The position numbers and the translations under genes are program-made. 64,000 nucleotides of DNA, taken from positions 222,305 to 286,304 of the forward strand of contig CASFQA010000002.1 of assembly GCA_949296775.1 (NCBI GenBank). The letters are read 5' to 3'. The DNA is from an uncultured bacterium (GTDB lineage Bacteria > Bacillota_I > Bacilli_A > RFN20 > CAG-826). Shown in pieces: positions 1-64,000 of the stretch (positions are counted from its first letter, which is position 1; each line of letters starts with the position of its first letter). The notes under the pieces are model-generated. The model saw nothing but the letters and a program-made list of their open reading frames with translations, was not told the origin of the DNA and did not search any database.

Positions 1-627
1 GACGATTTCATATTCGAAGGTTTGCCGATTAGCGACGTCCAAGGCGGGATGAAGGACAAAATCACCGACGAGGAATTCAACGCCTCCGAGCTTTATGGCC
101 CTTGCTCCAAGCACGACGAGGTATCCAATATCGGCTCGCGGGATTCCCTGACTTTCGATTATGACGGTATGAAGTGCGGACTCGCCGACGTCGGGGCCGA
201 AGCCCGGACTCCTAAAGGATTCCTTACCGTCTTCATCGGGAAATACCTCCGGACCGAAAACCATCTGCAAGTCGACGAAGGCGGGCTTTACGTTTATATC
301 AAAGGCGGCCCCCGGTCGACTCCGCCGTCCTTCCTCTTCAATAAGGACATGCTGCCCCTTGAGGACACCAAGAAGTATTGCGTCTTCGGGGAGAAGAGCA
401 ACAAAAAGCTCCTTACCAAGGAATTCCGGCAAGCCATCAAGAGCATCCATACCGATAACTTGCTGATCGACCTCGCCATTTCCTTTAAGTCCGGCAAGAC
501 TTACTGGGCTTTAGGCTATGAGGATACCCTGATGGTGGCCCCGGTCGATAAACCGTTCGACCCGATTTACCTGACCAAGTTCAAAGAGCAGCTCCATTCG
601 ATTCTCGAATTGGCAAAAACGCTTTAA
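1..627 (+). CDS. Hypothetical protein, 3' part only
   Basis: The reading frame is open from the first base of the window to a TAA at 625-627, so the gene begins upstream and only about 208 C-terminal residues are visible. The TTG at 22 is not convincing as a start because coding sequence continues upstream of it. The protein is soluble-looking, acidic and lysine-rich, with no membrane segment, signal peptide or motif I recognise. A strong hairpin terminator follows directly, so it is the last gene of its transcription unit. Function unknown. Confidence 0.7.
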   Translation, partial: DDFIFEGLPISDVQGGMKDKITDEEFNASELYGPCSKHDEVSNIGSRDSLTFDYDGMKCGLADVGAEARTPKGFLTVFIGKYLRTENHLQVDEGGLYVYIKGGPRSTPPSFLFNKDMLPLEDTKKYCVFGEKSNKKLLTKEFRQAIKSIHTDNLLIDLAISFKSGKTYWALGYEDTLMVAPVDKPFDPIYLTKFKEQLHSILELAKTL

Positions 628-629
628 AT

Positions 630-656
630 AACCGCCTTCTGCGCGGTTTTTTCTTT
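630..656 (+). terminator. Rho-independent terminator
   Basis: A 6-bp stem (AACCGC at 630-635 with GCGGTT at 643-648) with a 7-nt loop runs straight into a T-rich tract. It lies three bases after the stop of the upstream gene and separates that gene from the tsa operon. Confidence 0.85.
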
Positions 657-674
657 TATACATGCGCTTCCCAC

Positions 675-702
675 TTTAACTTAAAGCCTAAGGCTTTATA
701 AT
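675..702 (+). promoter_or_regulatory. Sigma-A type promoter of the DUF402-tsa operon
   Basis: A perfect TATAAT at 697-702 is preceded by TTTAAC (675-680) at a 16-bp spacing. It lies between the terminator and the DUF402 gene. The transcript would start near 709, which excludes the upstream TTG at 702 as the start codon of that gene. Confidence 0.6.
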
Positions 703-737
703 TGCCTCGATGGGTGAAAGGCCCGGCCTTAGTCGTT

Positions 738-1328
738 ATGAATGATCAACAGTCTCGTCTCGCGCGCTGGATCAAAGTCCAGGCGTATAAGCACGATGGG
801 AAACTCCATCGGCAATGGTCTCCGGCGTATTTGGTTTCGGAGACGGAAGATTATTATGCCTTGGCGTCGAAAGCCTCCTGCGTTACCGAGGCCGATGGCC
901 GGCGTTGGATCACCAAGGAGCACGCCGTCTTCCTGCTTTTCAAAAAACGGTGGATGAACGTCATCGCGATGTTCAAGCCGGAATCCGGCATTTGCTATTA
1001 CGTCAACATCGCCTCCCCGACCATCCAAGACAAAGGGATGCTCAAATACATCGATTACGACCTCGACGTCAAGCTTTACCCCGACGGGGCCGAAAGGACC
1101 CTTGACGAAAACGAATACGCCCGGCACGTCTTGACTTACGGGTATTCGCCGGAGCTATCGAGGGCGATCGAAAAATCGGTGAAAGAGGTCCATCAAATGA
1201 TGTCCGACCATGTCTTCCCCTTCGTCGAGGAGGATATCGAAGCCCTTTACGACCTCTTCCTCGCCTCAACCAAACCTTTCATCAAGAAGGAGCACGCTTA
1301 TGGAAAAAACGATCGTAAGCCACGCTAA
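738..1328 (+). CDS. DUF402 nucleoside tri-/diphosphate phosphatase (Ntdp/YgaC-like)
   Basis: This 196-residue protein matches the DUF402 family typified by Staphylococcus Ntdp and Bacillus YgaC, which hydrolyse the terminal phosphate of NTPs and NDPs with divalent metal. Family blocks seen in order are IKVQAYKHDGKLHR near the N-terminus, ESDGR-like TEADGRRWITKE, the WMNVIAMF block, and the YIDYDLDVKLYPDG segment holding the acidic metal ligands. ATG 738 is chosen because the predicted -10 box covers the upstream TTG at 702; GTG 714 is an alternative. Its last 29 bases overlap tsaE, so the two are translationally linked. Confidence 0.85.
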   Translation: MNDQQSRLARWIKVQAYKHDGKLHRQWSPAYLVSETEDYYALASKASCVTEADGRRWITKEHAVFLLFKKRWMNVIAMFKPESGICYYVNIASPTIQDKGMLKYIDYDLDVKLYPDGAERTLDENEYARHVLTYGYSPELSRAIEKSVKEVHQMMSDHVFPFVEEDIEALYDLFLASTKPFIKKEHAYGKNDRKPR

Positions 1329-1755
1329 GGAGGAGACCATCGCCATCGGGGTCCTTTTGGCTAAATTGCTCCGACCCCAGGACGTCGTTCTTTTAACCGG
1401 CGATTTAGGGGCCGGGAAAACGACTTTGGTCGCCGGGGTCGCCAAAGGATTATCGATCGAAGAAGCGGTCCTCTCGCCGACTTTCAACATCATGAAGTGC
1501 TATTTCGATGGGCGCATCCCTTTATACCACATCGATGCCTACCGGCTGGAAGGGCAGAACATCGAAATCGGCTTGGATGAATACATCGAAGGCGACGGGG
1601 CCTGTTTCATCGAATGGCCGGCTTACATCGCTCCGCTTATCCCGGACGAGCATTTGGACATCGAGATAAAGAACCTTGGCGGCGAGGACCGCTCCATCAC
1701 CTTTAAATCCAACACCCCGCGTTACGACATGATCATCGAAGAGGTAGGCCGATGA
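1300..1755 (+). CDS. tsaE: tRNA threonylcarbamoyladenosine biosynthesis ATPase TsaE
   Basis: TsaE is the P-loop ATPase that works with TsaB and TsaD to place t6A at position 37 of ANN-decoding tRNAs. The 151-residue product has the Walker A motif GDLGAGKTT near residue 33, the SPTF switch block, HIDAYRL and the FIEW motif, all typical of the family. The start is fixed by an AAGAAGG Shine-Dalgarno at 1284-1290; longer readings upstream belong to the DUF402 gene frame region. It overlaps tsaB by four bases (ATGA) and sits in the usual Firmicutes order with tsaB, rimI and tsaD. Confidence 0.95.
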   Translation: MEKTIVSHAKEETIAIGVLLAKLLRPQDVVLLTGDLGAGKTTLVAGVAKGLSIEEAVLSPTFNIMKCYFDGRIPLYHIDAYRLEGQNIEIGLDEYIEGDGACFIEWPAYIAPLIPDEHLDIEIKNLGGEDRSITFKSNTPRYDMIIEEVGR

Positions 1756-2804
1756 TTTCTTTATCGCTCGACACTTCGGAAAAGAACCTTTCCATCGGTT
1801 TGGATATTGACGGCTCGGTTTTCACCCTGACCGAGCCGGCGTTTTTGCGGCAAAGCGAGATTTTGGTCGAAAGAATCGACGAAACGCTGAAATGCCATCG
1901 GGTGTCCCCGCTCGAGATCGAGCGGATCATCGTGACCAATGGCCCCGGTTCTTATACGGGGGTCAGGATCGCTTTGACGGTGGCTAAAGTCATGGCTTTG
2001 GCCTCGGGCGCCAAGCTATATTTAGCCTCCTCGTTAGAAGGCTTATGCCCGGCGAAAGGGCGTTGGCTTTGTTTGGATAACGCCCGGGGCAAACGGTCGT
2101 ATATGGGCGTTTACGCGGATGGCGAATGCTTGCTGAAAGACTGCATCAAAGACAATTCCGAGGTTGCGGCCTATATAAACGATCACCCCGATTTGACCCC
2201 AATCGGCGATTTGGCGTATTTGGGTTTGCCATCCCCGGAAATCGATGTCGCCAAAAACCTTTTATCCCGTCTTGATGATGCTCATCTTTGTCATGAGCCC
2301 CTTTCGGCGCGGCCGGTTTACCTAAAGGACGATTACGAAGCCGGGAGCTTCAAAATCACCGTTCGGAAAACCCTGCCCAGCGATTTGGACGCCATCATGG
2401 ACATCGAAGCCGAATCCTTCCTTCACCCTTACACTAGGGAGCAGATGCTCTCGGAATTGACCCAGAACCCCTGCGCCCACGTCTACTCGGCCTTAGTCGA
2501 CGCCGAAGTGGTGGGGTTCATCGATTTCATGATTACCTTCAATTCGGCGACGATCTCGCAAATCGCGGTTAGGAAAGACATGCGGAGCAAGGGGATCGGC
2601 AATCGGCTTATCGGCCAAATGATCAAGGATTGCGAAGCCCAATCCGATCCGGTGGAATACATTACCCTTGAGGTGCGGCAAAGCAATGAAAAGGCGCAGA
2701 AGTTCTATAAACGTCATAAATTTGAGCCCATCCTCGTCAAAAAGGGCTATTACGATGACGGCGAGGACGCGGTGTATATGGTAAGGAGCATCGTTCATGG
2801 CTAA
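1752..2804 (+). CDS. tsaB-rimI: TsaB-RimI fusion protein
   Basis: Two proteins that are usually separate are joined in one 350-residue chain. Residues 1 to about 190 are TsaB, the non-catalytic ASKHA-fold partner of TsaD, with the signature NGPGSYTGVRIAL near residue 60. Residues from about 200 are a GNAT acetyltransferase of the RimI type, with AVRKDMRSKGIGNRLI forming the acetyl-CoA pyrophosphate loop and EVRQSNEKAQKFYKRHKF as the C-terminal GNAT block. RimI acetylates the N-terminal alanine of ribosomal protein S18. The start overlaps the tsaE stop (ATGA) and the end overlaps tsaD by eight bases. No internal stop or frameshift separates the halves. Confidence 0.93.
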   Translation: MISLSLDTSEKNLSIGLDIDGSVFTLTEPAFLRQSEILVERIDETLKCHRVSPLEIERIIVTNGPGSYTGVRIALTVAKVMALASGAKLYLASSLEGLCPAKGRWLCLDNARGKRSYMGVYADGECLLKDCIKDNSEVAAYINDHPDLTPIGDLAYLGLPSPEIDVAKNLLSRLDDAHLCHEPLSARPVYLKDDYEAGSFKITVRKTLPSDLDAIMDIEAESFLHPYTREQMLSELTQNPCAHVYSALVDAEVVGFIDFMITFNSATISQIAVRKDMRSKGIGNRLIGQMIKDCEAQSDPVEYITLEVRQSNEKAQKFYKRHKFEPILVKKGYYDDGEDAVYMVRSIVHG

Positions 2805-3828
2805 GATATTGGCAATCGAATCGAGCTGCGACGAAACCGCGGTGGCCATCACCGATGACGGGAAGCTTTTGTCCTCGGTCGTCGCCACTCAGATATCGGT
2901 GCATGAGAAATACGGCGGGGTCATGCCGGAAATTGCCTCGAGGTTACACTGCGAGAATATCGGCGTTTGCTTGAAGCAAGCCCTGGATGAGGCAGGCTTG
3001 GGCTACCAAGACCTCGACGCCATCGCCGTTACTCGGGGGCCGGGTTTGATCGGCTGCCTTCATGTGGGGTTACAGGCCGCCAAAACCTTGGCCATGATGT
3101 ATAGCCTCCCCCTTATACCGGTCCATCATTTGGCCGGCCACATTTACGCGAACGAATATGTCGGGGAACTGAAGTTCCCGCTTCTATGCGTCGTCGTTTC
3201 CGGCGGCAACACCGAATTGGTCTATATGAAGGAATCGATGGATTTCCGGATCATCGGCGAGACCAAAGACGATGCGGTCGGGGAATGTTATGACAAAGTC
3301 GCCCGGGTCTTGGGCTTGCCTTACCCCGGTGGGGTGCCGATCGATAAGCATGCCAAAAACGGGACCCATGCCTATCACCTCCCTTCCCCCTCCTCGCCCG
3401 CTGGCCCGTATGACTTCTCCTATTCGGGCTTAAAGACCTCGGTCATAAACTTAGTCAATTCAATGAAGATGAAAGGGGAGAAGGTCAATATCGACGATAT
3501 GGCCAAATCCTTCCAAGACGTCGCCATCGGGATGATCATCGACCGAACGAAGAAGGCGGTGCGCGATTTCCCGGTGAAGCAAGTCGTCTTAGCCGGCGGC
3601 GTCAGCGCCAATTCCTATCTTCGGGAACAGATGGCCCGGTTGTTCGAGGATAGCGATATCGACTTGTTGATCCCGCCGTTATGGTGCACGACCGACAACG
3701 CCGCCATGATCGCCAAAGTGGCCGAGCACTTATACCGGATGAAAGTGTTCGCCCCCTTGACCTTGGGGGTCGACCCGAACTGGAAAATCGACCATTACAA
3801 GGAATTTTCTTCCACTTATTCTAAGTAA
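2797..3828 (+). CDS. tsaD: tRNA N6-adenosine threonylcarbamoyltransferase TsaD
   Basis: TsaD transfers threonylcarbamoyl from its AMP adduct to A37 of tRNA. The 343-residue protein starts with the family block ILAIESSCDETAVA, has the metal ligands His111 and His115 in HHLAGH, and has the phosphate-binding VVSGGNTEL and VVLAGGVSANSYLR segments. Length is standard. It overlaps the tsaB-rimI gene by eight bases and is followed 16 bases later by asnS. Confidence 0.96.
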   Translation: MAKILAIESSCDETAVAITDDGKLLSSVVATQISVHEKYGGVMPEIASRLHCENIGVCLKQALDEAGLGYQDLDAIAVTRGPGLIGCLHVGLQAAKTLAMMYSLPLIPVHHLAGHIYANEYVGELKFPLLCVVVSGGNTELVYMKESMDFRIIGETKDDAVGECYDKVARVLGLPYPGGVPIDKHAKNGTHAYHLPSPSSPAGPYDFSYSGLKTSVINLVNSMKMKGEKVNIDDMAKSFQDVAIGMIIDRTKKAVRDFPVKQVVLAGGVSANSYLREQMARLFEDSDIDLLIPPLWCTTDNAAMIAKVAEHLYRMKVFAPLTLGVDPNWKIDHYKEFSSTYSK

Positions 3829-3844
3829 AGGATAAATTACCACT

Positions 3845-5236
3845 ATGCAACCGAAAGCTATTACCGTTCGTTCGCTCTATGAGCGCTTCCCCTCAGAAGA
3901 TCTGACTAAGCTAGGGGAAATTCATGTCCAAGGCTGGGTCCGGACCAACCGCGATTCCGGCTCGATTGGCTTCATCGCCCTAAATGACGGCACTTGCTTC
4001 AAGCAAGTCCAGATCGTCTATACCGATTCCTTGCCCAACCACGATGCCGTCACCCACATCCTGACCGGGGCTTGCGTCCGGGTCGGGGGCAAAGTGGTCT
4101 ACACCCCGGAGATGAAGCAGCCATTTGAAATCCACGCCACCTCGATTGAGGTGCTCGGCGACTGCGCCGCTGACTACCCGTTGCAGAAGAAACGCCATTC
4201 TTTCGAGTACTTACGGGATATCGCCCACCTTCGTCCCCGGGCCAACACCTTCTTGGCTTTATATCGGGTCCGTTCGGTTTTGGCTTTGGGAATCCATGAG
4301 TTCTTCCAGAACAAAGGATTCGTTTACGTCCATACCCCGGAAATCACCGGCAACGACGCCGAAGGGGCGGGGCAAACCTTCACCATCGCGACCAACGATG
4401 ACGAAGGTAAGCTTTCCGTCACCGATTTCTATGGCAAGCCGACCCATTTGACGGTCTCCGGGCAACTCCATGTCGAGTCGTTCGCCTTGGCCTTCAAAGA
4501 CGTCTATACCTTCGGACCGACTTTCCGGGCCGAGAAATCCAATACCCCGCGCCATGCTTCGGAGTTTTGGATGATCGAGCCGGAGATTTGCTTCGCCGAC
4601 CTGGAAGACGACATGGATTTGATGGAAGAGACCATCAAATTCTGCATCCAATACGTTTTCGACCATTGTCCGGACGAGATGGATTTCTTCGATAAGATGA
4701 TCGCCCCGGGGCTCAAGGACAAACTCAATCATGTCTTGACCACCCCTTTTAAGCGGATGACCTATACCGAAGCCATCGATGTCCTCCAAAAAGCGGTGCA
4801 AAACGGCCATAAGTTTGAGGAAAACAACATTTACTGGGGGTTCGATTTGCTTTCGGAACACGAACGCTACTTAACTGAGGAAGTGGCTAAAGGCCCCTTA
4901 TTCCTAACCGATTACCCGGCGGCTATCAAAGCCTTCTATATGAGGGAGAACGACGATGGCAAAACCGTCGCCGCCTGCGACTTGTTAGTCCCGGGCGAAG
5001 GGGAGATCATCGGGGGTTCCCAGCGTGAGGAGCGTTACGATGTCCTTAAGAAGAAGATGGAGGCCTGCGGCAACGAGAAAGGGCTGGAATGGTATTTGGA
5101 TACCCGGAAATACGGCGGCTGCATCCATTCGGGATTCGGCATCGGATTTGACCGTCTGCTTATGTATTTGACCGGCATTACCAACATTCGCGACACCGAG
5201 CCTTTCCCTCGGACGAGCAGCAATATAAAATTTTAG
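3845..5236 (+). CDS. asnS: Asparaginyl-tRNA synthetase
   Basis: This class IIb synthetase charges tRNA-Asn with asparagine. The 463-residue chain has an N-terminal OB-fold anticodon-binding domain (IHVQGWVRTNRDSGSIGF), class II motif 2 (TFRAEKSNTPRHASEFWMIE) and motif 3 (GFGIGFDRLLMYLTG), and ends in the characteristic NIRDTEPFPRT. Co-occurrence with gatCAB further along suggests that GatCAB here serves mainly Gln-tRNA-Gln formation. A modest AAGGA lies upstream of the start. The gene ends with TAG, showing amber is a normal stop in this genome. Confidence 0.97.
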   Translation: MQPKAITVRSLYERFPSEDLTKLGEIHVQGWVRTNRDSGSIGFIALNDGTCFKQVQIVYTDSLPNHDAVTHILTGACVRVGGKVVYTPEMKQPFEIHATSIEVLGDCAADYPLQKKRHSFEYLRDIAHLRPRANTFLALYRVRSVLALGIHEFFQNKGFVYVHTPEITGNDAEGAGQTFTIATNDDEGKLSVTDFYGKPTHLTVSGQLHVESFALAFKDVYTFGPTFRAEKSNTPRHASEFWMIEPEICFADLEDDMDLMEETIKFCIQYVFDHCPDEMDFFDKMIAPGLKDKLNHVLTTPFKRMTYTEAIDVLQKAVQNGHKFEENNIYWGFDLLSEHERYLTEEVAKGPLFLTDYPAAIKAFYMRENDDGKTVAACDLLVPGEGEIIGGSQREERYDVLKKKMEACGNEKGLEWYLDTRKYGGCIHSGFGIGFDRLLMYLTGITNIRDTEPFPRTSSNIKF

Positions 5237-5239
5237 TAT

Positions 5240-5407
5240 ATGGACGAGAACAACCAACCAATCGAAGGACAAATCAGCGAGGAGCCAAAGGAACAGACTT
5301 TGGTGGCGAGGAAGCGCCTCTTCTTCGTGATTTTAGCCATTTGCCTCGTCGTTTTGGCTTTCGTCATTTGGGAAATCGTCGACCTTTGCTTAGGAGGGGT
5401 GGCATGA
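5240..5407 (+). CDS. Small single-span membrane protein (55 aa)
   Basis: This short ORF reads MDENNQPIEGQISEEP and has an acidic N-terminus of about 20 residues, a basic patch (RKR), one hydrophobic helix around residues 28-47 and a stop that overlaps the next start by four bases (ATGA). It begins four bases after asnS. The junction overlaps and membrane helix support a real gene. Function unknown. Confidence 0.65.
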   Translation: MDENNQPIEGQISEEPKEQTLVARKRLFFVILAICLVVLAFVIWEIVDLCLGGVA

Positions 5408-5862
5408 GCCATACCCCGACCCAAGTCAAACAAGCGCAGAATCGGGTTCCGGCCTCGATTAAGACCGGGCGGGTCCTCCTCCTCGCCTGCGGTGGTCTTT
5501 TCCTTCTTTTCGCCATCTTCAATTTGGTGGATTTCGGCTTCCGCTGCGCCGGGCAATCCGGGGATTTAAGCGATCCCTATTCCCTTATGTGGACCATCGG
5601 GCTGCCGTTTGTTTCTTTGTTCATGGTTGGGTCGGCCATCGGGGCCTTTTCTTACGTCAAGGACAAAGGGCCCTTCATCTCGTTAGTCGCTTTAATGGCG
5701 ATCCTCTCGGCTTTGCTTTGCCTGCTTGTCTTGGCTTTGGAAATCCGTTATTGGCTCAATAACGGCACCCTGTTTTCCCTAAACTTCGCCTATTTTGTTG
5801 AGGGCATCGTCGCTTTTTGTTATTTCATTGGTTGGCTATTGGCCAACAATTGGTTGGATTAG
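5404..5862 (+). CDS. Four-helix integral membrane protein, unknown function
   Basis: The 152-residue product has a basic N-terminal tail followed by about four hydrophobic segments, near residues 23-45, 65-85, 92-112 and 125-148. ATG 5404 is chosen over the longer upstream reading because an AGGAGGGG Shine-Dalgarno lies at 5392-5399 and the codon overlaps the stop of the preceding small membrane gene. No conserved family is recognised. It probably shares the asnS transcript. Confidence 0.7.
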   Translation: MSHTPTQVKQAQNRVPASIKTGRVLLLACGGLFLLFAIFNLVDFGFRCAGQSGDLSDPYSLMWTIGLPFVSLFMVGSAIGAFSYVKDKGPFISLVALMAILSALLCLLVLALEIRYWLNNGTLFSLNFAYFVEGIVAFCYFIGWLLANNWLD

Positions 5863-5864
5863 TT

Positions 5865-6017
5865 ATGAAGAAAGCTTTATTGATCGTCTTGATAAGTTTG
5901 GGGCTGCTGCTCTCCTCTTGTTCCTCATCCGATAAGAAAAAGCCATCGGACTGCGATGGCAACGGGGTTTGCCATATCGGGGACAAAAACCTTAATTCCT
6001 GGGTGTTCAATCGCTAG
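5865..6017 (+). CDS. Small lipoprotein (50 aa)
   Basis: A 50-residue reading frame starts MKKALLIVLISLGLLLSSC, a clean signal peptide with a lipobox whose Cys would be lipidated at residue 19. The mature peptide is only about 31 residues and contains two further cysteines (DCDGNGVC). It begins two bases after the preceding gene. Its last 11 bases overlap the end of a convergent gene on the other strand. Confidence 0.65.
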   Translation: MKKALLIVLISLGLLLSSCSSSDKKKPSDCDGNGVCHIGDKNLNSWVFNR

Positions 6018-6669
6018 GCAGGACCGGCTTATCGGCCTTGATGTCGAGTTTCGATACCACATCCTCGTTGGCGTTATAGCCGGCGAGGCTTTTTTCATAG
6101 ACCTTGACCGAGCGGGAATGGATCATGAAGGCGCGGGAGATGTAGGCTTGGGAGCAATAAAGGCAATAAACCCCGGCCACCAGCCAAAGGATGACCTCGA
6201 GATATTCGGCCGCATGGGCCCAAACGAAGGTCGGCTCGTGGAGGACCGAGGGCCAATGGGATAAAAGGGTGATCCCGAATACCTCGACGAACAACCCTTC
6301 CTCCTCCCAGTCGAAGGAAACGAACAATTCATCAAAAGTGACGAAGGGGTTGCGCCCCCATTCCCCGGTCGCGAGGTTGGCGATCAAATAGACGACGACT
6401 CCGGTCAAAGCAATCAAAAACGGGGGGATCGAATCCTTGAAGAAAGCCCGGTTGTTTTTCTTCAAACCGAGTCTGCGGAAGTCTTGGGTGGAGTTGACGA
6501 CATGGGTTTTGGCCACATCGTACATCATCGAGTCGGCCCTTTTGGCTTGGGCCATCATGGTGTGGCGGACCGCCACCCCGATTAACCCGAGGATCAAAAA
6601 GAGGACGATGGCGATGATGATGGCGATGACGAAGACCCGTTTATCGGTGTCGGAGAGGAAGAGGTTCAT
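6007..6669 (-). CDS. Membrane protein with three predicted helices, unknown function
   Basis: The 220-residue protein has an N-terminal helix around residues 10-33, a second around 80-100 and a third around 158-178, with a hydrophilic central loop and charged tail. No family motif is recognised. It overlaps the gene upstream on the same strand by four bases, so it is translationally coupled as the last gene of a minus-strand group of three membrane proteins. Its 3' end overlaps the small lipoprotein gene on the opposite strand by 11 bases. Confidence 0.75.
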   Translation of the reverse strand: MNLFLSDTDKRVFVIAIIIAIVLFLILGLIGVAVRHTMMAQAKRADSMMYDVAKTHVVNSTQDFRRLGLKKNNRAFFKDSIPPFLIALTGVVVYLIANLATGEWGRNPFVTFDELFVSFDWEEEGLFVEVFGITLLSHWPSVLHEPTFVWAHAAEYLEVILWLVAGVYCLYCSQAYISRAFMIHSRSVKVYEKSLAGYNANEDVVSKLDIKADKPVLPSD

Positions 6670-7220
6670 TGCTTCGTCTCCTTATCGGATGGGAACTGGG
6701 CCAATTCGAGCGGTTCGGCCTCAATGACCTTGGCTTCTTCTAGCCTCGGAAGGGGCGAGGGCTCGGCGGGGGCCGGTATTTGGTTGGCGGTGGGGGCGGG
6801 GTTCGGATAGGGGATTTGCCCTTGGGGGGCGTAGCCATTGGACAGGTTGCCCATCGGCATACCCGGCTGAGCGTAATAGGGGTTATTGGGCAGCCCTTGG
6901 ATCGGCGGGGCCGGAGGGATGGCCGGGGCGCCGGAATAGAAATTCTGCTGGACGTATACCGTCTGAGGGGCCGCGGGTTTCTCCTCTTCCTTCTCCCCGT
7001 TGGCCTTGTCGATGGCCCGTTGGTAGATGGCCATCGCTTTCTTCTCCTCTGGGAAAAGCGGGAAAAGCTTTTCGCCCTTGAAGAAATTGATGAGCATGAT
7101 GACGAATTGGATGAAGAAATTGAAAACCCCATAGACGGCGACGAGGGCCGAGGCGAGGAGGATGAGGGGGACAAGGAGGAACCAAACGATTCCGAGCCCG
7201 AATTCGCGCAGGACTTTCAT
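6666..7220 (-). CDS. Membrane-anchored protein with proline-rich tail
   Basis: The 184-residue chain has a long hydrophobic stretch at about residues 8-47 (one or two helices), a short charged segment, then a low-complexity tail rich in Pro, Asn, Gln and Tyr from about residue 85 to 150. Such tails are common in cytoplasmic or surface linkers that scaffold partners. It is coupled by a four-base overlap to the next membrane gene. No function can be assigned. Confidence 0.75.
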   Translation of the reverse strand: MKVLREFGLGIVWFLLVPLILLASALVAVYGVFNFFIQFVIMLINFFKGEKLFPLFPEEKKAMAIYQRAIDKANGEKEEEKPAAPQTVYVQQNFYSGAPAIPPAPPIQGLPNNPYYAQPGMPMGNLSNGYAPQGQIPYPNPAPTANQIPAPAEPSPLPRLEEAKVIEAEPLELAQFPSDKETKQ

Positions 7221-7225
7221 GCTGG

Positions 7226-8119
7226 TTAATTGTAAAGCCTTCTAGGCTTTCTCTCAACTTTTCTTAGGCCGAATATCGGCAAGCAAAGGAACGGGGCGGC
7301 GAAGACCAGGGCCTTGGATAAAGGCGGATAGGAATGATAGATGGCCGAGGAAAGCAGGGCGAGGGCGATGGCGGCGCCTAGGGCGAGCCAACCTCGGGCC
7401 TTGCTCTTTATGATGGGAGGGAAGCCATATAAGGATAGGAAGAGGCCGAAGCCGAGGAACAAATAGGCTAGGGGGATGGAAACGAAAGGCAGGGTGAGGG
7501 CCAACAAAAGAGAAAGGGCGGCGCTGACCATGATCAGGTTATGGAATTCCTCTCCCCGGTGGCTGGGGAGGCGGAGCCGCGATTGATTGGCCAACAAGAA
7601 GAGGTTGGAGATCCCGACCTGGCCTAGGCAATAGGCGAAGGCGAAAAGGGGGAAGAAGGCGTTGGCCTTAACGACATCGATGGATAATAAGGCGGCCAAG
7701 GAATCGACCATATCGATTCCGTAAATCCCCTGTAGGCAAAATAGGCTTAGGTAGAGCAACAAGGTTTCGAGCAAGGAGGAAAGGAAGACGGTCAAAGCCG
7801 TCCCTAGGCCTAGCCGCATCCCATAGCCGAAGATGAGGCCGCAGTAGCAGGCGGGCAATAGGAAAAAGACGACCGATTGCCAATCGGCGATCCCGATTAA
7901 GGGGCAAAGCAAGGTGGCCGCCGCCAGGAAGGAGAAGACGTATCTTTTCTGACATAGCAAAGATAGGGCGCTGGAGAACAAAGGCAGGAAAACGGTGAGC
8001 AGCAATCCGAATAGGGGGATATAGGCGATGGCTAGGCTCGCCAAAGCGAAAAGCGCGAGGGTGGAGGCCGAGTAAGCGATGTTTTCCGAAGGGGTTTTCC
8101 GAGGAGAGAAAATATCCAC
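7226..8119 (-). CDS. Polytopic membrane protein, possibly YybS/DUF2232-like
   Basis: The 297-residue protein is almost entirely hydrophobic with about eight helices. Size and overall pattern resemble the YybS (DUF2232) family of Firmicutes, but I see no decisive motif, so this is a suggestion. The start is GTG at 8119-8117. A TATAGT lies exactly six bases upstream of it, so the transcript probably begins at or next to the start codon. It is the first gene of a three-gene minus-strand unit. Confidence 0.65.
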   Translation of the reverse strand: MDIFSPRKTPSENIAYSASTLALFALASLAIAYIPLFGLLLTVFLPLFSSALSLLCQKRYVFSFLAAATLLCPLIGIADWQSVVFFLLPACYCGLIFGYGMRLGLGTALTVFLSSLLETLLLYLSLFCLQGIYGIDMVDSLAALLSIDVVKANAFFPLFAFAYCLGQVGISNLFLLANQSRLRLPSHRGEEFHNLIMVSAALSLLLALTLPFVSIPLAYLFLGFGLFLSLYGFPPIIKSKARGWLALGAAIALALLSSAIYHSYPPLSKALVFAAPFLCLPIFGLRKVERKPRRLYN

Positions 8120-8131
8120 GCCTTAACTATA
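8117..8131 (-). promoter_or_regulatory. -10 element placing transcription start at the GTG codon
   Basis: On the minus strand TATAGT (8131-8126) is followed by six bases and then the GTG start codon of the membrane protein gene. Normal -10 to start-site spacing puts +1 on or next to the start codon, giving a leaderless message. No good -35 hexamer is visible. Confidence 0.4.
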
Positions 8132-8224
8132 CTAGGAATAATGAATTTTGAATAAGATAACCGCCTTTTGCAGTCTTTCTTAGGTTTTTCCGTTGGCTTA
8201 GGGGAGGCCGCGCCGATTTTTAAT

Positions 8225-8245
8225 CCGGCGAAAGCCGGCCTTTTG
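8225..8245 (+). other. GAAA-tetraloop hairpin in the divergent intergenic region
   Basis: CCGGC (8225-8229), GAAA loop, GCCGG (8234-8238), then CCTTTT. It lies between a divergently transcribed membrane gene and pcrA, with no plus-strand gene upstream to terminate. It may be a regulatory hairpin or an upstream attenuator; the role is unclear. Confidence 0.4.
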
Positions 8246-8295
8246 CCTTTTCCTTATTCATAAGGAAAGGGAGGAAGGATAGAATATACAGGCAC

Positions 8296-12545
<4,250 letters not shown>

Positions 12546-12564
12546 TGTATACTAAGGAACGATT

Positions 12565-12861
12565 ATGAAGACCATTGACAAAGACGTGTTGATCGACGCG
12601 GCCCATCGGCTGATGTTCGATATGTCGAGCGAGGAATACGATACCTTGCTTGAGGAGTTCAAGATCCTGACTAAGCAAATGGAGACGATCGGAAGGATCG
12701 AGGGGTTAGACCGGTATGAGCCGATGACTTTCCCCTTTTATTGCCATACCTCGGTCTTGCGGGAAGACGCGCCGGAGCCCCCTCTTTCGACGGAAGAGGC
12801 TTTAGGCAACGCCGGCTCGGTCATGGACGGCCAAATCAAATTGCCGAAGGTGGTAGGTTAA
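12565..12861 (+). CDS. gatC: Glutamyl-tRNA(Gln) amidotransferase subunit C
   Basis: The 98-residue protein has the GatC size and layout: a helical N-terminal half and an extended belt segment (MTFPFYCHTSVLREDAPEP) that wraps around GatA, matching the family pattern of VLREDxP. Sequence conservation is weak, as is usual for GatC, but its position directly before gatA and gatB settles the call. An AAGGA precedes the ATG. Confidence 0.93.
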   Translation: MKTIDKDVLIDAAHRLMFDMSSEEYDTLLEEFKILTKQMETIGRIEGLDRYEPMTFPFYCHTSVLREDAPEPPLSTEEALGNAGSVMDGQIKLPKVVG

Positions 12862-12862
12862 G

Positions 12863-14332
12863 ATGAAGTATCTCGATATGCCTTTTACCGCGATTCACGC
12901 GGCGATGAAAAACCACGAGGTCACCCCGTATCAGCTCGTGCTGGAGGCGGTTGAGCGGATCAAAGCCAATGACTGCAACGCCTATGAACGGCTGACCATC
13001 CCCAGCGAGGAAGAGCTTTTGAGGGCGATCGGCCCCTTTGAGGATGACAACCCGCTTTATGGGATCCCTTATGTCTGCAAGGACAATTTCTCGACTAAGG
13101 GGATCGAGACCACGGCCTCGAGCAATATCCTCAATGGCTACGTCCCCGTCTTCGACGCCACGGTGGTGGAAATCCTAAAGAAGAAGAAAGCGGTGATGCT
13201 CGGCAAGACCACCCTCGACGAATTGGCGATGGGCGGCACCGGGACCACCGGCCATAAAGGGATCACCTATAACCCCTTCGATCCCAGCAAGAAACGGATG
13301 GTGGGGGGCTCTAGCTGCGGCTCCGCGGCTTCTTTGGCCCATGGCGACTGCTGCTTCGCCACCGGCTCCGACACCGGCGACTCGGTCCGTAAACCCGCCT
13401 CTTTCGCCGGCTTAGTCGGGTTCAAGCCGACTTGGGGCCGGATTTCCCGTTATGGGCTTTTCCCCTTCGCCCCGAGTTTGGACCACGTCGGCTATTTCAC
13501 CCATTACGTCGAGGACGCGGCGATTCTCCTTAACGCGCTCGCGGGGCATGACGAGATGGACTTCACCTCCTCCTACGTCTTAACCGAGGATTACGCCGCC
13601 CATCTCCATGACGGGCTCAAAGGGCGGAAGTTCGCCGTCATCAAAGAGATATTCGATTCGGTCGACGATCAATTCAACAAGCAGAAATTCTTGGCTCTGG
13701 TCGAGAAAATCAAACAGGCCGGGGCGGAGGTCAGCTACGTCGAGTTCGGGGAGGAGCTGCTCCGCTCGATCTATGCGACCTATATTGTCATTTCCTGCGC
13801 CGAAGCGACCAGCAACGATGCCAACCTCGACGGCATCAAGTTCGGCCCTTATTACGGAGGGAACTCCTATCAAGAGGTCATGATGAACGCCCGGACCAAG
13901 GGCTTCAGCGAGCTGATCAAACGCCGCTTCGTCATCGGCTCGTTCGCCTTGATGAAGGAAAACCAAGAGGACCTGTTTTTGCGGGCCCAGCGCAACCGAG
14001 CCAAGATCGTCGAGAAAACCAACGAGATATTGGATGCTTGCGACGCAATCCTGGTGCCGGCCGCCCCTTCCATCGCCGCGGAATTCGCGCAAAGCTCGGA
14101 TAAATTATCCAGCGAATACCTGATCGCCGATAATCATTTGGCCTTAGGCAATTTCGCCGGCCTCCCCTCGATCAGCCTGCCTTTGGCGCTGGAGAACGGG
14201 ATGCCGCTTGGCATCAATTTGATGTCGAAGGCTTTTACCGAAGCGACCCTTTTGTCCTTGGCCCAGGCGGTTGAGGACATCACCGGCTTAGGCGGATTGA
14301 GCGTCGCCAACCCCAAGGAGGGAAATTTATGA
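12863..14332 (+). CDS. gatA: Glutamyl-tRNA(Gln) amidotransferase subunit A
   Basis: GatA releases ammonia from glutamine for transamidation of misacylated tRNA. The 489-residue protein has the amidase-signature triad: Lys73 (VCKDNF), cis-Ser150 (VGGSSCGSAAS) and nucleophile Ser174. The residue before the nucleophile is Asp (TGDSVRKPAS) where most bacterial GatA have Gly (TGGSIRQPA). I associate this GDS form with Mollicutes homologues. It starts one base after the gatC stop and overlaps gatB by four bases. Confidence 0.96.
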   Translation: MKYLDMPFTAIHAAMKNHEVTPYQLVLEAVERIKANDCNAYERLTIPSEEELLRAIGPFEDDNPLYGIPYVCKDNFSTKGIETTASSNILNGYVPVFDATVVEILKKKKAVMLGKTTLDELAMGGTGTTGHKGITYNPFDPSKKRMVGGSSCGSAASLAHGDCCFATGSDTGDSVRKPASFAGLVGFKPTWGRISRYGLFPFAPSLDHVGYFTHYVEDAAILLNALAGHDEMDFTSSYVLTEDYAAHLHDGLKGRKFAVIKEIFDSVDDQFNKQKFLALVEKIKQAGAEVSYVEFGEELLRSIYATYIVISCAEATSNDANLDGIKFGPYYGGNSYQEVMMNARTKGFSELIKRRFVIGSFALMKENQEDLFLRAQRNRAKIVEKTNEILDACDAILVPAAPSIAAEFAQSSDKLSSEYLIADNHLALGNFAGLPSISLPLALENGMPLGINLMSKAFTEATLLSLAQAVEDITGLGGLSVANPKEGNL

Positions 14333-15759
14333 ATTTCGAACCGGTTATCGGATTGGAAATCCACGTCCAGATGAAGACGAAGTCGAAGATGTTCTCCGGC
14401 TCGCCCAATTCCTTCTCCCATTCCCCAAATAGCGAAGTCACCCCCTTCGATATGGCTTTCCCCGGCACGATGCCCCGGGTCAATAAGCAGGCGGTCATCA
14501 ACGCCATCCGGGTGGCCAACGCCTTGCATATGGATATCGACCCGCTTATCCGCTTCGACCGGAAAAACTATTTCTACGCCGATTTGCCCAAGGGATTCCA
14601 AATCACCCAGCAATTCCATCCGATCGGAAGGAACGGCTATTTGGACATCCTCGATGAATCGGGGCAGAGCAAGCGGATTCGCATCGAGCGGATCCACATG
14701 GAGGAGGATACCTGCAAGCAGCTCCATTTCCCCGATTGCTCTTTGCTTGACTACAACCGGGCCGGGACCCCTTTGGTCGAGATCGTCTCGATGCCGGATA
14801 TCCGTTCGGGGACCGAGGCGATGCATTACGTCGAAGCTATCCGGAACATCGTCGTCTATAGCCTTTCCAGCGACGGCAAGATGGAGGAAGGGTCCTTGCG
14901 TTGCGACGTCAACGTCTCGCTTCGCCCCTACGGATCGGAGACCTTCGGGACCAAGGTTGAGCTAAAGAACCTCAATTCCATCAAAAACATCGAGCAGGCG
15001 CTTGATTACGAGATTGCCCGCCAGTCGGCTTGCCTATTGTCCAATACCCCGATTCAGCAGGAGACCCGCCGCTACGACGAAGGAAGCGGGAAAACCGTTT
15101 TGATGCGGGTGAAGACCGACGCCGTCGACTACAAATACTTCCCCGAGCCCAACATCGCCCCGATTCAGCTAAGCGAGCAGTTCATTGAGGAGGCCATCAA
15201 TACCTGCCCTGAGCTCTACGATTCGAAGAAGATGCGGTATTTGACCTACGGGCTCCCGGAGAAGGACGTCGAGATCATCCTCTCTTCTTTGGATTCCGCC
15301 CTCTATTTCGAGCAGGCCATCGAGGGGGTCAATTACGTTAAGACCATCGCCAACTTCCTGATCGTCGAGATCAATTCCTATTTGAATAAGCGCGGGATCG
15401 GCATTAAGGAATTGCCGTTAAGCCCGCAAAGCCTCCGGTCGATCGCCGCCTATCAAGAGGAGGGCTATTCCCATAAGCAATGCGCCGACATCCTCTTCTA
15501 TTGCCTTGAGCATGATGACGCGACCCCGGAGACGGCTAAGGCCGAGTTGAAAATCGAGAAGCAGATCAGCGACGATTCGGCGATCCGGGAATTGGTGAAC
15601 CAAGTTTTAGAGGCCAATCCCCAGTCCATCGAGGACTTCAAAAACGGCAAAGGCCGGGCGGTCGGCTTCCTCATCGGCCAGGCGATGAAGCTTTCCAAAG
15701 GGAAGGCCAACCCCCAAGCCGTCAGCAAGATAATGAACGAGGAATTGGCCAGGAGATGA
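14329..15759 (+). CDS. gatB: Aspartyl/glutamyl-tRNA amidotransferase subunit B
   Basis: GatB is the kinase and tRNA-binding subunit that phosphorylates the misacylated glutamate for amidation. The 476-residue protein opens with FEPVIGLEIHVQMKTKSKMF, has the DYNRAGTPLVEIVS and EGSLRCDVNVSLRP blocks and ends in a helical YqeY-like tail domain that reads the tRNA D-loop. It is coupled by ATGA overlaps both to gatA before it and to the DUF1836 gene after it. Confidence 0.97.
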   Translation: MNFEPVIGLEIHVQMKTKSKMFSGSPNSFSHSPNSEVTPFDMAFPGTMPRVNKQAVINAIRVANALHMDIDPLIRFDRKNYFYADLPKGFQITQQFHPIGRNGYLDILDESGQSKRIRIERIHMEEDTCKQLHFPDCSLLDYNRAGTPLVEIVSMPDIRSGTEAMHYVEAIRNIVVYSLSSDGKMEEGSLRCDVNVSLRPYGSETFGTKVELKNLNSIKNIEQALDYEIARQSACLLSNTPIQQETRRYDEGSGKTVLMRVKTDAVDYKYFPEPNIAPIQLSEQFIEEAINTCPELYDSKKMRYLTYGLPEKDVEIILSSLDSALYFEQAIEGVNYVKTIANFLIVEINSYLNKRGIGIKELPLSPQSLRSIAAYQEEGYSHKQCADILFYCLEHDDATPETAKAELKIEKQISDDSAIRELVNQVLEANPQSIEDFKNGKGRAVGFLIGQAMKLSKGKANPQAVSKIMNEELARR

Positions 15760-16499
15760 AAAAACAGATTGGGGATTTGCAGGAGTATTTGAAGAAGGTC
15801 GCGTCTTTCTCCTTGCCTAAATACAAGGAATTGCCTTCGGTTGAGCTCTATATGGAGCAAGTCCTCAATTTCATTAACGGGGCCCTTTCGGATTTAACCC
15901 CGGCCGGGGAAAAAGCCCTGACCTCCTTCATGGTCAATAACTACGTCAAGGCCAAGATGATCTCGACTCCGGTCAAGAAGAAGTACTCCCGCGACCAGAT
16001 CGGCTACCTCATGGCCATCTGCTTGATGAAGTCGACCCTTTCGATGGGGGACATCGCGGTGCTGCTTGAACATGAAGCCGGGATATCCGTCGATAAGGAA
16101 CGGGTCTATTCCTTTTTCTGCGAACTCGAGACCTCGATCCTCGCCGAAACGGCCAAAAAGACCGCGCCGCGGGTTGAGGATATCGCCCGGCGGCTGAAAA
16201 CCGACACCAGCCGGAAAAACAAAAAAGCCGAAGACAACGCGATCAATTCCCTGGCTTTGTTGGCTCTTCGCTTGTCTATTCAAGCCCAAGCGAATAAACT
16301 TCTTAGTGACTACATCATCGACGTCCTGCGGAAATCCTCCCGTAGTGAAGAGGCCTATTCCATCGAGACTTACCCCTCCAACAAGGAAGCCAAGCATGAG
16401 GCGGCCCTAGGGAAAGTCGAGGCCAAGCGGCTCGCGGAAGCCAAACAGGCGCCGAAAAGCAAAAAAGAGAAGAAGCCGAAAAAGGAGAGAAAGCCATGA
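15756..16499 (+). CDS. DUF1836 protein, putative regulator
   Basis: The 247-residue protein matches DUF1836: the block LPSVELYMEQVLNFIN followed by MVNNYVKAKMISTPVKKKYSRDQIGYLMAI is the family hallmark and resembles a MerR-like winged helix with KKKYSR at the recognition region. The second half is helical, and the last 25 residues are a Lys-rich tail. The family is thought to contain transcription regulators, without a defined target. It overlaps both gatB and galE by four bases, so it is embedded in this operon. Confidence 0.8.
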   Translation: MKKQIGDLQEYLKKVASFSLPKYKELPSVELYMEQVLNFINGALSDLTPAGEKALTSFMVNNYVKAKMISTPVKKKYSRDQIGYLMAICLMKSTLSMGDIAVLLEHEAGISVDKERVYSFFCELETSILAETAKKTAPRVEDIARRLKTDTSRKNKKAEDNAINSLALLALRLSIQAQANKLLSDYIIDVLRKSSRSEEAYSIETYPSNKEAKHEAALGKVEAKRLAEAKQAPKSKKEKKPKKERKP

Positions 16500-17506
16500 G
16501 AATACTCGTCACCGGGGGCACCGGGTTCATCGGGTCGGAAACCGTCGTCGAATTGATCAAAAACGGCTACGAAGCCATCGTCGTCGACAACCTGTCGAAT
16601 TCAAAGAAAGCGGTCATCGACCGGATAGAGACCATCACCGGAACCCGGCCGGTCTTTTATCAGGTCGATTGCTGCGACCTCGATTCATTCGAGGCGGTGT
16701 TCAAAGCCGAGGCCATCGATGCCGTCATCCATTTCGCCGGGCTTAAAGCGGTGGGGGAATCGGTCCATAAGCCGATCGAGTATTACTCCAACAACCTCAT
16801 CTCGACCTGCAACCTGCTTAAATTGATGAACAAATACGGGGTCAACAACCTCGTCTTCTCGAGCTCGGCGACCGTTTACGGGGTGCCAAAGCACGTCCCT
16901 CTTTTCGAAAGCGATCCAGTCGAGTCGGCCACCAACCCCTACGGGGAGACGAAAGTCATGATCGAGCGGATCATCGAGGACGCCTGCAAGGCCAATAAGC
17001 AGCTTAACGCCGCCTTGCTCCGTTACTTCAACCCGATTGGGGCCCATCCGTCGGGATTGTTGGGCGAAGATCCCAACGGCATCCCCAACAACTTGATGCC
17101 CTACATCACCCAAGTGGCGATCGGCAAGCTCGACCACCTTCGGGTCTACGGGGACACCTATCCGACCCCGGATGGAACCGGGATCCGCGACTATATCCAC
17201 GTCGTCGATTTGGCCAAAGGCCACGTCGCGACCATCAAGAAGCTCCTCTCCAATCCGGGCCTGGTGGTTTATAACCTCGGGACCGGGAAAGGGACATCGG
17301 TTTTGGAGATGGTCAAGGCCTTCGAAGAGGCGACCGGGGTCCATATCCCCTATACCATCGAAGGGATGCGGCCGGGCGATGTGGCGGAGAATTACGCCAA
17401 CTGCGACAAAGCCTATGAGGACTTGGGGTGGAAAGCCGAATTGACCGTCCTCGACGCCTGCCGCGACGCCTTCAATTTCCAAAAGCACAATCCCAACGGA
17501 ATATAA
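16496..17506 (+). CDS. galE: UDP-glucose 4-epimerase
   Basis: GalE interconverts UDP-galactose and UDP-glucose with tightly bound NAD. The 336-residue SDR protein has the Rossmann motif TGGTGFIG at residues 6-13, the catalytic serine region FSSSATVYG at 121-129 and the YxxxK pair Tyr149/Lys153 (NPYGETK). The length and the C-terminal substrate domain are typical. It overlaps the DUF1836 gene by four bases. It could also feed galactose from the GH36 enzyme of the glycan operon further along into metabolism. Confidence 0.95.
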   Translation: MRILVTGGTGFIGSETVVELIKNGYEAIVVDNLSNSKKAVIDRIETITGTRPVFYQVDCCDLDSFEAVFKAEAIDAVIHFAGLKAVGESVHKPIEYYSNNLISTCNLLKLMNKYGVNNLVFSSSATVYGVPKHVPLFESDPVESATNPYGETKVMIERIIEDACKANKQLNAALLRYFNPIGAHPSGLLGEDPNGIPNNLMPYITQVAIGKLDHLRVYGDTYPTPDGTGIRDYIHVVDLAKGHVATIKKLLSNPGLVVYNLGTGKGTSVLEMVKAFEEATGVHIPYTIEGMRPGDVAENYANCDKAYEDLGWKAELTVLDACRDAFNFQKHNPNGI

Positions 17507-17521
17507 AAAAGGAGAGCAGCC

Positions 17522-18424
17522 ATGATCAAGACGTTTGAAGTAAATCTCCCCAGCGGCGAGAAATTGAAAGGCCGGCACTGGGAGAAGAAGGAGGCGACCC
17601 AGGTCCTTTGCCTCATCACCGGGATGTGCGAGCATTCGCTCCGTTACGATGATTTCGCGAAGTTCCTCAATTCGAAAGGCATCGAGGTTTATGTCCTTGA
17701 CGCCTTTGGGCAAGGGTTGAACGCCGAGACCGAAAACCATTTGCAGATTTGGCCGGACGACGGATTCGAGAAAACCGTCGATGGGCTGGAGGCGATGGTC
17801 GCCTTGTCGAAGGAAAAGGGGCTTCCGGTCACCTTGATGGGCCATTCGACCGGCTCATTCATGGTCCAGCGTTATCTGCAGCGTTACCCGGGCCACGTCG
17901 AAAAGGCCATCGTCTGCGGCTCCAATGGCGGGCAAGCCGGCTTGATGAAGTTCGGCAACCTGGTTTGCAAATTGCTCGTCAACAAGAAAAACGAGCACAA
18001 GCCGGCCAATTTCATCACCAAGTTGGCCTTTGGTCCCTACGTCAAGGGGACGGCCTCGGCGAAAACCGAGTTCGATTGGCTTTCCTATAACGAGAAAAAC
18101 GTCCAGGACTATATCGCCGACCCCTATTGTGGGGCCGTCAACACCGGTTCCTTCTGGAAAGGGTTCTTCGCCGGGATGGTCAAAATCTGGGACAAGAAGG
18201 AATTGGCTAAGCTCGTGCCGACCAAGGTGCTCATCATCTCCGGCAAAGAGGATCCGGTCGGGCAATACGGCTCCGGCTTATTATGGCTCCGCGACGCCTA
18301 TAAGGCCCGGGGGCTAACGGTCGTGCTCCATCTATATTCGAACATGCGGCATGAGATCCTTAACGAAGAAGGTCGGCAAGAGGTCTACGACGACGTCCTC
18401 CGCTTCCTAACCGAAGGGAAGTGA
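17522..18424 (+). CDS. Alpha/beta hydrolase, monoacylglycerol lipase-like (Hydrolase_4)
   Basis: The 300-residue protein has an alpha/beta-hydrolase fold of the lysophospholipase/monoglyceride lipase group. The nucleophile is Ser109 in GHSTGS, the acid is the Asp in SGKEDPVG near residue 241 and the base is the His in NMRHEILNE near residue 278. The segment GMCEHSLRYDDFAKFL is the usual oxyanion and helix block after strand 3. There is no signal peptide, so it acts in the cytoplasm, probably on acylglycerols or short esters. AAAGGAG lies eight bases before the ATG. Confidence 0.85.
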   Translation: MIKTFEVNLPSGEKLKGRHWEKKEATQVLCLITGMCEHSLRYDDFAKFLNSKGIEVYVLDAFGQGLNAETENHLQIWPDDGFEKTVDGLEAMVALSKEKGLPVTLMGHSTGSFMVQRYLQRYPGHVEKAIVCGSNGGQAGLMKFGNLVCKLLVNKKNEHKPANFITKLAFGPYVKGTASAKTEFDWLSYNEKNVQDYIADPYCGAVNTGSFWKGFFAGMVKIWDKKELAKLVPTKVLIISGKEDPVGQYGSGLLWLRDAYKARGLTVVLHLYSNMRHEILNEEGRQEVYDDVLRFLTEGK

Positions 18425-18437
18425 ACGTTCAATCGGC

Positions 18438-18460
18438 GCCTAGCCCCCTAGGCTCCTTAT
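18438..18460 (+). terminator. Possible terminator after the hydrolase gene
   Basis: GCCTAG (18438-18443) and CTAGGC (18448-18453) form a 6-bp stem with a CCCC loop, followed by a moderately T-rich stretch. It lies 14 bases after the hydrolase stop. The tract is weak, so termination may be partial. Confidence 0.5.
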
Positions 18461-18476
18461 TTATTGGTCTATTGCT

Positions 18477-19859
18477 ATGAAAATCGCCAAGCCCCTTATC
18501 CATCCAACCCCGAAAAAAGGGTGGATCAACGACCCGAATGGCTTTTGCTATTTCCGTGGGCGTTACCATCTTTTCGCCCAGCATAATCCCCTCTCGCCGA
18601 CCTGGGGCCCGATGCATTGGCTCCATTTCTCCTCCCCCGATTTGCTTCATTGGCGGGAAGAGGGGATCGCCTTAAAGCCCGAGCATCCATACGAATTGCC
18701 TTGGGGCTGCTTTTCGGGGACGGCGATCGAAGACGAAGGAACGCTGCGCCTTTATTACACCGGCTGCCAGGAAGGGGCGCAGGTCCAATGCATGGCCTAT
18801 AGCCTAGATGGGGTGAGCTTCGTTAAGCATGAAGGCAATCCGGTGCTCGACGGGGCAAGTCTGCCCGTTGGGTATTCGGTTAAGGATTTCCGCGACCCGA
18901 AGATCGTCAAGCAAAACGGCCGTTACTATTTGCTTATGGGGGCTAAGAAAGAAGGGTTGGGCTCTTCGATCCTTTGCTACGATAGCCCTGACGGCTTCCG
19001 TTTTTCCTTCCTTTCGACCTTCTATACCGGGGTCGATGAAGTCGATGGCTGCCTAGAATGCCCTGACCTTTTGTTGCTCGATGACCATCGTGCCTTGCTC
19101 TCCTTCTCGCCGCAGAATAAGCCAAGCCACGGGAAAGGGAGCTTTCAAAACATCGCCAGCTCGGTTTACGTCTATGGGGAAGTCGATTTGCCTTCTGGCC
19201 ATTTCCGTCCCCTAAGCGGGGAAATCGAGTTCGACCAAGGGTTTGATTTCTACGCCCCCGAATTGCTGCGCCATGGCGATGAATGCTATCTCGCCGCTTG
19301 GGCCGCCATGTGGGGAAGGGAATATCCGATGGCGGAACAAGGGTATGCCAATTCCTTGCTCGTTCGGCGGATTTCCTATAGGGATAACCGGCTTTTGCAG
19401 TCTTTTGTCCCGGATTTGGATAGCTATTGGGATACCAACCGCGATTATGGCGACCGCTTAGTCGACTCCGATTTGGTCCTCTTTGATTTTGGCGGGGATT
19501 GCAAAAGGATCCGTTTCGAAATCGAATCCGATTCCGGCTTTTCTTTTGTTCTGCATGGCGGCTATATCATCAGCCATGAAGCCGGCTCGCCCTATCTTTC
19601 CTTCGCCCGGACCGCCGAGGCTTATGGCAGCATGAAGATTGGGCAAGCCGCCGATTCCACCCGTTATGTGAAAGCCGGGGATCTCCCTCGTTATTATTTC
19701 GATATTCTGATCGATGGGTATGTGATCGAGACCCTTATTAACCACGGGGAATACGCCATTACGTCCCAATATTTCTCCAAAGGGGACAATTCGCTCCGTT
19801 TCCAAGGGAAATGCCGGGTCAGCGGATTGTCGTTATCCTTTTTGAAAGGCCGTCAATAA
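18477..19859 (+). CDS. GH32 sucrose(-6-phosphate) hydrolase / fructosidase
   Basis: This 460-residue cytoplasmic enzyme belongs to glycoside hydrolase family 32 and should cleave beta-fructosides such as sucrose or sucrose-6-phosphate. The nucleophile is Asp19 in GWINDPNG, the transition-state stabiliser is in DFRDPK near residue 140 and the acid/base is Glu194 in ECPDL. A five-bladed propeller is followed by the small beta-sandwich. No phosphotransferase or dedicated sucrose transporter is adjacent, so phosphorylated versus free substrate is open. No Shine-Dalgarno is visible before the ATG, although the upstream DNA is TA-rich. Confidence 0.93.
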   Translation: MKIAKPLIHPTPKKGWINDPNGFCYFRGRYHLFAQHNPLSPTWGPMHWLHFSSPDLLHWREEGIALKPEHPYELPWGCFSGTAIEDEGTLRLYYTGCQEGAQVQCMAYSLDGVSFVKHEGNPVLDGASLPVGYSVKDFRDPKIVKQNGRYYLLMGAKKEGLGSSILCYDSPDGFRFSFLSTFYTGVDEVDGCLECPDLLLLDDHRALLSFSPQNKPSHGKGSFQNIASSVYVYGEVDLPSGHFRPLSGEIEFDQGFDFYAPELLRHGDECYLAAWAAMWGREYPMAEQGYANSLLVRRISYRDNRLLQSFVPDLDSYWDTNRDYGDRLVDSDLVLFDFGGDCKRIRFEIESDSGFSFVLHGGYIISHEAGSPYLSFARTAEAYGSMKIGQAADSTRYVKAGDLPRYYFDILIDGYVIETLINHGEYAITSQYFSKGDNSLRFQGKCRVSGLSLSFLKGRQ

Positions 19860-19892
19860 AAGCATCCTTGCCCTTAGGGATCGTTTATATTT

Positions 19893-19908
19893 TTGGCCTT
19901 ATGGCCAA
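19893..19908 (+). other. Short hairpin after the GH32 gene
   Basis: TTGGCC (19893-19898) and GGCCAA (19903-19908) form a 6-bp stem around a TTAT loop. It follows a T-run rather than preceding one, so it is a poor terminator on the plus strand. Role unclear. Confidence 0.3.
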
Positions 19909-19968
19909 TTAATGGCTCCCTTGGCTTCCCATTCCCGGGGAAAACAAGTAAAATCCTGCTTGTCGAAC

Positions 19969-21120
19969 ATGATCGTCGCCTTCTTTCACCTTAAAACCGA
20001 CCCGACGCCGCTTAGCTTCGTCAGCGAGTTCCCGGGTTATTCCCTCCTCCGCGGGGATTGGTCGGTTTTGCTGCCGATTTTAAGCGGGGAGGGAAAAGAA
20101 AGTTACGAGGGTTCGTTTTTGCTCGATGACGTCAATATCCTCGAGGACGAGTATTGCTTCGCCTCCGTGGCCATCAATGGGATGGAAACCGTTTCCTCCC
20201 TCCCTTTGAAGAAGGGGCTTGAGTCCTCGCCGCTGAATCAGCCCTTAACGAAGTATCGCGAGGAGCATAACCTAAGCGACGAGCTTTTCGCCGCCTTGAC
20301 CCAGGCCATCACCGAGCTTTACAACGCCTTGCTTAGCCGCCCCTTATACACCATTTTGGATTTGTCTAAGGCCGAGCCGGGGTTCGCTAAGGCTGTCAAT
20401 GACCTTTCCCATTTTATTTTCGCTTCTTATCGGATACTGGTCTATCAAGGGAATGAGGAGGGCGAAGCCCGGCTGACCGCCTTTGGGGCGGAGCCCTCGC
20501 TTCCTTCCTTCCCCGTCACCTTCGCCGACTTCGATTACGGGGAGAAAGGGGAACAGGCCGGCTTCCGTTTCTTCGTCGCCGATATCACCGATTCCGAGGC
20601 GCTTAACCCCGGGCATATGTTTGCCCGCCGGGCGGAAAAAATTAAAAAGAAAAAGCAAAAAGCCCTCGAGGCCAAAAAGGGAGGGCGGAAAAACCCCTTT
20701 AAGCAGTCTTTCACCCTCAACGTGCCCTTTGCCGTCCTCTTCCTTTTGTTCTGCTGCCTTTCCGGCATCGTCTTCTTCTATCTCGCCAAAGGGGATTACA
20801 ACGGGACGGTCGCCTCCATCTTCTCGATTTTAAGCCCGATCTTCGCTTTAATGACTTTGATGCCGGTCGCTTTCTTCTATCTCGATTCCCCTGAACTTAA
20901 CCTGCTTAGGAACAAGCCGCTTTTTGGGGGGTTGGCTTTGATCGGCGGCGTGGCCCTTATCCTCGGCTTAGCGGAATTCCTTTTCTTCCGAACCACCGAT
21001 TTCCCGCTTAGCAACCAACTGCCGTTTATTTTGCCTTTGCTGGGCTTCCCGCTTATGGAGGCGGCGTTCCTGCTCGTTTTGTATTTTATTCGGAAGAAAC
21101 GATCGGAGTTAGAGGAATAG
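19969..21120 (+). CDS. Membrane protein with soluble N-terminal domain, unknown
   Basis: The 383-residue product (MIVAFFHLKTDPTPL) has a soluble N-terminal half of about 225 residues, a very basic linker (KIKKKKQKALEAKKGGRKN), then four hydrophobic helices up to the end. ATG 19969 is preferred over ATG 19912 because a TAAAAT at 19949-19954 would start transcription just before it, and the extra residues of the longer form look unlike coding sequence. No family is recognised. It is paired with the next membrane protein two bases downstream. Confidence 0.65.
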   Translation: MIVAFFHLKTDPTPLSFVSEFPGYSLLRGDWSVLLPILSGEGKESYEGSFLLDDVNILEDEYCFASVAINGMETVSSLPLKKGLESSPLNQPLTKYREEHNLSDELFAALTQAITELYNALLSRPLYTILDLSKAEPGFAKAVNDLSHFIFASYRILVYQGNEEGEARLTAFGAEPSLPSFPVTFADFDYGEKGEQAGFRFFVADITDSEALNPGHMFARRAEKIKKKKQKALEAKKGGRKNPFKQSFTLNVPFAVLFLLFCCLSGIVFFYLAKGDYNGTVASIFSILSPIFALMTLMPVAFFYLDSPELNLLRNKPLFGGLALIGGVALILGLAEFLFFRTTDFPLSNQLPFILPLLGFPLMEAAFLLVLYFIRKKRSELEE

Positions 21121-21122
21121 GG

Positions 21123-21638
21123 ATGATCATTCTCGCGTCTTCGACTGGCTATGCGATTTTGGCCGCGGTGGGGTCGGCATTCGTCATCGTTTTAGGCTAT
21201 ATCGCCTCGATCCTTTTCCGATCGGGGGAATTCGCCGCCTACGCCCGGCGGATGGCTTTTCTTGATGAGAAAAACGTCAAAATGGAACTAAGCTTCGCCA
21301 ACAAGACCAGCCGATCGAAAACCTATAAGAACCTCGGTTTGGCCATCAAGTCCAAGCGGGGTTACGAAAGAGTCTCTTTCTTGAGCCACCCCCCGTTTGT
21401 GAAAGGGCAGGATTCGCTGCAGGTCGGACACTCCCTCTCCCTTTTCGTCGGGAAGGGGGAGAAGGCGACCTTCGTCATCGATTTCCATCTGAGCGAACTT
21501 AGCGACGCCCAATATTGCCTTTTCTGCCAAGTCGGGAAGCGGGGCTTCGTCGCCTCAATCGACCTCAATTCCTATAATGCGAAGCCGATTTATTTCCGCC
21601 CGATCTCCAACAAGGCCTTCTCGACGCTGATCGGCTAG
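21123..21638 (+). CDS. Membrane-anchored protein with a soluble beta-rich domain, unknown
   Basis: The 171-residue protein has one N-terminal membrane helix at about residues 8-30 and a soluble domain of about 135 residues with alternating hydrophobic strands. It begins two bases after the preceding membrane protein gene, so the pair is probably co-expressed and may work together. No motif identifies the family. Confidence 0.65.
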   Translation: MIILASSTGYAILAAVGSAFVIVLGYIASILFRSGEFAAYARRMAFLDEKNVKMELSFANKTSRSKTYKNLGLAIKSKRGYERVSFLSHPPFVKGQDSLQVGHSLSLFVGKGEKATFVIDFHLSELSDAQYCLFCQVGKRGFVASIDLNSYNAKPIYFRPISNKAFSTLIG

Positions 21639-21642
21639 CGGG

Positions 21643-22119
21643 CTAGCCGTCTTTCGCCTTAAGGTAATCCGCAGCGAAGTTAAGGTAGGATTGCTTGCCG
21701 AGCCCTGGCAAAGACAGCCACTCCTCAAGGGTAGAGGGTTTATAGGTGGCCAGGGATACCAATCCTTTATCCGAAACGATCGAATGGGCGTTGAGCCCTT
21801 TTTCCTTCGCCTTTTTGCCTCGGTCCTCGATTAGGCGGTCTAATAGCTTGGTGTCGGTCAGGATCTGCCCCTCGTCATCGGCGACGACTTGGTAGATGTC
21901 GCGGTAATCGAGGTATTTGATCCGTTTCGTCGGGTCGATTCGCTCGCCTCCCTTATGGCTTTTTGCCTCGGGGAGGAAAGCATCGCCGGTTTGGATTTCA
22001 TAACGCGGCAAAAGGGAGCAGTCGAGCTGTTCGTAACCTCGGCGGAACCCTCTTTTATAAACCTCGTAGGAGACGGTTCGGTTGCAGCCGGAGCCATCGG
22101 GCTTGAAGAGCAGAGACGC
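21643..22119 (-). pseudogene. Remnant of an HRDC-domain protein
   Basis: The frame is open on the minus strand from 22119 down to the stop at 21643, about 158 codons, and is bounded upstream by an in-frame TAA at 22120-22122. No ATG or well-placed start is present; the TTG at 22011 falls in mid-domain. The C-terminal 70 residues (LLDRLIEDRGKKAKEKGLN, then TLEEWLSLPGLGKQSYLNF) form an HRDC domain as found at the end of RecQ helicases and related DNA-processing enzymes. The N-terminal catalytic part is missing, so this is most likely a truncated gene. It lies only four bases from the convergent gene before it. Confidence 0.6.
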
Positions 22120-22430
22120 TTAGAGGACGAGCGTTTCCTTAGTTTGGGCTCAAATCCGAGCCCTCATTAAAAATTCCGCCTTTACACCATATTTGGTTTT
22201 CAAATTATTTTCCGGGCAAAATTAAAACTAGCCGGGACTAAATTCGTCCTTCGTTAGTAAAGCAATTCGTTCCGACTTAATGACGTTCGACGGCCCACTT
22301 CTGCAAAACGTTTATGGCGAATGTGTCGGATTATCGGTTGTTTCAGTTAAGCGTTATCGGCGAAATGAAGTTGAACTGAAGTTTACTTCACTTCCACTTC
22401 ACTTCGAACTTCACTTCCAAATGAAGTAAC
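22120..22430. other. Non-coding gap with hairpin and one 66-bp repeat copy
   Basis: No gene is visible. GGGCTC (22146-22151) pairs with GAGCCC (22158-22163), a hairpin facing the truncated HRDC gene. The middle is AT-rich without clear signals, and the right end is the first copy of the 66-bp repeat. Confidence 0.5.
22363..22428. repeat. 66-bp direct repeat, copy 1 (downstream of AlbA_2 gene)
   Basis: The 66 bases match 23937-24002 in the same orientation with only two mismatches. The unit is built from the 9-mer AAGTGAAGT (minus-strand reading), repeated three times at 11-12-bp spacing, plus inverted ACTTCA elements. This copy ends three bases from the stop codon of the AlbA_2 gene. Confidence 0.9.
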
Positions 22431-23894
22431 TTAATCGACGTAGACTTTTTCTTTGACGGTTAGGTATTTTTTGGGGCGTTCGCCGTGATAGACGGCCAAA
22501 TACCCTTCATCCACTAGCCTTTGAATTACTTGCTTTCGGAAATAGGACGATGGCTGCAACGAAAGGCGTTCAGCGATCTCCCCAATTGTTTTTGGGCTAT
22601 TATAGCAGAACGCCAAAATGGACAAATCGTTCTGACCCTTCAGTTTGCTGATCGCTTGGATTTGATGGGCCTCCTTTTCCTTGGTGATGCCGCCGGCATA
22701 GCAAAGGTTAGCCAGCGTCAAAGCGAAGTATTGGCTATTCGCGGTCGCTCGCGGGCGGAAAACGGTTTGGTAGGGCTTGTATTCACTCTCGATCTTGTCG
22801 AAGCCCGTTCCATATTTGTCCATATAGTTGAATAGATTGAGGACGCTGCAGATTATATCGTTCCGTCGAAGCGGGGGGAGGCTCTTGAGGTCGGTCTCGT
22901 CCTGTAGATACCTTCCGCCGACGCAAGAACCCGGGGATATGATTTCCAGTCGGTCGAGATAAAGATTGACCTCGATTTGGCTGCCGTCGATGTAATAATT
23001 CCGATGGCCGATGGCGCTGGCGACGGCTTCGCTTATCGCTCGGTATGGATAGGAAAAGATTTCTTGGGCCCCAATGTCGAGTTTTTTGATGCCGGTGACG
23101 CTATGGCTTTGGATGTAATTAACGGCGAAGTGGAGCTCTTGAAGGAGATTGCCTTGAAATTTTTCTATGTTGCTTAATACCAAGCCGCCTTTGTCGTAAC
23201 CGGGGAAGGTGGTGCAGACCATAAGCGTCTTGCTGTCTTTGCAGGAATCCTTGAATAGGAGAGCCCCTTTGCTAAGGAAGCCGTTTTCGTCCATGAATCC
23301 TATGGAGATTAGTTGGTTCTTGGTTAGGTCTCGGTGATGCATCTTCCGATAGGAACTGAATAAATAACTGAAATCGGCTTCGTTGAATGCTTCTTTCGTC
23401 ATCAGGGCGTCATAGTGAACTCGCTCGGAATCGTACACCATGTTGCGAATCTCATCGGGCGTCGCGATTGAGACGCTGCCGAAGTTTCGGACGTAAATAG
23501 ACGAATAGCCGCCGTATTTGAGCATAACCGGTACATCGAGCGATTTCTCCACGTGGATCGCCAATACGTAACGGGCCGGTTTGGTGTTCGGCACCTCGAT
23601 GGGCTCATAGGTGATCTTCAAAGTTGGCGCGATGTGCTCTTTGACCATTCTTTGAACGAGCAACACGGTTTTGTCGACTGAGACGTGATCCATCGCCAAA
23701 ATCTTATGGGTTTGGTCCTCGACGCCGACATAGATGATGCCGCCTTGGGAATTGGCAAAAGCGCAGATTTCCTTGAGCCATGCGACTTCATAGTTATCTT
23801 TCCCGCTGGGGTTGGGGCCTTCGCGCAAAACGGCTTTGAATTCGGTCGTGTAGTTTTCCAAATCAACATTTGGCAATAAATCACTGATAACCAT
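22431..23894 (-). CDS. AlbA_2 (Schlafen/AAA_4-type) putative transcription regulator
   Basis: The 487-residue protein has an N-terminal AlbA_2 domain (ETTEFK-like NYTTEFKAVLREG, then EICAFANSQGGIIYVGVED), a central HATPase_c_4-like region (EAVASAIGHRNYY, LEIISPGSCVGGRY) and a C-terminal winged helix (KTIGEIAERLSLQPSSYFRKQVIQRLVDEGYL). Proteins of this architecture are annotated as DNA-binding regulators. ATG 23894 is chosen over ATG 23900 because GGGAGG is then eight bases away instead of two. A TATAAT lies just upstream and the 66-bp iteron repeat reaches its -35 region, suggesting autoregulation. A second repeat copy follows the stop codon. Confidence 0.85.
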   Translation of the reverse strand: MVISDLLPNVDLENYTTEFKAVLREGPNPSGKDNYEVAWLKEICAFANSQGGIIYVGVEDQTHKILAMDHVSVDKTVLLVQRMVKEHIAPTLKITYEPIEVPNTKPARYVLAIHVEKSLDVPVMLKYGGYSSIYVRNFGSVSIATPDEIRNMVYDSERVHYDALMTKEAFNEADFSYLFSSYRKMHHRDLTKNQLISIGFMDENGFLSKGALLFKDSCKDSKTLMVCTTFPGYDKGGLVLSNIEKFQGNLLQELHFAVNYIQSHSVTGIKKLDIGAQEIFSYPYRAISEAVASAIGHRNYYIDGSQIEVNLYLDRLEIISPGSCVGGRYLQDETDLKSLPPLRRNDIICSVLNLFNYMDKYGTGFDKIESEYKPYQTVFRPRATANSQYFALTLANLCYAGGITKEKEAHQIQAISKLKGQNDLSILAFCYNSPKTIGEIAERLSLQPSSYFRKQVIQRLVDEGYLAVYHGERPKKYLTVKEKVYVD

Positions 23895-23914
23895 AGGCAT
23901 ATCCTCCCACGAGT

Positions 23915-23943
23915 ATTATACCTCGAAGACAAAATGAAATGAA
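23915..23943 (-). promoter_or_regulatory. Promoter of the AlbA_2 gene
   Basis: On the minus strand a perfect TATAAT (23920-23915) lies 20 bases before the start codon. The expected -35 position (about 23938-23943) falls at the edge of the upstream 66-bp iteron repeat, so a protein bound there would touch RNA polymerase. Confidence 0.6.
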
Positions 23944-24002
23944 GTTGAACTGAAGTTTACTTCACTTCCACTTCACTTTGAACTTCACTTCAAAATGAAG
24001 TA
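23937..24002. repeat. 66-bp direct repeat, copy 2 (promoter side of AlbA_2 gene)
   Basis: This copy matches 22363-22428 at 64 of 66 positions. It contains three AAGTGAAGT 9-mers (minus strand) about one helical turn apart and a TGAAGT-TT-ACTTCA inverted pair. It lies immediately upstream of the regulator's promoter, as expected for an operator array. Confidence 0.9.
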
Positions 24003-24188
24003 GTCGAATCTATCGATGTTTTTTCCAAGGCAAACCTATAATCGAGCATATGGCTAAGGACTTAATTGGATAAAAGAGCACAGAAGATAGCTAAACGAAG
24101 CTCTTGCCCTTGTTTGTCCTAAACCGGAATGGTCGTCTTTGGTCAGTAATGTTGATCTACGCCATATCGAGTCGCTTTTAGATGGCAA

Positions 24189-25808
24189 TCAATAGATCTC
24201 TTCCACTTCTTGGGAGATTAACCGATCGAATTCCTCAATGGTGGTGACGCCGTCTTTCACTAGCTTCGCCGCCGCTTGCTTAAGCGAGATGAAGGAGGGG
24301 TCGTTGGTGACGATGTCCTTCTCGTAGACGGCGGTTCGCCCGATATAGCCGGTGTGGTTGCAATGCTCGCAGCCGCATTTTTCGTATATTTTCGTGCCGA
24401 CCGGCAAGCCGGTTAAAAGGGATTCGGGCTCATTGACAAGATGCTCTTTCTTGCAATCGGGGCAGAGCTTGCGGACTAATCGCTGGGATATGGCCCCGAT
24501 TAACGAGTCGGCCACGAGGTAGGGTTCCACCCCCATGTCGATAAGTCGGGTGATGGTGGTCACTGCGTCGTTGGTATGGATTGTGGTTAAAACCAGGTGG
24601 CCGGTGATGGCGGCTTGGACGGCGATGTGGGCGCTTTCTTCGTCGCGGATCTCCCCGATCATGATGATGTCGGGGTCTTGGCGGAGGATCGAGCGGAGGG
24701 CGCTCGCGAAGGTCAGCCCCGTCTTGGTGTTGACCTGCAGCTGGTTGACTCCCTCCATCTGGTTCTCGACCGGATCCTCGACCGTTTGGACGTTGACCCC
24801 TGGCCGATTCAGTTCTTTCAAAAACGAATAGAGGGTGGTGGTTTTCCCGGCCCCGGTCGGCCCGGTGCACATTAAGATGCCATGGGGCGAGGAGAGCATC
24901 TCACGGAACATCTTGGCCTCTAAAGGGGTATTGGCCAATTGGTCGATCGAGGTTTCGTCGCCGAGGGTGTTGAAGATCCGGATGACCACCTTTTCGCCGT
25001 AGATATTGGGGAGGGTCGAGATCCGGAAATCGTAGGCATGCTCGTTTAAGGTTCTGGTCAATTTGCCGTCTTGGGGCAACCGGCGTTCGGAGATGTCGAG
25101 GTTGGCGAGGATTTTATAACGGGCGACGACCGCTAAATAAAGGTTGGGGTCGATGTCGCAGTGGTGGAGCAATATCCCATCGATCCGGAAGCGGACCCGG
25201 ACCGATTTCTCCATCGGCTCGATATGGATGTCGCTGGCCCGGGCGTTGACCGCTTCCTGGAGGAGGGTATCGGCCAATAGGACCGATGGGGCGTTGACGT
25301 AATCGTTGAGCGTCAAAGCGGCGGCATTTTCCTGCTTGCCGAATTCTTTGGAGAATTCCTCGTTGGCCTGGTTCCGCCTTTCCTTGCCGGTCAAATTGGA
25401 GATGAGGGAACGGATGCCATCAACGCTGGAAAGGCCAAGCTTAAGGGGGCATTTTAGGAAATAGCTGTATAGTCGCATCTCCTGGGCTTTGAAAGGGGAA
25501 GCGGCGACGCAGAGGACCGATTTGTCGGGGAGTGACCGCCAAGGGATGACCTCGGTTTCCCTGATTAGCGACGGGGGGATGTCCTTGAGCAAGGAATCAT
25601 CGAGGTTATAAACCGAGACGTTGACGAAAGGGAGGTGGAATAAGGCGGCGGTTTTCCGGGCTAAATCGTTTTGATCCAATCGCTTATCATTTTGCAAAGC
25701 ATCCAATAACGAGGAACGGCTTTTATCGGCTTCCTCTTTAGCCCGATTAAGCGCCTCGGCCCCTAGATAGGGGCTAAGCCCGTCATAAACGTATTGATTG
25801 AGTTCCAT
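24189..25808 (-). CDS. pilB: Type IV pilus assembly ATPase, PilB/GspE family
   Basis: This hexameric ATPase powers pilus or pseudopilus extension. The 539-residue protein has an N-terminal MshEN-like domain (about residues 1-150), as in PilB rather than the shorter ComGA, then the ATPase core. Motifs are Walker A GPTGAGKTT, the Asp box, Walker B DIIMIGEIRDEESA with the following AITGHLVLTTIHTNDA His box, and a zinc-binding tetracysteine (CPDC with CGCEHC). It is followed upstream on the same strand by pilC ten bases away. No PilT retraction ATPase is in the window. Confidence 0.94.
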   Translation of the reverse strand: MELNQYVYDGLSPYLGAEALNRAKEEADKSRSSLLDALQNDKRLDQNDLARKTAALFHLPFVNVSVYNLDDSLLKDIPPSLIRETEVIPWRSLPDKSVLCVAASPFKAQEMRLYSYFLKCPLKLGLSSVDGIRSLISNLTGKERRNQANEEFSKEFGKQENAAALTLNDYVNAPSVLLADTLLQEAVNARASDIHIEPMEKSVRVRFRIDGILLHHCDIDPNLYLAVVARYKILANLDISERRLPQDGKLTRTLNEHAYDFRISTLPNIYGEKVVIRIFNTLGDETSIDQLANTPLEAKMFREMLSSPHGILMCTGPTGAGKTTTLYSFLKELNRPGVNVQTVEDPVENQMEGVNQLQVNTKTGLTFASALRSILRQDPDIIMIGEIRDEESAHIAVQAAITGHLVLTTIHTNDAVTTITRLIDMGVEPYLVADSLIGAISQRLVRKLCPDCKKEHLVNEPESLLTGLPVGTKIYEKCGCEHCNHTGYIGRTAVYEKDIVTNDPSFISLKQAAAKLVKDGVTTIEEFDRLISQEVEEIY

Positions 25809-25818
25809 TCGCTTCCTC

Positions 25819-27042
25819 CTATAGCCCGACCCCCTGGTCGATGCTGTTATACATATCGAACATCGGCAGGAACACCGATAGCATGATCAATAAGACCACG
25901 ACCGCCATGACGACGATCATTAGGGGTTCGAGGATTGAGGTGAATTTCTTGATGGCCTGCTTGTTCCGTTCCTCGTAATACTCGGCTAGCACATCGAAAA
26001 CCTGGGGGAGGTTCGAACTCTGCTCCCCGACCGACACCATCTCCAATAGCATCGGGGGAAAGAGGCCGGTGGACTCGAGCGAGCCGGCTAAGCGCCTCCC
26101 GTTATTGACCCCGATGGTCGCGTATTTGAATTTCGATTGGAAATAGGCGTTGCCGACGATGTTCTCGCTCGCCTTCATGCATTCCAATACCGGCAAGCCG
26201 GAGTTGAGCATGATGGCGAAGGAAGAGGCGAAGGAGGAGATGACGGTGGCCCGGATCATCCCTTTGAGGATCGGGGCGTTCCAGGAGAGGGTATTGAAGA
26301 AAAGCTTTCCTTGCTTGGTTTTGCGGAAAAGCCCTAGCAATAGTATGAAGGCGGCGATTCCTCCGAGCAAGAACAGCCAATAGTTGGTGAAGAAATCCGA
26401 GATGGAGATGACCACTTGGGTTATAAGGGGCAATTCGGCCCCGAGCTGTTCGAAGGTCGAGTTGAACTGGGGGATGACGACGTTCATCAGCAAGACGATG
26501 ACGGCAAAGATGACGATGACTAAGAAAAGCGGGTACATGAGTGCGCTTTTGGCATCGTTTTTGGTCTTTTGGGCATTCTGGTAATACTTAGCCGCCTTGC
26601 TAAGGGTTTCGGGCAAGGTCCCGGATAGCTCGCCGACGTAAACCATCGAGCAGAAGAAGTCGGGGAAGATCTTTTTGTGTTTCCGAAGCGCCTCTGACAA
26701 AGGCATGCCGATGAGGACATCCTCATAGGCGTCGGAGATGGCGTTTTTGAAGACGGTGCCGAATTTCTGTTTGCGCAAGGTATCCAGGCATTGGGAGATG
26801 GTGGCCCCGGCTTTGATCATGATGCCGAACTCCTGGCAGAAGGTGACGAATTCACCTGACGATACCCGGCTGGAGACGGCGAAGAAGTTCGAACGGCGTT
26901 TCTCCTTGATCAATTCGAACTCGAGCAAAGAGATGCCTTTGTCGGCGAGATCGGCCTTCAACGCGATCTCGTCGGCGGCGGTGACGTTGTCTTGGACCTT
27001 TTTGCCCGCGGCATTGATCCCTTTGAAATGGAAAATCGGCAT
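25819..27042 (-). CDS. pilC: Type IV pilus inner-membrane platform protein, PilC/GspF family
   Basis: The 407-residue protein has the two repeated T2SSF domains with three membrane helices. It begins with the PilC signature MPIFHFKGINAAGKKV and has FCQEFGIMIKAGATISQCLDTL in the first domain and FASSFAIMLNSGLPVLECM in the second. It forms the membrane platform that PilB turns to add pilins. It is the first gene of a two-gene minus-strand unit and is divergent from the major prepilin gene. Confidence 0.94.
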   Translation of the reverse strand: MPIFHFKGINAAGKKVQDNVTAADEIALKADLADKGISLLEFELIKEKRRSNFFAVSSRVSSGEFVTFCQEFGIMIKAGATISQCLDTLRKQKFGTVFKNAISDAYEDVLIGMPLSEALRKHKKIFPDFFCSMVYVGELSGTLPETLSKAAKYYQNAQKTKNDAKSALMYPLFLVIVIFAVIVLLMNVVIPQFNSTFEQLGAELPLITQVVISISDFFTNYWLFLLGGIAAFILLLGLFRKTKQGKLFFNTLSWNAPILKGMIRATVISSFASSFAIMLNSGLPVLECMKASENIVGNAYFQSKFKYATIGVNNGRRLAGSLESTGLFPPMLLEMVSVGEQSSNLPQVFDVLAEYYEERNKQAIKKFTSILEPLMIVVMAVVVLLIMLSVFLPMFDMYNSIDQGVGL

Positions 27043-27274
27043 AGGAAAGTCGCCCCTTGGGAGGGCTTTTAATAAAGTAAACCTTTTTCAATGAGAAAGG
27101 GAAGCAATATCGCCATCGCGACCGGAAAGGGGAATTTTCGTTGATAGCAGCGAAAGTAATTGAACCAATCGGACATTTTTTCGTGACGTCAACCATCGTT
27201 TTGGCTGGGAACGCTTGTCAAAACGGCAAAGAGAGGGTTATAATCCGACCCATTCCGAGAGAGGAAACACAGAA
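27043..27274. promoter_or_regulatory. Divergent pilus promoter region; plus-strand promoter at 27215-27244
   Basis: On the plus strand TTGTCA (27215-27220) and TATAAT (27239-27244) are separated by 18 bp and point into the first prepilin gene, with a GAGAGAGGA Shine-Dalgarno at 27258-27266. The pilC promoter should lie in the left half, but I see only weak -10 and -35 candidates there. Confidence 0.7.
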
Positions 27275-27802
27275 ATGAAAAATGTCAAGAAAACCCTGAA
27301 CAAAGCGTTCACCCTTATCGAACTAGTCGTCGTCATGGCGGTCATCGCCATTCTCGCCGGCGTCTCGGTCGGCGTTTATTTTGGGGTCATCAACAACGCC
27401 AACCAGTCGGCGGTCGACCAGGAGGCGGCCCAAGCCCGGGATGCGATTTTGCTTGAAACCTCTGGCCTTGGTCATGAAGGCGACGTGGCCGGTCTTGGCT
27501 TGTCAAAAGCGGTTATGAAAAACTCCACCGAGTTGGAATTGACTTTCTCCAGCGACGTTGAATCTTCGGCTGAATTCGACGATCCTGTGGATAATGCTTT
27601 AGAAGCCTTCTACTTGCTCTCCTTGTCTGAGGGTAATTCCGTTACCCTAGACGGCGAGATTTCTTTTAATGCACTGTTTGGAGCTGAATACGATTTAACC
27701 GGGACTGCTGCCGAAGCCAATGGTTCGTATGTGTACACGGTCACTGGTTTTCAATTCCAAAATGGTAATGGCAAAACCGCTGAAATCCATTTTGGTGAAT
27801 AA
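27275..27802 (+). CDS. Type IV prepilin, probable major pilin
   Basis: The 175-residue product carries a class III prepilin leader: a short basic stretch, then KAFTLIELVVVMAVIAILAGV. Cleavage would follow Ala12, leaving N-terminal Phe and Glu at mature position 5. The -1 residue is Ala where Gly is usual. The C-terminal globular domain is small and acidic with no cysteine pair. ATG 27275 is fixed by the Shine-Dalgarno nine bases before it. Its own strong promoter and its position opposite pilBC suggest it is the main subunit. The next gene repeats the same N-terminus. Confidence 0.88.
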   Translation: MKNVKKTLNKAFTLIELVVVMAVIAILAGVSVGVYFGVINNANQSAVDQEAAQARDAILLETSGLGHEGDVAGLGLSKAVMKNSTELELTFSSDVESSAEFDDPVDNALEAFYLLSLSEGNSVTLDGEISFNALFGAEYDLTGTAAEANGSYVYTVTGFQFQNGNGKTAEIHFGE

Positions 27803-27823
27803 CTTTTTACGGTCTTTCTAACT

Positions 27824-30049
27824 ATGTTCAATGCATTGAAAAAATATAAGAGGAGCAAAGCTTTTACCCTCATTGAGTTAGTCGTGGTAATGGCGGTTAT
27901 CGCTATTTTAGCCGGTGTATCCGTTGGGGCCTATTTTGGGATTACAAACAATGCCAACGAATCGGCTACCGAGCAGTTTGCTAAGCAAGCTCAGGATCTC
28001 TTCACCATTAAATCCGTCAGTGATAATAAGAAGTATTCCTCGCTTGATGACATGGCGGCCGATTTTATCAGCAATGACCTTGACGAAAATGGCTTAGACA
28101 AAACCCAAGTAAACTATGTGATGCTCGATAAAGGAGAGGGCGAAGCACAAGATGTCCTTTTTGTCTTCAATTCTTCGAAGTGGGTTTGCTCCGTCTATGA
28201 CGGACGGCAGTTCAGCGAACTTTCCGACTACTACTCAAGCTTCGAGGATATGGCTAACGATTTTGCCAAGATGGAAATCCTTGAAGGTTATGATGTTGGT
28301 ACTTTAATCGCCGTTGAGGACAAGGAAGGACTTTTGAATTTCTATCAGTATGGTGATTCCTATCTGCGTAAAGCGATAAAGGTCACTTATTCTGACACTG
28401 ATTACTTTGTTCCCAACGGGCAAACTTTAATCAAAACCGTTTCTTTGGTTCCTGATTTAGCTTCGGTCGCGGATGCTTCGAACGTTTATGAGCGGCAATA
28501 TTACGACGCCAGCAATAAGCCGATCGATGTCAAGAAACGCATTTTTTCCAGTTTCGGGGCGAGTGATAGTTTAAAGATCGACGATTCCTCCGCCTACGTT
28601 TATAACGACTTGAACAACATCACAATAGCTTCTGCGCCCTTAAGTGACGGCGCTTCTTCTTTAAATCTTTCTAGTGGCACCTACCAATTCATGGTTACCG
28701 GTGTGAGCACTGAGAGATACGAATTGTCGCATAATTACTATGCCAAGGACTTTAATGAGTTTAATTCGTTGTTGAATAAGAATGGCAACAACTCCGTGCC
28801 GCATGATATCTATGTTGGGACAAACGCCACGATTGAGAAGAGCCTTTCATTATCGTCTGGATCTTCGATTTATGTTGGATGGAATGTTGCTGATTTAAAA
28901 AAAGGCTTTGTTAGCAACGGAATTAATCCTAACACTCCTAGCAGTGGCGATTGTGTTCCTTCGACTTTGACTATCCCAAGTGGTGTTACCGTTACGATTA
29001 ACGACGGTAACTTTATCGTCAGCTCTTTGGTTTTGGGCCACGATAATGATAATAGTGTCACTAAAAGCACCCTTGTCTTTGATTATTCAGGTAAAGCGGC
29101 TGGCAAGGTAAATGTCGAGGGGAATATTAAAATGGTCTCCTCATATTTGGATGTTAGCGGCAACGTTACCGGCTCGAATTTATCTGAATCCCCTCGCATT
29201 TTCATTGATAAAGATTCGAAAATAAATTGCCTGCTTAATATTTACAATTTTAGCGGCGGACTAAAAACTCTTTCCTTTAAAATCGGCGGAGTTTTCCCTT
29301 TCAACAAGTATGGCATCTTTGCTTTTAATGTTCCTTTAGAAATGGAAGCCGGAGGCGAGTTCCAAGGAACCGCCTACTTGTATATGCTAAGTAAAATCTA
29401 TCCCTTAGATATTGTTCTTGTCGGCGGATCTGAATATGCACAGGGAGAAGCGCCTGTTTTAATAATGAAGTACGGCAAAACTAATATATATTGGGAAAAC
29501 ACTGATATTATTGGCGAAACTCATGATCGTTTGGTATTTAAATTTGCTGGAGACATGGATGATGGGCAATTCAAAAAGTCTGTTTCTTTGGCTTCAATAG
29601 ATTATCAAATCCCATTTCCTTTTTATAACATGGGGATAATTATTTCCGGGTCGGCCAACTTTGATGATATTCAGATGAAAATGCTGCCCGGTTCTTTTGT
29701 TAAAGTCTCAGAAAACACTGATATAACCATCACTAAAAAAGCCATCTTTTATTCTCAATATCAATTTGCTAGCGGCTCATATACCAATTATAACATCGAT
29801 GCAAAAACCCCGGCTGCTTATATAGAATTTCCGGAGAACGGCAAGTATTCATTAAATTTCGATGGCGCAGAGATTGGGGGACTTATTAAGGCCCCGGAAT
29901 CTGAGCCTGTATCGGGATCCGCTATTTCTAGCATCATTAGAACTTACGGCGGAGAGTCTGGCCCAATGTGTTTCAAGGAAGTTCTTAATGGTAGCGCTGG
30001 TGATCCAAAAACCCGCGTTCCTGCCGTTTACCAGATGGTCAGTTTTTGA
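27824..30049 (+). CDS. Giant prepilin-like surface protein (741 aa)
   Basis: Residues 1-45 copy the leader and helix of the preceding pilin (SKAFTLIELVVVMAVIAILAGVS), with Ala13 at -1 and Glu18 at +5. The remaining 690 residues are unlike any standard pilin: a mixed region to about residue 230, then a long stretch rich in Ser, Asn, Ile and Val with repeated short strands, consistent with a beta-solenoid. It could be a tip adhesin carried by the pilus. The latter half is markedly more AT-rich than its neighbours, which suggests a different origin. A good terminator follows. Confidence 0.8.
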   Translation: MFNALKKYKRSKAFTLIELVVVMAVIAILAGVSVGAYFGITNNANESATEQFAKQAQDLFTIKSVSDNKKYSSLDDMAADFISNDLDENGLDKTQVNYVMLDKGEGEAQDVLFVFNSSKWVCSVYDGRQFSELSDYYSSFEDMANDFAKMEILEGYDVGTLIAVEDKEGLLNFYQYGDSYLRKAIKVTYSDTDYFVPNGQTLIKTVSLVPDLASVADASNVYERQYYDASNKPIDVKKRIFSSFGASDSLKIDDSSAYVYNDLNNITIASAPLSDGASSLNLSSGTYQFMVTGVSTERYELSHNYYAKDFNEFNSLLNKNGNNSVPHDIYVGTNATIEKSLSLSSGSSIYVGWNVADLKKGFVSNGINPNTPSSGDCVPSTLTIPSGVTVTINDGNFIVSSLVLGHDNDNSVTKSTLVFDYSGKAAGKVNVEGNIKMVSSYLDVSGNVTGSNLSESPRIFIDKDSKINCLLNIYNFSGGLKTLSFKIGGVFPFNKYGIFAFNVPLEMEAGGEFQGTAYLYMLSKIYPLDIVLVGGSEYAQGEAPVLIMKYGKTNIYWENTDIIGETHDRLVFKFAGDMDDGQFKKSVSLASIDYQIPFPFYNMGIIISGSANFDDIQMKMLPGSFVKVSENTDITITKKAIFYSQYQFASGSYTNYNIDAKTPAAYIEFPENGKYSLNFDGAEIGGLIKAPESEPVSGSAISSIIRTYGGESGPMCFKEVLNGSAGDPKTRVPAVYQMVSF

Positions 30050-30062
30050 TCTTCTTTATTTT

Positions 30063-30087
30063 GCCGCGACAGGTTCGCGGCTTTTTT
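30063..30087 (+). terminator. Rho-independent terminator after the giant prepilin gene
   Basis: GCCGCGA (30063-30069) pairs perfectly with TCGCGGC (30075-30081), followed by six T. It ends the plus-strand pilin transcript just before the convergent pseudopilin gene. Confidence 0.9.
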
Positions 30088-30139
30088 CATCGCAAAACCT
30101 TCCATTAATTAGGCTTCTGCTGCCTTTTTCACTTGTTTG

Positions 30140-30592
30140 TTATTGGTTCAGAAACACGCTGAAGCGCAGGACAGGGCTATTCCCAAAGCTGATCGTGTAT
30201 TCAACTACTCTATTCCCGGCATCGAAGGAAGAGGTTAGTCCATATCCATCCTTGCCGTTATATAAGACGGTCCTATTCTCCTCTTCGATTCTCACTAAGT
30301 CATAGGCCTCATTGTCATAGACGTAGTCTTTAGTCGGCGTATTGAATAGAAGGACCTCGTTTTCATTCGTGGCCAGCTCTTGACTGTAGGTCTTACCCGT
30401 CTCGGAATTGGCGTACTCCCTGATCATATAGGCGATATCCGAAGCCACGTCATAGTCCCGGTCCTGCTCGCGAAGCAGGCCATTCATTGAAAGGGAGAAG
30501 TAAAGGAAAGTACCTACCGAGCCGATGATAACCGCGGTCAAAGCCAAGGAGACGACGAGTTCAACGAGGGTAAAGGCCTTCAGCTTCTTCAT
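30140..30592 (-). CDS. Pseudopilin (minor prepilin)
   Basis: The 150-residue protein starts MKKLKAFTLVELVVSLALTAVIIG, a short class III leader with Ala at -1 and Glu at +5. The body is a small globular domain ending in a beta strand-rich segment, like PilW/GspJ or ComGF-type minor pilins. The start at 30592 overlaps the prepilin peptidase stop by four bases (ATGA), which rules out the longer upstream reading. It is the last gene of a seven-gene minus-strand operon. Confidence 0.85.
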   Translation of the reverse strand: MKKLKAFTLVELVVSLALTAVIIGSVGTFLYFSLSMNGLLREQDRDYDVASDIAYMIREYANSETGKTYSQELATNENEVLLFNTPTKDYVYDNEAYDLVRIEEENRTVLYNGKDGYGLTSSFDAGNRVVEYTISFGNSPVLRFSVFLNQ

Positions 30593-31428
30593 AGTCCCAA
30601 CCCTCCGATTAGCCAATCCCTAGCCATCGGGAAAGCCAAACTCATGAACATAACCCCAAGGAAGAGATAGGGGACGAAAGCGAACGGCCCTTTGCTTTGC
30701 TTTCTTAGCTTGATTATCTCGATGATGGCCGCGGAAAGGCAGGCGACGAGCAGGAAGAAGATAAACGAGAAGACGTCATATGCGAACCCTAATCCGATGG
30801 CGATGATGACATCGGCCAAACCGATGGCTTCTTGTTTATAGATCAATTTGGTCAGCAAGAACGACCCGAGGAACAAAAGGGTCGCTAAGGCTAGGGCGAT
30901 AAGGTGCAACGCCCAGTAGGCGGGATTGATAAAGAGATCGGCGATCCCTCTTGCCAATAAGGGCAAAATGATGAGCAGGAGCAAATACGTCGGGACGGTT
31001 TGGGTCTTCTTGTCGATCAAGGCGGCATCGAAAAGGAATAGCAAAACGAAAGAGGTCGCCAATGAATCGACTATCGCCATCGCCTCCTCCGGATAGTGAT
31101 AACCGATCGCCCCATCATAAACGTAGGCGTAGAGGAAGTAAGAGGAAAGGAAGATGGCCATCCCGATTAGCTCGACAAGGGGATAACGCTTGCTGATGGG
31201 GGAATGGCAATAACGGCACCTCCCTTTAAGCGATATAAACGAGAGCAAGGGGATATTGTCATACCACTTCAATTCATGTTGGCAGCTCGGGCAAAAAGAA
31301 CGGGATTTGGATAATAAGGGGATATCGTTTTCTCCGCGATAGACGATGACGTTGGAAAAAGACCCGAGCATCAAGCCGACTAGGGCGAAGATTAGGGGGA
31401 CAAAAACCTCAAAGAACATCTTATCCAA
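30589..31428 (-). CDS. pilD: Prepilin peptidase, A24 family
   Basis: This membrane aspartyl protease removes prepilin leaders and may methylate the new N-terminus. The 279-residue protein has an N-terminal zinc-binding cytoplasmic loop (CPSCQHEL with CRYCHSPI) and about seven helices. The two catalytic aspartates are in FDAALIDKKTQ and in IGLADVIIAIGLG, the conserved GxxD-type motif. It lies between two pseudopilin genes and overlaps both by four to eight bases. Confidence 0.95.
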   Translation of the reverse strand: MDKMFFEVFVPLIFALVGLMLGSFSNVIVYRGENDIPLLSKSRSFCPSCQHELKWYDNIPLLSFISLKGRCRYCHSPISKRYPLVELIGMAIFLSSYFLYAYVYDGAIGYHYPEEAMAIVDSLATSFVLLFLFDAALIDKKTQTVPTYLLLLIILPLLARGIADLFINPAYWALHLIALALATLLFLGSFLLTKLIYKQEAIGLADVIIAIGLGFAYDVFSFIFFLLVACLSAAIIEIIKLRKQSKGPFAFVPYLFLGVMFMSLAFPMARDWLIGGLGL

Positions 31429-31834
31429 GGCTCCTTAAGGATGAGAATTCACCGGCTTGGGCTTTGCCATCGTCGTTACTATCCAGGTAGTCGAATTCGA
31501 AGCGGATGTCCCCGACAGCATAGGCGATGGTGTCTTCTTCGTTCCGGAAGGCCACGGTCCCATCTTCAAGCAAATCCGGATAGGTCAATCCCTCGACGGT
31601 CAATGTCTCATATGGGGTAAACGATTGTTCGCCATAGGCCTGCTCGAGGTAAGCCGCATAGATTTGCTTTCCGGTCGTAAGCCGCTCAATCCGGAGGCTG
31701 GTCCGAGCCAGGGAAGCCGAGCGTTCCCTTGCCTTATAGGTCAAATAGGTTGAAAGTCCGGCTAAGGTCAAGGCGATGATCAAAAGGGTTAAGACGGTAT
31801 AGAGGAGAGTCACCCCTTTAACGGAGCGCTTCAT
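31421..31834 (-). CDS. GspK/PilX-like pseudopilin with EF-hand-like loop
   Basis: The 137-residue product begins MKRSVKGVTLLYTVLTLLIIALTLAG: a prepilin leader with Gly at -1 but Tyr instead of Glu at mature position 5. Loss of Glu5 is the mark of GspK-type tip subunits, which do not need to be docked to an earlier subunit. Near the C-terminus DSNDDGKAQAGEF fits a calcium EF-hand loop (D, N, D, G, E at 1, 3, 5, 6, 12). The start lies inside the end of the PilM-prepilin gene (17-base overlap) and the stop overlaps pilD by eight bases. Confidence 0.75.
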   Translation of the reverse strand: MKRSVKGVTLLYTVLTLLIIALTLAGLSTYLTYKARERSASLARTSLRIERLTTGKQIYAAYLEQAYGEQSFTPYETLTVEGLTYPDLLEDGTVAFRNEEDTIAYAVGDIRFEFDYLDSNDDGKAQAGEFSSLRSLG

Positions 31835-33035
31835 AGACGAGGTTCTCGGCATAGATATGGCCTCCGTCGTAAAGATCGATGATCAGGCTGGTATGGCCCG
31901 TCTCCCCTTGTAGGGCGAATTCTACGGTGAAGAGGGTCCTTTCGCTTTCCTCTTCTTGGGCGAGGAAGCGCCCGTCAGTTAGTTCGACATACCCTTGTTC
32001 TTGGTCGGCCCAACTTGGGTAATTCAAAACGTAGGAAAGATCATCGCTGGATTCGAACCGTTCCCCGATTTCGGTTAGGTAGTCGCTGGCCTGCTGGTTT
32101 TTTAGCGAAGCCCGATTGAGGTTATTCATCCCAATGACCGCCCCGGTCGTGCCGCCGATGGCGATGCCAAGGACGGCTAAGGAGACGACGACCTCAAGCA
32201 AACTGAATCCCTTGGCTTTCTTTTTTAGGGGAAGGAAATCGAAGGCGAAGAGAAGCTTCTTGAGCCTCGAGAAGAAGCGGGGGATCCGGTCGAGGGTGAA
32301 ATGGGGGAGATGGGTGGGGTCATCCTTCTCGATGATTTGCTTCCCTTCTTCGCCGAGATAGACTAAGCAATCGAAGTCGGCTTTGGCGAAGCCGTAAAGC
32401 TGCCTCCCGGCCACTTGGAGGATCTCCGAATATAGGTAGGGCGATTGGGGGACGGTCATGGTGTCGACGAGTTTATGGTCTTTGTAGAAATCGACGACGT
32501 AGAGGTTCCCGTGGGGGCTGATGATGATGGGGTTAGGCTGCGCGATCCCGGTTTCGATCAAAGCCAGGGCTTCTAGTAACGGATAGAAGTTGATGGCTTT
32601 GGTCTTGATGCCCAAAGAGGATAACGCTTCCTTGGCTTTGACGATTCCTTCGTTTCTAGCCATCAAAGCTAAGCAATATAAGCCATCCTGCCCGTAATCG
32701 GCGGTCACGAATTCCAGGTGGACGGTCTCTAGGGCCTCGGGGCCGAGCTTATCGGTCAAGTCTTTCTCCAACAGCTGCTTGGCTTTTCCCCGGCTGACTT
32801 TCGGGAGGACCAAAGAGGAGGAGAAAGAACGGTCGCTTAGGTAAATCAGCTCAAAAACGGTGTTTTTGTTGAGCTGGTTATGGGCTAAGAATTCCCGCAC
32901 CTTGCTCTCGGCCTCCGCCTCGTCTAAGCAGACGGTAAGACTGTCTTTGACATAACCGTCGGCATTGGGGGCGAACAAGGTGATGGAGGCTTGGCCGCCG
33001 GCCTCGACGTATTCGACTTGGGGTTTGCAATTCAT
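31818..33035 (-). CDS. PilM-like domain fused to a type IV prepilin
   Basis: The 405-residue protein has two parts. Residues 1 to about 250 resemble the actin-like PilM/GspL cytoplasmic fold (LVLPKVSRGKAKQLLEKDL, LALMARNEGIVKAKEALSSLGIKTKAINFYPLLEAL, IIISPHGNLYVV). Residues 271-405 are a prepilin: basic KKKAKG, then FSLLEVVVSLAVLGIAIG with Gly276 at -1, Phe277 at +1 and Glu281 at +5, followed by a minor-pilin-like domain. No start codon and no stop lie between them. AAGGAGG precedes the ATG at 33035. The layout mimics GspL (PilM joined to PilN) with a pilin in place of PilN. The PilM assignment is by pattern and moderately sure; the prepilin motif is clear. Confidence 0.75.
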   Translation of the reverse strand: MNCKPQVEYVEAGGQASITLFAPNADGYVKDSLTVCLDEAEAESKVREFLAHNQLNKNTVFELIYLSDRSFSSSLVLPKVSRGKAKQLLEKDLTDKLGPEALETVHLEFVTADYGQDGLYCLALMARNEGIVKAKEALSSLGIKTKAINFYPLLEALALIETGIAQPNPIIISPHGNLYVVDFYKDHKLVDTMTVPQSPYLYSEILQVAGRQLYGFAKADFDCLVYLGEEGKQIIEKDDPTHLPHFTLDRIPRFFSRLKKLLFAFDFLPLKKKAKGFSLLEVVVSLAVLGIAIGGTTGAVIGMNNLNRASLKNQQASDYLTEIGERFESSDDLSYVLNYPSWADQEQGYVELTDGRFLAQEEESERTLFTVEFALQGETGHTSLIIDLYDGGHIYAENLVYEALR

Positions 33036-33048
33036 GTTGTTGTCCTCC

Positions 33049-35232
33049 TTAAGCGCGTTCGCTCAATATCTTTAGCGATGGGTTATCGCCCGGCTGGATC
33101 GAGGAATCGTTTTTGTAGAGGTAGAACCGGAAGGGCGAGGGGCCGATGCAGCCTTCCAAAAGCATGTCGGTGGTGAGGCTCGCGTCTAAGCCGACCGTTA
33201 ACGGGCTGAGCCCCAAATCCTCGGGGGCGAAGTCGGCGCGGGAATTGACCAAGCCGCCGCCATAGTAGGCGATTCCGGTGTTGACGAAGGTAGAATCGGG
33301 GTCGATTTGCCCGTCGACTCGTTCCTTTTCCTCGATAAGGAAGGGGGCGTTCCCCTCCTTCGACAGCTCTCTTACGATAATGGGGATGAGGTCGAAATGC
33401 TCCATCATTTCCAATAAATCCTCGAAGCCGGAGAGGTCATCGTTTATTTGCAGGAAAGCCGAGCTCGAGACGGCGGAAATCAATTTCCAGTCGTAGAAAC
33501 GGGTATCGCCTTCGATCGCTAAGTTGACCCCTTTCGAGGTCCCGCCTAAAGGCAAGGTGCCCATGAAGAGCTGCTCGGTCTCGAATCCGGCGATGGTGGT
33601 GGGATAAAGGAATCTCCCGTCGAAATGGGCCTCGACCCCGATGGAGAAGAAACCGGAATTGGCGAAATAGGTGTCGCTCACCGTGATATTCGTGTCGATC
33701 CGCTCGCCCTCGGGGTAATTCTCGGATGGGGTCGCCTGATGGTTCTGCTCTTTGTAAACGTCGGAGCCGAGCCTGAGGAGATAGTCCCGGCAATTCCGGA
33801 GCAAACAGTTATCGACGACTACGTCTTGGCTCGAGAAGCAGCGGATCCCGTTGCGGGCGTTCTGCAGCAAGGAATTTCTGATCGTGAAACCGTTTACGCC
33901 TTTTATCGAGAGGAGAGTTCCGCCGTATTCGTAATCGGTGACGTAGGGGCGGTTATTGGCCCCAAAGACGGTGAGGTTATCGATCGTGAGGCCGTCGGAA
34001 TGAATCCCCATGACGATGTTGTCTTCCCCATTGACCGTGACCTGGGGCGAATCCCCGGTTAAGGAGACCCCGCAGAAAGAAAGGGGCCCGCGATAGACGT
34101 CTTTTTCGCTTAAGGCGACGATCTCTTGGCCGTTGACGTTGGTCTTTTCCCCGCTTGGGAAGGTCAGGTCATGGAAATTGAGACTATGGCCATTGCCGTA
34201 GATATCCTGATGGATTTTGAGCCCTTCGATGAGGTCGGCGCTTTGCCCGAGTTTTTCGAGGAAGCGGGTATCATAGGTCGATTGGGTCTTGGTGTATTCG
34301 TAATAATAGGGGACTCCATCGAAGGAGCGGGCGAGGTAGAAAGCGTCGTCGCCGAAGGCTTGGAGCTGGTTTTTCTCCCCTTCGGTTAGGGCGAGCGGCT
34401 TAAGGTTTCTTAAAGGGTTGCCTTCGGAATCGAAACACTGATCATAGCTCTCGAGGCTCGTCTGGAGGCAAAGGGGGTTATCCTTTTCGTAATGGTTGGT
34501 TAAATAGGCGAGGTCGCGGTAGGAACGGACATTGATGCCCTCTTCGATGAGGGGGATGGTCAATTCCGTTTCCTCGCCGAGGCTATTCAAGAAGGTGAGG
34601 ACAATGTCCTCGTTCCCTTGGGCCGTGACTTCGTATCGGCTGGTTACCGGATTATAAGCGATGGATGCCAGCCCGCCGGTCACCTTGGCCTCTTGGGCTT
34701 GTTTGGAGGGGATGAGACTCTCGCCTTCGTAGATGGCGGAAGAGAAATCGAAGACCGAGATCTCGATCTTCGCGTCGACTAATTCGAGCCCTTCGCTTAG
34801 GTCATAACGGCCATAGAGGCAGTCATCGCTGATGCCGGATAAGGACGAGCCGAGGTCTAAGGCGTAAAGGCCGGAGGAATCCTCATCGACCACATAGACC
34901 GGGATCTTGTCGATCAGGGTCCCGTTTTTGTAGGAGGCGGTCAAGATGGTGGCGCCTTCCTTTATCCCGGCTAAGGCATGGCCCTCGATCTCGACTAATT
35001 CGGGATCGTCCACCTCATAGACGATGTCTTCCTGCCATTTGTCCTCGCTTGGGGTGGTAAAGCAAGGGATGGTGCTTGTATGCCCAATTTGGACGAATTC
35101 AACCGGGTTGGCGAAACTGATCCTCGAGGGATCGTCGATTAGGTTCCCAATGGCGATGTAATTGGCGGTGAACAATAACCCCAATAGCAACACCGGGAGA
35201 AGGAGAATGACCGAAAGCAGTTTCTTGTTCAT
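33049..35232 (-). CDS. Membrane-anchored beta-helix protein with Big-like domain
   Basis: The 727-residue protein has an N-terminal membrane anchor (residues 5-28), an Ig-like Big_2-type domain at about 35-120 (EIEGHALAGIKEGATILTASY) and a right-handed parallel beta-helix at about 330-560 (NIVMGIHSDGLTIDNLTVFG, GFTIRNSLLQNARNGIRCFSS, VVVDNCLLRNCRDYLL). Beta-helices of this type bind or cleave polysaccharides, but no catalytic motif is evident. It overlaps the ABC permease gene by four bases and lies 13 bases before the PilM-prepilin gene, so it belongs to the pilus operon. It may be an exported partner of the pilus or of the ABC system. Confidence 0.75.
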   Translation of the reverse strand: MNKKLLSVILLLPVLLLGLLFTANYIAIGNLIDDPSRISFANPVEFVQIGHTSTIPCFTTPSEDKWQEDIVYEVDDPELVEIEGHALAGIKEGATILTASYKNGTLIDKIPVYVVDEDSSGLYALDLGSSLSGISDDCLYGRYDLSEGLELVDAKIEISVFDFSSAIYEGESLIPSKQAQEAKVTGGLASIAYNPVTSRYEVTAQGNEDIVLTFLNSLGEETELTIPLIEEGINVRSYRDLAYLTNHYEKDNPLCLQTSLESYDQCFDSEGNPLRNLKPLALTEGEKNQLQAFGDDAFYLARSFDGVPYYYEYTKTQSTYDTRFLEKLGQSADLIEGLKIHQDIYGNGHSLNFHDLTFPSGEKTNVNGQEIVALSEKDVYRGPLSFCGVSLTGDSPQVTVNGEDNIVMGIHSDGLTIDNLTVFGANNRPYVTDYEYGGTLLSIKGVNGFTIRNSLLQNARNGIRCFSSQDVVVDNCLLRNCRDYLLRLGSDVYKEQNHQATPSENYPEGERIDTNITVSDTYFANSGFFSIGVEAHFDGRFLYPTTIAGFETEQLFMGTLPLGGTSKGVNLAIEGDTRFYDWKLISAVSSSAFLQINDDLSGFEDLLEMMEHFDLIPIIVRELSKEGNAPFLIEEKERVDGQIDPDSTFVNTGIAYYGGGLVNSRADFAPEDLGLSPLTVGLDASLTTDMLLEGCIGPSPFRFYLYKNDSSIQPGDNPSLKILSERA

Positions 35233-36869
35233 CGGATGAGTCCCCCGTTGGTTTCGATGGTCTTGATGAAGGCGTTCCGGTCGTTTCGATAGCCGAACCA
35301 GGCAAGGAGGAAAAGGAGGAAGAACAACCCCGGCTCGATAAAGAGCCGTCCCGGCGTTTTAAGGTCGGGCCAGAACATGAGCAAGAGAAGGTCGAGCAAG
35401 AGGTAGAGAATCGAAAAGACCACGATGGACAAAGGGTTATAGCCATTGCCTCGCCTGCCGCTTAAAGCCCGGAGGTCATTGGCTTTGCCGAAAAGGAAAG
35501 CGGTGCTTGATAGGAAGAAGGCGACGAGGAGGAAATTAAGGGTGTCGGTTAAGCCCAATAGATTGGAAGCGAGCAAGACGGCGGCGGAGAGGACGAGTGC
35601 GAGGACCAAGGACAAATAGCCGAGCAGCAATTTGGCGTTCAATTGCTTCCTCATCGACTTCGGCAGGGACAGCAATACCTTGAAAGACTGACTCTCAAGG
35701 GCGAAATAGGGGGTGCTGGAATAAAAGCATAGGGGGATGAAGAGGAAAAGAAGGGCCTCGATAAGGGGGACGACGAGTTCCGGCATGCTCGACAAGAGAC
35801 GGTCAAGCAGAAAGTTGCCGGTCGCGGGGAAGGAAAGGGCGTTGAGCCCCAGCGAATCGAAAACCGAGGAGAGCAAATAGGCGAAGAAGTAGGCGAATAA
35901 GGGGATGAGGACCATTAACGACAAATAGGAGAAGACGAGGTTCCCGCCCCGGCTGGTCCGGATGAATTCCTTCCCGGCATAAGTCCTTGCCAAAGATGAG
36001 GACTTCCGTTTGCCCGGCTGCTCATCGGTTTCCGCCCGGAGGCAAACTCGGACGAAGTAGGGCAACAGGGCGATCCCCAGCAGGAAAAGAGTTATCCCCG
36101 GGAGGAAAGAAGCCAGGTCGAACCGCCAGAGGCTCAACTGAATGAAAGCCGAGGTCGGGATCAAAAAGCGAGCGGTATCGGAGAGGATCCCCATGGCCTG
36201 GACGTTTAGGATACTCGAGACCTGATTGGCCGAGACGAGTGAGGCGGCGTAGCGGACGAAGAGGAAATAGACGGTCCCGATGGCCCCGGAAAGGAGGATG
36301 ACGGCGACGACCTCTGCCAAAAGATGGCCGCGGAAGAAACCGCCGATCGCCTTGGCCGGATAGGCGAGCAAGACGGCGAGGAAAGCCACGAAGAAGGAAA
36401 GGAAGAGGCTTGAAAGGAAGGAGAGGAAATAGAAAGGCAAAGCCACCCCGTTGATGATCCCGTAAGCCAAGAAGAAGCCATAGGCCAAAAGGCAATAATC
36501 GCCGACGGCTTTGACTAGAAGCGCCCCGAGTTTGGCGGCGAATAGCTTATGGAAGGGGATCGGCAAGGGGTTGATCAGCTTCCTTTCGCCCTTGTCGAAA
36601 AGCAATTCGCCGGCTTTGGGGGAGAGGGCGACCCCATAGCAAATGGTGATGGCGAAAAGGGCGATCGAAAGGAAGCTGGCGTCGGCATAGGCGAAGATCC
36701 CTTCCTCGTTCCCCCGGATGGAGTGGACTTTAAGCAGCAAGACGGAGAAGACGGCGGAAAGGAAGGCGACGATTAGCAAATTCAGCAGGAAAGAGAGCCA
36801 ATCGTAACGGCCGGTTTTCCACCTTCCGGCGAGACGAAGGAGGTCTTTTTTAATCAAAGAGGCGATCAT
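35229..36869 (-). CDS. ABC transporter permease (ABC-2-like exporter)
   Basis: The 546-residue protein has about 12 hydrophobic helices in two blocks separated by a charged linker (ETDEQPGKRKSSSLART). There is no substrate-binding domain and no extracytoplasmic MacB-like domain, so it looks like an exporter permease of the ABC-2 type. The start overlaps the ATPase stop (ATGA) and the stop overlaps the beta-helix gene start. Substrate unknown; the operon suggests a surface polymer, lipid or peptide connected with the beta-helix protein or pilus. Confidence 0.8.
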   Translation of the reverse strand: MIASLIKKDLLRLAGRWKTGRYDWLSFLLNLLIVAFLSAVFSVLLLKVHSIRGNEEGIFAYADASFLSIALFAITICYGVALSPKAGELLFDKGERKLINPLPIPFHKLFAAKLGALLVKAVGDYCLLAYGFFLAYGIINGVALPFYFLSFLSSLFLSFFVAFLAVLLAYPAKAIGGFFRGHLLAEVVAVILLSGAIGTVYFLFVRYAASLVSANQVSSILNVQAMGILSDTARFLIPTSAFIQLSLWRFDLASFLPGITLFLLGIALLPYFVRVCLRAETDEQPGKRKSSSLARTYAGKEFIRTSRGGNLVFSYLSLMVLIPLFAYFFAYLLSSVFDSLGLNALSFPATGNFLLDRLLSSMPELVVPLIEALLFLFIPLCFYSSTPYFALESQSFKVLLSLPKSMRKQLNAKLLLGYLSLVLALVLSAAVLLASNLLGLTDTLNFLLVAFFLSSTAFLFGKANDLRALSGRRGNGYNPLSIVVFSILYLLLDLLLLMFWPDLKTPGRLFIEPGLFFLLFLLAWFGYRNDRNAFIKTIETNGGLIR

Positions 36870-37570
36870 TGGGCGTTGAAGAAACGGACTAAGTCCTGAT
36901 GGAAATCCCGGTTGTGGGGGATATCGTGGTACATCTTGACGATCTGCTTCCCGTCGAGATGGGCGACGTCGGTGCAGATCCGTTCCGCCTGGAAGAGATC
37001 GTGGATGGTGAGAATGACCGTCCCCCCTCTGGCGGCCACCTCCTTGAATAACGAGACCAAGGTCTCCGAAGCCGCGGGATCGAGCCCGAGCAATGGCTCA
37101 TCGAGGAACCAGATCTCTGGGCGGTGGATGTAGGAGGCGATGAGGGCGGCCTTCTGCTTGGTCCCCCGGGAGTATTCCTCGATCGGCATGTCCAGGAAGC
37201 GGGTGAAGTTGAATTGCTTCGCCGCCCCTTCGCTAAGCCCAGCGATCGCGGTTTTGGATAAGCCATAGGAGGAAGCGATGAAGGTGATGAATTCCCTGCC
37301 GGTCATATAGTCGAAGCAGGAGCAGTCATCCGGGGTATAGGCGATGGCCTTTTTATAGCCCACGAGGTCCTCGGCGATGTCCTTCCCTCGGTAATAGATG
37401 TTCCCCCGATCGGGCTTAAGGACGGTGGTCAGGCAATTGAGCAAGGTGGTCTTGCCTTCGCCGTTGCTCCCGACGATGCCGACGATTTGGCCTTCATCGG
37501 CTTGGAAATCCAAATCATCGAGGATGGTTTTCCCATCGAAGGATTTGGAGAGGGCTCTAACTTTTAACAT
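36866..37570 (-). CDS. ABC transporter ATP-binding protein
   Basis: The 234-residue ATPase has Walker A GSNGEGKTT, a Q-loop in AYTPDDCS, the signature EYSRGTKQKAALIAS (a YSRG variant of LSGGQ common in ABC-2 exporters), Walker B IWFLDEPLLGLDP and the H-loop His in LTIHDL. ATG 37570 is preferred to the in-frame GTG at 37588 because a TAAAAT lies at 37584-37579, between the two codons. This would make the message nearly leaderless. It is the first gene of the seven-gene operon ending at the pseudopilin. Confidence 0.9.
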   Translation of the reverse strand: MLKVRALSKSFDGKTILDDLDFQADEGQIVGIVGSNGEGKTTLLNCLTTVLKPDRGNIYYRGKDIAEDLVGYKKAIAYTPDDCSCFDYMTGREFITFIASSYGLSKTAIAGLSEGAAKQFNFTRFLDMPIEEYSRGTKQKAALIASYIHRPEIWFLDEPLLGLDPAASETLVSLFKEVAARGGTVILTIHDLFQAERICTDVAHLDGKQIVKMYHDIPHNRDFHQDLVRFFNAQ

Positions 37571-37584
37571 CGTGGTGGATTTTA
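37570..37584 (-). promoter_or_regulatory. -10 element just before the ABC ATPase start
   Basis: TAAAAT (37584-37579, minus strand) sits inside a GGTGG/CCACC inverted repeat and nine bases before the ATG, with no Shine-Dalgarno. It would give a leaderless or near-leaderless transcript for the pilus-ABC operon. An overlapping TATAAA about ten bases upstream is an alternative. Confidence 0.4.
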
Positions 37585-37588
37585 CCAC

Positions 37589-38407
37589 CTTTTATAGCCT
37601 ATAAATAATAAATTATTTATGTGGCGGACATGCCGATAGGAAAATCGCCGCAGAACGGATGGGAATAAAAGGATTTTGGAATTGCCGAATTTCGTCCGTT
37701 TAGTCCGTTTTTGCGGTCAATTCCATTTATCGCGAATCTTTTTTCGACTTTTTTGAATCGCTTGATTAGTCTGTCCACCGAAGGAGCGTTTATAGCCTCG
37801 GCTTTTATCCTGACATGCTTATAGATAAACAGTAAAAAGGCCGTTTTAGTCGTAACAATCATGAATATTGGAAACGAATCGGATGTTGTAGGGTTTTAAA
37901 AATCCAGAGGCGAATTGATAGGAACTTCGATAGAACGAGAGAGCGTTATTCCCGGCAGGCTTTGGTTCAGGTTTCGGCGGCAATATCAGCCTTCGGCTAG
38001 AGATAATTGCCGTGCCGGATCGTTTGCCTTTTAGGTTACCGCTGCAAAGATTGCTGCTGATAATGTTCGGAAACCATAAAAAACGTCTTCCGAAAACCTT
38101 CGGTAACTAGAAAACAAACGGTTTAAGCGGGAGTGTTCATCGGATTGCGTAAACAATTCGAGGGACACTCCCACCCCATTTAACCGCTTGGAAAATAACA
38201 GTCTATTCTGATAGGGGGTTTTGAATCGACCTTTGCAGCGGTAAGATATCGATCAATCTTCTTTGTTTATAAACGCAGGAAGCTTGTCTTAGGACTTAAA
38301 TTTTGCTTTCTGCATAAAAAATTGTTGCGACTATACCTTATTAATTCGGATCTTTATGCAAATCCGGAATTTAATTCCCCAAAATCATAGGTTATATTTT
38401 TGTCATA
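37589..38407. other. Long non-coding stretch with multiple inverted repeats
   Basis: No convincing gene is present in about 820 bases. The interval 37952-38244 is rich in nested complementarity: CCGGCA (37952-37957) with TGCCGG (38013-38018) around a CGGCAAT/ATTGCCG hairpin; the perfect 14-bp inverted pair TTACCGCTGCAAAG (38036-38049) and CTTTGCAGCGGTAA (38231-38244); and an imperfect hairpin between 38119-38138 and 38163-38186. This could be a structured RNA or a non-autonomous mobile element. Confidence 0.6.
38036..38244. repeat. 209-bp segment bounded by perfect 14-bp inverted repeats
   Basis: TTACCGCTGCAAAG at 38036-38049 is exactly complementary to CTTTGCAGCGGTAA at 38231-38244. A second hairpin (GGGAGTGT with ACACTCCC, and outer CGGTTTAA with TTTAACCG) is centred between them. 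The pairing is strong enough to be deliberate. Confidence 0.75.
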
Positions 38408-39633
38408 ATTGCTAGAACGATTGATAAAATAGTTAACAACACTGTAGAAAACCGGCCAATAACCTTCATTACTGGTGCTAGGCAAGTCGGCAAGTCAATT
38501 TTGGCTTTTAATTTTACAAAACAAGGTTTTAATTACGTTTCATTTGATAATTCACGCGATCTTCAAATCGCCAAATCTCAACCAGAATTGTTTTTATCTT
38601 TGCATCCAGCCCCTTTGATTATCGATGAGGTGCAAAGGGCCCCAGAACTTTTCCCGGCTTTGGAAGAGAAAGTCAATGTGGCTAAATTGAAAACCGGCCA
38701 TAACTATGGGATGTATATCCTGACCGGCTCGCAAATGTATCGAATGATGAAGTGTGTAAGCGAGTCGCTTTCTGGGCGAGTCGGTTTAATTCGGATGAGC
38801 CCCTTGTCTCGCAGCGAGATCCTCGCCCGAGAGGAAAAGCCGTTTTTGTTTGACCTTGAGCAGTCCTATCAACGATCGGTTCCGCCTTTAACGATGGTGG
38901 AGGTATTCAAGCAAATCGTTCGTGGGTTCTATCCCGAATTGACAATGAACCCGAATCTTAATAGTCATAATTTCTACGCCGATTACGTCGATACCTATAT
39001 TGAGCGCGATGTCTCGGATTTGATTAACGTGAAGGACAAATTTTGTTCCGGCAATTTCTGGAATTGCTTGCCTCCTTAACCGGGCAGGAGCTCGTTTACG
39101 ATAACTTATCGAAAATCATGGGCATCGATGCCAAGACCGTCAAGTCCTGGATCAGCGTTCTTCTCGCCGGGGATATCGTCCACTTGCTGCCACCTTATAA
39201 CGAGGCCTCTTTCACCAAGCGAATCGTCAAGCGGAGCAAACTGTATTTCTCAGACACCGGTTTAGCCGCCTACCTCGCCCGGCTTGATGATCCGGCTTCT
39301 TTGATGGTGAGCGCGTTCGCCGGAAGGTTTTACGAGACCTATGTGATCAACGAGATCCGGAAGAGCTTCCTGAATAACGGCGATACCAACCCCGGCCTTT
39401 TTTATTATCGAGATTCTAATCGGAACGAGGTCGATTTGGTGCTAATCCACCAAGGGAAGATGCATCTAGGCGAGATTAAGATTGGGATGAAATACACGAG
39501 CAAGGACATTCGGTCCTTCGCTTATTTGGCCTCCTCTCATTACGAGGCCGGCCTTGGAGGCATCCTCTGCAATACCGATACCTTATATCCTTTAGGCGAG
39601 AGACATTACGTTTATCCCATATCCAGCATTTGA
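38408..39633 (+). pseudogene. DUF4143/AAA_14 ATPase, frameshifted and without a normal start
   Basis: Read across one frameshift the product is a full ATPase of the AAA_14-DUF4143 family, often found as mobile or toxin-like loci. The N-terminus ARTIDKIVNNTVENRPITF is followed by Walker A ITGARQVGKSI, the LIIDEVQRAPELFP Walker B, YIERDVSDLINVKD, and the C-terminal nuclease-like DUF4143 part (YRDSNRNEVDLVL, GEIKIG). The frame breaks at a run of four T (39041-39044); one more T would restore it. The position where the family begins has ATT at 38408, not ATG. It is probably inactive unless the indel is a sequencing error. Confidence 0.85.
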
Positions 39634-39677
39634 AACGTTTTACTTCGATTTCGTGTCTATTATAGTGAGGGGAATGA

Positions 39678-40181
39678 ATGGATAACCTCTCACGTCTTAA
39701 GCAAGCGGTCCTCTTACAAGACCAAACGACCACCGATATCCTCTTTCGGGAGCTTTATTCATCCTATCGGAAGCTGGTCCTCTTCGTCTTATCCCGTTTG
39801 CTGGAGGATAAGCAAGACATCCTCGATCTATGCGAGGACTGCTTCTTAGAACTCTATTCCCACATCCAAGACGTCGATAACGTCAAGTCCTACCTCTGCG
39901 TCACCGCCAAAAACAAAGCCTATTCCCTGCTTAGGAAGAAGCAAGAACAGGGTTACCTCGATGAGGATATCCCAACCACCGACTTTCACCCTCTAGCCTA
40001 TGAATTCGAGCAGTGGGCCAGCTCCATCATCGGGGAGGAGGACTATTCGATCATCATCGATCACTTGGCCCTTGATTATTCTTTCAAGGAGATCGCTGAG
40101 CAACGGGGGAGCAAGGAGAACACCGTCAAGACCCGTTATCACCGGGCCCTTCGAAAATTACGGAAGGAGAAGCGAAGATGA
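39678..40181 (+). CDS. ECF-type RNA polymerase sigma factor
   Basis: The 167-residue protein has sigma region 2 at about residues 22-80 (LFRELYSSYRKLVLFVLSRLL, VKSYLCVTAKNKAYSLLRKK) and region 4 at about 120-165 (YSFKEIAEQRGSKENTVKTRYHRALRKLRKEK), with no region 3, as in ECF factors. GAGGGG at 39667-39672 precedes the ATG. It overlaps the following large membrane-anchored protein gene by four bases, the usual arrangement of a sigma factor with its regulator. Confidence 0.9.
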   Translation: MDNLSRLKQAVLLQDQTTTDILFRELYSSYRKLVLFVLSRLLEDKQDILDLCEDCFLELYSHIQDVDNVKSYLCVTAKNKAYSLLRKKQEQGYLDEDIPTTDFHPLAYEFEQWASSIIGEEDYSIIIDHLALDYSFKEIAEQRGSKENTVKTRYHRALRKLRKEKRR

Positions 40182-42439
40182 AGAAAGACGAGCAGCAATT
40201 CCTCTCTGCATTCGTCGAGGAGACGTTCGAGGAGGTGAAGCCGGAGCCGGGTAGGAAAAAGAAAAACCTCAAAACGTGGTTGATCCCCTCTTTATCCATG
40301 GCCGGCGTCGTCATGCTCATCGCCGCCATCGCCGTCCCGCTTTCCTTGCGGAGAATCGGACTGAGCGATCCGGGGAGTTCGCCCTCCGATTCTTTGCCTA
40401 ACCCATCGATAAGCGACGATAACCCGCCGCCAGTCATCTTAACCGGGGGCCGGCAGGCCAATAAGCTCGCCAACTTCAATTCCGTCCAAACCGAATACGA
40501 ATCGAACCTATCCTTCGTCGAGGATGGTTTGACGATCGCCAAAACCCTCGGCAATGGGAAAGAAGAGTATCTAGATGAGGTCGAGGTCGATTCCAGCGAG
40601 TTCCGATCCGGGGACCCCGGGGAATATCAAATCACCGTCTCCGACGACGATATCTCCGTTTCTTATGAGGTCGAGGTGGTGGAGCAGGCGGTCACCGGCA
40701 TCTCCGTCGCTTTCACCAAGGGAGCCTATTACGGGGCGGAGCGGCCTTTGGCCACTGACTTCCGGGTCATGAAGCAACGGGATGACGGGACGACCGTGGT
40801 GTCGAAATCGAGCGAGGTCGGGATCGATTCCTCTTTGTTCGACGAAGGCATCGTCCGGGTATTTTTGAAATCCAATGAGGAATTTTCCCAAGAGGTTGCG
40901 GTTGAGCGCTTGCCTTTAGAGGATATCGACTTCGAAGGGGTTTGGGGGCTAGAGGACGATTACCATCCTTACGGGACCCCGTTAGTCAAGGTGTATGAGG
41001 TATTAAAGGGCAATTACTTCATCACCGACTACTCCGAGGCCTTGCTGGATGCTGACGTCGACCTCGAGATTAACGATGGCATCGTCTGGCTCAATAACTA
41101 TAAGAACGGGACCACCCAGCAGGCGAGCTATGATCCATCCACTCGGGTCTTGACCCTATACTCGATGACCAACGATGAGCCGCCTTATCCATTGACCAAG
41201 ATGCCCTCCTATACCCCTGAGGTCATGGTCACCTATCTGCTTGACGGACGGGTTGACAGCTATTTAGCCCCCGATGGGTATTTGGAGGAGGAGACCTTGA
41301 ACCACATCGCCTCCTTAGGCGGGACGCTTTATTACGATCAGGATTGCACCAAACCCTATGAAGGGGAGCAGCTTGAATACAACGAGCGTCTATTCGCCTC
41401 GGTGATCGGCAACGAGCAATTCAAGGAGAGTCTTGAAGGGCGGTGGAAGTCGGTCGAAAGGGGGACGCTCGCCTATACTTTCAAGGGCGGAAAGTTCACC
41501 TTTGGCTCGAGGCCAGCTACCTATAACTACGATTGTTATTTCCTCTATGGCGAGGTGCTGGTCATCACCGGTTATGACCAGCTGATGTATTACGATATCG
41601 AAACCGATACTTTGGAGGATCGGGATTGGTGGACCGGGGAAGCAATCGCAACCTATGAAAGGCTAGAGGAAGACGATATCGTCGTCACCATCGGCTCCTT
41701 CGATCTGATCTTGCAGAAAGGGGACGTGGCCCCGAGCACCATTATCGATGACGAAGGGGAGAATATCTACATGTTCGACTACGCCGATTATGATGGCGAG
41801 CCGTTATTGGAGGATACCGTGCTAGCTTGCAGACAGTCGATGATGGACCTCATCACCATCAGCGGCCGTTATAGCGATTCCCCTTCCCCTTATAAAGATT
41901 ATTATCGGATCGCTAAGATCCGGGATGCGGACGGAGCCCATTATTACCTGTCGCGATACGTCGATTACCATGAGGTATTGAGGCTGAAGGTGCGGATCGC
42001 CGGCTTAGCCGAGGAGGGCGGGTATGCCCTTTCGGTCGAGGATGGCTCGTTGGACTTGCGTTGGTTTAAGGAAACTCTCTATGTCGATGGGGTGGCGAAT
42101 GAAGAGGCTGATTATTCTTATGAGGGACTTCCCTTCGTCGGGACGTATTTCAGTGAGAGCGGGACGGAGGCGCGGATCACTCCGTACCAAAACTTGGAGA
42201 TTCTCCGCCAATCCAAGACCGGTTACCGTTATTGGGAGACGTTCGCGACTAGGATCACCGCCTTCAATGAGGAGACTGGGGCATATACCCTCTTCTTCAA
42301 TAGCGAGGACTATGACGGCAACCTCACACCCCACGAATTGACCGTGAATCTAAATTCCGATGGGGTTTATCAGTTTTCCTTTGACGATCAAACCTTCACT
42401 TGGAAGTCGGCGGAGATCGATTATTCGAGCCGAAATTGA
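40178..42439 (+). CDS. Membrane-anchored protein, probable anti-sigma/surface sensor
   Basis: The 753-residue protein has a 35-residue charged cytoplasmic N-terminus (MKKDEQQFLSAFVEETFEEV), one membrane helix at about residues 38-57 and a 690-residue extracytoplasmic part. That part contains an Ig-like region (about 90-170) and several acidic beta-rich repeats of the form GxW-x-YxF (LEGRWKSVERGTLAYTFKGG). Translational coupling to the ECF sigma gene and the topology suggest it binds the sigma factor and senses an outside signal, but no known anti-sigma domain is recognised. The extracytoplasmic size is unusual for such partners. Confidence 0.7.
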   Translation: MKKDEQQFLSAFVEETFEEVKPEPGRKKKNLKTWLIPSLSMAGVVMLIAAIAVPLSLRRIGLSDPGSSPSDSLPNPSISDDNPPPVILTGGRQANKLANFNSVQTEYESNLSFVEDGLTIAKTLGNGKEEYLDEVEVDSSEFRSGDPGEYQITVSDDDISVSYEVEVVEQAVTGISVAFTKGAYYGAERPLATDFRVMKQRDDGTTVVSKSSEVGIDSSLFDEGIVRVFLKSNEEFSQEVAVERLPLEDIDFEGVWGLEDDYHPYGTPLVKVYEVLKGNYFITDYSEALLDADVDLEINDGIVWLNNYKNGTTQQASYDPSTRVLTLYSMTNDEPPYPLTKMPSYTPEVMVTYLLDGRVDSYLAPDGYLEEETLNHIASLGGTLYYDQDCTKPYEGEQLEYNERLFASVIGNEQFKESLEGRWKSVERGTLAYTFKGGKFTFGSRPATYNYDCYFLYGEVLVITGYDQLMYYDIETDTLEDRDWWTGEAIATYERLEEDDIVVTIGSFDLILQKGDVAPSTIIDDEGENIYMFDYADYDGEPLLEDTVLACRQSMMDLITISGRYSDSPSPYKDYYRIAKIRDADGAHYYLSRYVDYHEVLRLKVRIAGLAEEGGYALSVEDGSLDLRWFKETLYVDGVANEEADYSYEGLPFVGTYFSESGTEARITPYQNLEILRQSKTGYRYWETFATRITAFNEETGAYTLFFNSEDYDGNLTPHELTVNLNSDGVYQFSFDDQTFTWKSAEIDYSSRN

Positions 42440-42462
42440 AAACATTCGATAAAAAGCCATGT

Positions 42463-42542
42463 TCGCACCTTTTAGCACTTAATTTTCGAGTTCAATTGCA
42501 CCTTTTGACACCCTTTTGGAAGACTTGATTGCACCTTTTGAC
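42463..42542. repeat. Three 14-bp repeats at exact 33-bp period
   Basis: TTGCACCTTTTGAC occurs perfectly at 42496-42509 and 42529-42542, and as TCGCACCTTTTAGC at 42463-42476, each 33 bases from the next. Multiple spaced repeats near a TG terminus resemble the ends of IS21-family insertion sequences, but no transposase is present. It could be a solo IS end or a protein-binding array. Confidence 0.75.
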
Positions 42543-42749
42543 GGGGTATATAAGACCGGTGTATTTTTCATTGACAATCAAATATTCATAGTGTTTTTTA
42601 TGCCGGAAAGGTTTGGGGGGTGAGATTAGAGGTTAAGCCATGAATGGCATTCATTAAAACCGGTTTTTATGACTAGGTAAGTCATGTTTCTCTTGGTAAA
42701 TGCAAGGTTTTGACAATGGCGATCAAATGTTTCGGCAAACAAAAATTTC

Positions 42750-42777
42750 TTGCCTAAAACCGATTGGATTTTATAAA
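42750..42777 (+). promoter_or_regulatory. Promoter of the interrupted lipoprotein gene
   Basis: TTGCCT (42750-42755), a 16-bp spacer and TATAAA (42772-42777) precede the lipoprotein ATG at 42812 by 35 bases. The ribosome-binding site (GAGAAAC) is weak. Confidence 0.5.
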
Positions 42778-42811
42778 CGAACAATCTCGATTCAGAAATG
42801 AGAAACACAAC

Positions 42812-44677
42812 ATGAAATCGAAACCTTTGTCGTTTCCTTTGTTGGCCACCGTCGGCTTGCTCGGATTAGCCGCCTGCGGGCCTTCAACCACGACTTCCTC
42901 CCTCTCCACTCCGCCAATCTCTGATTCTAACACCGACACATTAGCTATCACGTCCTTGGATTCGCCGCTTGGGCCCTCTTTAGCCGAACTCAGAACCGGC
43001 GTTGCCTTAAGAGGGGTCATCGACGAGACCCAGGTCTGGCCCTCCAATGATGGCAGCGTCACCAACACCCGGAACGCCTGAATTGTCGATATCGAGGCGA
43101 TCGATGGCTACGCCCACATCAAGAAATACCAATCGGTCAACGCGGTCGATGGCAATGACCCGGACGAGGTCTTGGTCCCGTCCAAACTCGTCGTCTCTTA
43201 TGAGTATCTGTTCGGGAAAAATCCCGAGGCCGGGCAATTAAGCCAGGTTGAGCTCGGGGCTGATAACGAGCTCCAATACAATAACGTCATCAATACCTCG
43301 ACTGGGGAAGTGGTCCTTTATGATGACACCTTCGCCTCCCCGTGCGCCCTGATAACCGAGGATATGTTCAAAGCCGATGCCACCGATCCGAACGTCTATC
43401 ACCTAGAGACCGATAACTATCTCTATGAGCCGATCCTTCGGCGCTTAGCCCATTATATTTATGGCGAACCGAACGACTATATCGTCGAGGCCTTATCCTT
43501 AATCGTTGAGGATGGCCATATCGTCTCCTATGAAGGGAACTTCGCCCCTTATGATTACACCGGCTTCGTCTATACCTCGAAGATCAAGTTCTATGGGGAT
43601 GTGGTGGCAACCGGCGCTTCAGTCCTTGAAGCCCCGAAACCGATCGAAGGGACGGAGATAACCGAACTTAAGACCGCGCTGGATTCGCTAAAGGAATATA
43701 ACTTCACCGTGGTGAGCGAAGAGATCAGCACCTCGTGGTTGAGCGATAAGACCAGCACCTATCGTCAGGCCTATAGCGATGGGGGAGAGCATATCCATCA
43801 GCTTAACTATATTGGCGATATCGCGAATAATCGAACCAGCGACCAATATCTCTATACCCAGTTATCGGAAGAGGATAGCTGGGCCCCGTGCGGGATCGCT
43901 TATGACGTCCAGATTGCGACCAATATCAAAGGGACTTGGTATGCCTTCGGCAGCCCATTGGATGGGGCGCGATTGACCGCTGATTTATTGCCGAGCTTTG
44001 ATATCTCGACCGTCTTATTTGAAGTTGGTACCACCGAAGGGACTTATGTACTAAAAGATGATCTCCCGGATTATTTCGCTGGCCTTAATAGCAGCCTGTT
44101 CTCATTGTTTACCACCAACGAGGCGGGGACGCTGACGATCGATATCAATAACAACCAGGTGGCCTTTGATTTGGTGGCGGCCTAGGGAAGTTATGGCAAC
44201 GACGAGAAAACCGTTTACAGCGCCATCGGCTCGACTCATGTCTCTAATAACACCGTCGTGACCGATGATACCAACCTTAAGAGTTGGGAGGATTACTTCG
44301 TTACCCAGGAGGTGGTCAATGAGGTGCTTGCCATCTTGCCGAATAACGTCTTGAATTACGTCCCGGTGCCGAAACTCCCCGATGGCGGGTATGACGGCAA
44401 CCTCACCAGCGTCGGGGTCTATACCGATAAGGACAGCAATACGGTTCAGCTCCAGATCCGGCTCGATGAGTATGGGGACAATGCCGATGCCCAATATGAG
44501 GATCTATTGGTTCTCTTCTCCGCTTGATTAGTGGCCAATGGGTTTGAGCTAACGAGCCTTGATCCTTGGGCTGGCTATACCTTTACCAAGCAGCAGAATA
44601 TCAACGGGGAACCGGTGACCCTCACCATCTCCTTAGGTTCGAGCGGCAGCTACTTCTTGGTTGATTTCGTTTATTAA
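42812..44677 (+). pseudogene. Surface lipoprotein gene with three in-frame stop codons
   Basis: A single reading frame of 621 codons runs from ATG 42812 to TAA 44675-44677 and is interrupted only by TGA at 43079, TAG at 44183 and TGA at 44525; there is no frameshift. The N-terminus is a lipoprotein signal (LLGLAACGP) with a Ser/Thr linker. The later parts are acidic, Tyr-rich and beta-rich, like other surface lipoproteins here. Trp in this frame is coded TGG and TGA is a true stop in neighbouring genes, so table 4 decoding does not explain it. It is a nonsense-mutated pseudogene or is read through. Only 89 residues would be made by normal termination. Confidence 0.8.
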
Positions 44678-44687
44678 TAGGGGAAGG

Positions 44688-44726
44688 ACCGGCTGATAAG
44701 TTTCGACTTAAAGGCCGGTTTTTTAT
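44688..44726 (+). terminator. Rho-independent terminator
   Basis: ACCGGC (44688-44693) pairs with GCCGGT (44714-44719), enclosing an inner AAGT-TTCG-ACTT hairpin, followed by T-rich sequence. It lies ten bases after the final TAA of the interrupted lipoprotein frame, marking the original end of the gene. Confidence 0.85.
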
Positions 44727-44867
44727 TTCCGTGAAGGATTTACGGGGAAAACGAAAATTAATACCAATTGGACCGAGTCAATAGACATGCATTACGTTAA
44801 CTGTTTTCGACCTCTATTTATTAGGCTGGAAATTTGTAATCCGTTACCTGGCGGATACAACTTAATA

Positions 44868-46187
44868 TTATTTGAGCACTTTCCAACGGCCAAATTTTTT
44901 TGACCCTACTCGCTCAATATACCCTTTTTCCTGTAACGCCTTCATGTAGCGTTGAATTGTTCGTTTGCTTTTTTTGAGTGATAGGGCCAAGTGTTCAGCG
45001 GTGACCAAAGGATCGAGGACTAACTCAGCTAAAATTGCCTTTCCTATTTCGTTTGTTTCAGAGTTGTTGTATTGATTATCATTGGTCTGAATTTTCGCTA
45101 ATACTTCCTGATTAAAAGGAATAGTTATGAGAATGTATGTGTCTTGAATGTCGAAGGCCTCTCTTCCGTAATGTTCAACGATTATCGGAACCCCATGTCC
45201 GGTGTGATCGACGATGTCTAAATCCGAGAATATTTTCATTAAGGCCGCATTCCTCGGTTTGGTTATGCCGCGGAAAAATTCCTCCCTGGTTAAATTGCGC
45301 GGCAAACCACCATGGGAGAGAATCTCTAACCGATCGCTATAAAAGGATATTTGGGGCTCAGCGATGCTCCAATCGTTATGGGCGAGCGCGTTAACCACCG
45401 CCTCGTCGACGGAATCGATATCGTATAAATACTTATCGATTCTCGGCCGCACCGAAGTATCGGAGAAGCAAATGTTTTCGGCTTTGATTCTGTTAATCAT
45501 TTGGTCGTAGGCAAATAGAATAGATTTGTTTCCGTAATCGCTTCTTTGGGATAGAGAAGCCTTATTCAATCCTTCGAACTTCACGAAGATGAAGGAAAAG
45601 CGATTGTTATCGGAAAGGAGTTCCGCCATGACATTGTATTGGCCTTTATCGTTAATTAGCTTTAGGTTTGTCTCAAACGAATTTTCATTGAGGCTATATC
45701 CCATGTTTGAGTAGTAATTTTTAAGGGTTAAAAAGGACAATTCGCGTAAATTAGTCGGGGAGCTGACCAATAAATCATCATTGTAGAAACGCATTTTGTA
45801 CCGATTGTTGATTTGCTCCGGGGTCATTTCCCGGCAAGTTGAACCGACTCTTAGTGGGCAACCTAAACCTGAGAACCCGTATTTCTTGATGCAATAAATA
45901 GGAGCGCTGCCCCTTTTAACGTTGATAGCAATAACCGGTAAGGCATCGAAGGTCCTCATCTCGCAGTTAACCAAATCTAAAGGGGATGGTTCGATTTGAC
46001 TTCCAATTACGTCCGAGATGCTTCTTAGCGTCTTGTCGATTTCTTGGGCGCCTACGACTTTTCCATCGTCATTGACACCGATGAAAATCTGACCTCCGTC
46101 GGTATTTAGGAAAGCCACGATCTCTTTGACTATTTGGTCGGAGAACTTCGTTTTGAATTCGATCGTGTTAGATTCGTACAGATTCAT
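44868..46187 (-). CDS. AlbA_2 (Schlafen/AAA_4-type) putative transcription regulator, second paralogue
   Basis: The 439-residue protein has an AlbA_2 domain at the N-terminus (ESNTIEFKTKFSDQIVKEIVAFLNTDGGQIFIGVNDDGKVVG), a HATPase_c_4-like centre (DEAVVNALAHNDWSIAEPQISFYSDRLEILSHGGLP) and a C-terminal helix-turn-helix (VTAEHLALSLKKSKRTIQRYMKALQEKGYIERVGSKKFG). Architecture matches the first AlbA_2 protein of the window, but the sequences are distant. The start ATG at 46187 has AGGA ten bases upstream. A 12-bp iteron array lies upstream on the promoter side. Confidence 0.87.
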   Translation of the reverse strand: MNLYESNTIEFKTKFSDQIVKEIVAFLNTDGGQIFIGVNDDGKVVGAQEIDKTLRSISDVIGSQIEPSPLDLVNCEMRTFDALPVIAINVKRGSAPIYCIKKYGFSGLGCPLRVGSTCREMTPEQINNRYKMRFYNDDLLVSSPTNLRELSFLTLKNYYSNMGYSLNENSFETNLKLINDKGQYNVMAELLSDNNRFSFIFVKFEGLNKASLSQRSDYGNKSILFAYDQMINRIKAENICFSDTSVRPRIDKYLYDIDSVDEAVVNALAHNDWSIAEPQISFYSDRLEILSHGGLPRNLTREEFFRGITKPRNAALMKIFSDLDIVDHTGHGVPIIVEHYGREAFDIQDTYILITIPFNQEVLAKIQTNDNQYNNSETNEIGKAILAELVLDPLVTAEHLALSLKKSKRTIQRYMKALQEKGYIERVGSKKFGRWKVLK

Positions 46188-46835
46188 ATATGCATCCTAA
46201 GCGAATACTAATTTATTTATGACAAAAACACAATTTAAAGCGACATTTAATACGACATTTAATACGACATCGAAAAGAGTATTCCGCTAAATATATTCGA
46301 TAGAAACTTAATTTTGCTCAAATTTTATTACGACATTTAATACGACATCATTCGTTGTCGCCTTCTTTTATTTGGACTTTAATCTGACTATTAAGGAAGT
46401 CGCATAAACGCTTTTATTATGTTTTGGCTAGAAGCCTGTCCACCAACGTCTTTGCGTGTTCCCTAATTTAACGGCTTGCACTAGATAATTTTGTACTTAT
46501 GAATATGACAGTTCACCGGTGGCTCAAGCAAATTGGATTTTAAAAAGGAAACTTGCCGGACCAGTTGAGTTTGAGATACCAAAACCATATAGATATGAAT
46601 ATGGTCGACGGCATAACCGGAAAATCACTTTTAATAGGGCAATAACCATTTAGTGGGACACAGATTTAGCTTAAGTTCAGGCAATATTTTATAGGACACT
46701 TGGTTAAAACCAATCCCAAAATTCAACCGAAAATCCCCCTTGCTATAAATATATATAATAACGTTCCCGCGTGTGCGAAAAGTTCCGATGAATACGAGCA
46801 AACCAGCTCGGAAAAATTTTTTGAAATTCAAAATG
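46188..46835. other. AT-rich intergenic region with iterons
   Basis: About 650 bases without a convincing gene. The left part contains the CGACATTTAATA iterons and a possible minus-strand promoter (TTGTGT-17-TAGTAT) for the AlbA_2 gene. Short frames around 46498-46690 look like protein scraps without a start or full length. TATAAT-like sequences occur near 46750. Confidence 0.5.
46241..46348. repeat. 12-bp iterons CGACATTTAATA in two clusters
   Basis: Direct repeats with exact 12-bp period: copies at 46241 and 46253 plus a 6-bp partial at 46265, and a copy at 46331 plus a partial at 46343. They lie 54-160 bases upstream of the second AlbA_2 gene. One-turn spacing suggests cooperative binding on one face of the helix. 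Confidence 0.9.
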
Positions 46836-46862
46836 AAAGCGCTTTACTTTAACGTTAAAGTA
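46836..46862. promoter_or_regulatory. Tandem palindromic operator, probable LacI-family site
   Basis: AAAGCGCTTT (46836-46845) overlaps by one base a perfect 18-bp palindrome, TACTTTAACGTTAAAGTA (46845-46862). Both have the central CG step typical of LacI-family operators. The pair overlaps a candidate promoter (TTTACT 46843-46848, 17-bp spacer, TAAGAT 46866-46871) 24 bases before the first gene of the glycan operon, which ends with a lacI-type gene. Confidence 0.75.
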
Positions 46863-46886
46863 GCCTAAGATAACAGCCGTAAAGAT

Positions 46887-47816
46887 ATGGATAGCAAATT
46901 TCTTTCCGGGGCCTTAGTGGTCCTAGCCGCCTTGACTGGATGTGCCCCTTCTTCTACCAGCAGTTCCGCCTCGCCTTCTAAAAGCGAGGAGTCGAGCTTG
47001 CCGTCTTTAACCAAGACCCATGTCATCGTTTTAGCGGGCCAGTCCAACTGCGCCGGCAACTCCTATTCCCAATACCTCGCCCGGAGCTTCGGGGTCGATA
47101 AGGTCAAAGAGTTCACCGATGGCTATCCCTCGGTTTTGATCAACTTCAATAACGAGAACGGCGTCAATCATTCGAATAATCAATTCGTCCCGGTGACGCT
47201 AGGGCAAGGGTCGGAGCCGAATAAATTCGGAATCGAGGTCGGCATGGCCGAATACATCTCCGCTGCCTACCCCGACCAATTTGTCTACTTCATCAAGTTC
47301 GCCGTCGGTGGTACCGCCCTTTATGACAAATGGCGTTCTCCTTCCTCTGGCCAAACCGGGGAGCTTTGGAACAAGATGACCGCTTTCGTCCATGAGGCCT
47401 TTGAGCAAATCGCTTCCTCGGAAGCCAATCCGGTTTTATCGGCTTTCTGCTGGATGCAAGGGGAATCGGATGCCGACGATATGCGGACCCCGAGCTATTA
47501 TGATAACCTCAAATACTTCGTCTCCGATATGCGGGCGGAATTCGCTGACTACGCCGACGAAGATGGCATCGGTTTCATCGATGCCGGCATCTCCGATAGT
47601 TACGTCTGGAAAAACCATGTGCAGATCAACGAGGCGAAGAAGCGCTTCGCCGAGGAAGATCCTGAGCATAACGTTTATATCGACACCATCGCCGAGCGGC
47701 TCAGCTATAAGTTCGAGCCGACCGGCAACCCCGACCCTTATCACTATGATGCGGACGGGGAAATCGAGTTAGGGCGGCTATTTGGGCTCGCCTTACTAGA
47801 AAACTTTTTGGATTGA
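46887..47816 (+). CDS. Secreted lipoprotein acetylesterase, CE6/SASA family
   Basis: The 309-residue protein has a lipoprotein signal (LVVLAALTGCAP, Cys19), a Ser-rich linker and a SASA/CE6 esterase domain. The nucleophile is Ser53 in VLAGQSNCAG, the second block is CWMQGESDA, and the C-terminal Asp/His region is DPYHYDADGE. CE6 enzymes remove acetyl groups from xylan or other plant polysaccharides; sialate esterases share the fold. As a surface protein at the head of the glycan operon it would unmask acetylated polymer for the GH43 enzymes. No Shine-Dalgarno is seen; transcription may begin about nine bases upstream. Confidence 0.85.
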   Translation: MDSKFLSGALVVLAALTGCAPSSTSSSASPSKSEESSLPSLTKTHVIVLAGQSNCAGNSYSQYLARSFGVDKVKEFTDGYPSVLINFNNENGVNHSNNQFVPVTLGQGSEPNKFGIEVGMAEYISAAYPDQFVYFIKFAVGGTALYDKWRSPSSGQTGELWNKMTAFVHEAFEQIASSEANPVLSAFCWMQGESDADDMRTPSYYDNLKYFVSDMRAEFADYADEDGIGFIDAGISDSYVWKNHVQINEAKKRFAEEDPEHNVYIDTIAERLSYKFEPTGNPDPYHYDADGEIELGRLFGLALLENFLD

Positions 47817-47845
47817 TAAAGCCAGAGTAACGAAAGGAGTGAATC

Positions 47846-49654
47846 ATGAAAAATCGTTTCCTGCGCATCCTCAGCCTTGGGGTCTTGCTTGGTTCGGTCG
47901 GCTTGGCCGCCTGCACCCCTCTCACCACCTCATCCTCGACCCCCGATTCCAGCGAGGTCACGACTCCGGAATCGACGGCCAAACCGGTCATCCGGATCGC
48001 CTCGACCGAAACGACCGTCTCGGTCGGGAAGCAAATCACCATCCGGGTGTTAGTGACCGGCACCACCAAGCGCGACGTCACCTACACCTCCTCCGACCCG
48101 AGCGTCGCGAATATCGACTCGAAAGGGACCTTGACCGGCTTAAAGGAAGGGCAGACGACCGTTCGCGCGACCCTTAATGCCGATTCGACCGTCTATGCCG
48201 AAGTCGTCATCACCGTTGAACCGGCGGTCGCCCCAACCTCGATTGAGATATCCGGGGAAGCGGAGCAAAACGGCTGGATTGGGGAAACGGTCACCCTCGA
48301 AGTGACGGCCAAACCCGATAACGCCGATCCGCGGGTCACCTATTCCTCCTCCGATACGAAAGTCGCGACCGTCGATGAAGAAGGAACCGTCTCCTTCTTA
48401 GCCAAAGGCGACGTCACCATCACCGCCACCAGCACTAGCGTCACCTCCATCAAGGATTCCGTCCTTTTCCACGTCAACGAATCAGCTTATATCACCAACT
48501 ATTCCAATTATGGCTTGAACTTTAATTACGCCACCCAGCTTGGCGAGGATAGCTATATCGAAAGCAACCCCGTCATCGAAGGGGACAATAGCCCGGCCAT
48601 GGCCTGGTTTAAGACCACCCCGTCGAAGCATTATTACGCCGAAGCCAATATTGAGTTCGTGAACGCCACCGGCGACGCCTGGACTAGAGTCGGCATCGGC
48701 TCCGGGACCGGGGATATGGATACTCGCGCCTTCTATTTCTCCGATAAGGAAGGGCAGAAGACCGTCATGATGGATTACCCTAATATGTGGGGGGCCGCCA
48801 CCGCCAGATCGATGATCTGGCAGGTCAATGACATCCGCTCGCTCGATAAGACCGATATCACCCTCGGGGTGCTTCGGGATGGCGATGATTATTACTACAC
48901 CATCAACGGGGAGATGTATTGGTATGAGCATACCGACCGCTTCACCGATAAGGACACTTTGCCGGTCATCGTTTCTAAAGACGTCCAGTGCAAAGTCCGC
49001 GACCCGAAGGTCATCACAGATACCGCCGAACTAAAAAGGATGACCGAATCGGCCGACTTCCAGAAAGTGTTCTTTGAATCGGCCACCAATCAGAAAAACG
49101 TCATCTTCAAAGGCGATAAGGACATCGAATTCACCAACAAAGGGACGGCCGAGGAGATCCGGCTCCGCGACCAATGCGTCAAATCCTATGGCGATAAAGG
49201 GACTTTGTCCGGCGACTTTTACCTCGAGTTCGATTTGGCCGGCTATGGCAATGACTCGACCGACAATTCCTCGATGTTAGGCGCCGCCTTCCGCCGTTAT
49301 AACACCGATCCGGCCATCATGGATTCGATCATGGTCGACGAGCAGTCCTTCCACTTCCGGACTTGGGACTATGAGAACCAGTTCACCGCCATCACCTCCG
49401 GCACCCAGACCATCAATACCGATGCCTTCCCGACCCCGGTCGCCGAGATGAGCACCGCGAAAATCCGGATTGAGCGGCGGGTCGATAAAGAAGCCGGCAA
49501 AGGCGTCTTCACCGTCAAACTCAACGGGACCGAATACAAAGCGGCGGGCAAGAACATCGAAGTCGCTTATATCGGCGATTACAACCTCATCTTCGGGGCC
49601 AATAACGCCAAAGGCCACGTGACGAACCTAACGTTTGGCGCTTTAAGCGAATAG
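47846..49654 (+). CDS. Lipoprotein with two Big_2 domains and a jelly-roll-like repeat region
   Basis: The 602-residue protein has a lipobox (VGLAACTP), a Ser/Thr linker, two Big_2 Ig-like domains at about residues 45-125 and 130-210 (VTYTSSDPSVANIDSKGTLTGLKEGQTTVRA) and then two consecutive beta-rich modules of about 170 and 190 residues. The first module contains GDAWTRVGIGSGTG and DGDDYYYTINGEMYWYEHTD, a pattern like LamG/concanavalin-type carbohydrate-binding domains. The next gene is a paralogue. It probably binds substrate glycan at the cell surface. AAAGGAG precedes the ATG. Confidence 0.8.
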   Translation: MKNRFLRILSLGVLLGSVGLAACTPLTTSSSTPDSSEVTTPESTAKPVIRIASTETTVSVGKQITIRVLVTGTTKRDVTYTSSDPSVANIDSKGTLTGLKEGQTTVRATLNADSTVYAEVVITVEPAVAPTSIEISGEAEQNGWIGETVTLEVTAKPDNADPRVTYSSSDTKVATVDEEGTVSFLAKGDVTITATSTSVTSIKDSVLFHVNESAYITNYSNYGLNFNYATQLGEDSYIESNPVIEGDNSPAMAWFKTTPSKHYYAEANIEFVNATGDAWTRVGIGSGTGDMDTRAFYFSDKEGQKTVMMDYPNMWGAATARSMIWQVNDIRSLDKTDITLGVLRDGDDYYYTINGEMYWYEHTDRFTDKDTLPVIVSKDVQCKVRDPKVITDTAELKRMTESADFQKVFFESATNQKNVIFKGDKDIEFTNKGTAEEIRLRDQCVKSYGDKGTLSGDFYLEFDLAGYGNDSTDNSSMLGAAFRRYNTDPAIMDSIMVDEQSFHFRTWDYENQFTAITSGTQTINTDAFPTPVAEMSTAKIRIERRVDKEAGKGVFTVKLNGTEYKAAGKNIEVAYIGDYNLIFGANNAKGHVTNLTFGALSE

Positions 49655-49663
49655 GGATCAACA

Positions 49664-51253
49664 ATGAAAAAAGCTTTCTTATTGATGCTGCCGGCCTTAG
49701 GGCTCCTCGCCTGCGGGCCGACCGATACCTCGAGCAGCCCGTTGCCAAGTGTTCCATCTGACACCACCCCCTCGGAGACCAAGACCACCGAGCCAAGCGA
49801 ATCCGAGAGTTCGGAACCGAGTGAATCCGAGTCGTCTTCCAGTTCGGAATCTTCCTCCCAATCGACCCCAACCCCGGTTGAGCCGACTGAGTTCAGCACG
49901 ACCATCGATAAAACCGAGGTGTTCGTGAATGGCTCGGCTTCTATCACCGTCACCATCGATCCGGCGAAAGCGAGCCTCGTCAAGTTCGCTTCGGCGACGC
50001 CCTCCATCCTCTCGGTCGACAATACCGGGAAGGTGACCGCTACCGCCCCGGGCGAAGGGAAGATCAACATCAGCATCGATGGGGAGAAAGATAACGTCAA
50101 ATCCGTCTCCCTCACCGTCCTTAACCACCTCCAGCTCGAAGGTTATAGCCAGAACTTCACCTATGATGATGGCACCTTCCATAGCAAGGCCATCGAAGCG
50201 ACGGCCGATAACCCGCATGCTTATGCGATGTTCGGTACCAAGGGCACCGTTTATTACGCCGAGGCGACTATCTCGATCATCAATAGCTCCAACGATGGTT
50301 GGGCTAGAGTGGGGATCGGCAGCGTCCTCGACGATACGGATGGCAATGGTCGGGCCTTCTTCTTCTCGCCCAAAGAAGGGCAAAAGACCGTCGTCATGGA
50401 AGTCCCCAATGCTTGGGGTGCCACGACCGCCAATACGATGATCTGGCAGGTCAATGGATTATCCGCCATCGATCCTTCTTCCTTCAAACTCGGGATGCTA
50501 CGAAACGGGAACGACTATTACTACACCATCAACGACAAACTCTATTGGTTTGAGCAAACGGCTCGTTTCACCGATAAGGAAACCTATCCTTCGATCATCG
50601 CTAAGGACACCGAGGTTACCGCCTCTAAACTCTCGATGACGACGGATAAGGCGGAAATCGACGCCAAACTCGCTTCTTCCGAATACCAAAAGAAGCTGTT
50701 TAACGCCGCCAATCCGGGATTCGTCAATTTCGAATCGGACGCCAAGTTCTCCTTTGTCATGAAAGACGATGGCAATGCCTTCTTCAACAACAACTCGGTC
50801 CGGGCCTATGGGGAGAAGGGGCTATTGACCGGCGACTTCCAGATCGACTTCGACCTCTCCAGCATCGTCCCCCAGGCCGATAATGACGACAACAACCGGA
50901 TCGGCGTCGGCTTGCGGAGAGTCGGGACCGATCCGGCCAAGGTCGATTCCTTCACCGTCTCGAGCGACCTCGATCTCCAAGCCTACGATTATCGGAACTG
51001 GGATTGGAATGGCCATACCTTCTGGAATGGGGCCGATAAGACCCAAGCCACGTCCGATAAAGCGACCCGCGATGGCCATTACCGGCTCACCCGGACCATC
51101 GAAGGGGAAGAAGCCAAATTCGCCCTGTATCACGATGACCTCGAAACCCCGGTTTTGGAAAAGGCCATCAGCTATGTTGGCGATTACATCGTCTGCTTCG
51201 GCTCGAACTACACTAACGGGACCATCGAAAACGCCACTTGGAGCAATAAATGA
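49664..51253 (+). CDS. Lipoprotein with Big_2 domain and jelly-roll-like region, paralogue
   Basis: The 529-residue protein has a lipobox (LGLLACGP), a long Ser/Glu/Thr linker, one Big_2 domain at about residues 75-155 and the same two C-terminal modules as the preceding gene (NDGWARVGIGSVLDD, EGQKTVVMEVPNAWGATTA, NGNDYYYTINDKLYWFEQTA). Alignment by eye is continuous over the whole C-terminal 380 residues, so the pair arose by tandem duplication with loss or gain of one Big_2 domain. The stop overlaps the next start (ATGA). A surface glycan-binding role is inferred. Confidence 0.8.
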   Translation: MKKAFLLMLPALGLLACGPTDTSSSPLPSVPSDTTPSETKTTEPSESESSEPSESESSSSSESSSQSTPTPVEPTEFSTTIDKTEVFVNGSASITVTIDPAKASLVKFASATPSILSVDNTGKVTATAPGEGKINISIDGEKDNVKSVSLTVLNHLQLEGYSQNFTYDDGTFHSKAIEATADNPHAYAMFGTKGTVYYAEATISIINSSNDGWARVGIGSVLDDTDGNGRAFFFSPKEGQKTVVMEVPNAWGATTANTMIWQVNGLSAIDPSSFKLGMLRNGNDYYYTINDKLYWFEQTARFTDKETYPSIIAKDTEVTASKLSMTTDKAEIDAKLASSEYQKKLFNAANPGFVNFESDAKFSFVMKDDGNAFFNNNSVRAYGEKGLLTGDFQIDFDLSSIVPQADNDDNNRIGVGLRRVGTDPAKVDSFTVSSDLDLQAYDYRNWDWNGHTFWNGADKTQATSDKATRDGHYRLTRTIEGEEAKFALYHDDLETPVLEKAISYVGDYIVCFGSNYTNGTIENATWSNK

Positions 51254-52419
51254 CACCTCGACCCATCGCGTTGCTAGTGACTTCGGCCTTATTGTTCGGC
51301 TGCACCCCGGCGGTTTCTTCGCTTCCCTCCACGCCGTCGGAATCGCCGAGCCGGCCGGAATATACCAGCGATCGTCGTTCCAACCCCTCGAAGATCATCT
51401 TTGAGGGGGAGGAATACCCCCTCCTTGGCGCGGACCCCGACTGCGTCAAGGGGGAGGATGGGTACTTCTATCTCTTCACCACCCAGACCTTCCTTCAAAG
51501 AGGGGAGAAGGGCTATGGCTTTGACCGTTGCCCGATCCTAAGGAGCACCAATCTAAGCGAATGGGAATACGTTGGATCGGTTTTCGCCGATGACGCCAAA
51601 TTTGAGGATTGGGATCCCGACTTTGGGGTCTGGGCCCCGACCATTCTCAAAGTTGGGGATATGTATAACTGCTATTACTCGGTCGGCTATAGCTCCGGGT
51701 ATCGGGAGACAACCGGCATCGGCGTCGCCCAAGCCCCGTCTTTAACTGGGCCCTGGACTGATTATGGAAAGCTCTTCAATTCCGGCGAGATCGGGGTTGA
51801 GAACTCGATCGATCCCTTCGCCATGGAAGTCGACGGGCATATCTACCTTTACTTTGGCTCCTTCCTTGGGGTCTATTCGGTCGAACTGACGATCGATGGG
51901 CTCGCCTTGATGGATGGGCATCCTTCGGAGGCCGAGCTGATCGAGGTCTCGCCTCCGAGCGGCTCCTTCGACTTGGAACGGAACTTCGAGGCGACCTATA
52001 TCGTTAATAAAAACGGTAAGTATTACCTCTTCGGCTCAAAGGGGACCTGCTGCTCGGGGATCGACTCCAGTTATTACGTCGTCTCCGGGGTCTCCGATAG
52101 TCCCTTCGGCCCCTTCTTAGGGAGCGATGGGAAGGAGATATCCGCTGAACCTGGCGGCGGGGATCTAGTCATCGCGCCGAGTCCTAATATCGCTGGGGTT
52201 GGCCATAATGCCGTGGTCGAAGACGATGCCGGGGAGTACTGGATCGTCTACCACGGCTATGACAAAGACTGGGAATATCCTGGCGAACGGACCATCTTCG
52301 CCGACCCGCTTGAATTCTCCTCCGAAACCGGGATGCCTTATGTCCAAGACATCGCCGGGAGCGATGGCCTCGAGATGGATGGCCCCCAATTAAGCAAGAA
52401 AGGAAAACTCTATGACTAA
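51250..52419 (+). CDS. Secreted GH43 lipoprotein, arabinanase-like
   Basis: The 389-residue protein has a lipobox (LLFGCTP, Cys18) and a five-bladed GH43 propeller. Predicted catalytic residues are Asp62 (LLGADPDC, base), Asp188 (NSIDPFAM, pKa modulator) and Glu248 (NFEATYI, acid), with His in VGHNAVV as the usual metal ligand. The spacing resembles endo-arabinanases and related arabinan-acting enzymes. It overlaps the paralogous lipoprotein gene before it by four bases and the next GH43 gene by eight. Confidence 0.88.
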   Translation: MTPRPIALLVTSALLFGCTPAVSSLPSTPSESPSRPEYTSDRRSNPSKIIFEGEEYPLLGADPDCVKGEDGYFYLFTTQTFLQRGEKGYGFDRCPILRSTNLSEWEYVGSVFADDAKFEDWDPDFGVWAPTILKVGDMYNCYYSVGYSSGYRETTGIGVAQAPSLTGPWTDYGKLFNSGEIGVENSIDPFAMEVDGHIYLYFGSFLGVYSVELTIDGLALMDGHPSEAELIEVSPPSGSFDLERNFEATYIVNKNGKYYLFGSKGTCCSGIDSSYYVVSGVSDSPFGPFLGSDGKEISAEPGGGDLVIAPSPNIAGVGHNAVVEDDAGEYWIVYHGYDKDWEYPGERTIFADPLEFSSETGMPYVQDIAGSDGLEMDGPQLSKKGKLYD

Positions 52420-53587
52420 ACGCTTCCTCTTCCTTTTACCTCTGTTCTTATTAAGCGCTTGTACCCCAAGCCAATCGTCTTCCTCCTCATCGGCACCGTC
52501 GAGCGAAGAGGAATCCTCCGAAGTCTCGATCGATATGGGCGATCCAAATAACCCGTATTCCAATCCGGTCAAGTTCTATCGGCCGGATGGGACGACCGAG
52601 TTCGTCGGGGTGGCTGATCCATATTGCCTAAGGGCCGACAACGGGATGTATTACCTCTATTGCACCCAATTGGAATGTACCCGGGGCGAGCACGGCTATG
52701 GATTCGACTATTCCCCGATCTTCGAATCGATCAATTTGACCGAATGGCGGTGGGTCGGCTCGGCTTTTTTGGGCCATGAGGAATACGCCGAATGGAATAA
52801 CCACGAACGGGGCGTCTGGGCCCCGACGGTCTGCCAGGTTGGCGAGACTTATAACCTCTATTACACCTTAGGGGCCGGCGGCTACTATAGCGACTACACC
52901 GGCATCGGGGTCGCCACCTCGCCCACCCCTTATGGCCCTTGGACCCATTATGGCAAGCTCTTCGATTCGGGGGAGATCGGGGTCAAGAACTCGATCGATC
53001 CTTACGTCTTCGTCGAGGACGGCCACGTCTATATGACCTGGGGGTCGGGCGATGGGATCTGGATCTGCGAGCTCGACGAGACCGGGACCCAGCTTAAGGG
53101 AGGGCTGGAGACCCAGAAAGCCGCTAAAAAGCAAATCGCCGCCTATAACATCTTCGAGAACAACAACTACGAAGCCAGCTTCATCCAGAAGAAAGATGGC
53201 TATTACTACCTCTACCTATCGACCGGCTCTTGCTGCGATGGGATCCGCTCGACCTACCACGTGGTGGTGGGTCGCTCGGAATCCTTGTATGGCCCTTATT
53301 TAGGTTCGAATGGCCGCCCGATCGATGGGCCGAATCGGGGCGACACCGTCGTCGAACCCCATCGTCGGTTCGGGATGGGGACCGGCCACTGCGCCGTCGT
53401 CCAGGACGACAAGGGGCTTGATTGGCTGATCTACCATTCCTATAACCCCCAAGCCGAGACCACGGTCCAGCAAAACACGCGGACCCTTTACATCGACCGG
53501 CTCTATTGGAACGAAAAAGGCTTCCCCCAAGTGAAGGACCAATACCCTTCGAACGGAGAGATGCCTGGTCCATACATTCTTAACTAA
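52412..53587 (+). CDS. Secreted GH43 lipoprotein, arabinanase-like, paralogue
   Basis: The 391-residue protein has a lipobox (LFLLSACTP, Cys17), a Ser linker and a GH43 domain similar to the preceding one, with Asp69 (VGVADPYCL), Asp196 (NSIDPYVF) and Glu254 (NNYEASFI) as the predicted catalytic trio and GTGHCAVV at the metal site. Differences in the linker and loops suggest a different chain position or substrate. The two enzymes probably act together at the surface. Confidence 0.88.
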   Translation: MTKRFLFLLPLFLLSACTPSQSSSSSSAPSSEEESSEVSIDMGDPNNPYSNPVKFYRPDGTTEFVGVADPYCLRADNGMYYLYCTQLECTRGEHGYGFDYSPIFESINLTEWRWVGSAFLGHEEYAEWNNHERGVWAPTVCQVGETYNLYYTLGAGGYYSDYTGIGVATSPTPYGPWTHYGKLFDSGEIGVKNSIDPYVFVEDGHVYMTWGSGDGIWICELDETGTQLKGGLETQKAAKKQIAAYNIFENNNYEASFIQKKDGYYYLYLSTGSCCDGIRSTYHVVVGRSESLYGPYLGSNGRPIDGPNRGDTVVEPHRRFGMGTGHCAVVQDDKGLDWLIYHSYNPQAETTVQQNTRTLYIDRLYWNEKGFPQVKDQYPSNGEMPGPYILN

Positions 53588-53602
53588 AAAGGAGAGAACA
53601 CC

Positions 53603-55150
53603 ATGAAAAAGCAACCTTTACTCGCTTTATCCGCCTTGATGCTTATCGGCGGGGCCCTCGCTTCTTGCGGCCCGACTGATCCTGGCAGTTCCCGCGATTC
53701 GACCCCGAGCGTTGAATGGGAGGATGATTCGACCGACGACCTCGTCTATGACGGGAACGGCAACATCGTCTTCGATGAGGTCGAGCTCTCGATGTGGTCG
53801 GTCTGCACCAACCCCGACTCGGTCTATCAGGACCAGATCATCGATGACTTCAACCGGGCGTATGACGGGCAGATCCACGTCACCGTCTATCATGAATCCC
53901 GTTACTCGATCTTCTCTAACCTCGTCTCGACCGTCGCCCAGGACCCGGATAACGCCCCCGACCTCTTCTATGGCTATGGCGAACGGATCGCCTCCTTAGT
54001 CGAGAATGACATCTTCGTCCCGATGGGGCCCTATTTGGAGATGGCTAACATCGGCTTCGACCGGAATAACTTCGAGAAGGTCCTAATCGACAATTGCTAT
54101 ATCGGGGATATGCTTTATGGCATCCCCTATGGGGTCGACTCGGCCATCATTTTGGCAAGGAAGGACATCCTCGACCAAAACGGGCTCAAAGTCCCGACCA
54201 ATCTAACCGAATTAGCCGAGGTTTGCGACGCGCTGGTCGATAAAGCCATGGCCGGCGAACTTTGGATCCGGGGCGAGGATAGCGATGCCGTCTCAACCGG
54301 CGACGTCTATGAATGGCGGAGGTATAACCCGAACCTCGAGGGCACCTATTATCCTTTCCCGATGAGCTCGGGCGATATGTGGATCAACGCCTACGTCGCC
54401 CAGACCGCGGTCTATCAAAATGGCGGCCACTTGGTTAATACCGAGAATGGCCATGCCGGCTGGAATAGCCCCGAGGCGGTTAAGGGGTTGCAGATCCTCC
54501 GCGATTTCCTCTACCCGACCTCCACTAGCGTCAACACCCACCCCTTATCGAAACCCGACCTCAATTACGACGCCGGGGTCACCGAGTTCCTTCGGGGGAC
54601 CGGGGTGTTCAAGCTCGACGGGGCGTGGTCGGGCTATACCAACTACAATTTGATGGAGACGTTGTATGCCCGCGATGGCGGGGCGGCGGAGAACCTCGTC
54701 TATCTTAACCTTGGCAACATGTTCACCACCGATACCTCGACCGATTACGCCAAAACCATCTTCGGCGATTCCCATGCCTCCAGCATCGTCGCCTCGACCA
54801 AATCAAGGACCAAGCGGGTGGCGGCTAGCATCCTCGCGAACTATTTGGCCGAGAATAGCGGCGGTGTCTGGACCCAGGCCGGCCACCTCCCGGCTTCCCT
54901 TATCGTCCAAAACTCCGAGGACCTCTATTTAGGGAACGAGTATTACGACAAGTACGTCAAATATTATGGCGAGACCTCCCAATACGTCACCATCGACCCG
55001 ACTAAGTACTACGACGAGGTGTCCGATTCCTTCTCGGTCGCTTTGAAGGCGGCCATGGCCTCGACTTACAAGGACAAGCCGATTTCCGAGATTTTGGCTG
55101 AGAATTACGAGGATTGCGAGCTCCGCATCTCCGACCGCGAGGATCTATAA
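53603..55150 (+). CDS. Sugar ABC transporter substrate-binding lipoprotein (family 1)
   Basis: The 515-residue lipoprotein (IGGALASCGP) is an extracellular solute-binding protein of family 1, with the domain beginning at VELSMWSVCTNPDSVYQDQIIDDFN and blocks such as DLFYGYGERIASLVEND and LYGIPYGVDSAIILARKDIL. It delivers oligosaccharide to the two permeases encoded directly after it. It is longer than the usual 420-450 residues of the group. AAAAGGAGAG precedes the ATG. Confidence 0.92.
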   Translation: MKKQPLLALSALMLIGGALASCGPTDPGSSRDSTPSVEWEDDSTDDLVYDGNGNIVFDEVELSMWSVCTNPDSVYQDQIIDDFNRAYDGQIHVTVYHESRYSIFSNLVSTVAQDPDNAPDLFYGYGERIASLVENDIFVPMGPYLEMANIGFDRNNFEKVLIDNCYIGDMLYGIPYGVDSAIILARKDILDQNGLKVPTNLTELAEVCDALVDKAMAGELWIRGEDSDAVSTGDVYEWRRYNPNLEGTYYPFPMSSGDMWINAYVAQTAVYQNGGHLVNTENGHAGWNSPEAVKGLQILRDFLYPTSTSVNTHPLSKPDLNYDAGVTEFLRGTGVFKLDGAWSGYTNYNLMETLYARDGGAAENLVYLNLGNMFTTDTSTDYAKTIFGDSHASSIVASTKSRTKRVAASILANYLAENSGGVWTQAGHLPASLIVQNSEDLYLGNEYYDKYVKYYGETSQYVTIDPTKYYDEVSDSFSVALKAAMASTYKDKPISEILAENYEDCELRISDREDL

Positions 55151-55152
55151 GG

Positions 55153-56139
55153 ATGGGCGCGCGGAGATTGACGTTAGAGGAGTATTCCCGGTCTAGAAGG
55201 CGGCAGGCGAGCCTATTCCGTAAGTATGGGCTCGTCCTCCTCTTCGTCGCCCCCTATTTCGCTTTCTTCGCCGTCTTCTTCCTCTATCCCCTCGTCAAAG
55301 GGCTGGTGATGTCGTTATTCAAATACAACTACGCCAACCCGGATGACAATGAGTGGCGGGGGCTCGAGAACTTCTACAAGATCCTCTTTGATTCCTCTTC
55401 CTCCTACTTTCAGGATTTCTGGTCCTCCTTAGGGCGGACGATGATGGCGGCGGCCATCCTCGTCCCCCTTTGTATCCTCATCCCCCTCCTGTTGGCTTAT
55501 CTAATCAACACCAAGCCCTGGGGGTATAAGTGGTACCGGGCGATCCTGTATATCCCCGGCATCTTCCCCATCACCGCGACCGGGGTCATCTTCCTCAATT
55601 TGTTTAATTACCAGTATGGGTTCATCAACTCCTTGTTCGGGACCGACATCAACTGGCTATTGAACCCTTCGACCACCTGGGTTGTTATCATCCTCTTCTG
55701 CGTCTGGGGCGGAATCGGGACCAACTTCGTCATCTTCTCGGCCGGCTTGCAGAATAACGACAAGAGCCTAACCGAGGCGGGGCTGATCGATGGGGCTAAT
55801 AAGCTCCAGCAGATCGTCTGCATCTCCTTGCCCCAGATCAAGAACCAATTGATCATCTGCTTGTTCACCACCATAACCGGCTATATGAACCTTTATGGCC
55901 AAAACTACATCCTCGGGGCCTTCACCCAACCCCAGAAGGACATCTACACCGTCATTTACGTCATCCAGAACCAACTCATGGGCACCCGTTATGAGGTGTA
56001 TGGGATGATGTCGGCGATGGCGATTTGCCTCGGGTTCTTCACCGCGATCATCTCCGGGCTACAGATGTTCGTCACCCGCGAACGGAAAGGAGGGCACCGC
56101 CATGAAAAAGCATTCCTGGCTTACAAAGAACGCCACTAG
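55153..56139 (+). CDS. Sugar ABC transporter permease, MalF/MsmF type
   Basis: The 328-residue protein has six main helices beginning with LVLLFVAPYFAFFAVFFLYPLVKG and the EAA loop that contacts the ATPase (LTEAGLIDGANKLQQIVCISLP). ATG 55153 is taken because it follows the binding-protein stop by two bases; the longer reading would overlap that gene. It overlaps the second permease gene by 38 bases. Confidence 0.92.
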   Translation: MGARRLTLEEYSRSRRRQASLFRKYGLVLLFVAPYFAFFAVFFLYPLVKGLVMSLFKYNYANPDDNEWRGLENFYKILFDSSSSYFQDFWSSLGRTMMAAAILVPLCILIPLLLAYLINTKPWGYKWYRAILYIPGIFPITATGVIFLNLFNYQYGFINSLFGTDINWLLNPSTTWVVIILFCVWGGIGTNFVIFSAGLQNNDKSLTEAGLIDGANKLQQIVCISLPQIKNQLIICLFTTITGYMNLYGQNYILGAFTQPQKDIYTVIYVIQNQLMGTRYEVYGMMSAMAICLGFFTAIISGLQMFVTRERKGGHRHEKAFLAYKERH

Positions 56140-56968
56140 ACTCGTCTCGACGATTATCTTGCTCTTCGTTTGCTTCTTGGTCCTCTTCCCCCTTCTTTGG
56201 GGCTTAGTCACTTCCTTCCGGGAGGGGTTGGATTTGCAGGGCCATCCCGAGTCCTTCTTCCCGAGCGACTTCGACGCCTGGACCTTCGATAACTACATCA
56301 AGATCTTCAATAGCGACCAATACCCGGTCGGCTACTGGATCCTCAATAGCTTCTTAGTGGCGAGTATCACCACCTTGCTCTATTTGACCATCATCGCCTT
56401 CGCCGCTTACGCCTTCGTCTTCTTCGACTTCAAATACCGGAACGCCATCTTCATGGGGTTAATCGCCACCATGACGGTCCCGGGGATCGTCTTGACCGCC
56501 CCTCAATTCACCAATATCGTCGACATGGGACTCAATAAGACGATCTGGGGGATGGTGCTGCCAGGGCTATGCGGGGTCTATGGCCTCTTCTTGGTGAGGC
56601 AGTTCTTCCTCGGCATCCCCTTTGATCTGATCGAGAACGCCCGGATCGATGGGGCGAGCAACCTCACCATCTTCCGCCGGATCGTCTTGCCTTTAGGCAA
56701 ATCGGCCTTATTGGTCCAGGGGCTCTTCTCTTTCTTGGGCTCCTGGAACGATCTCCAATGGGCTCAGTTGGTTTTAGGGCGAGCCGATCCGAAATGCTGG
56801 ACCTTGACCATTGGCCTTGCCAAGGTCATCGAGGGGAATCAGACCTTCTCCAACGTCGGGATCCAATTGGCCTGCGCCATCATCTCGATGGTCCCGGTTT
56901 TGATCCTATATTGCCTAGTCCAAAGCAAGATCGTCGAAGGGGTCGCCATGACCGGCATCAAGAGGTAA
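56102..56968 (+). CDS. Sugar ABC transporter permease, MalG/MsmG type
   Basis: The 288-residue protein has six helices and the EAA motif IENARIDGASNLTIFRRIVLPLGK. It pairs with the preceding MalF-type permease to form the import channel. AAAGGAGGG lies just before the ATG, inside the end of the preceding gene. Confidence 0.93.
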   Translation: MKKHSWLTKNATRLVSTIILLFVCFLVLFPLLWGLVTSFREGLDLQGHPESFFPSDFDAWTFDNYIKIFNSDQYPVGYWILNSFLVASITTLLYLTIIAFAAYAFVFFDFKYRNAIFMGLIATMTVPGIVLTAPQFTNIVDMGLNKTIWGMVLPGLCGVYGLFLVRQFFLGIPFDLIENARIDGASNLTIFRRIVLPLGKSALLVQGLFSFLGSWNDLQWAQLVLGRADPKCWTLTIGLAKVIEGNQTFSNVGIQLACAIISMVPVLILYCLVQSKIVEGVAMTGIKR

Positions 56969-56972
56969 GGAT

Positions 56973-58820
56973 ATGGAACATAGCAATGAACTGTTAAGCA
57001 AGAAGGAAGCGCGGAAGCTTCTAAAGAAAAACGGGGGGACTTTAGTCAATTCCTCGATCGAGGACTATGTCTTATTGAAGGATATCAACAAGATCTACCA
57101 AGGCCATGTCCATGCGGTCTATGACTTCAACCTTGGCATCAAGAAAAACGAGTTCGTGGTCTTAGTCGGCCCCTCAGGATGCGGCAAGTCGACGACATTA
57201 CGGATGATCGCCGGGTTGGAAGAGATCAGTTCCGGTTACCTATATATCGATAAGGTTCTCTCCAACGACAAGACCCCGAAGGAAAGGGATGTGGCGATGG
57301 TGTTCCAAAACTACGCCCTCTATCCCCATATGAACGTCTTCGACAACATCTCCTTCGGTATCTCCTTACGGAAAGAGGAATTCCCCTTATTGGATGAAAA
57401 AGGGAACCAGGTCATTGGCATCGATAAGCGGAAACTGCGCAAACTCCAAGCCGAATTAGCCCGTAATTCTTTGCTATTCTGGAAGAAAGATCATCAGGAA
57501 GAACGGCAGAAAATCCTTGCCGAAATCGAGAAAACCAAGCAAAACCCGCACCCTTTGACGAAATTACGCCATTACACGAAAAAAGAGATCGAACAGGCGG
57601 TCTTCCACGCCGCTGAGGTATTGGACCTCGGTTCCTTGCTCGACCGGAAGCCGAAGCAGCTTAGCGGCGGCCAGATGCAGCGGGTCGCCCTTGGCCGGGC
57701 GATCGTCAGGAAACCCAAGCTCTTCTTAATGGATGAGCCCTTATCCAATCTTGACGCGAAGCTCCGGGTCGCGATGCGGGCCGAGGTCGTCAAGATCCAT
57801 AAGGAGGTCGGGGCGACGACGATCTATGTCACCCACGACCAGACCGAGGCCATGACCATGGCCAATAAGGTCGTGGTCATGAACAAGGGATTCGTCCAGC
57901 AGATTGGGAGCCCCCTAGATATTTACCGTTACCCTTATAACATCTTCGTCGCGACCTTTATTGGCTCGCCGGCCATGAATATCCTGGATGCCGAGTATGA
58001 CGAGGGGAAGCTGTCTTTCTCCTCCGGACTTCAGGTCAAGTTGACTAAGAAAGAGAAAGAAGCCCATGACGCTTTCTTAAAGGAAAGGGTCGCGTATTGG
58101 GAGGATATCGATTCAAGGTTTGGCCAGGGGAAGGAAAAAGAGGCGATCGGGCTCGCCAATAAAGCCTTAGGCTATCTAAAAGAGAAAAACTTCGATAAGA
58201 AGGCGGTCCTCTCTTGCTTAGCGCAATTGATGGCGATGGAATTCTCCAAAGACCGGTTGTTATTGCTTAGCCCCTCGCAAAAGGTGTTCGCCCAATGCGT
58301 GAGGCAAAAGAAGATCGAGCCAAGCGAACTAAGCAAAGCCTTAAAGGACGCGATCAAATGCTTAGAAGGGGCTGACCCGGCGATTTATCAAAGCCTAGCG
58401 ATCTTAAAGTCGCACGCCATCTTCGAAGGAGGCAAGGCCGAGAACAAGGAAGAGAAGAAAGAAAAACTGACCCCGGAGCACATCGAGGCCAATCAAAAGA
58501 AGGAAGTGGAAACGATATTAGATAGTTATCGTTCGGCTTCCGCTGGCCCCCACTCGATTAAAGTCGGGCTCCGGCCGGAGGATATCCACCTTTATAAAGA
58601 TGGGGAGGAAGGGATTAAGTTCGCCGGCGAAGTGACCCTCAGTGAATTGCTCGGGAGCGAGTATCTGCTTCACGTTAACGCTTTAGGCCAAGAGATCCTT
58701 TGCAAGGTCCCCAACGAAAAGCCAATTCTTATTGGCGAGAAAGTCGAGCTCGTCTTCTCCCTTGATCACCTCCATCTATTCGACTGCGCCTCCTCCTTAT
58801 CGATGAGGGAAAGGAATTAA
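56973..58820 (+). CDS. Sugar ABC transporter ATPase, MsmK/UgpC type with large insertions
   Basis: The ATPase drives the import system encoded before it. It is 615 residues instead of the usual 365-390. Walker A is GPSGCGKSTT (66-75), the Q-loop is in MVFQNYALYPHM, the signature LSGGQMQRVALGRA is at 230-243, Walker B is LFLMDEPLSNLD and the H-loop is VTHDQTEA. Extra parts are an N-terminal extension of about 30 residues, a charged helical insertion of about 70 residues (about 137-205) before the signature, and one of about 150 residues inside the C-terminal regulatory OB region. I associate this pattern with mycoplasma UgpC/MsmK homologues. Confidence 0.92.
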   Translation: MEHSNELLSKKEARKLLKKNGGTLVNSSIEDYVLLKDINKIYQGHVHAVYDFNLGIKKNEFVVLVGPSGCGKSTTLRMIAGLEEISSGYLYIDKVLSNDKTPKERDVAMVFQNYALYPHMNVFDNISFGISLRKEEFPLLDEKGNQVIGIDKRKLRKLQAELARNSLLFWKKDHQEERQKILAEIEKTKQNPHPLTKLRHYTKKEIEQAVFHAAEVLDLGSLLDRKPKQLSGGQMQRVALGRAIVRKPKLFLMDEPLSNLDAKLRVAMRAEVVKIHKEVGATTIYVTHDQTEAMTMANKVVVMNKGFVQQIGSPLDIYRYPYNIFVATFIGSPAMNILDAEYDEGKLSFSSGLQVKLTKKEKEAHDAFLKERVAYWEDIDSRFGQGKEKEAIGLANKALGYLKEKNFDKKAVLSCLAQLMAMEFSKDRLLLLSPSQKVFAQCVRQKKIEPSELSKALKDAIKCLEGADPAIYQSLAILKSHAIFEGGKAENKEEKKEKLTPEHIEANQKKEVETILDSYRSASAGPHSIKVGLRPEDIHLYKDGEEGIKFAGEVTLSELLGSEYLLHVNALGQEILCKVPNEKPILIGEKVELVFSLDHLHLFDCASSLSMRERN

Positions 58821-58823
58821 CTT

Positions 58824-61001
58824 ATGCCGATTACTTTTGATCCCAAGCAACGCTTGTTCCATTTGTTCAATGACCGCCTCTCCTATTACCTTTTCGTCAA
58901 TGGGGAAGGGTATTTGCAGCACCTATATTTCGGGCCGCGGCTAGACGAGGTCTCGAAAGAAGGCATTTGCTCGCGGGGTGACTGGTCCTGGCAATATTAT
59001 GATGACGATAAGCAAGAAGAGACCATGAGCGAGGGGAAGTATTATCCCGAGTTCTCGATGATGGAGTCGACCCTTAACGGGGGTTTCGATAAACGGTTAA
59101 CCGATATCGTCATCGAGCAGGATAATGGCTCTTTCTATACTGCCTTCCATTATGTCGGCCATCGGATTTATCCGGGGAAAGAGGGGCTCAAGGGACTGCC
59201 GTCCTCTTTAGCCAAAGAGTCGGAGGCGATGAGCTTAGAGATCGAATGTGAGGATAAACTTAGTGGGGTGACCCTCTATTTAACCTACTCGATCTTTGAG
59301 CATCACGACGTTTTGGCTCGGTCGATAAGATTCAAGAACAAGAGCGATAAGACCGTGAAGATCAATCGGGCAGCCTCACTATTGCTCGACCTCCCTTCCT
59401 CGAACTATGACCTCATCCATTTCGATGGCGAATGGTCGAAGGAACAGATTTTAACTAGGCAGAGTCTAAAAGACGGGAAGGTTGAGATCTCCTCTTCTCG
59501 AGGTTTCTCTGGCCACCAAGAGACCCCGTTTTTGATCGTCTGCGAGAATAAAGCCAACGAGGATTATGGGGAGGCGATCGGTTTCCACCTTTGCTACAGC
59601 GGCTCTTTCTCCTTTCAAGCCGAGGTCACGAACTTCAAGACCACCCGGATCACCTTCGGGCTTAATGATGAGGATTTCCTCTATTCGCTTAAGAAGGGCC
59701 AAGAGCTTAATTGCCCGGAGGTCATCGTCTCCTATTCGTCTAACGGGTTATCTAACCTATCGAATAACATCCATGACTTCATCCGGGATAACCTAATGCA
59801 AGGGCCCTTTGTCTATGCCAAACGGCCGATCGTCTTGAATTCCTGGGACGGGATCGGGATCAAGTTCAATACCGAGCAAATACTTGAGGCCATCAAACGG
59901 GCCAAGGATTTACAGGCGGAACTGTTTGTCCTCGATGATGGTTGGTTCGGGAGGCGAGATGACGATACGACGTCTTTAGGCGATTGGACGGTTTACGAAG
60001 AGAAAGTCGATTTAAATAAGGTTATTTCCTATTGCCACGAACAAGGGCTGAAGTTCGGAATCTGGGTTGAGCCGGAGATGATCTCTCCCCATTCGAAGCT
60101 ATATGAATCCCACCCCGAATACGCCTTAAGGTTGCCGAACGTCAAATGCGCCCTCGGCCGGCATCAATTCGTCATCGACATGGCCAATCCGGAAGTGGTC
60201 AATTACCTATTCGAGCAGATTTCCGCTTTGCTCAAGGCTTATCCCATCGATTACGTCAAATGGGATTTCAACCGTTATCTTTCCGAAGCCTATTCGGCCT
60301 ATTTAGGGAAAGATAGCCAAGGCGAGGTTTATCACCGGTTTATGCTCGGGACTTATGATCTCTTAGAGCGATTGACCAAAGCCTTCCCCTCGATCATGTG
60401 GGAGACCTGCGCTTCCGGGGGCGGAAGGTTAGACGCCGGGATGATCCCCTATTCGATGCAGATCCAAGCGAGCGATACCGACGATGCGATCGAAAGGGCT
60501 TATATGCTTTATGGCTATTCCTTTGGTTATCCCCTTTCTTGTTTCTCGACCCATGTCTTCGCTTGGAAGAAGCTCGATTACTATTCGAAAGCCGCGATCG
60601 CCTTATATAGCGCCTATGGCTTCGAGGTCGATCCGGGCAAGCTAAGCGAAGAGGAGAAAGACGAGATTAAGAAAATCAATGAGGTCTATCGGAGGTATCA
60701 TCTCGATTGCGTCCAAAATGGCGACTTCTATCGGTTAAAGAGCCCCTATGAGGATAATGCCGTTGCGGTGGTCTCGGTTAATAAGGCTAAGGACAAAGCC
60801 ATCGCCCTTTACGTTAACCTTCTGCGGGAGATCCATTATTCCCGTTTCTTGAAGATCAAAGGGCTCGATCCGAACAAACGCTATCGCAATAGCCTCGACC
60901 ATTCGGTTCATAGTGGCGCTTATTACGCCCAGGTTGGTTTGAACCTTACCCGTTATTTCAATGAGTTCGAGACTTTGCTCATCACTTTCAACGAGGACTA
61001 G
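58824..61001 (+). CDS. GH36 alpha-galactosidase
   Basis: The 725-residue cytoplasmic enzyme belongs to GH36 and should release terminal alpha-galactose from oligosaccharides. The nucleophile is the Asp in VKWDFNR at about residue 481 and the acid/base Asp is in CASGGGRLDAG near residue 537. The N-terminal beta-supersandwich and the LFVLDDGWFGRRDDDTTSLGDW block are typical. It follows the transporter ATPase by three bases, which indicates that imported oligomers carry alpha-galactosyl groups or that a related sugar is handled. Confidence 0.94.
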   Translation: MPITFDPKQRLFHLFNDRLSYYLFVNGEGYLQHLYFGPRLDEVSKEGICSRGDWSWQYYDDDKQEETMSEGKYYPEFSMMESTLNGGFDKRLTDIVIEQDNGSFYTAFHYVGHRIYPGKEGLKGLPSSLAKESEAMSLEIECEDKLSGVTLYLTYSIFEHHDVLARSIRFKNKSDKTVKINRAASLLLDLPSSNYDLIHFDGEWSKEQILTRQSLKDGKVEISSSRGFSGHQETPFLIVCENKANEDYGEAIGFHLCYSGSFSFQAEVTNFKTTRITFGLNDEDFLYSLKKGQELNCPEVIVSYSSNGLSNLSNNIHDFIRDNLMQGPFVYAKRPIVLNSWDGIGIKFNTEQILEAIKRAKDLQAELFVLDDGWFGRRDDDTTSLGDWTVYEEKVDLNKVISYCHEQGLKFGIWVEPEMISPHSKLYESHPEYALRLPNVKCALGRHQFVIDMANPEVVNYLFEQISALLKAYPIDYVKWDFNRYLSEAYSAYLGKDSQGEVYHRFMLGTYDLLERLTKAFPSIMWETCASGGGRLDAGMIPYSMQIQASDTDDAIERAYMLYGYSFGYPLSCFSTHVFAWKKLDYYSKAAIALYSAYGFEVDPGKLSEEEKDEIKKINEVYRRYHLDCVQNGDFYRLKSPYEDNAVAVVSVNKAKDKAIALYVNLLREIHYSRFLKIKGLDPNKRYRNSLDHSVHSGAYYAQVGLNLTRYFNEFETLLITFNED

Positions 61002-61003
61002 TT

Positions 61004-61840
61004 ATGACTTATCTTAATGACATCCCCATCCGCGACCCCTTTGTCTTGCCCGATGACTCCGGTTATTACGTCTATGGGACGACTTATAACCCGAGCAAGC
61101 CTAATTCTTTCACTTGTTACCATAGTCAGGATCTCGTGACGGTCGATGAAGCGAAGACCGTCTTCGAGGAAAGCGATTCCTTTTGGGCCAAAAAGGATTA
61201 TTGGGCCCCGGAGGTTTATCGGCATGATGGCCGTTATTACATGGCGGCGACTTTCAAAGCTGATGGAAAGAGTAGGGGGACGCAGATATTAGTCGCCTCT
61301 TCTCCCTATGGTCCCTTTGAGCCTTTGATCGAGAAGCCGATCACCCCCGAAGGATGGGAATGCCTGGATGGGTCGCTATTTTTCGATGAGGATGGAAGGA
61401 ACTATCTTTATTTCTGCAGAGAATGGTTAGAAGTCCATGATGGCGAGATGTACGTGATGGAATTGACTAAGGATCTAAAGAAACCCTTGTCGGGGCCGGT
61501 AAGGCTATTCAAAGCTGGGGAGGTCGGCTGGTCGTTCTCAATCAAAGACGAGGGGAACTTCGTGACCGATGGGCCTTTCGTCTATAAAGACAATGGCCGT
61601 TACCGGATGCTTTGGTCCTCTTTCTCGAAGCAAGGCTACGCCATCGCGTTTGCGGAGGCGAGCTCGCCTTTTGGGCCCTTCGTCCACGCCAAAAAACCGA
61701 TCTATAACGATAACGGGGGCCACCCGATGGTCTTCAACCATAAAGGGGAGCGCTATGTCGCTTTCCACACCCCGAATGACCCCTCCGGGAAGGAACGGAT
61801 GAAAGCCGTGCCCTTAAAGACGATATTGAATGGCAATTAA
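61004..61840 (+). CDS. Cytoplasmic GH43 glycosidase
   Basis: The 278-residue protein has no signal peptide and is a compact GH43 propeller. Asp11 (IPIRDPFVL) is the predicted base and Asp122 (ECLDGSLFF) the pKa modulator. At the acid position the sequence is VTDGPFVYKDNG with Asp189 where many GH43 enzymes have Glu (TEGP), so either this subfamily differs or activity is altered. It likely trims imported arabino- or xylo-oligosaccharides. It lies two bases after the GH36 gene. Confidence 0.85.
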   Translation: MTYLNDIPIRDPFVLPDDSGYYVYGTTYNPSKPNSFTCYHSQDLVTVDEAKTVFEESDSFWAKKDYWAPEVYRHDGRYYMAATFKADGKSRGTQILVASSPYGPFEPLIEKPITPEGWECLDGSLFFDEDGRNYLYFCREWLEVHDGEMYVMELTKDLKKPLSGPVRLFKAGEVGWSFSIKDEGNFVTDGPFVYKDNGRYRMLWSSFSKQGYAIAFAEASSPFGPFVHAKKPIYNDNGGHPMVFNHKGERYVAFHTPNDPSGKERMKAVPLKTILNGN

Positions 61841-61984
61841 AAGGCGGGATGAGGAAACAAAGTCGGCTAAATTCGTTCCCTTTGCCTGTTTTTGCGTTAT
61901 TATATGGGGGCGGAAGCAATTAGCCTGAACGTCTATTGCCGTCAGTATAAACGGTAGCCCGGTGATTTTCCCTTAATTAGAACT
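61841..61984. promoter_or_regulatory. Gap before lacI-type gene, possible promoter
   Basis: The 144-bp gap contains TTTGCC followed at about promoter spacing by a TATTATAT-like stretch near 61897-61905, and a TGCCGT/ACGGTA inverted pair just before the regulator gene. No copy of the 18-bp operator is present here. The regulator may have its own promoter. Confidence 0.35.
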
Positions 61985-62932
61985 ATGATTGGCTCGGTCT
62001 CGATAAAAACCATCGCGAAGGAACTCCATATCTCCGCCACCGCGGTCTCAAAAGCCCTAAGCGATTCCCCCGATATCTCGCAACAGACGAAGGATAAGGT
62101 GTGGGAGACGGCCAATCGGTTAGGGTATGTCAAAAACTCTTTGGCCGTCTCCTTAAAGCGGGGCACGACGAAAAACGTCGCTATCTTCATTAATGATCTC
62201 TATAACCCCTATTTCGCCATCATGGTCGATAAGTTGATGCGCTTACTCGATAAGCGGGTCTATACGGGGTTTATCTGTTTGCTCCATGGCCACGAACTAA
62301 CCGCGTCGGGGTTAAAGAGTTTCTTTCAGAACCGTTGTTCGCTAGCGATATCCTTAGTCGACCCCAAACCCGAGGTGGTCAAGACTTTCGCTGAGAACGA
62401 TATCCCCTTTTTCCTAATCGGTATCCTTCCTAAAGAAGCGGGGGTGAACTACGCCATTACCGATGACTATGGCGGCGGAAAGCTGGCTGGCCAATACTTT
62501 AAATCCAAGGGACATAAGAAAGGGTTATTCGTCACCAACTCGCCATCGGAGACCTCTTATCGCCGGCAAGCGGGTTTCTTAGATGAATGTCAGGGGCTTG
62601 ATGTCGGAGTGTTCCGTTATGATGATGGGGTGCATTCTTTGCTTGATGCGGTTAACTATATCAAAGAAGAAGAAGTGGACTTTGCTTTCTGCCATTCTGA
62701 TTACGTTGCCATTACCTTAAGAAGGATGCTAAGAAGGCAGAGGGTCGATATCGATATCCTGGGTTATGACAACATCTCCCAATATGTCGATTTGTATGAT
62801 CCGGTGTCTTCGATTGGGCCCGATGCCCAGGAGTTAGTCGAAGAGGTGGTGGAAGCGGCTATCTCGTTCCACCAAGGCAAGGAGAAGGAACCGTTACAAA
62901 AGGTATTTGGGGTTAAGCTGTATGAAAGGTGA
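61985..62932 (+). CDS. LacI-family transcription regulator
   Basis: The 315-residue protein has an N-terminal LacI helix-turn-helix (SIKTIAKELHISATAVSKALSD, residues 6-27) with hinge RLGYVKNSLAVSLKRG, and a periplasmic-binding-like sugar-sensing domain (NVAIFINDLYNPYFAIMVDKLM, DYGGGKLAGQYFKSKGHKK, ILGYDNISQYVDLYDPVSSIG). It is the last gene of the glycan cluster, and the likely target is the tandem CG-centred palindrome 24 bases before the cluster's first gene. Sugar ligand unknown, presumably arabinose- or galactose-related. Confidence 0.92.
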   Translation: MIGSVSIKTIAKELHISATAVSKALSDSPDISQQTKDKVWETANRLGYVKNSLAVSLKRGTTKNVAIFINDLYNPYFAIMVDKLMRLLDKRVYTGFICLLHGHELTASGLKSFFQNRCSLAISLVDPKPEVVKTFAENDIPFFLIGILPKEAGVNYAITDDYGGGKLAGQYFKSKGHKKGLFVTNSPSETSYRRQAGFLDECQGLDVGVFRYDDGVHSLLDAVNYIKEEEVDFAFCHSDYVAITLRRMLRRQRVDIDILGYDNISQYVDLYDPVSSIGPDAQELVEEVVEAAISFHQGKEKEPLQKVFGVKLYER

Positions 62933-62958
62933 GGGGCCGAGGGCTCCTCATTTTATTT
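62930..62958 (+). terminator. Terminator after lacI-type gene, possibly bidirectional
   Basis: TGAGGGGCC (62930-62938) pairs with GGCTCCTCA (62942-62950), nine pairs with one G-T, loop GAG, followed by TTTTATTT. The stop codon of the regulator gene lies inside the first arm. Confidence 0.85.
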
Positions 62959-63086
62959 GTCGTTCTTCTCTTTCTTTGCGCGTTCATAGTTGCGGATGTA
63001 AACCCGAAGGGCTTGGCTAGCGATACCGACTAAGGCGACTAGGCAAGCGGCGATGATGCTTAGGGTAATTCGATGATTAAGTCCAT
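62953..63086 (-). pseudogene. Small single-span membrane protein, apparently frameshifted
   Basis: On the minus strand AAGGAG stands six bases before ATG 63086, but that frame stops after eight codons (MDLIIELP). One base out of frame, from about 63069, a peptide runs ITLSIIAACLVALVGIASQA and then a basic tail ending KKEKNDK to TAA at 62953. The membrane helix with basic tail right after a strong ribosome site suggests one small gene of about 44 residues that has lost a base. It may be a sequencing artefact. Confidence 0.4.
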
Positions 63087-63244
63087 ATGAGGCTCCTTTT
63101 GGCAGTTATTATATGATTCCGACTAATCATTTTAGGCAGACATGGTTGATATTTACCTGTTATGGGCAAGGGGACTTTGTTGAATTTGGACGAAACCCTT
63201 GAAATTCTTGGGGGAGTATATTTGGAAAAGGAGGAACATCATTT

Positions 63245-63457
63245 ATGAGTCTAGCTTATGTGGAAGAAGGGGCCGTCATTATTTCCGATGATGGGGTGCA
63301 GGTAAAATATCATCCTAAATGCCCTCATTGCGGACACGTCTAGATTGGGACGACCTGTAGTAGAACGGATGTCAGACATGGAATAGTCAACTCCGGCGGT
63401 TTCACTTGCAGCCGGTGTTTAACCGGTTATTCCGTTGTTATCCGCCGGGATTGCTAA
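63245..63457 (+). pseudogene. Zinc-ribbon protein gene with in-frame amber codon
   Basis: After a strong AAAAGGAGG (63226-63234) the frame starts at ATG 63245 and reads 32 codons to CPHCGHV, then TAG at 63341-63343, then 37 more codons (IGTTCSRTDVRHG, GGFTCSRCLTGYS) to TAA at 63455. The two halves supply the two CxxC knuckles of a single zinc ribbon, so they belong to one gene. TAG could be a mutated CAG. Without readthrough the peptide would lose the second knuckle. Confidence 0.6.
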
Positions 63458-63460
63458 GCA

Positions 63461-63643
63461 ATGAATCGCTGGACCGTATATTACAAGGTTTCTGCATCTG
63501 ACGTTTCGACTTCGGCTAAGCAAGTCCTGGCCAAAACCGAAGACGAGGCTTTGCGGAATTTCCGGACTCTTATGCAAGAAGAGGGATATCGTTTCAGCGA
63601 TATTTTTGTAGTTTCGGTCGTTGAAGACTCGAATATTAACTAG
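63461..63643 (+). CDS. Small hypothetical protein (60 aa)
   Basis: The ATG lies three bases after the zinc-ribbon frame. The product (NRWTVYYKVSASDVSTSAKQ) has alternating hydrophobic and charged residues and a helix with EDEALRNFRTLMQEEG, a pattern like a small alpha/beta fold. No family is recognised. It is probably part of a short transcript with the zinc-ribbon and PH-like genes. Confidence 0.6.
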   Translation: MNRWTVYYKVSASDVSTSAKQVLAKTEDEALRNFRTLMQEEGYRFSDIFVVSVVEDSNIN

Positions 63644-63656
63644 ATGGAGGAAAAAT

Positions 63657-64000
63657 ATGGAAGCTTATAACGCTTCTAGTTTCATCCGGGATGGCAAATA
63701 TCATGATTACGCTGTTCGCGAGAAACGCGACTTTATAGTCGGCAAGTATCTCAAGGTTCTTTCAAAGGTGTTGAAGCCAAAAGAAGATATTCTTTTTGCC
63801 TATATTGGAGACGTGAAATTCCCAGGCATTAAGCCGAGCTTGTTGGATATGGGGCGTGCATTCAATCTCGTTCTATTCACGGATAAAAGGATGTTGATTG
63901 GTTCTAGGCATCTATTCAAGAAAACGGTTATTTCCGTTCCTTATGATTCTATCGATCCGTTAGAGATTCGGGAAAAACTCGGTGAGTGGGAATACGAGAA
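63657..64000 (+). CDS. PH-domain-like protein, 5' part (YokE-like)
   Basis: The gene starts at ATG 63657 after GGAGG and runs off the window. The visible 114 residues contain a bacterial PH-like pattern: DILFAYIGDVKFPG, NLVLFTDKRMLIGS and FKKTVISVPYDSID, as in the YokE-like PH family that senses or binds at the membrane or in stress responses. The end of the gene is outside the window, so full length is unknown. Confidence 0.7.
   Translation, partial: MEAYNASSFIRDGKYHDYAVREKRDFIVGKYLKVLSKVLKPKEDILFAYIGDVKFPGIKPSLLDMGRAFNLVLFTDKRMLIGSRHLFKKTVISVPYDSIDPLEIREKLGEWEYE

Follow-up and report, generated by a model that had tools for sequence, protein, structure and literature searches.

PulL/GspL of type II secretion systems is a fusion of PilM with PilN (PMC10191384), and the initial annotation of the locus described here had rightly named PilN as the partner to which PilM is otherwise known to be joined. 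Type IVa pili gained PilM, PilN and PilO, whereas Com pili are without them (PMC10191384). In class III signals the leader is cytoplasmic and the pilin body outside, with PilD cutting on the cytoplasmic side, and prepilin leaders of 6-26 amino acids have been reported, with about 15-30 residues for type IVb (PMC4471445). Domains grafted onto the pilin are a feature of modular pilins (PMC10191384). Analysis of a 64,000-nucleotide stretch of DNA from an uncultured bacterium (the window; its genome is termed G000) revealed a gene in which a domain predicted to be PilM/GspL-like is continued in the same frame by a type IV minor pilin. The literature searched, with incomplete coverage, contained no case of a PilM-pilin fusion, of a prepilin with an N-terminal domain, of such a long leader or of polyprotein processing. 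The fusion is a variant of the known type IV pilus machine without precedent in that literature. To call it a new assembly design, as had been done, is too strong, because the operon is unchanged in relatives with two genes, and cleavage of the fusion may do no more than restore the two usual proteins.

The fusion gene and its pilus locus

The fusion gene is part of a type IV pilus locus that also encodes PilB, PilC and PilD (Table 1). It had been described as one gene without a start or stop between its parts, and this description holds: the sequence reads as a single frame of 405 amino acids from an ATG, internal stops are absent, its own Shine-Dalgarno sequence lies 8 nt before the ATG, and homologues occur in three further genomes. 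The GspK-like gene overlaps the fusion gene by 35 nt. In PilD, the catalytic residues Asp139 and Asp206 are invariant among the three relatives aligned; at the second of them PilD has GLAD where GxGD is usual, and G057 has GLGD. The product of the gene following pilD is probably of the J type, judged by position and resemblance. PilB carries an MshEN domain, the kind of N-terminal domain expected to meet PilM/GspL.

Table 1. Features of the pilus locus in the window, with two sets of features from other genomes at the end. A slash marks the predicted cut in prepilin motifs.
Feature	Position	Strand	Basis
Extension ATPase PilB with N-terminal MshEN domain	24189..25808	-	T2SSE E 4e-120, MshEN 2.3e-5
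Platform protein PilC	25819..27042	-	T2SSF E 1.3e-62
Pilin (KA/FTLIELVVVM)	27215..27802	+	N_methyl E 4.5e-7
Large pilin, 741 aa (KA/FTLIELVVVM)	27824..30049	+	N_methyl E 1.1e-7
GspJ/PilW-like minor pilin	30140..30616	-	N_methyl E 1.4e-5
Prepilin peptidase PilD	30589..31428	-	Pfam A24_N_bact E 2.4e-29, Peptidase_A24 4e-8
GspK-like minor pilin without Glu5 (SVKG/VTLLY)	31421..31852	-	Open reading frame, no Pfam match; conserved beside the fusion
PilM-like::minor pilin fusion gene, 405 aa	31818..33035	-	Open frame, ATG, Shine-Dalgarno; full-length homologues in G028, G057, G154
Residues 277-405, GspI/PilV/ComGE-type minor pilin	31821..32207	-	AF2 helix, weak PilV and ComGE matches, operon position
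Prepilin peptidase site KKKAKG/FSLLE	32193..32225	-	Pfam N_methyl over cut-off; kept in 4/4 fusions
Residues 238-276, linker (39 residues), low confidence, basic end KKKAKG	32208..32324	-	AF2
Residues 1-237, predicted PilM/GspL-like actin-fold (ASKHA) domain	32325..33035	-	AF2 model; Foldseek ranks PilM first, then EpsL/GspL and FtsA
Shine-Dalgarno AAGGAGG of the fusion gene	33044..33050	-	Read from sequence
Beta-helix protein directly upstream of the fusion gene	33049..35232	-	Beta_helix 6.5e-4; similar gene in type IV pilus loci of G028, G057
Acidic/PEPE-linker membrane protein	L051:1107-2615, L050:1839-3110, L049 (7625-8119 -), L070:6662-7876, L071:7165-8313, L073:6793-7938
Out-of-frame overlap loci	L049:9651-11140, L070:4336-5831, L071:4835-6330, L073:4523-6018

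Both halves of the fusion are under purifying selection between G000 and its congener G028, with dN of 0.22 and 0.36 and dS of about 1.8. In the same comparison, low synonymous divergence around the junction (codons ~230-290) was the lowest window among eight genes and was followed up as a candidate signal. After correction for amino-acid make-up and window number, however, 389 of 1000 simulations were as low, and the dip was dismissed as not significant. An 81-aa antisense frame across the junction was also discarded, with no evidence found in its support. Searches of viral, plasmid and genome-contig sequences with the fusion itself as query gave no relatives.

Several other genes recur around the fused-type locus. 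In G000, G028 and G057 it is accompanied by genes for an ABC ATPase, a permease and a beta-helix protein (window 33049-37588; L036:2202-6723; L037:13829-18410), which in two of the three stand immediately upstream of the fusion gene. These loci also encode very large pilins of 741, 970 and 446 aa (window 27824-30049; L036:10367-13279; L037:5651-6991) with class III motifs and repeat-like bodies, adjoined by a normal-sized pilin in G000 and G028. In G057, a 1096-aa membrane-anchored protein with BspA-type leucine-rich repeats is encoded directly after the pilus genes (L037:10406-13696), and its N-terminal region resembles the local pilin body.

The PilM-like and pilin halves

The PilM assignment had been made by pattern, for a domain of 250 residues. 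This stretch is better described as residues 1-237 plus a linker of 39 residues. Pfam and NCBIfam are silent on residues 1-237, and the separately encoded relatives are likewise without a PilM_2 or TIGR01175 match. The assignment finds its support in predicted fold and in a sequence bridge. The AF2 model of residues 1-276, built from a three-sequence alignment, has a pLDDT of 62 and a pTM of 0.55 with a weak second half, and the full-length model is of low confidence (pLDDT 52). Foldseek comparison of residues 1-276 against the PDB placed P. aeruginosa PilM first (5eox, E 8.8e-11), and the full-length model again retrieved PilM structures first (E 1.6e-10). GspL cytoplasmic domains and FtsA rank next; the top matches include V. 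cholerae EpsL (1yf5) and Thermus PilM (2ych) with FtsA close after, and further V. vulnificus GspL and a pullulanase-system homologue. The TM-scores of 0.34-0.42 against PilM, and 0.25-0.48 overall, are low and therefore support the fold class, not the exact structure. In topology the model corresponds to an actin-like fold with a 1C insertion of the PilM/FtsA type: a block of three strands and one helix stands at either end, and the elements between these blocks run strand-helix-strand-strand-helix-strand.

The sequence bridge is a match of the family profile to a G379 gene (E 3.4e-7) that precedes genes matching PilN and T2SSM (pilO-like) and is itself above the Pfam PilM_2 cut-off. As the profile also picks up FtsA (in G168), this bridge is supportive, not proof. 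Profile-profile alignment by hhalign was collinear but weak, with a probability of 9% against PilM and 30% against FtsA, and 0.04% for the control. PDB sequence searches with the family profiles found nothing relevant. As to nucleotide binding, inspection by eye did not reveal a DIG-type motif where it would be expected in the fused copies; G087 has one. Taken as modelled, these data support a PilM/GspL-like actin-fold domain in residues 1-237. Some further candidates were set aside as FtsA. The weak profile match in G168 lies beside FtsZ, that in G489 (L010) is an FtsA-like gene, and the Pfam PilM_2 matches in 170 of 279 genomes of the order, considered as a second PilM, proved to be FtsA in the two that were read (G000 and G057).

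The pilin half opens with a complete class III prepilin site, KKKAKG/FSLLEVVVSL, which predicts cleavage of the Gly276-Phe277 bond and puts Glu281 at +5, just as had been read earlier. Its N_methyl match at residues 271-296 is the sole Pfam match of the fusion protein (E 4.8e-7, 29.5 bits against a cut-off of 21.2). The cut-site residues of the four known fusions are G/FSLLE, G/FSLIE, A/YTMME and G/FSIIE, so Gly or Ala at -1, an aromatic residue at +1 and Glu at +5 are kept in all of them; Ala at -1 is normal in other pilins of the same organisms. The low-confidence AF2 model shows a long alpha1 helix (279-330) followed by a small beta body. Among curated families, PilV (24.9 bits, in G028) and ComGE (18-20 bits) both stay below cut-off, and the place of the pilin half is within a minor pilin set of J-like, I-like and Glu5-less K-like members. 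Upstream of the cut, a predicted helix at residues 254-267 of the linker would form the C-terminal end of the leader. This leader comprises 276 residues with a folded domain, whereas a short hydrophilic one is expected for a class III prepilin.

The pilin could also be made alone from an internal start, with the fusion partly a read-through product. An in-frame ATG in G057 would indeed give a normal 8-residue leader, and in G000 a GTG at residue 208 stands behind GGAG. However, the leader from this GTG would have 69 residues, with no in-frame ATG, GTG or TTG between it and the cut site; the nearest in-frame starts of G000, G028 and G154 leave leaders of 43-69 residues, and no start candidate is conserved in all four fusions. 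We consider a separate internal start very unlikely.

Fused and separate states in related genomes

The same domain order, for which a search of related genomes had been advised, occurs in four separately assembled genomes across two families. The G028 fusion is 69% identical to that of G000, G154 (same family, other genus) has a fusion of 456 aa, and that of G057 (a Bacilli MAG from another family of the order) is 26% identical over the whole length; the downstream neighbours in G028 and G057 are the same as in G000. An assembly or sequencing error had been considered, to be recognised by separate genes in relatives. All genomes are drafts and such two-gene relatives do exist, but clean in-frame linkers in four separate assemblies from two families exclude this explanation, and its probability is negligible. 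Nor can chance account for the frame, given the full-length fused homologues.

A PilD search found this type of locus in 12 of 273 genomes of the order. As the contig of G001 ends just past pilD, it was left out of the count, and 4 of the 11 readable loci are fused and 7 separate. In the relatives, the PilM-like and pilin halves are adjoining and often overlapping genes. In G002, G026, G027 and G113, a PilM-like gene of ~371 aa and the pilin gene after it share about 46-52 nt in different frames. A programmed frameshift was considered here and is not needed, because the pilin has a TTG start and a GGAGG of its own, located within the pilM-like gene. The end of that gene (KERRxDWxKF...KKKA) thus encodes the Shine-Dalgarno sequence, start and leader of the next pilin. 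In G044, G087 and G170 the two genes abut, lie slightly apart or overlap slightly. The separate PilM-like protein is without a predicted transmembrane segment and stands beside a normal prepilin in G002, G026, G027, G113, G044 and G087, and by reading it also has no such segment in G170; in G418, G595 and G338 it has transmembrane segments of its own. The gene order across the class is J-like pilin, pilM-like gene, I-like pilin and, in most cases, a K-like pilin without Glu5; on contigs that extend far enough, pilD usually comes next. G000 and G028 differ in having the J-like gene after pilD.

In the PilD tree, the four fused loci and G170 form one clade (99/97), within which the fused G154 and the separate G170 are sisters (100/100). 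A single origin of the fusion, seen in a first PilD tree without G170, was abandoned once G170 had been added, since sisters in different states imply that the state changed at least twice. The tree of the domain is in agreement, although the clade is less well supported there (88/89). Therefore, the fusion either arose twice, or arose once and was undone in G170. The joining of two neighbouring genes of one operon is the best explanation of the fused gene, and the sisters show that the fused and separate states interchange.

Proposed processing of the fusion and comparison with known systems

We propose that, on balance, PilD probably cuts after Gly276 and gives the two normal products that two genes would give. 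The fusion would insert like any prepilin, with the pilin helix in the membrane and the N-terminal domain in the cytoplasm, and by class III topology the PilM-like domain would then sit where PilM belongs. Cleavage by PilD, encoded two genes downstream, would release two products, the matured minor pilin, destined for the tip complex, and the PilM-like domain of 276 residues, which may dock on the assembly ATPase and platform, PilB/PilC. The two parts would be made 1:1 and in the same place, and equal dosage may be the benefit. Cleavage is favoured because the fusions, although widely diverged, all retain the cut site and Glu5, and because close relatives have free versions of the domain. In addition, PilD is encoded in the same operon with both catalytic Asp residues present, and an uncut anchor should need no conserved residues at -1, +1 and +5. 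The interchange of states between G154 and G170, the MshEN domain of PilB and the purifying selection on both halves also speak for this reading. Against it, a cut after a folded domain of 276 residues is undocumented in the literature searched.

If PilD cuts only partly or not at all, the pilin helix would be a permanent anchor and the fusion a GspL-like platform protein with the pilin as its periplasmic part. The transmembrane anchors of the domain in G418, G595 and G338 suggest that membrane attachment may be useful, the PilM half of GspL is likewise tethered through its fusion to PilN (PMC10191384), and PilN/PilO to anchor the domain were not found in G000. However, none of the four fusions has lost the cut site or Glu5, versions without a predicted anchor occur in seven relatives of the order, and an unmatured GspI-type subunit would probably be lost from the tip complex. 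We regard a permanent tether, the main rival to cleavage, as somewhat unlikely.

The fusion operon holds no PilN or PilO gene, and the Pfam models PilN (PF05137) and PilO (PF04350) found nothing at E<=1 in G000, where divergent ones could be missed. As these models are not very sensitive in control genomes, the absence of PilN/PilO from G000 is likely, not proven. Several separate-gene pilus loci are flanked by a gene for a membrane protein that has an acidic or PEPE-rich linker and a domain of ~130 residues common to these proteins; a search of the window and the fused-type loci did not find it, and it could be a stand-in partner for PilN. In a 502-aa pilus-locus protein (L051:1107-2615), the C-terminal region matches ribosomal protein L15/L18e (PF00828, E 1.4e-13).

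That a natural fusion has been retained by several lineages, while a sister has two genes, suggests that the I-type tip minor pilin is where the PilM-like protein acts, which bears on the role of PilM-type proteins with minor pilins at pilus initiation. The uncut fusion might bring this pilin to PilB/PilC through the PilM-like domain, with PilD cleavage then licensing filament growth. GspI, J and K-type minor pilins initiate assembly (PMC10191384), the PilM-like gene adjoins the I-type pilin across the class, and fusion forces co-localisation, but separate-gene relatives manage without it, and such a timed cut is decidedly improbable. As a working intermediate, the uncut fusion would deliver the initial subunit of the tip to the ATPase, and cleavage would mature the pilin and free the platform protein, tying filament initiation to processing; this we regard as unlikely. 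Should PilD cut the fusion, as we favour, the prepilin peptidase would tolerate a folded protein as leader, and the leader peptide of a pilin would be a folded 276-residue machine part, a motor-docking protein.

Similar to GspL/PulL/EpsL of type II secretion, the fusion joins a compact PilM-like actin-fold cytoplasmic domain, apparently without a nucleotide site, to a membrane-spanning partner. Here, however, a minor pilin that carries a prepilin peptidase site takes the place of PilN, and a GspM/PilO partner was not found. PilM of type IVa pili is the top structural match and, like the domain in most relatives, is encoded by a separate gene in a pilus locus with pilB, pilC and pilD; unlike it, the present domain falls below Pfam/NCBIfam detection of PilM and lies between minor pilin genes, with PilN/PilO not found. 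With GspI/PilV/ComGE minor pilins the pilin half shares the class III motif with Glu5 and, in relatives, the place between J-like and K-like genes, and it departs from them in its long, folded leader. The modular pilins PilB and PilC of Streptococcus sanguinis also have an extra domain grafted on the pilin. In known modular pilins the grafted module lies on the exposed face, whereas here the extra domain precedes the cut site and would be on the cytoplasmic side. Finally, the locus resembles the Com pilus of monoderms in being a Gram-positive-type pilus with IJK-like minor pilins, and differs from it in that PilM is absent from Com pili (PMC10191384). By keeping a PilM-like protein without detectable PilN/PilO, these pilus systems of Bacilli stand between the Com type, which has no PilM, and the T4a type with PilMNO.
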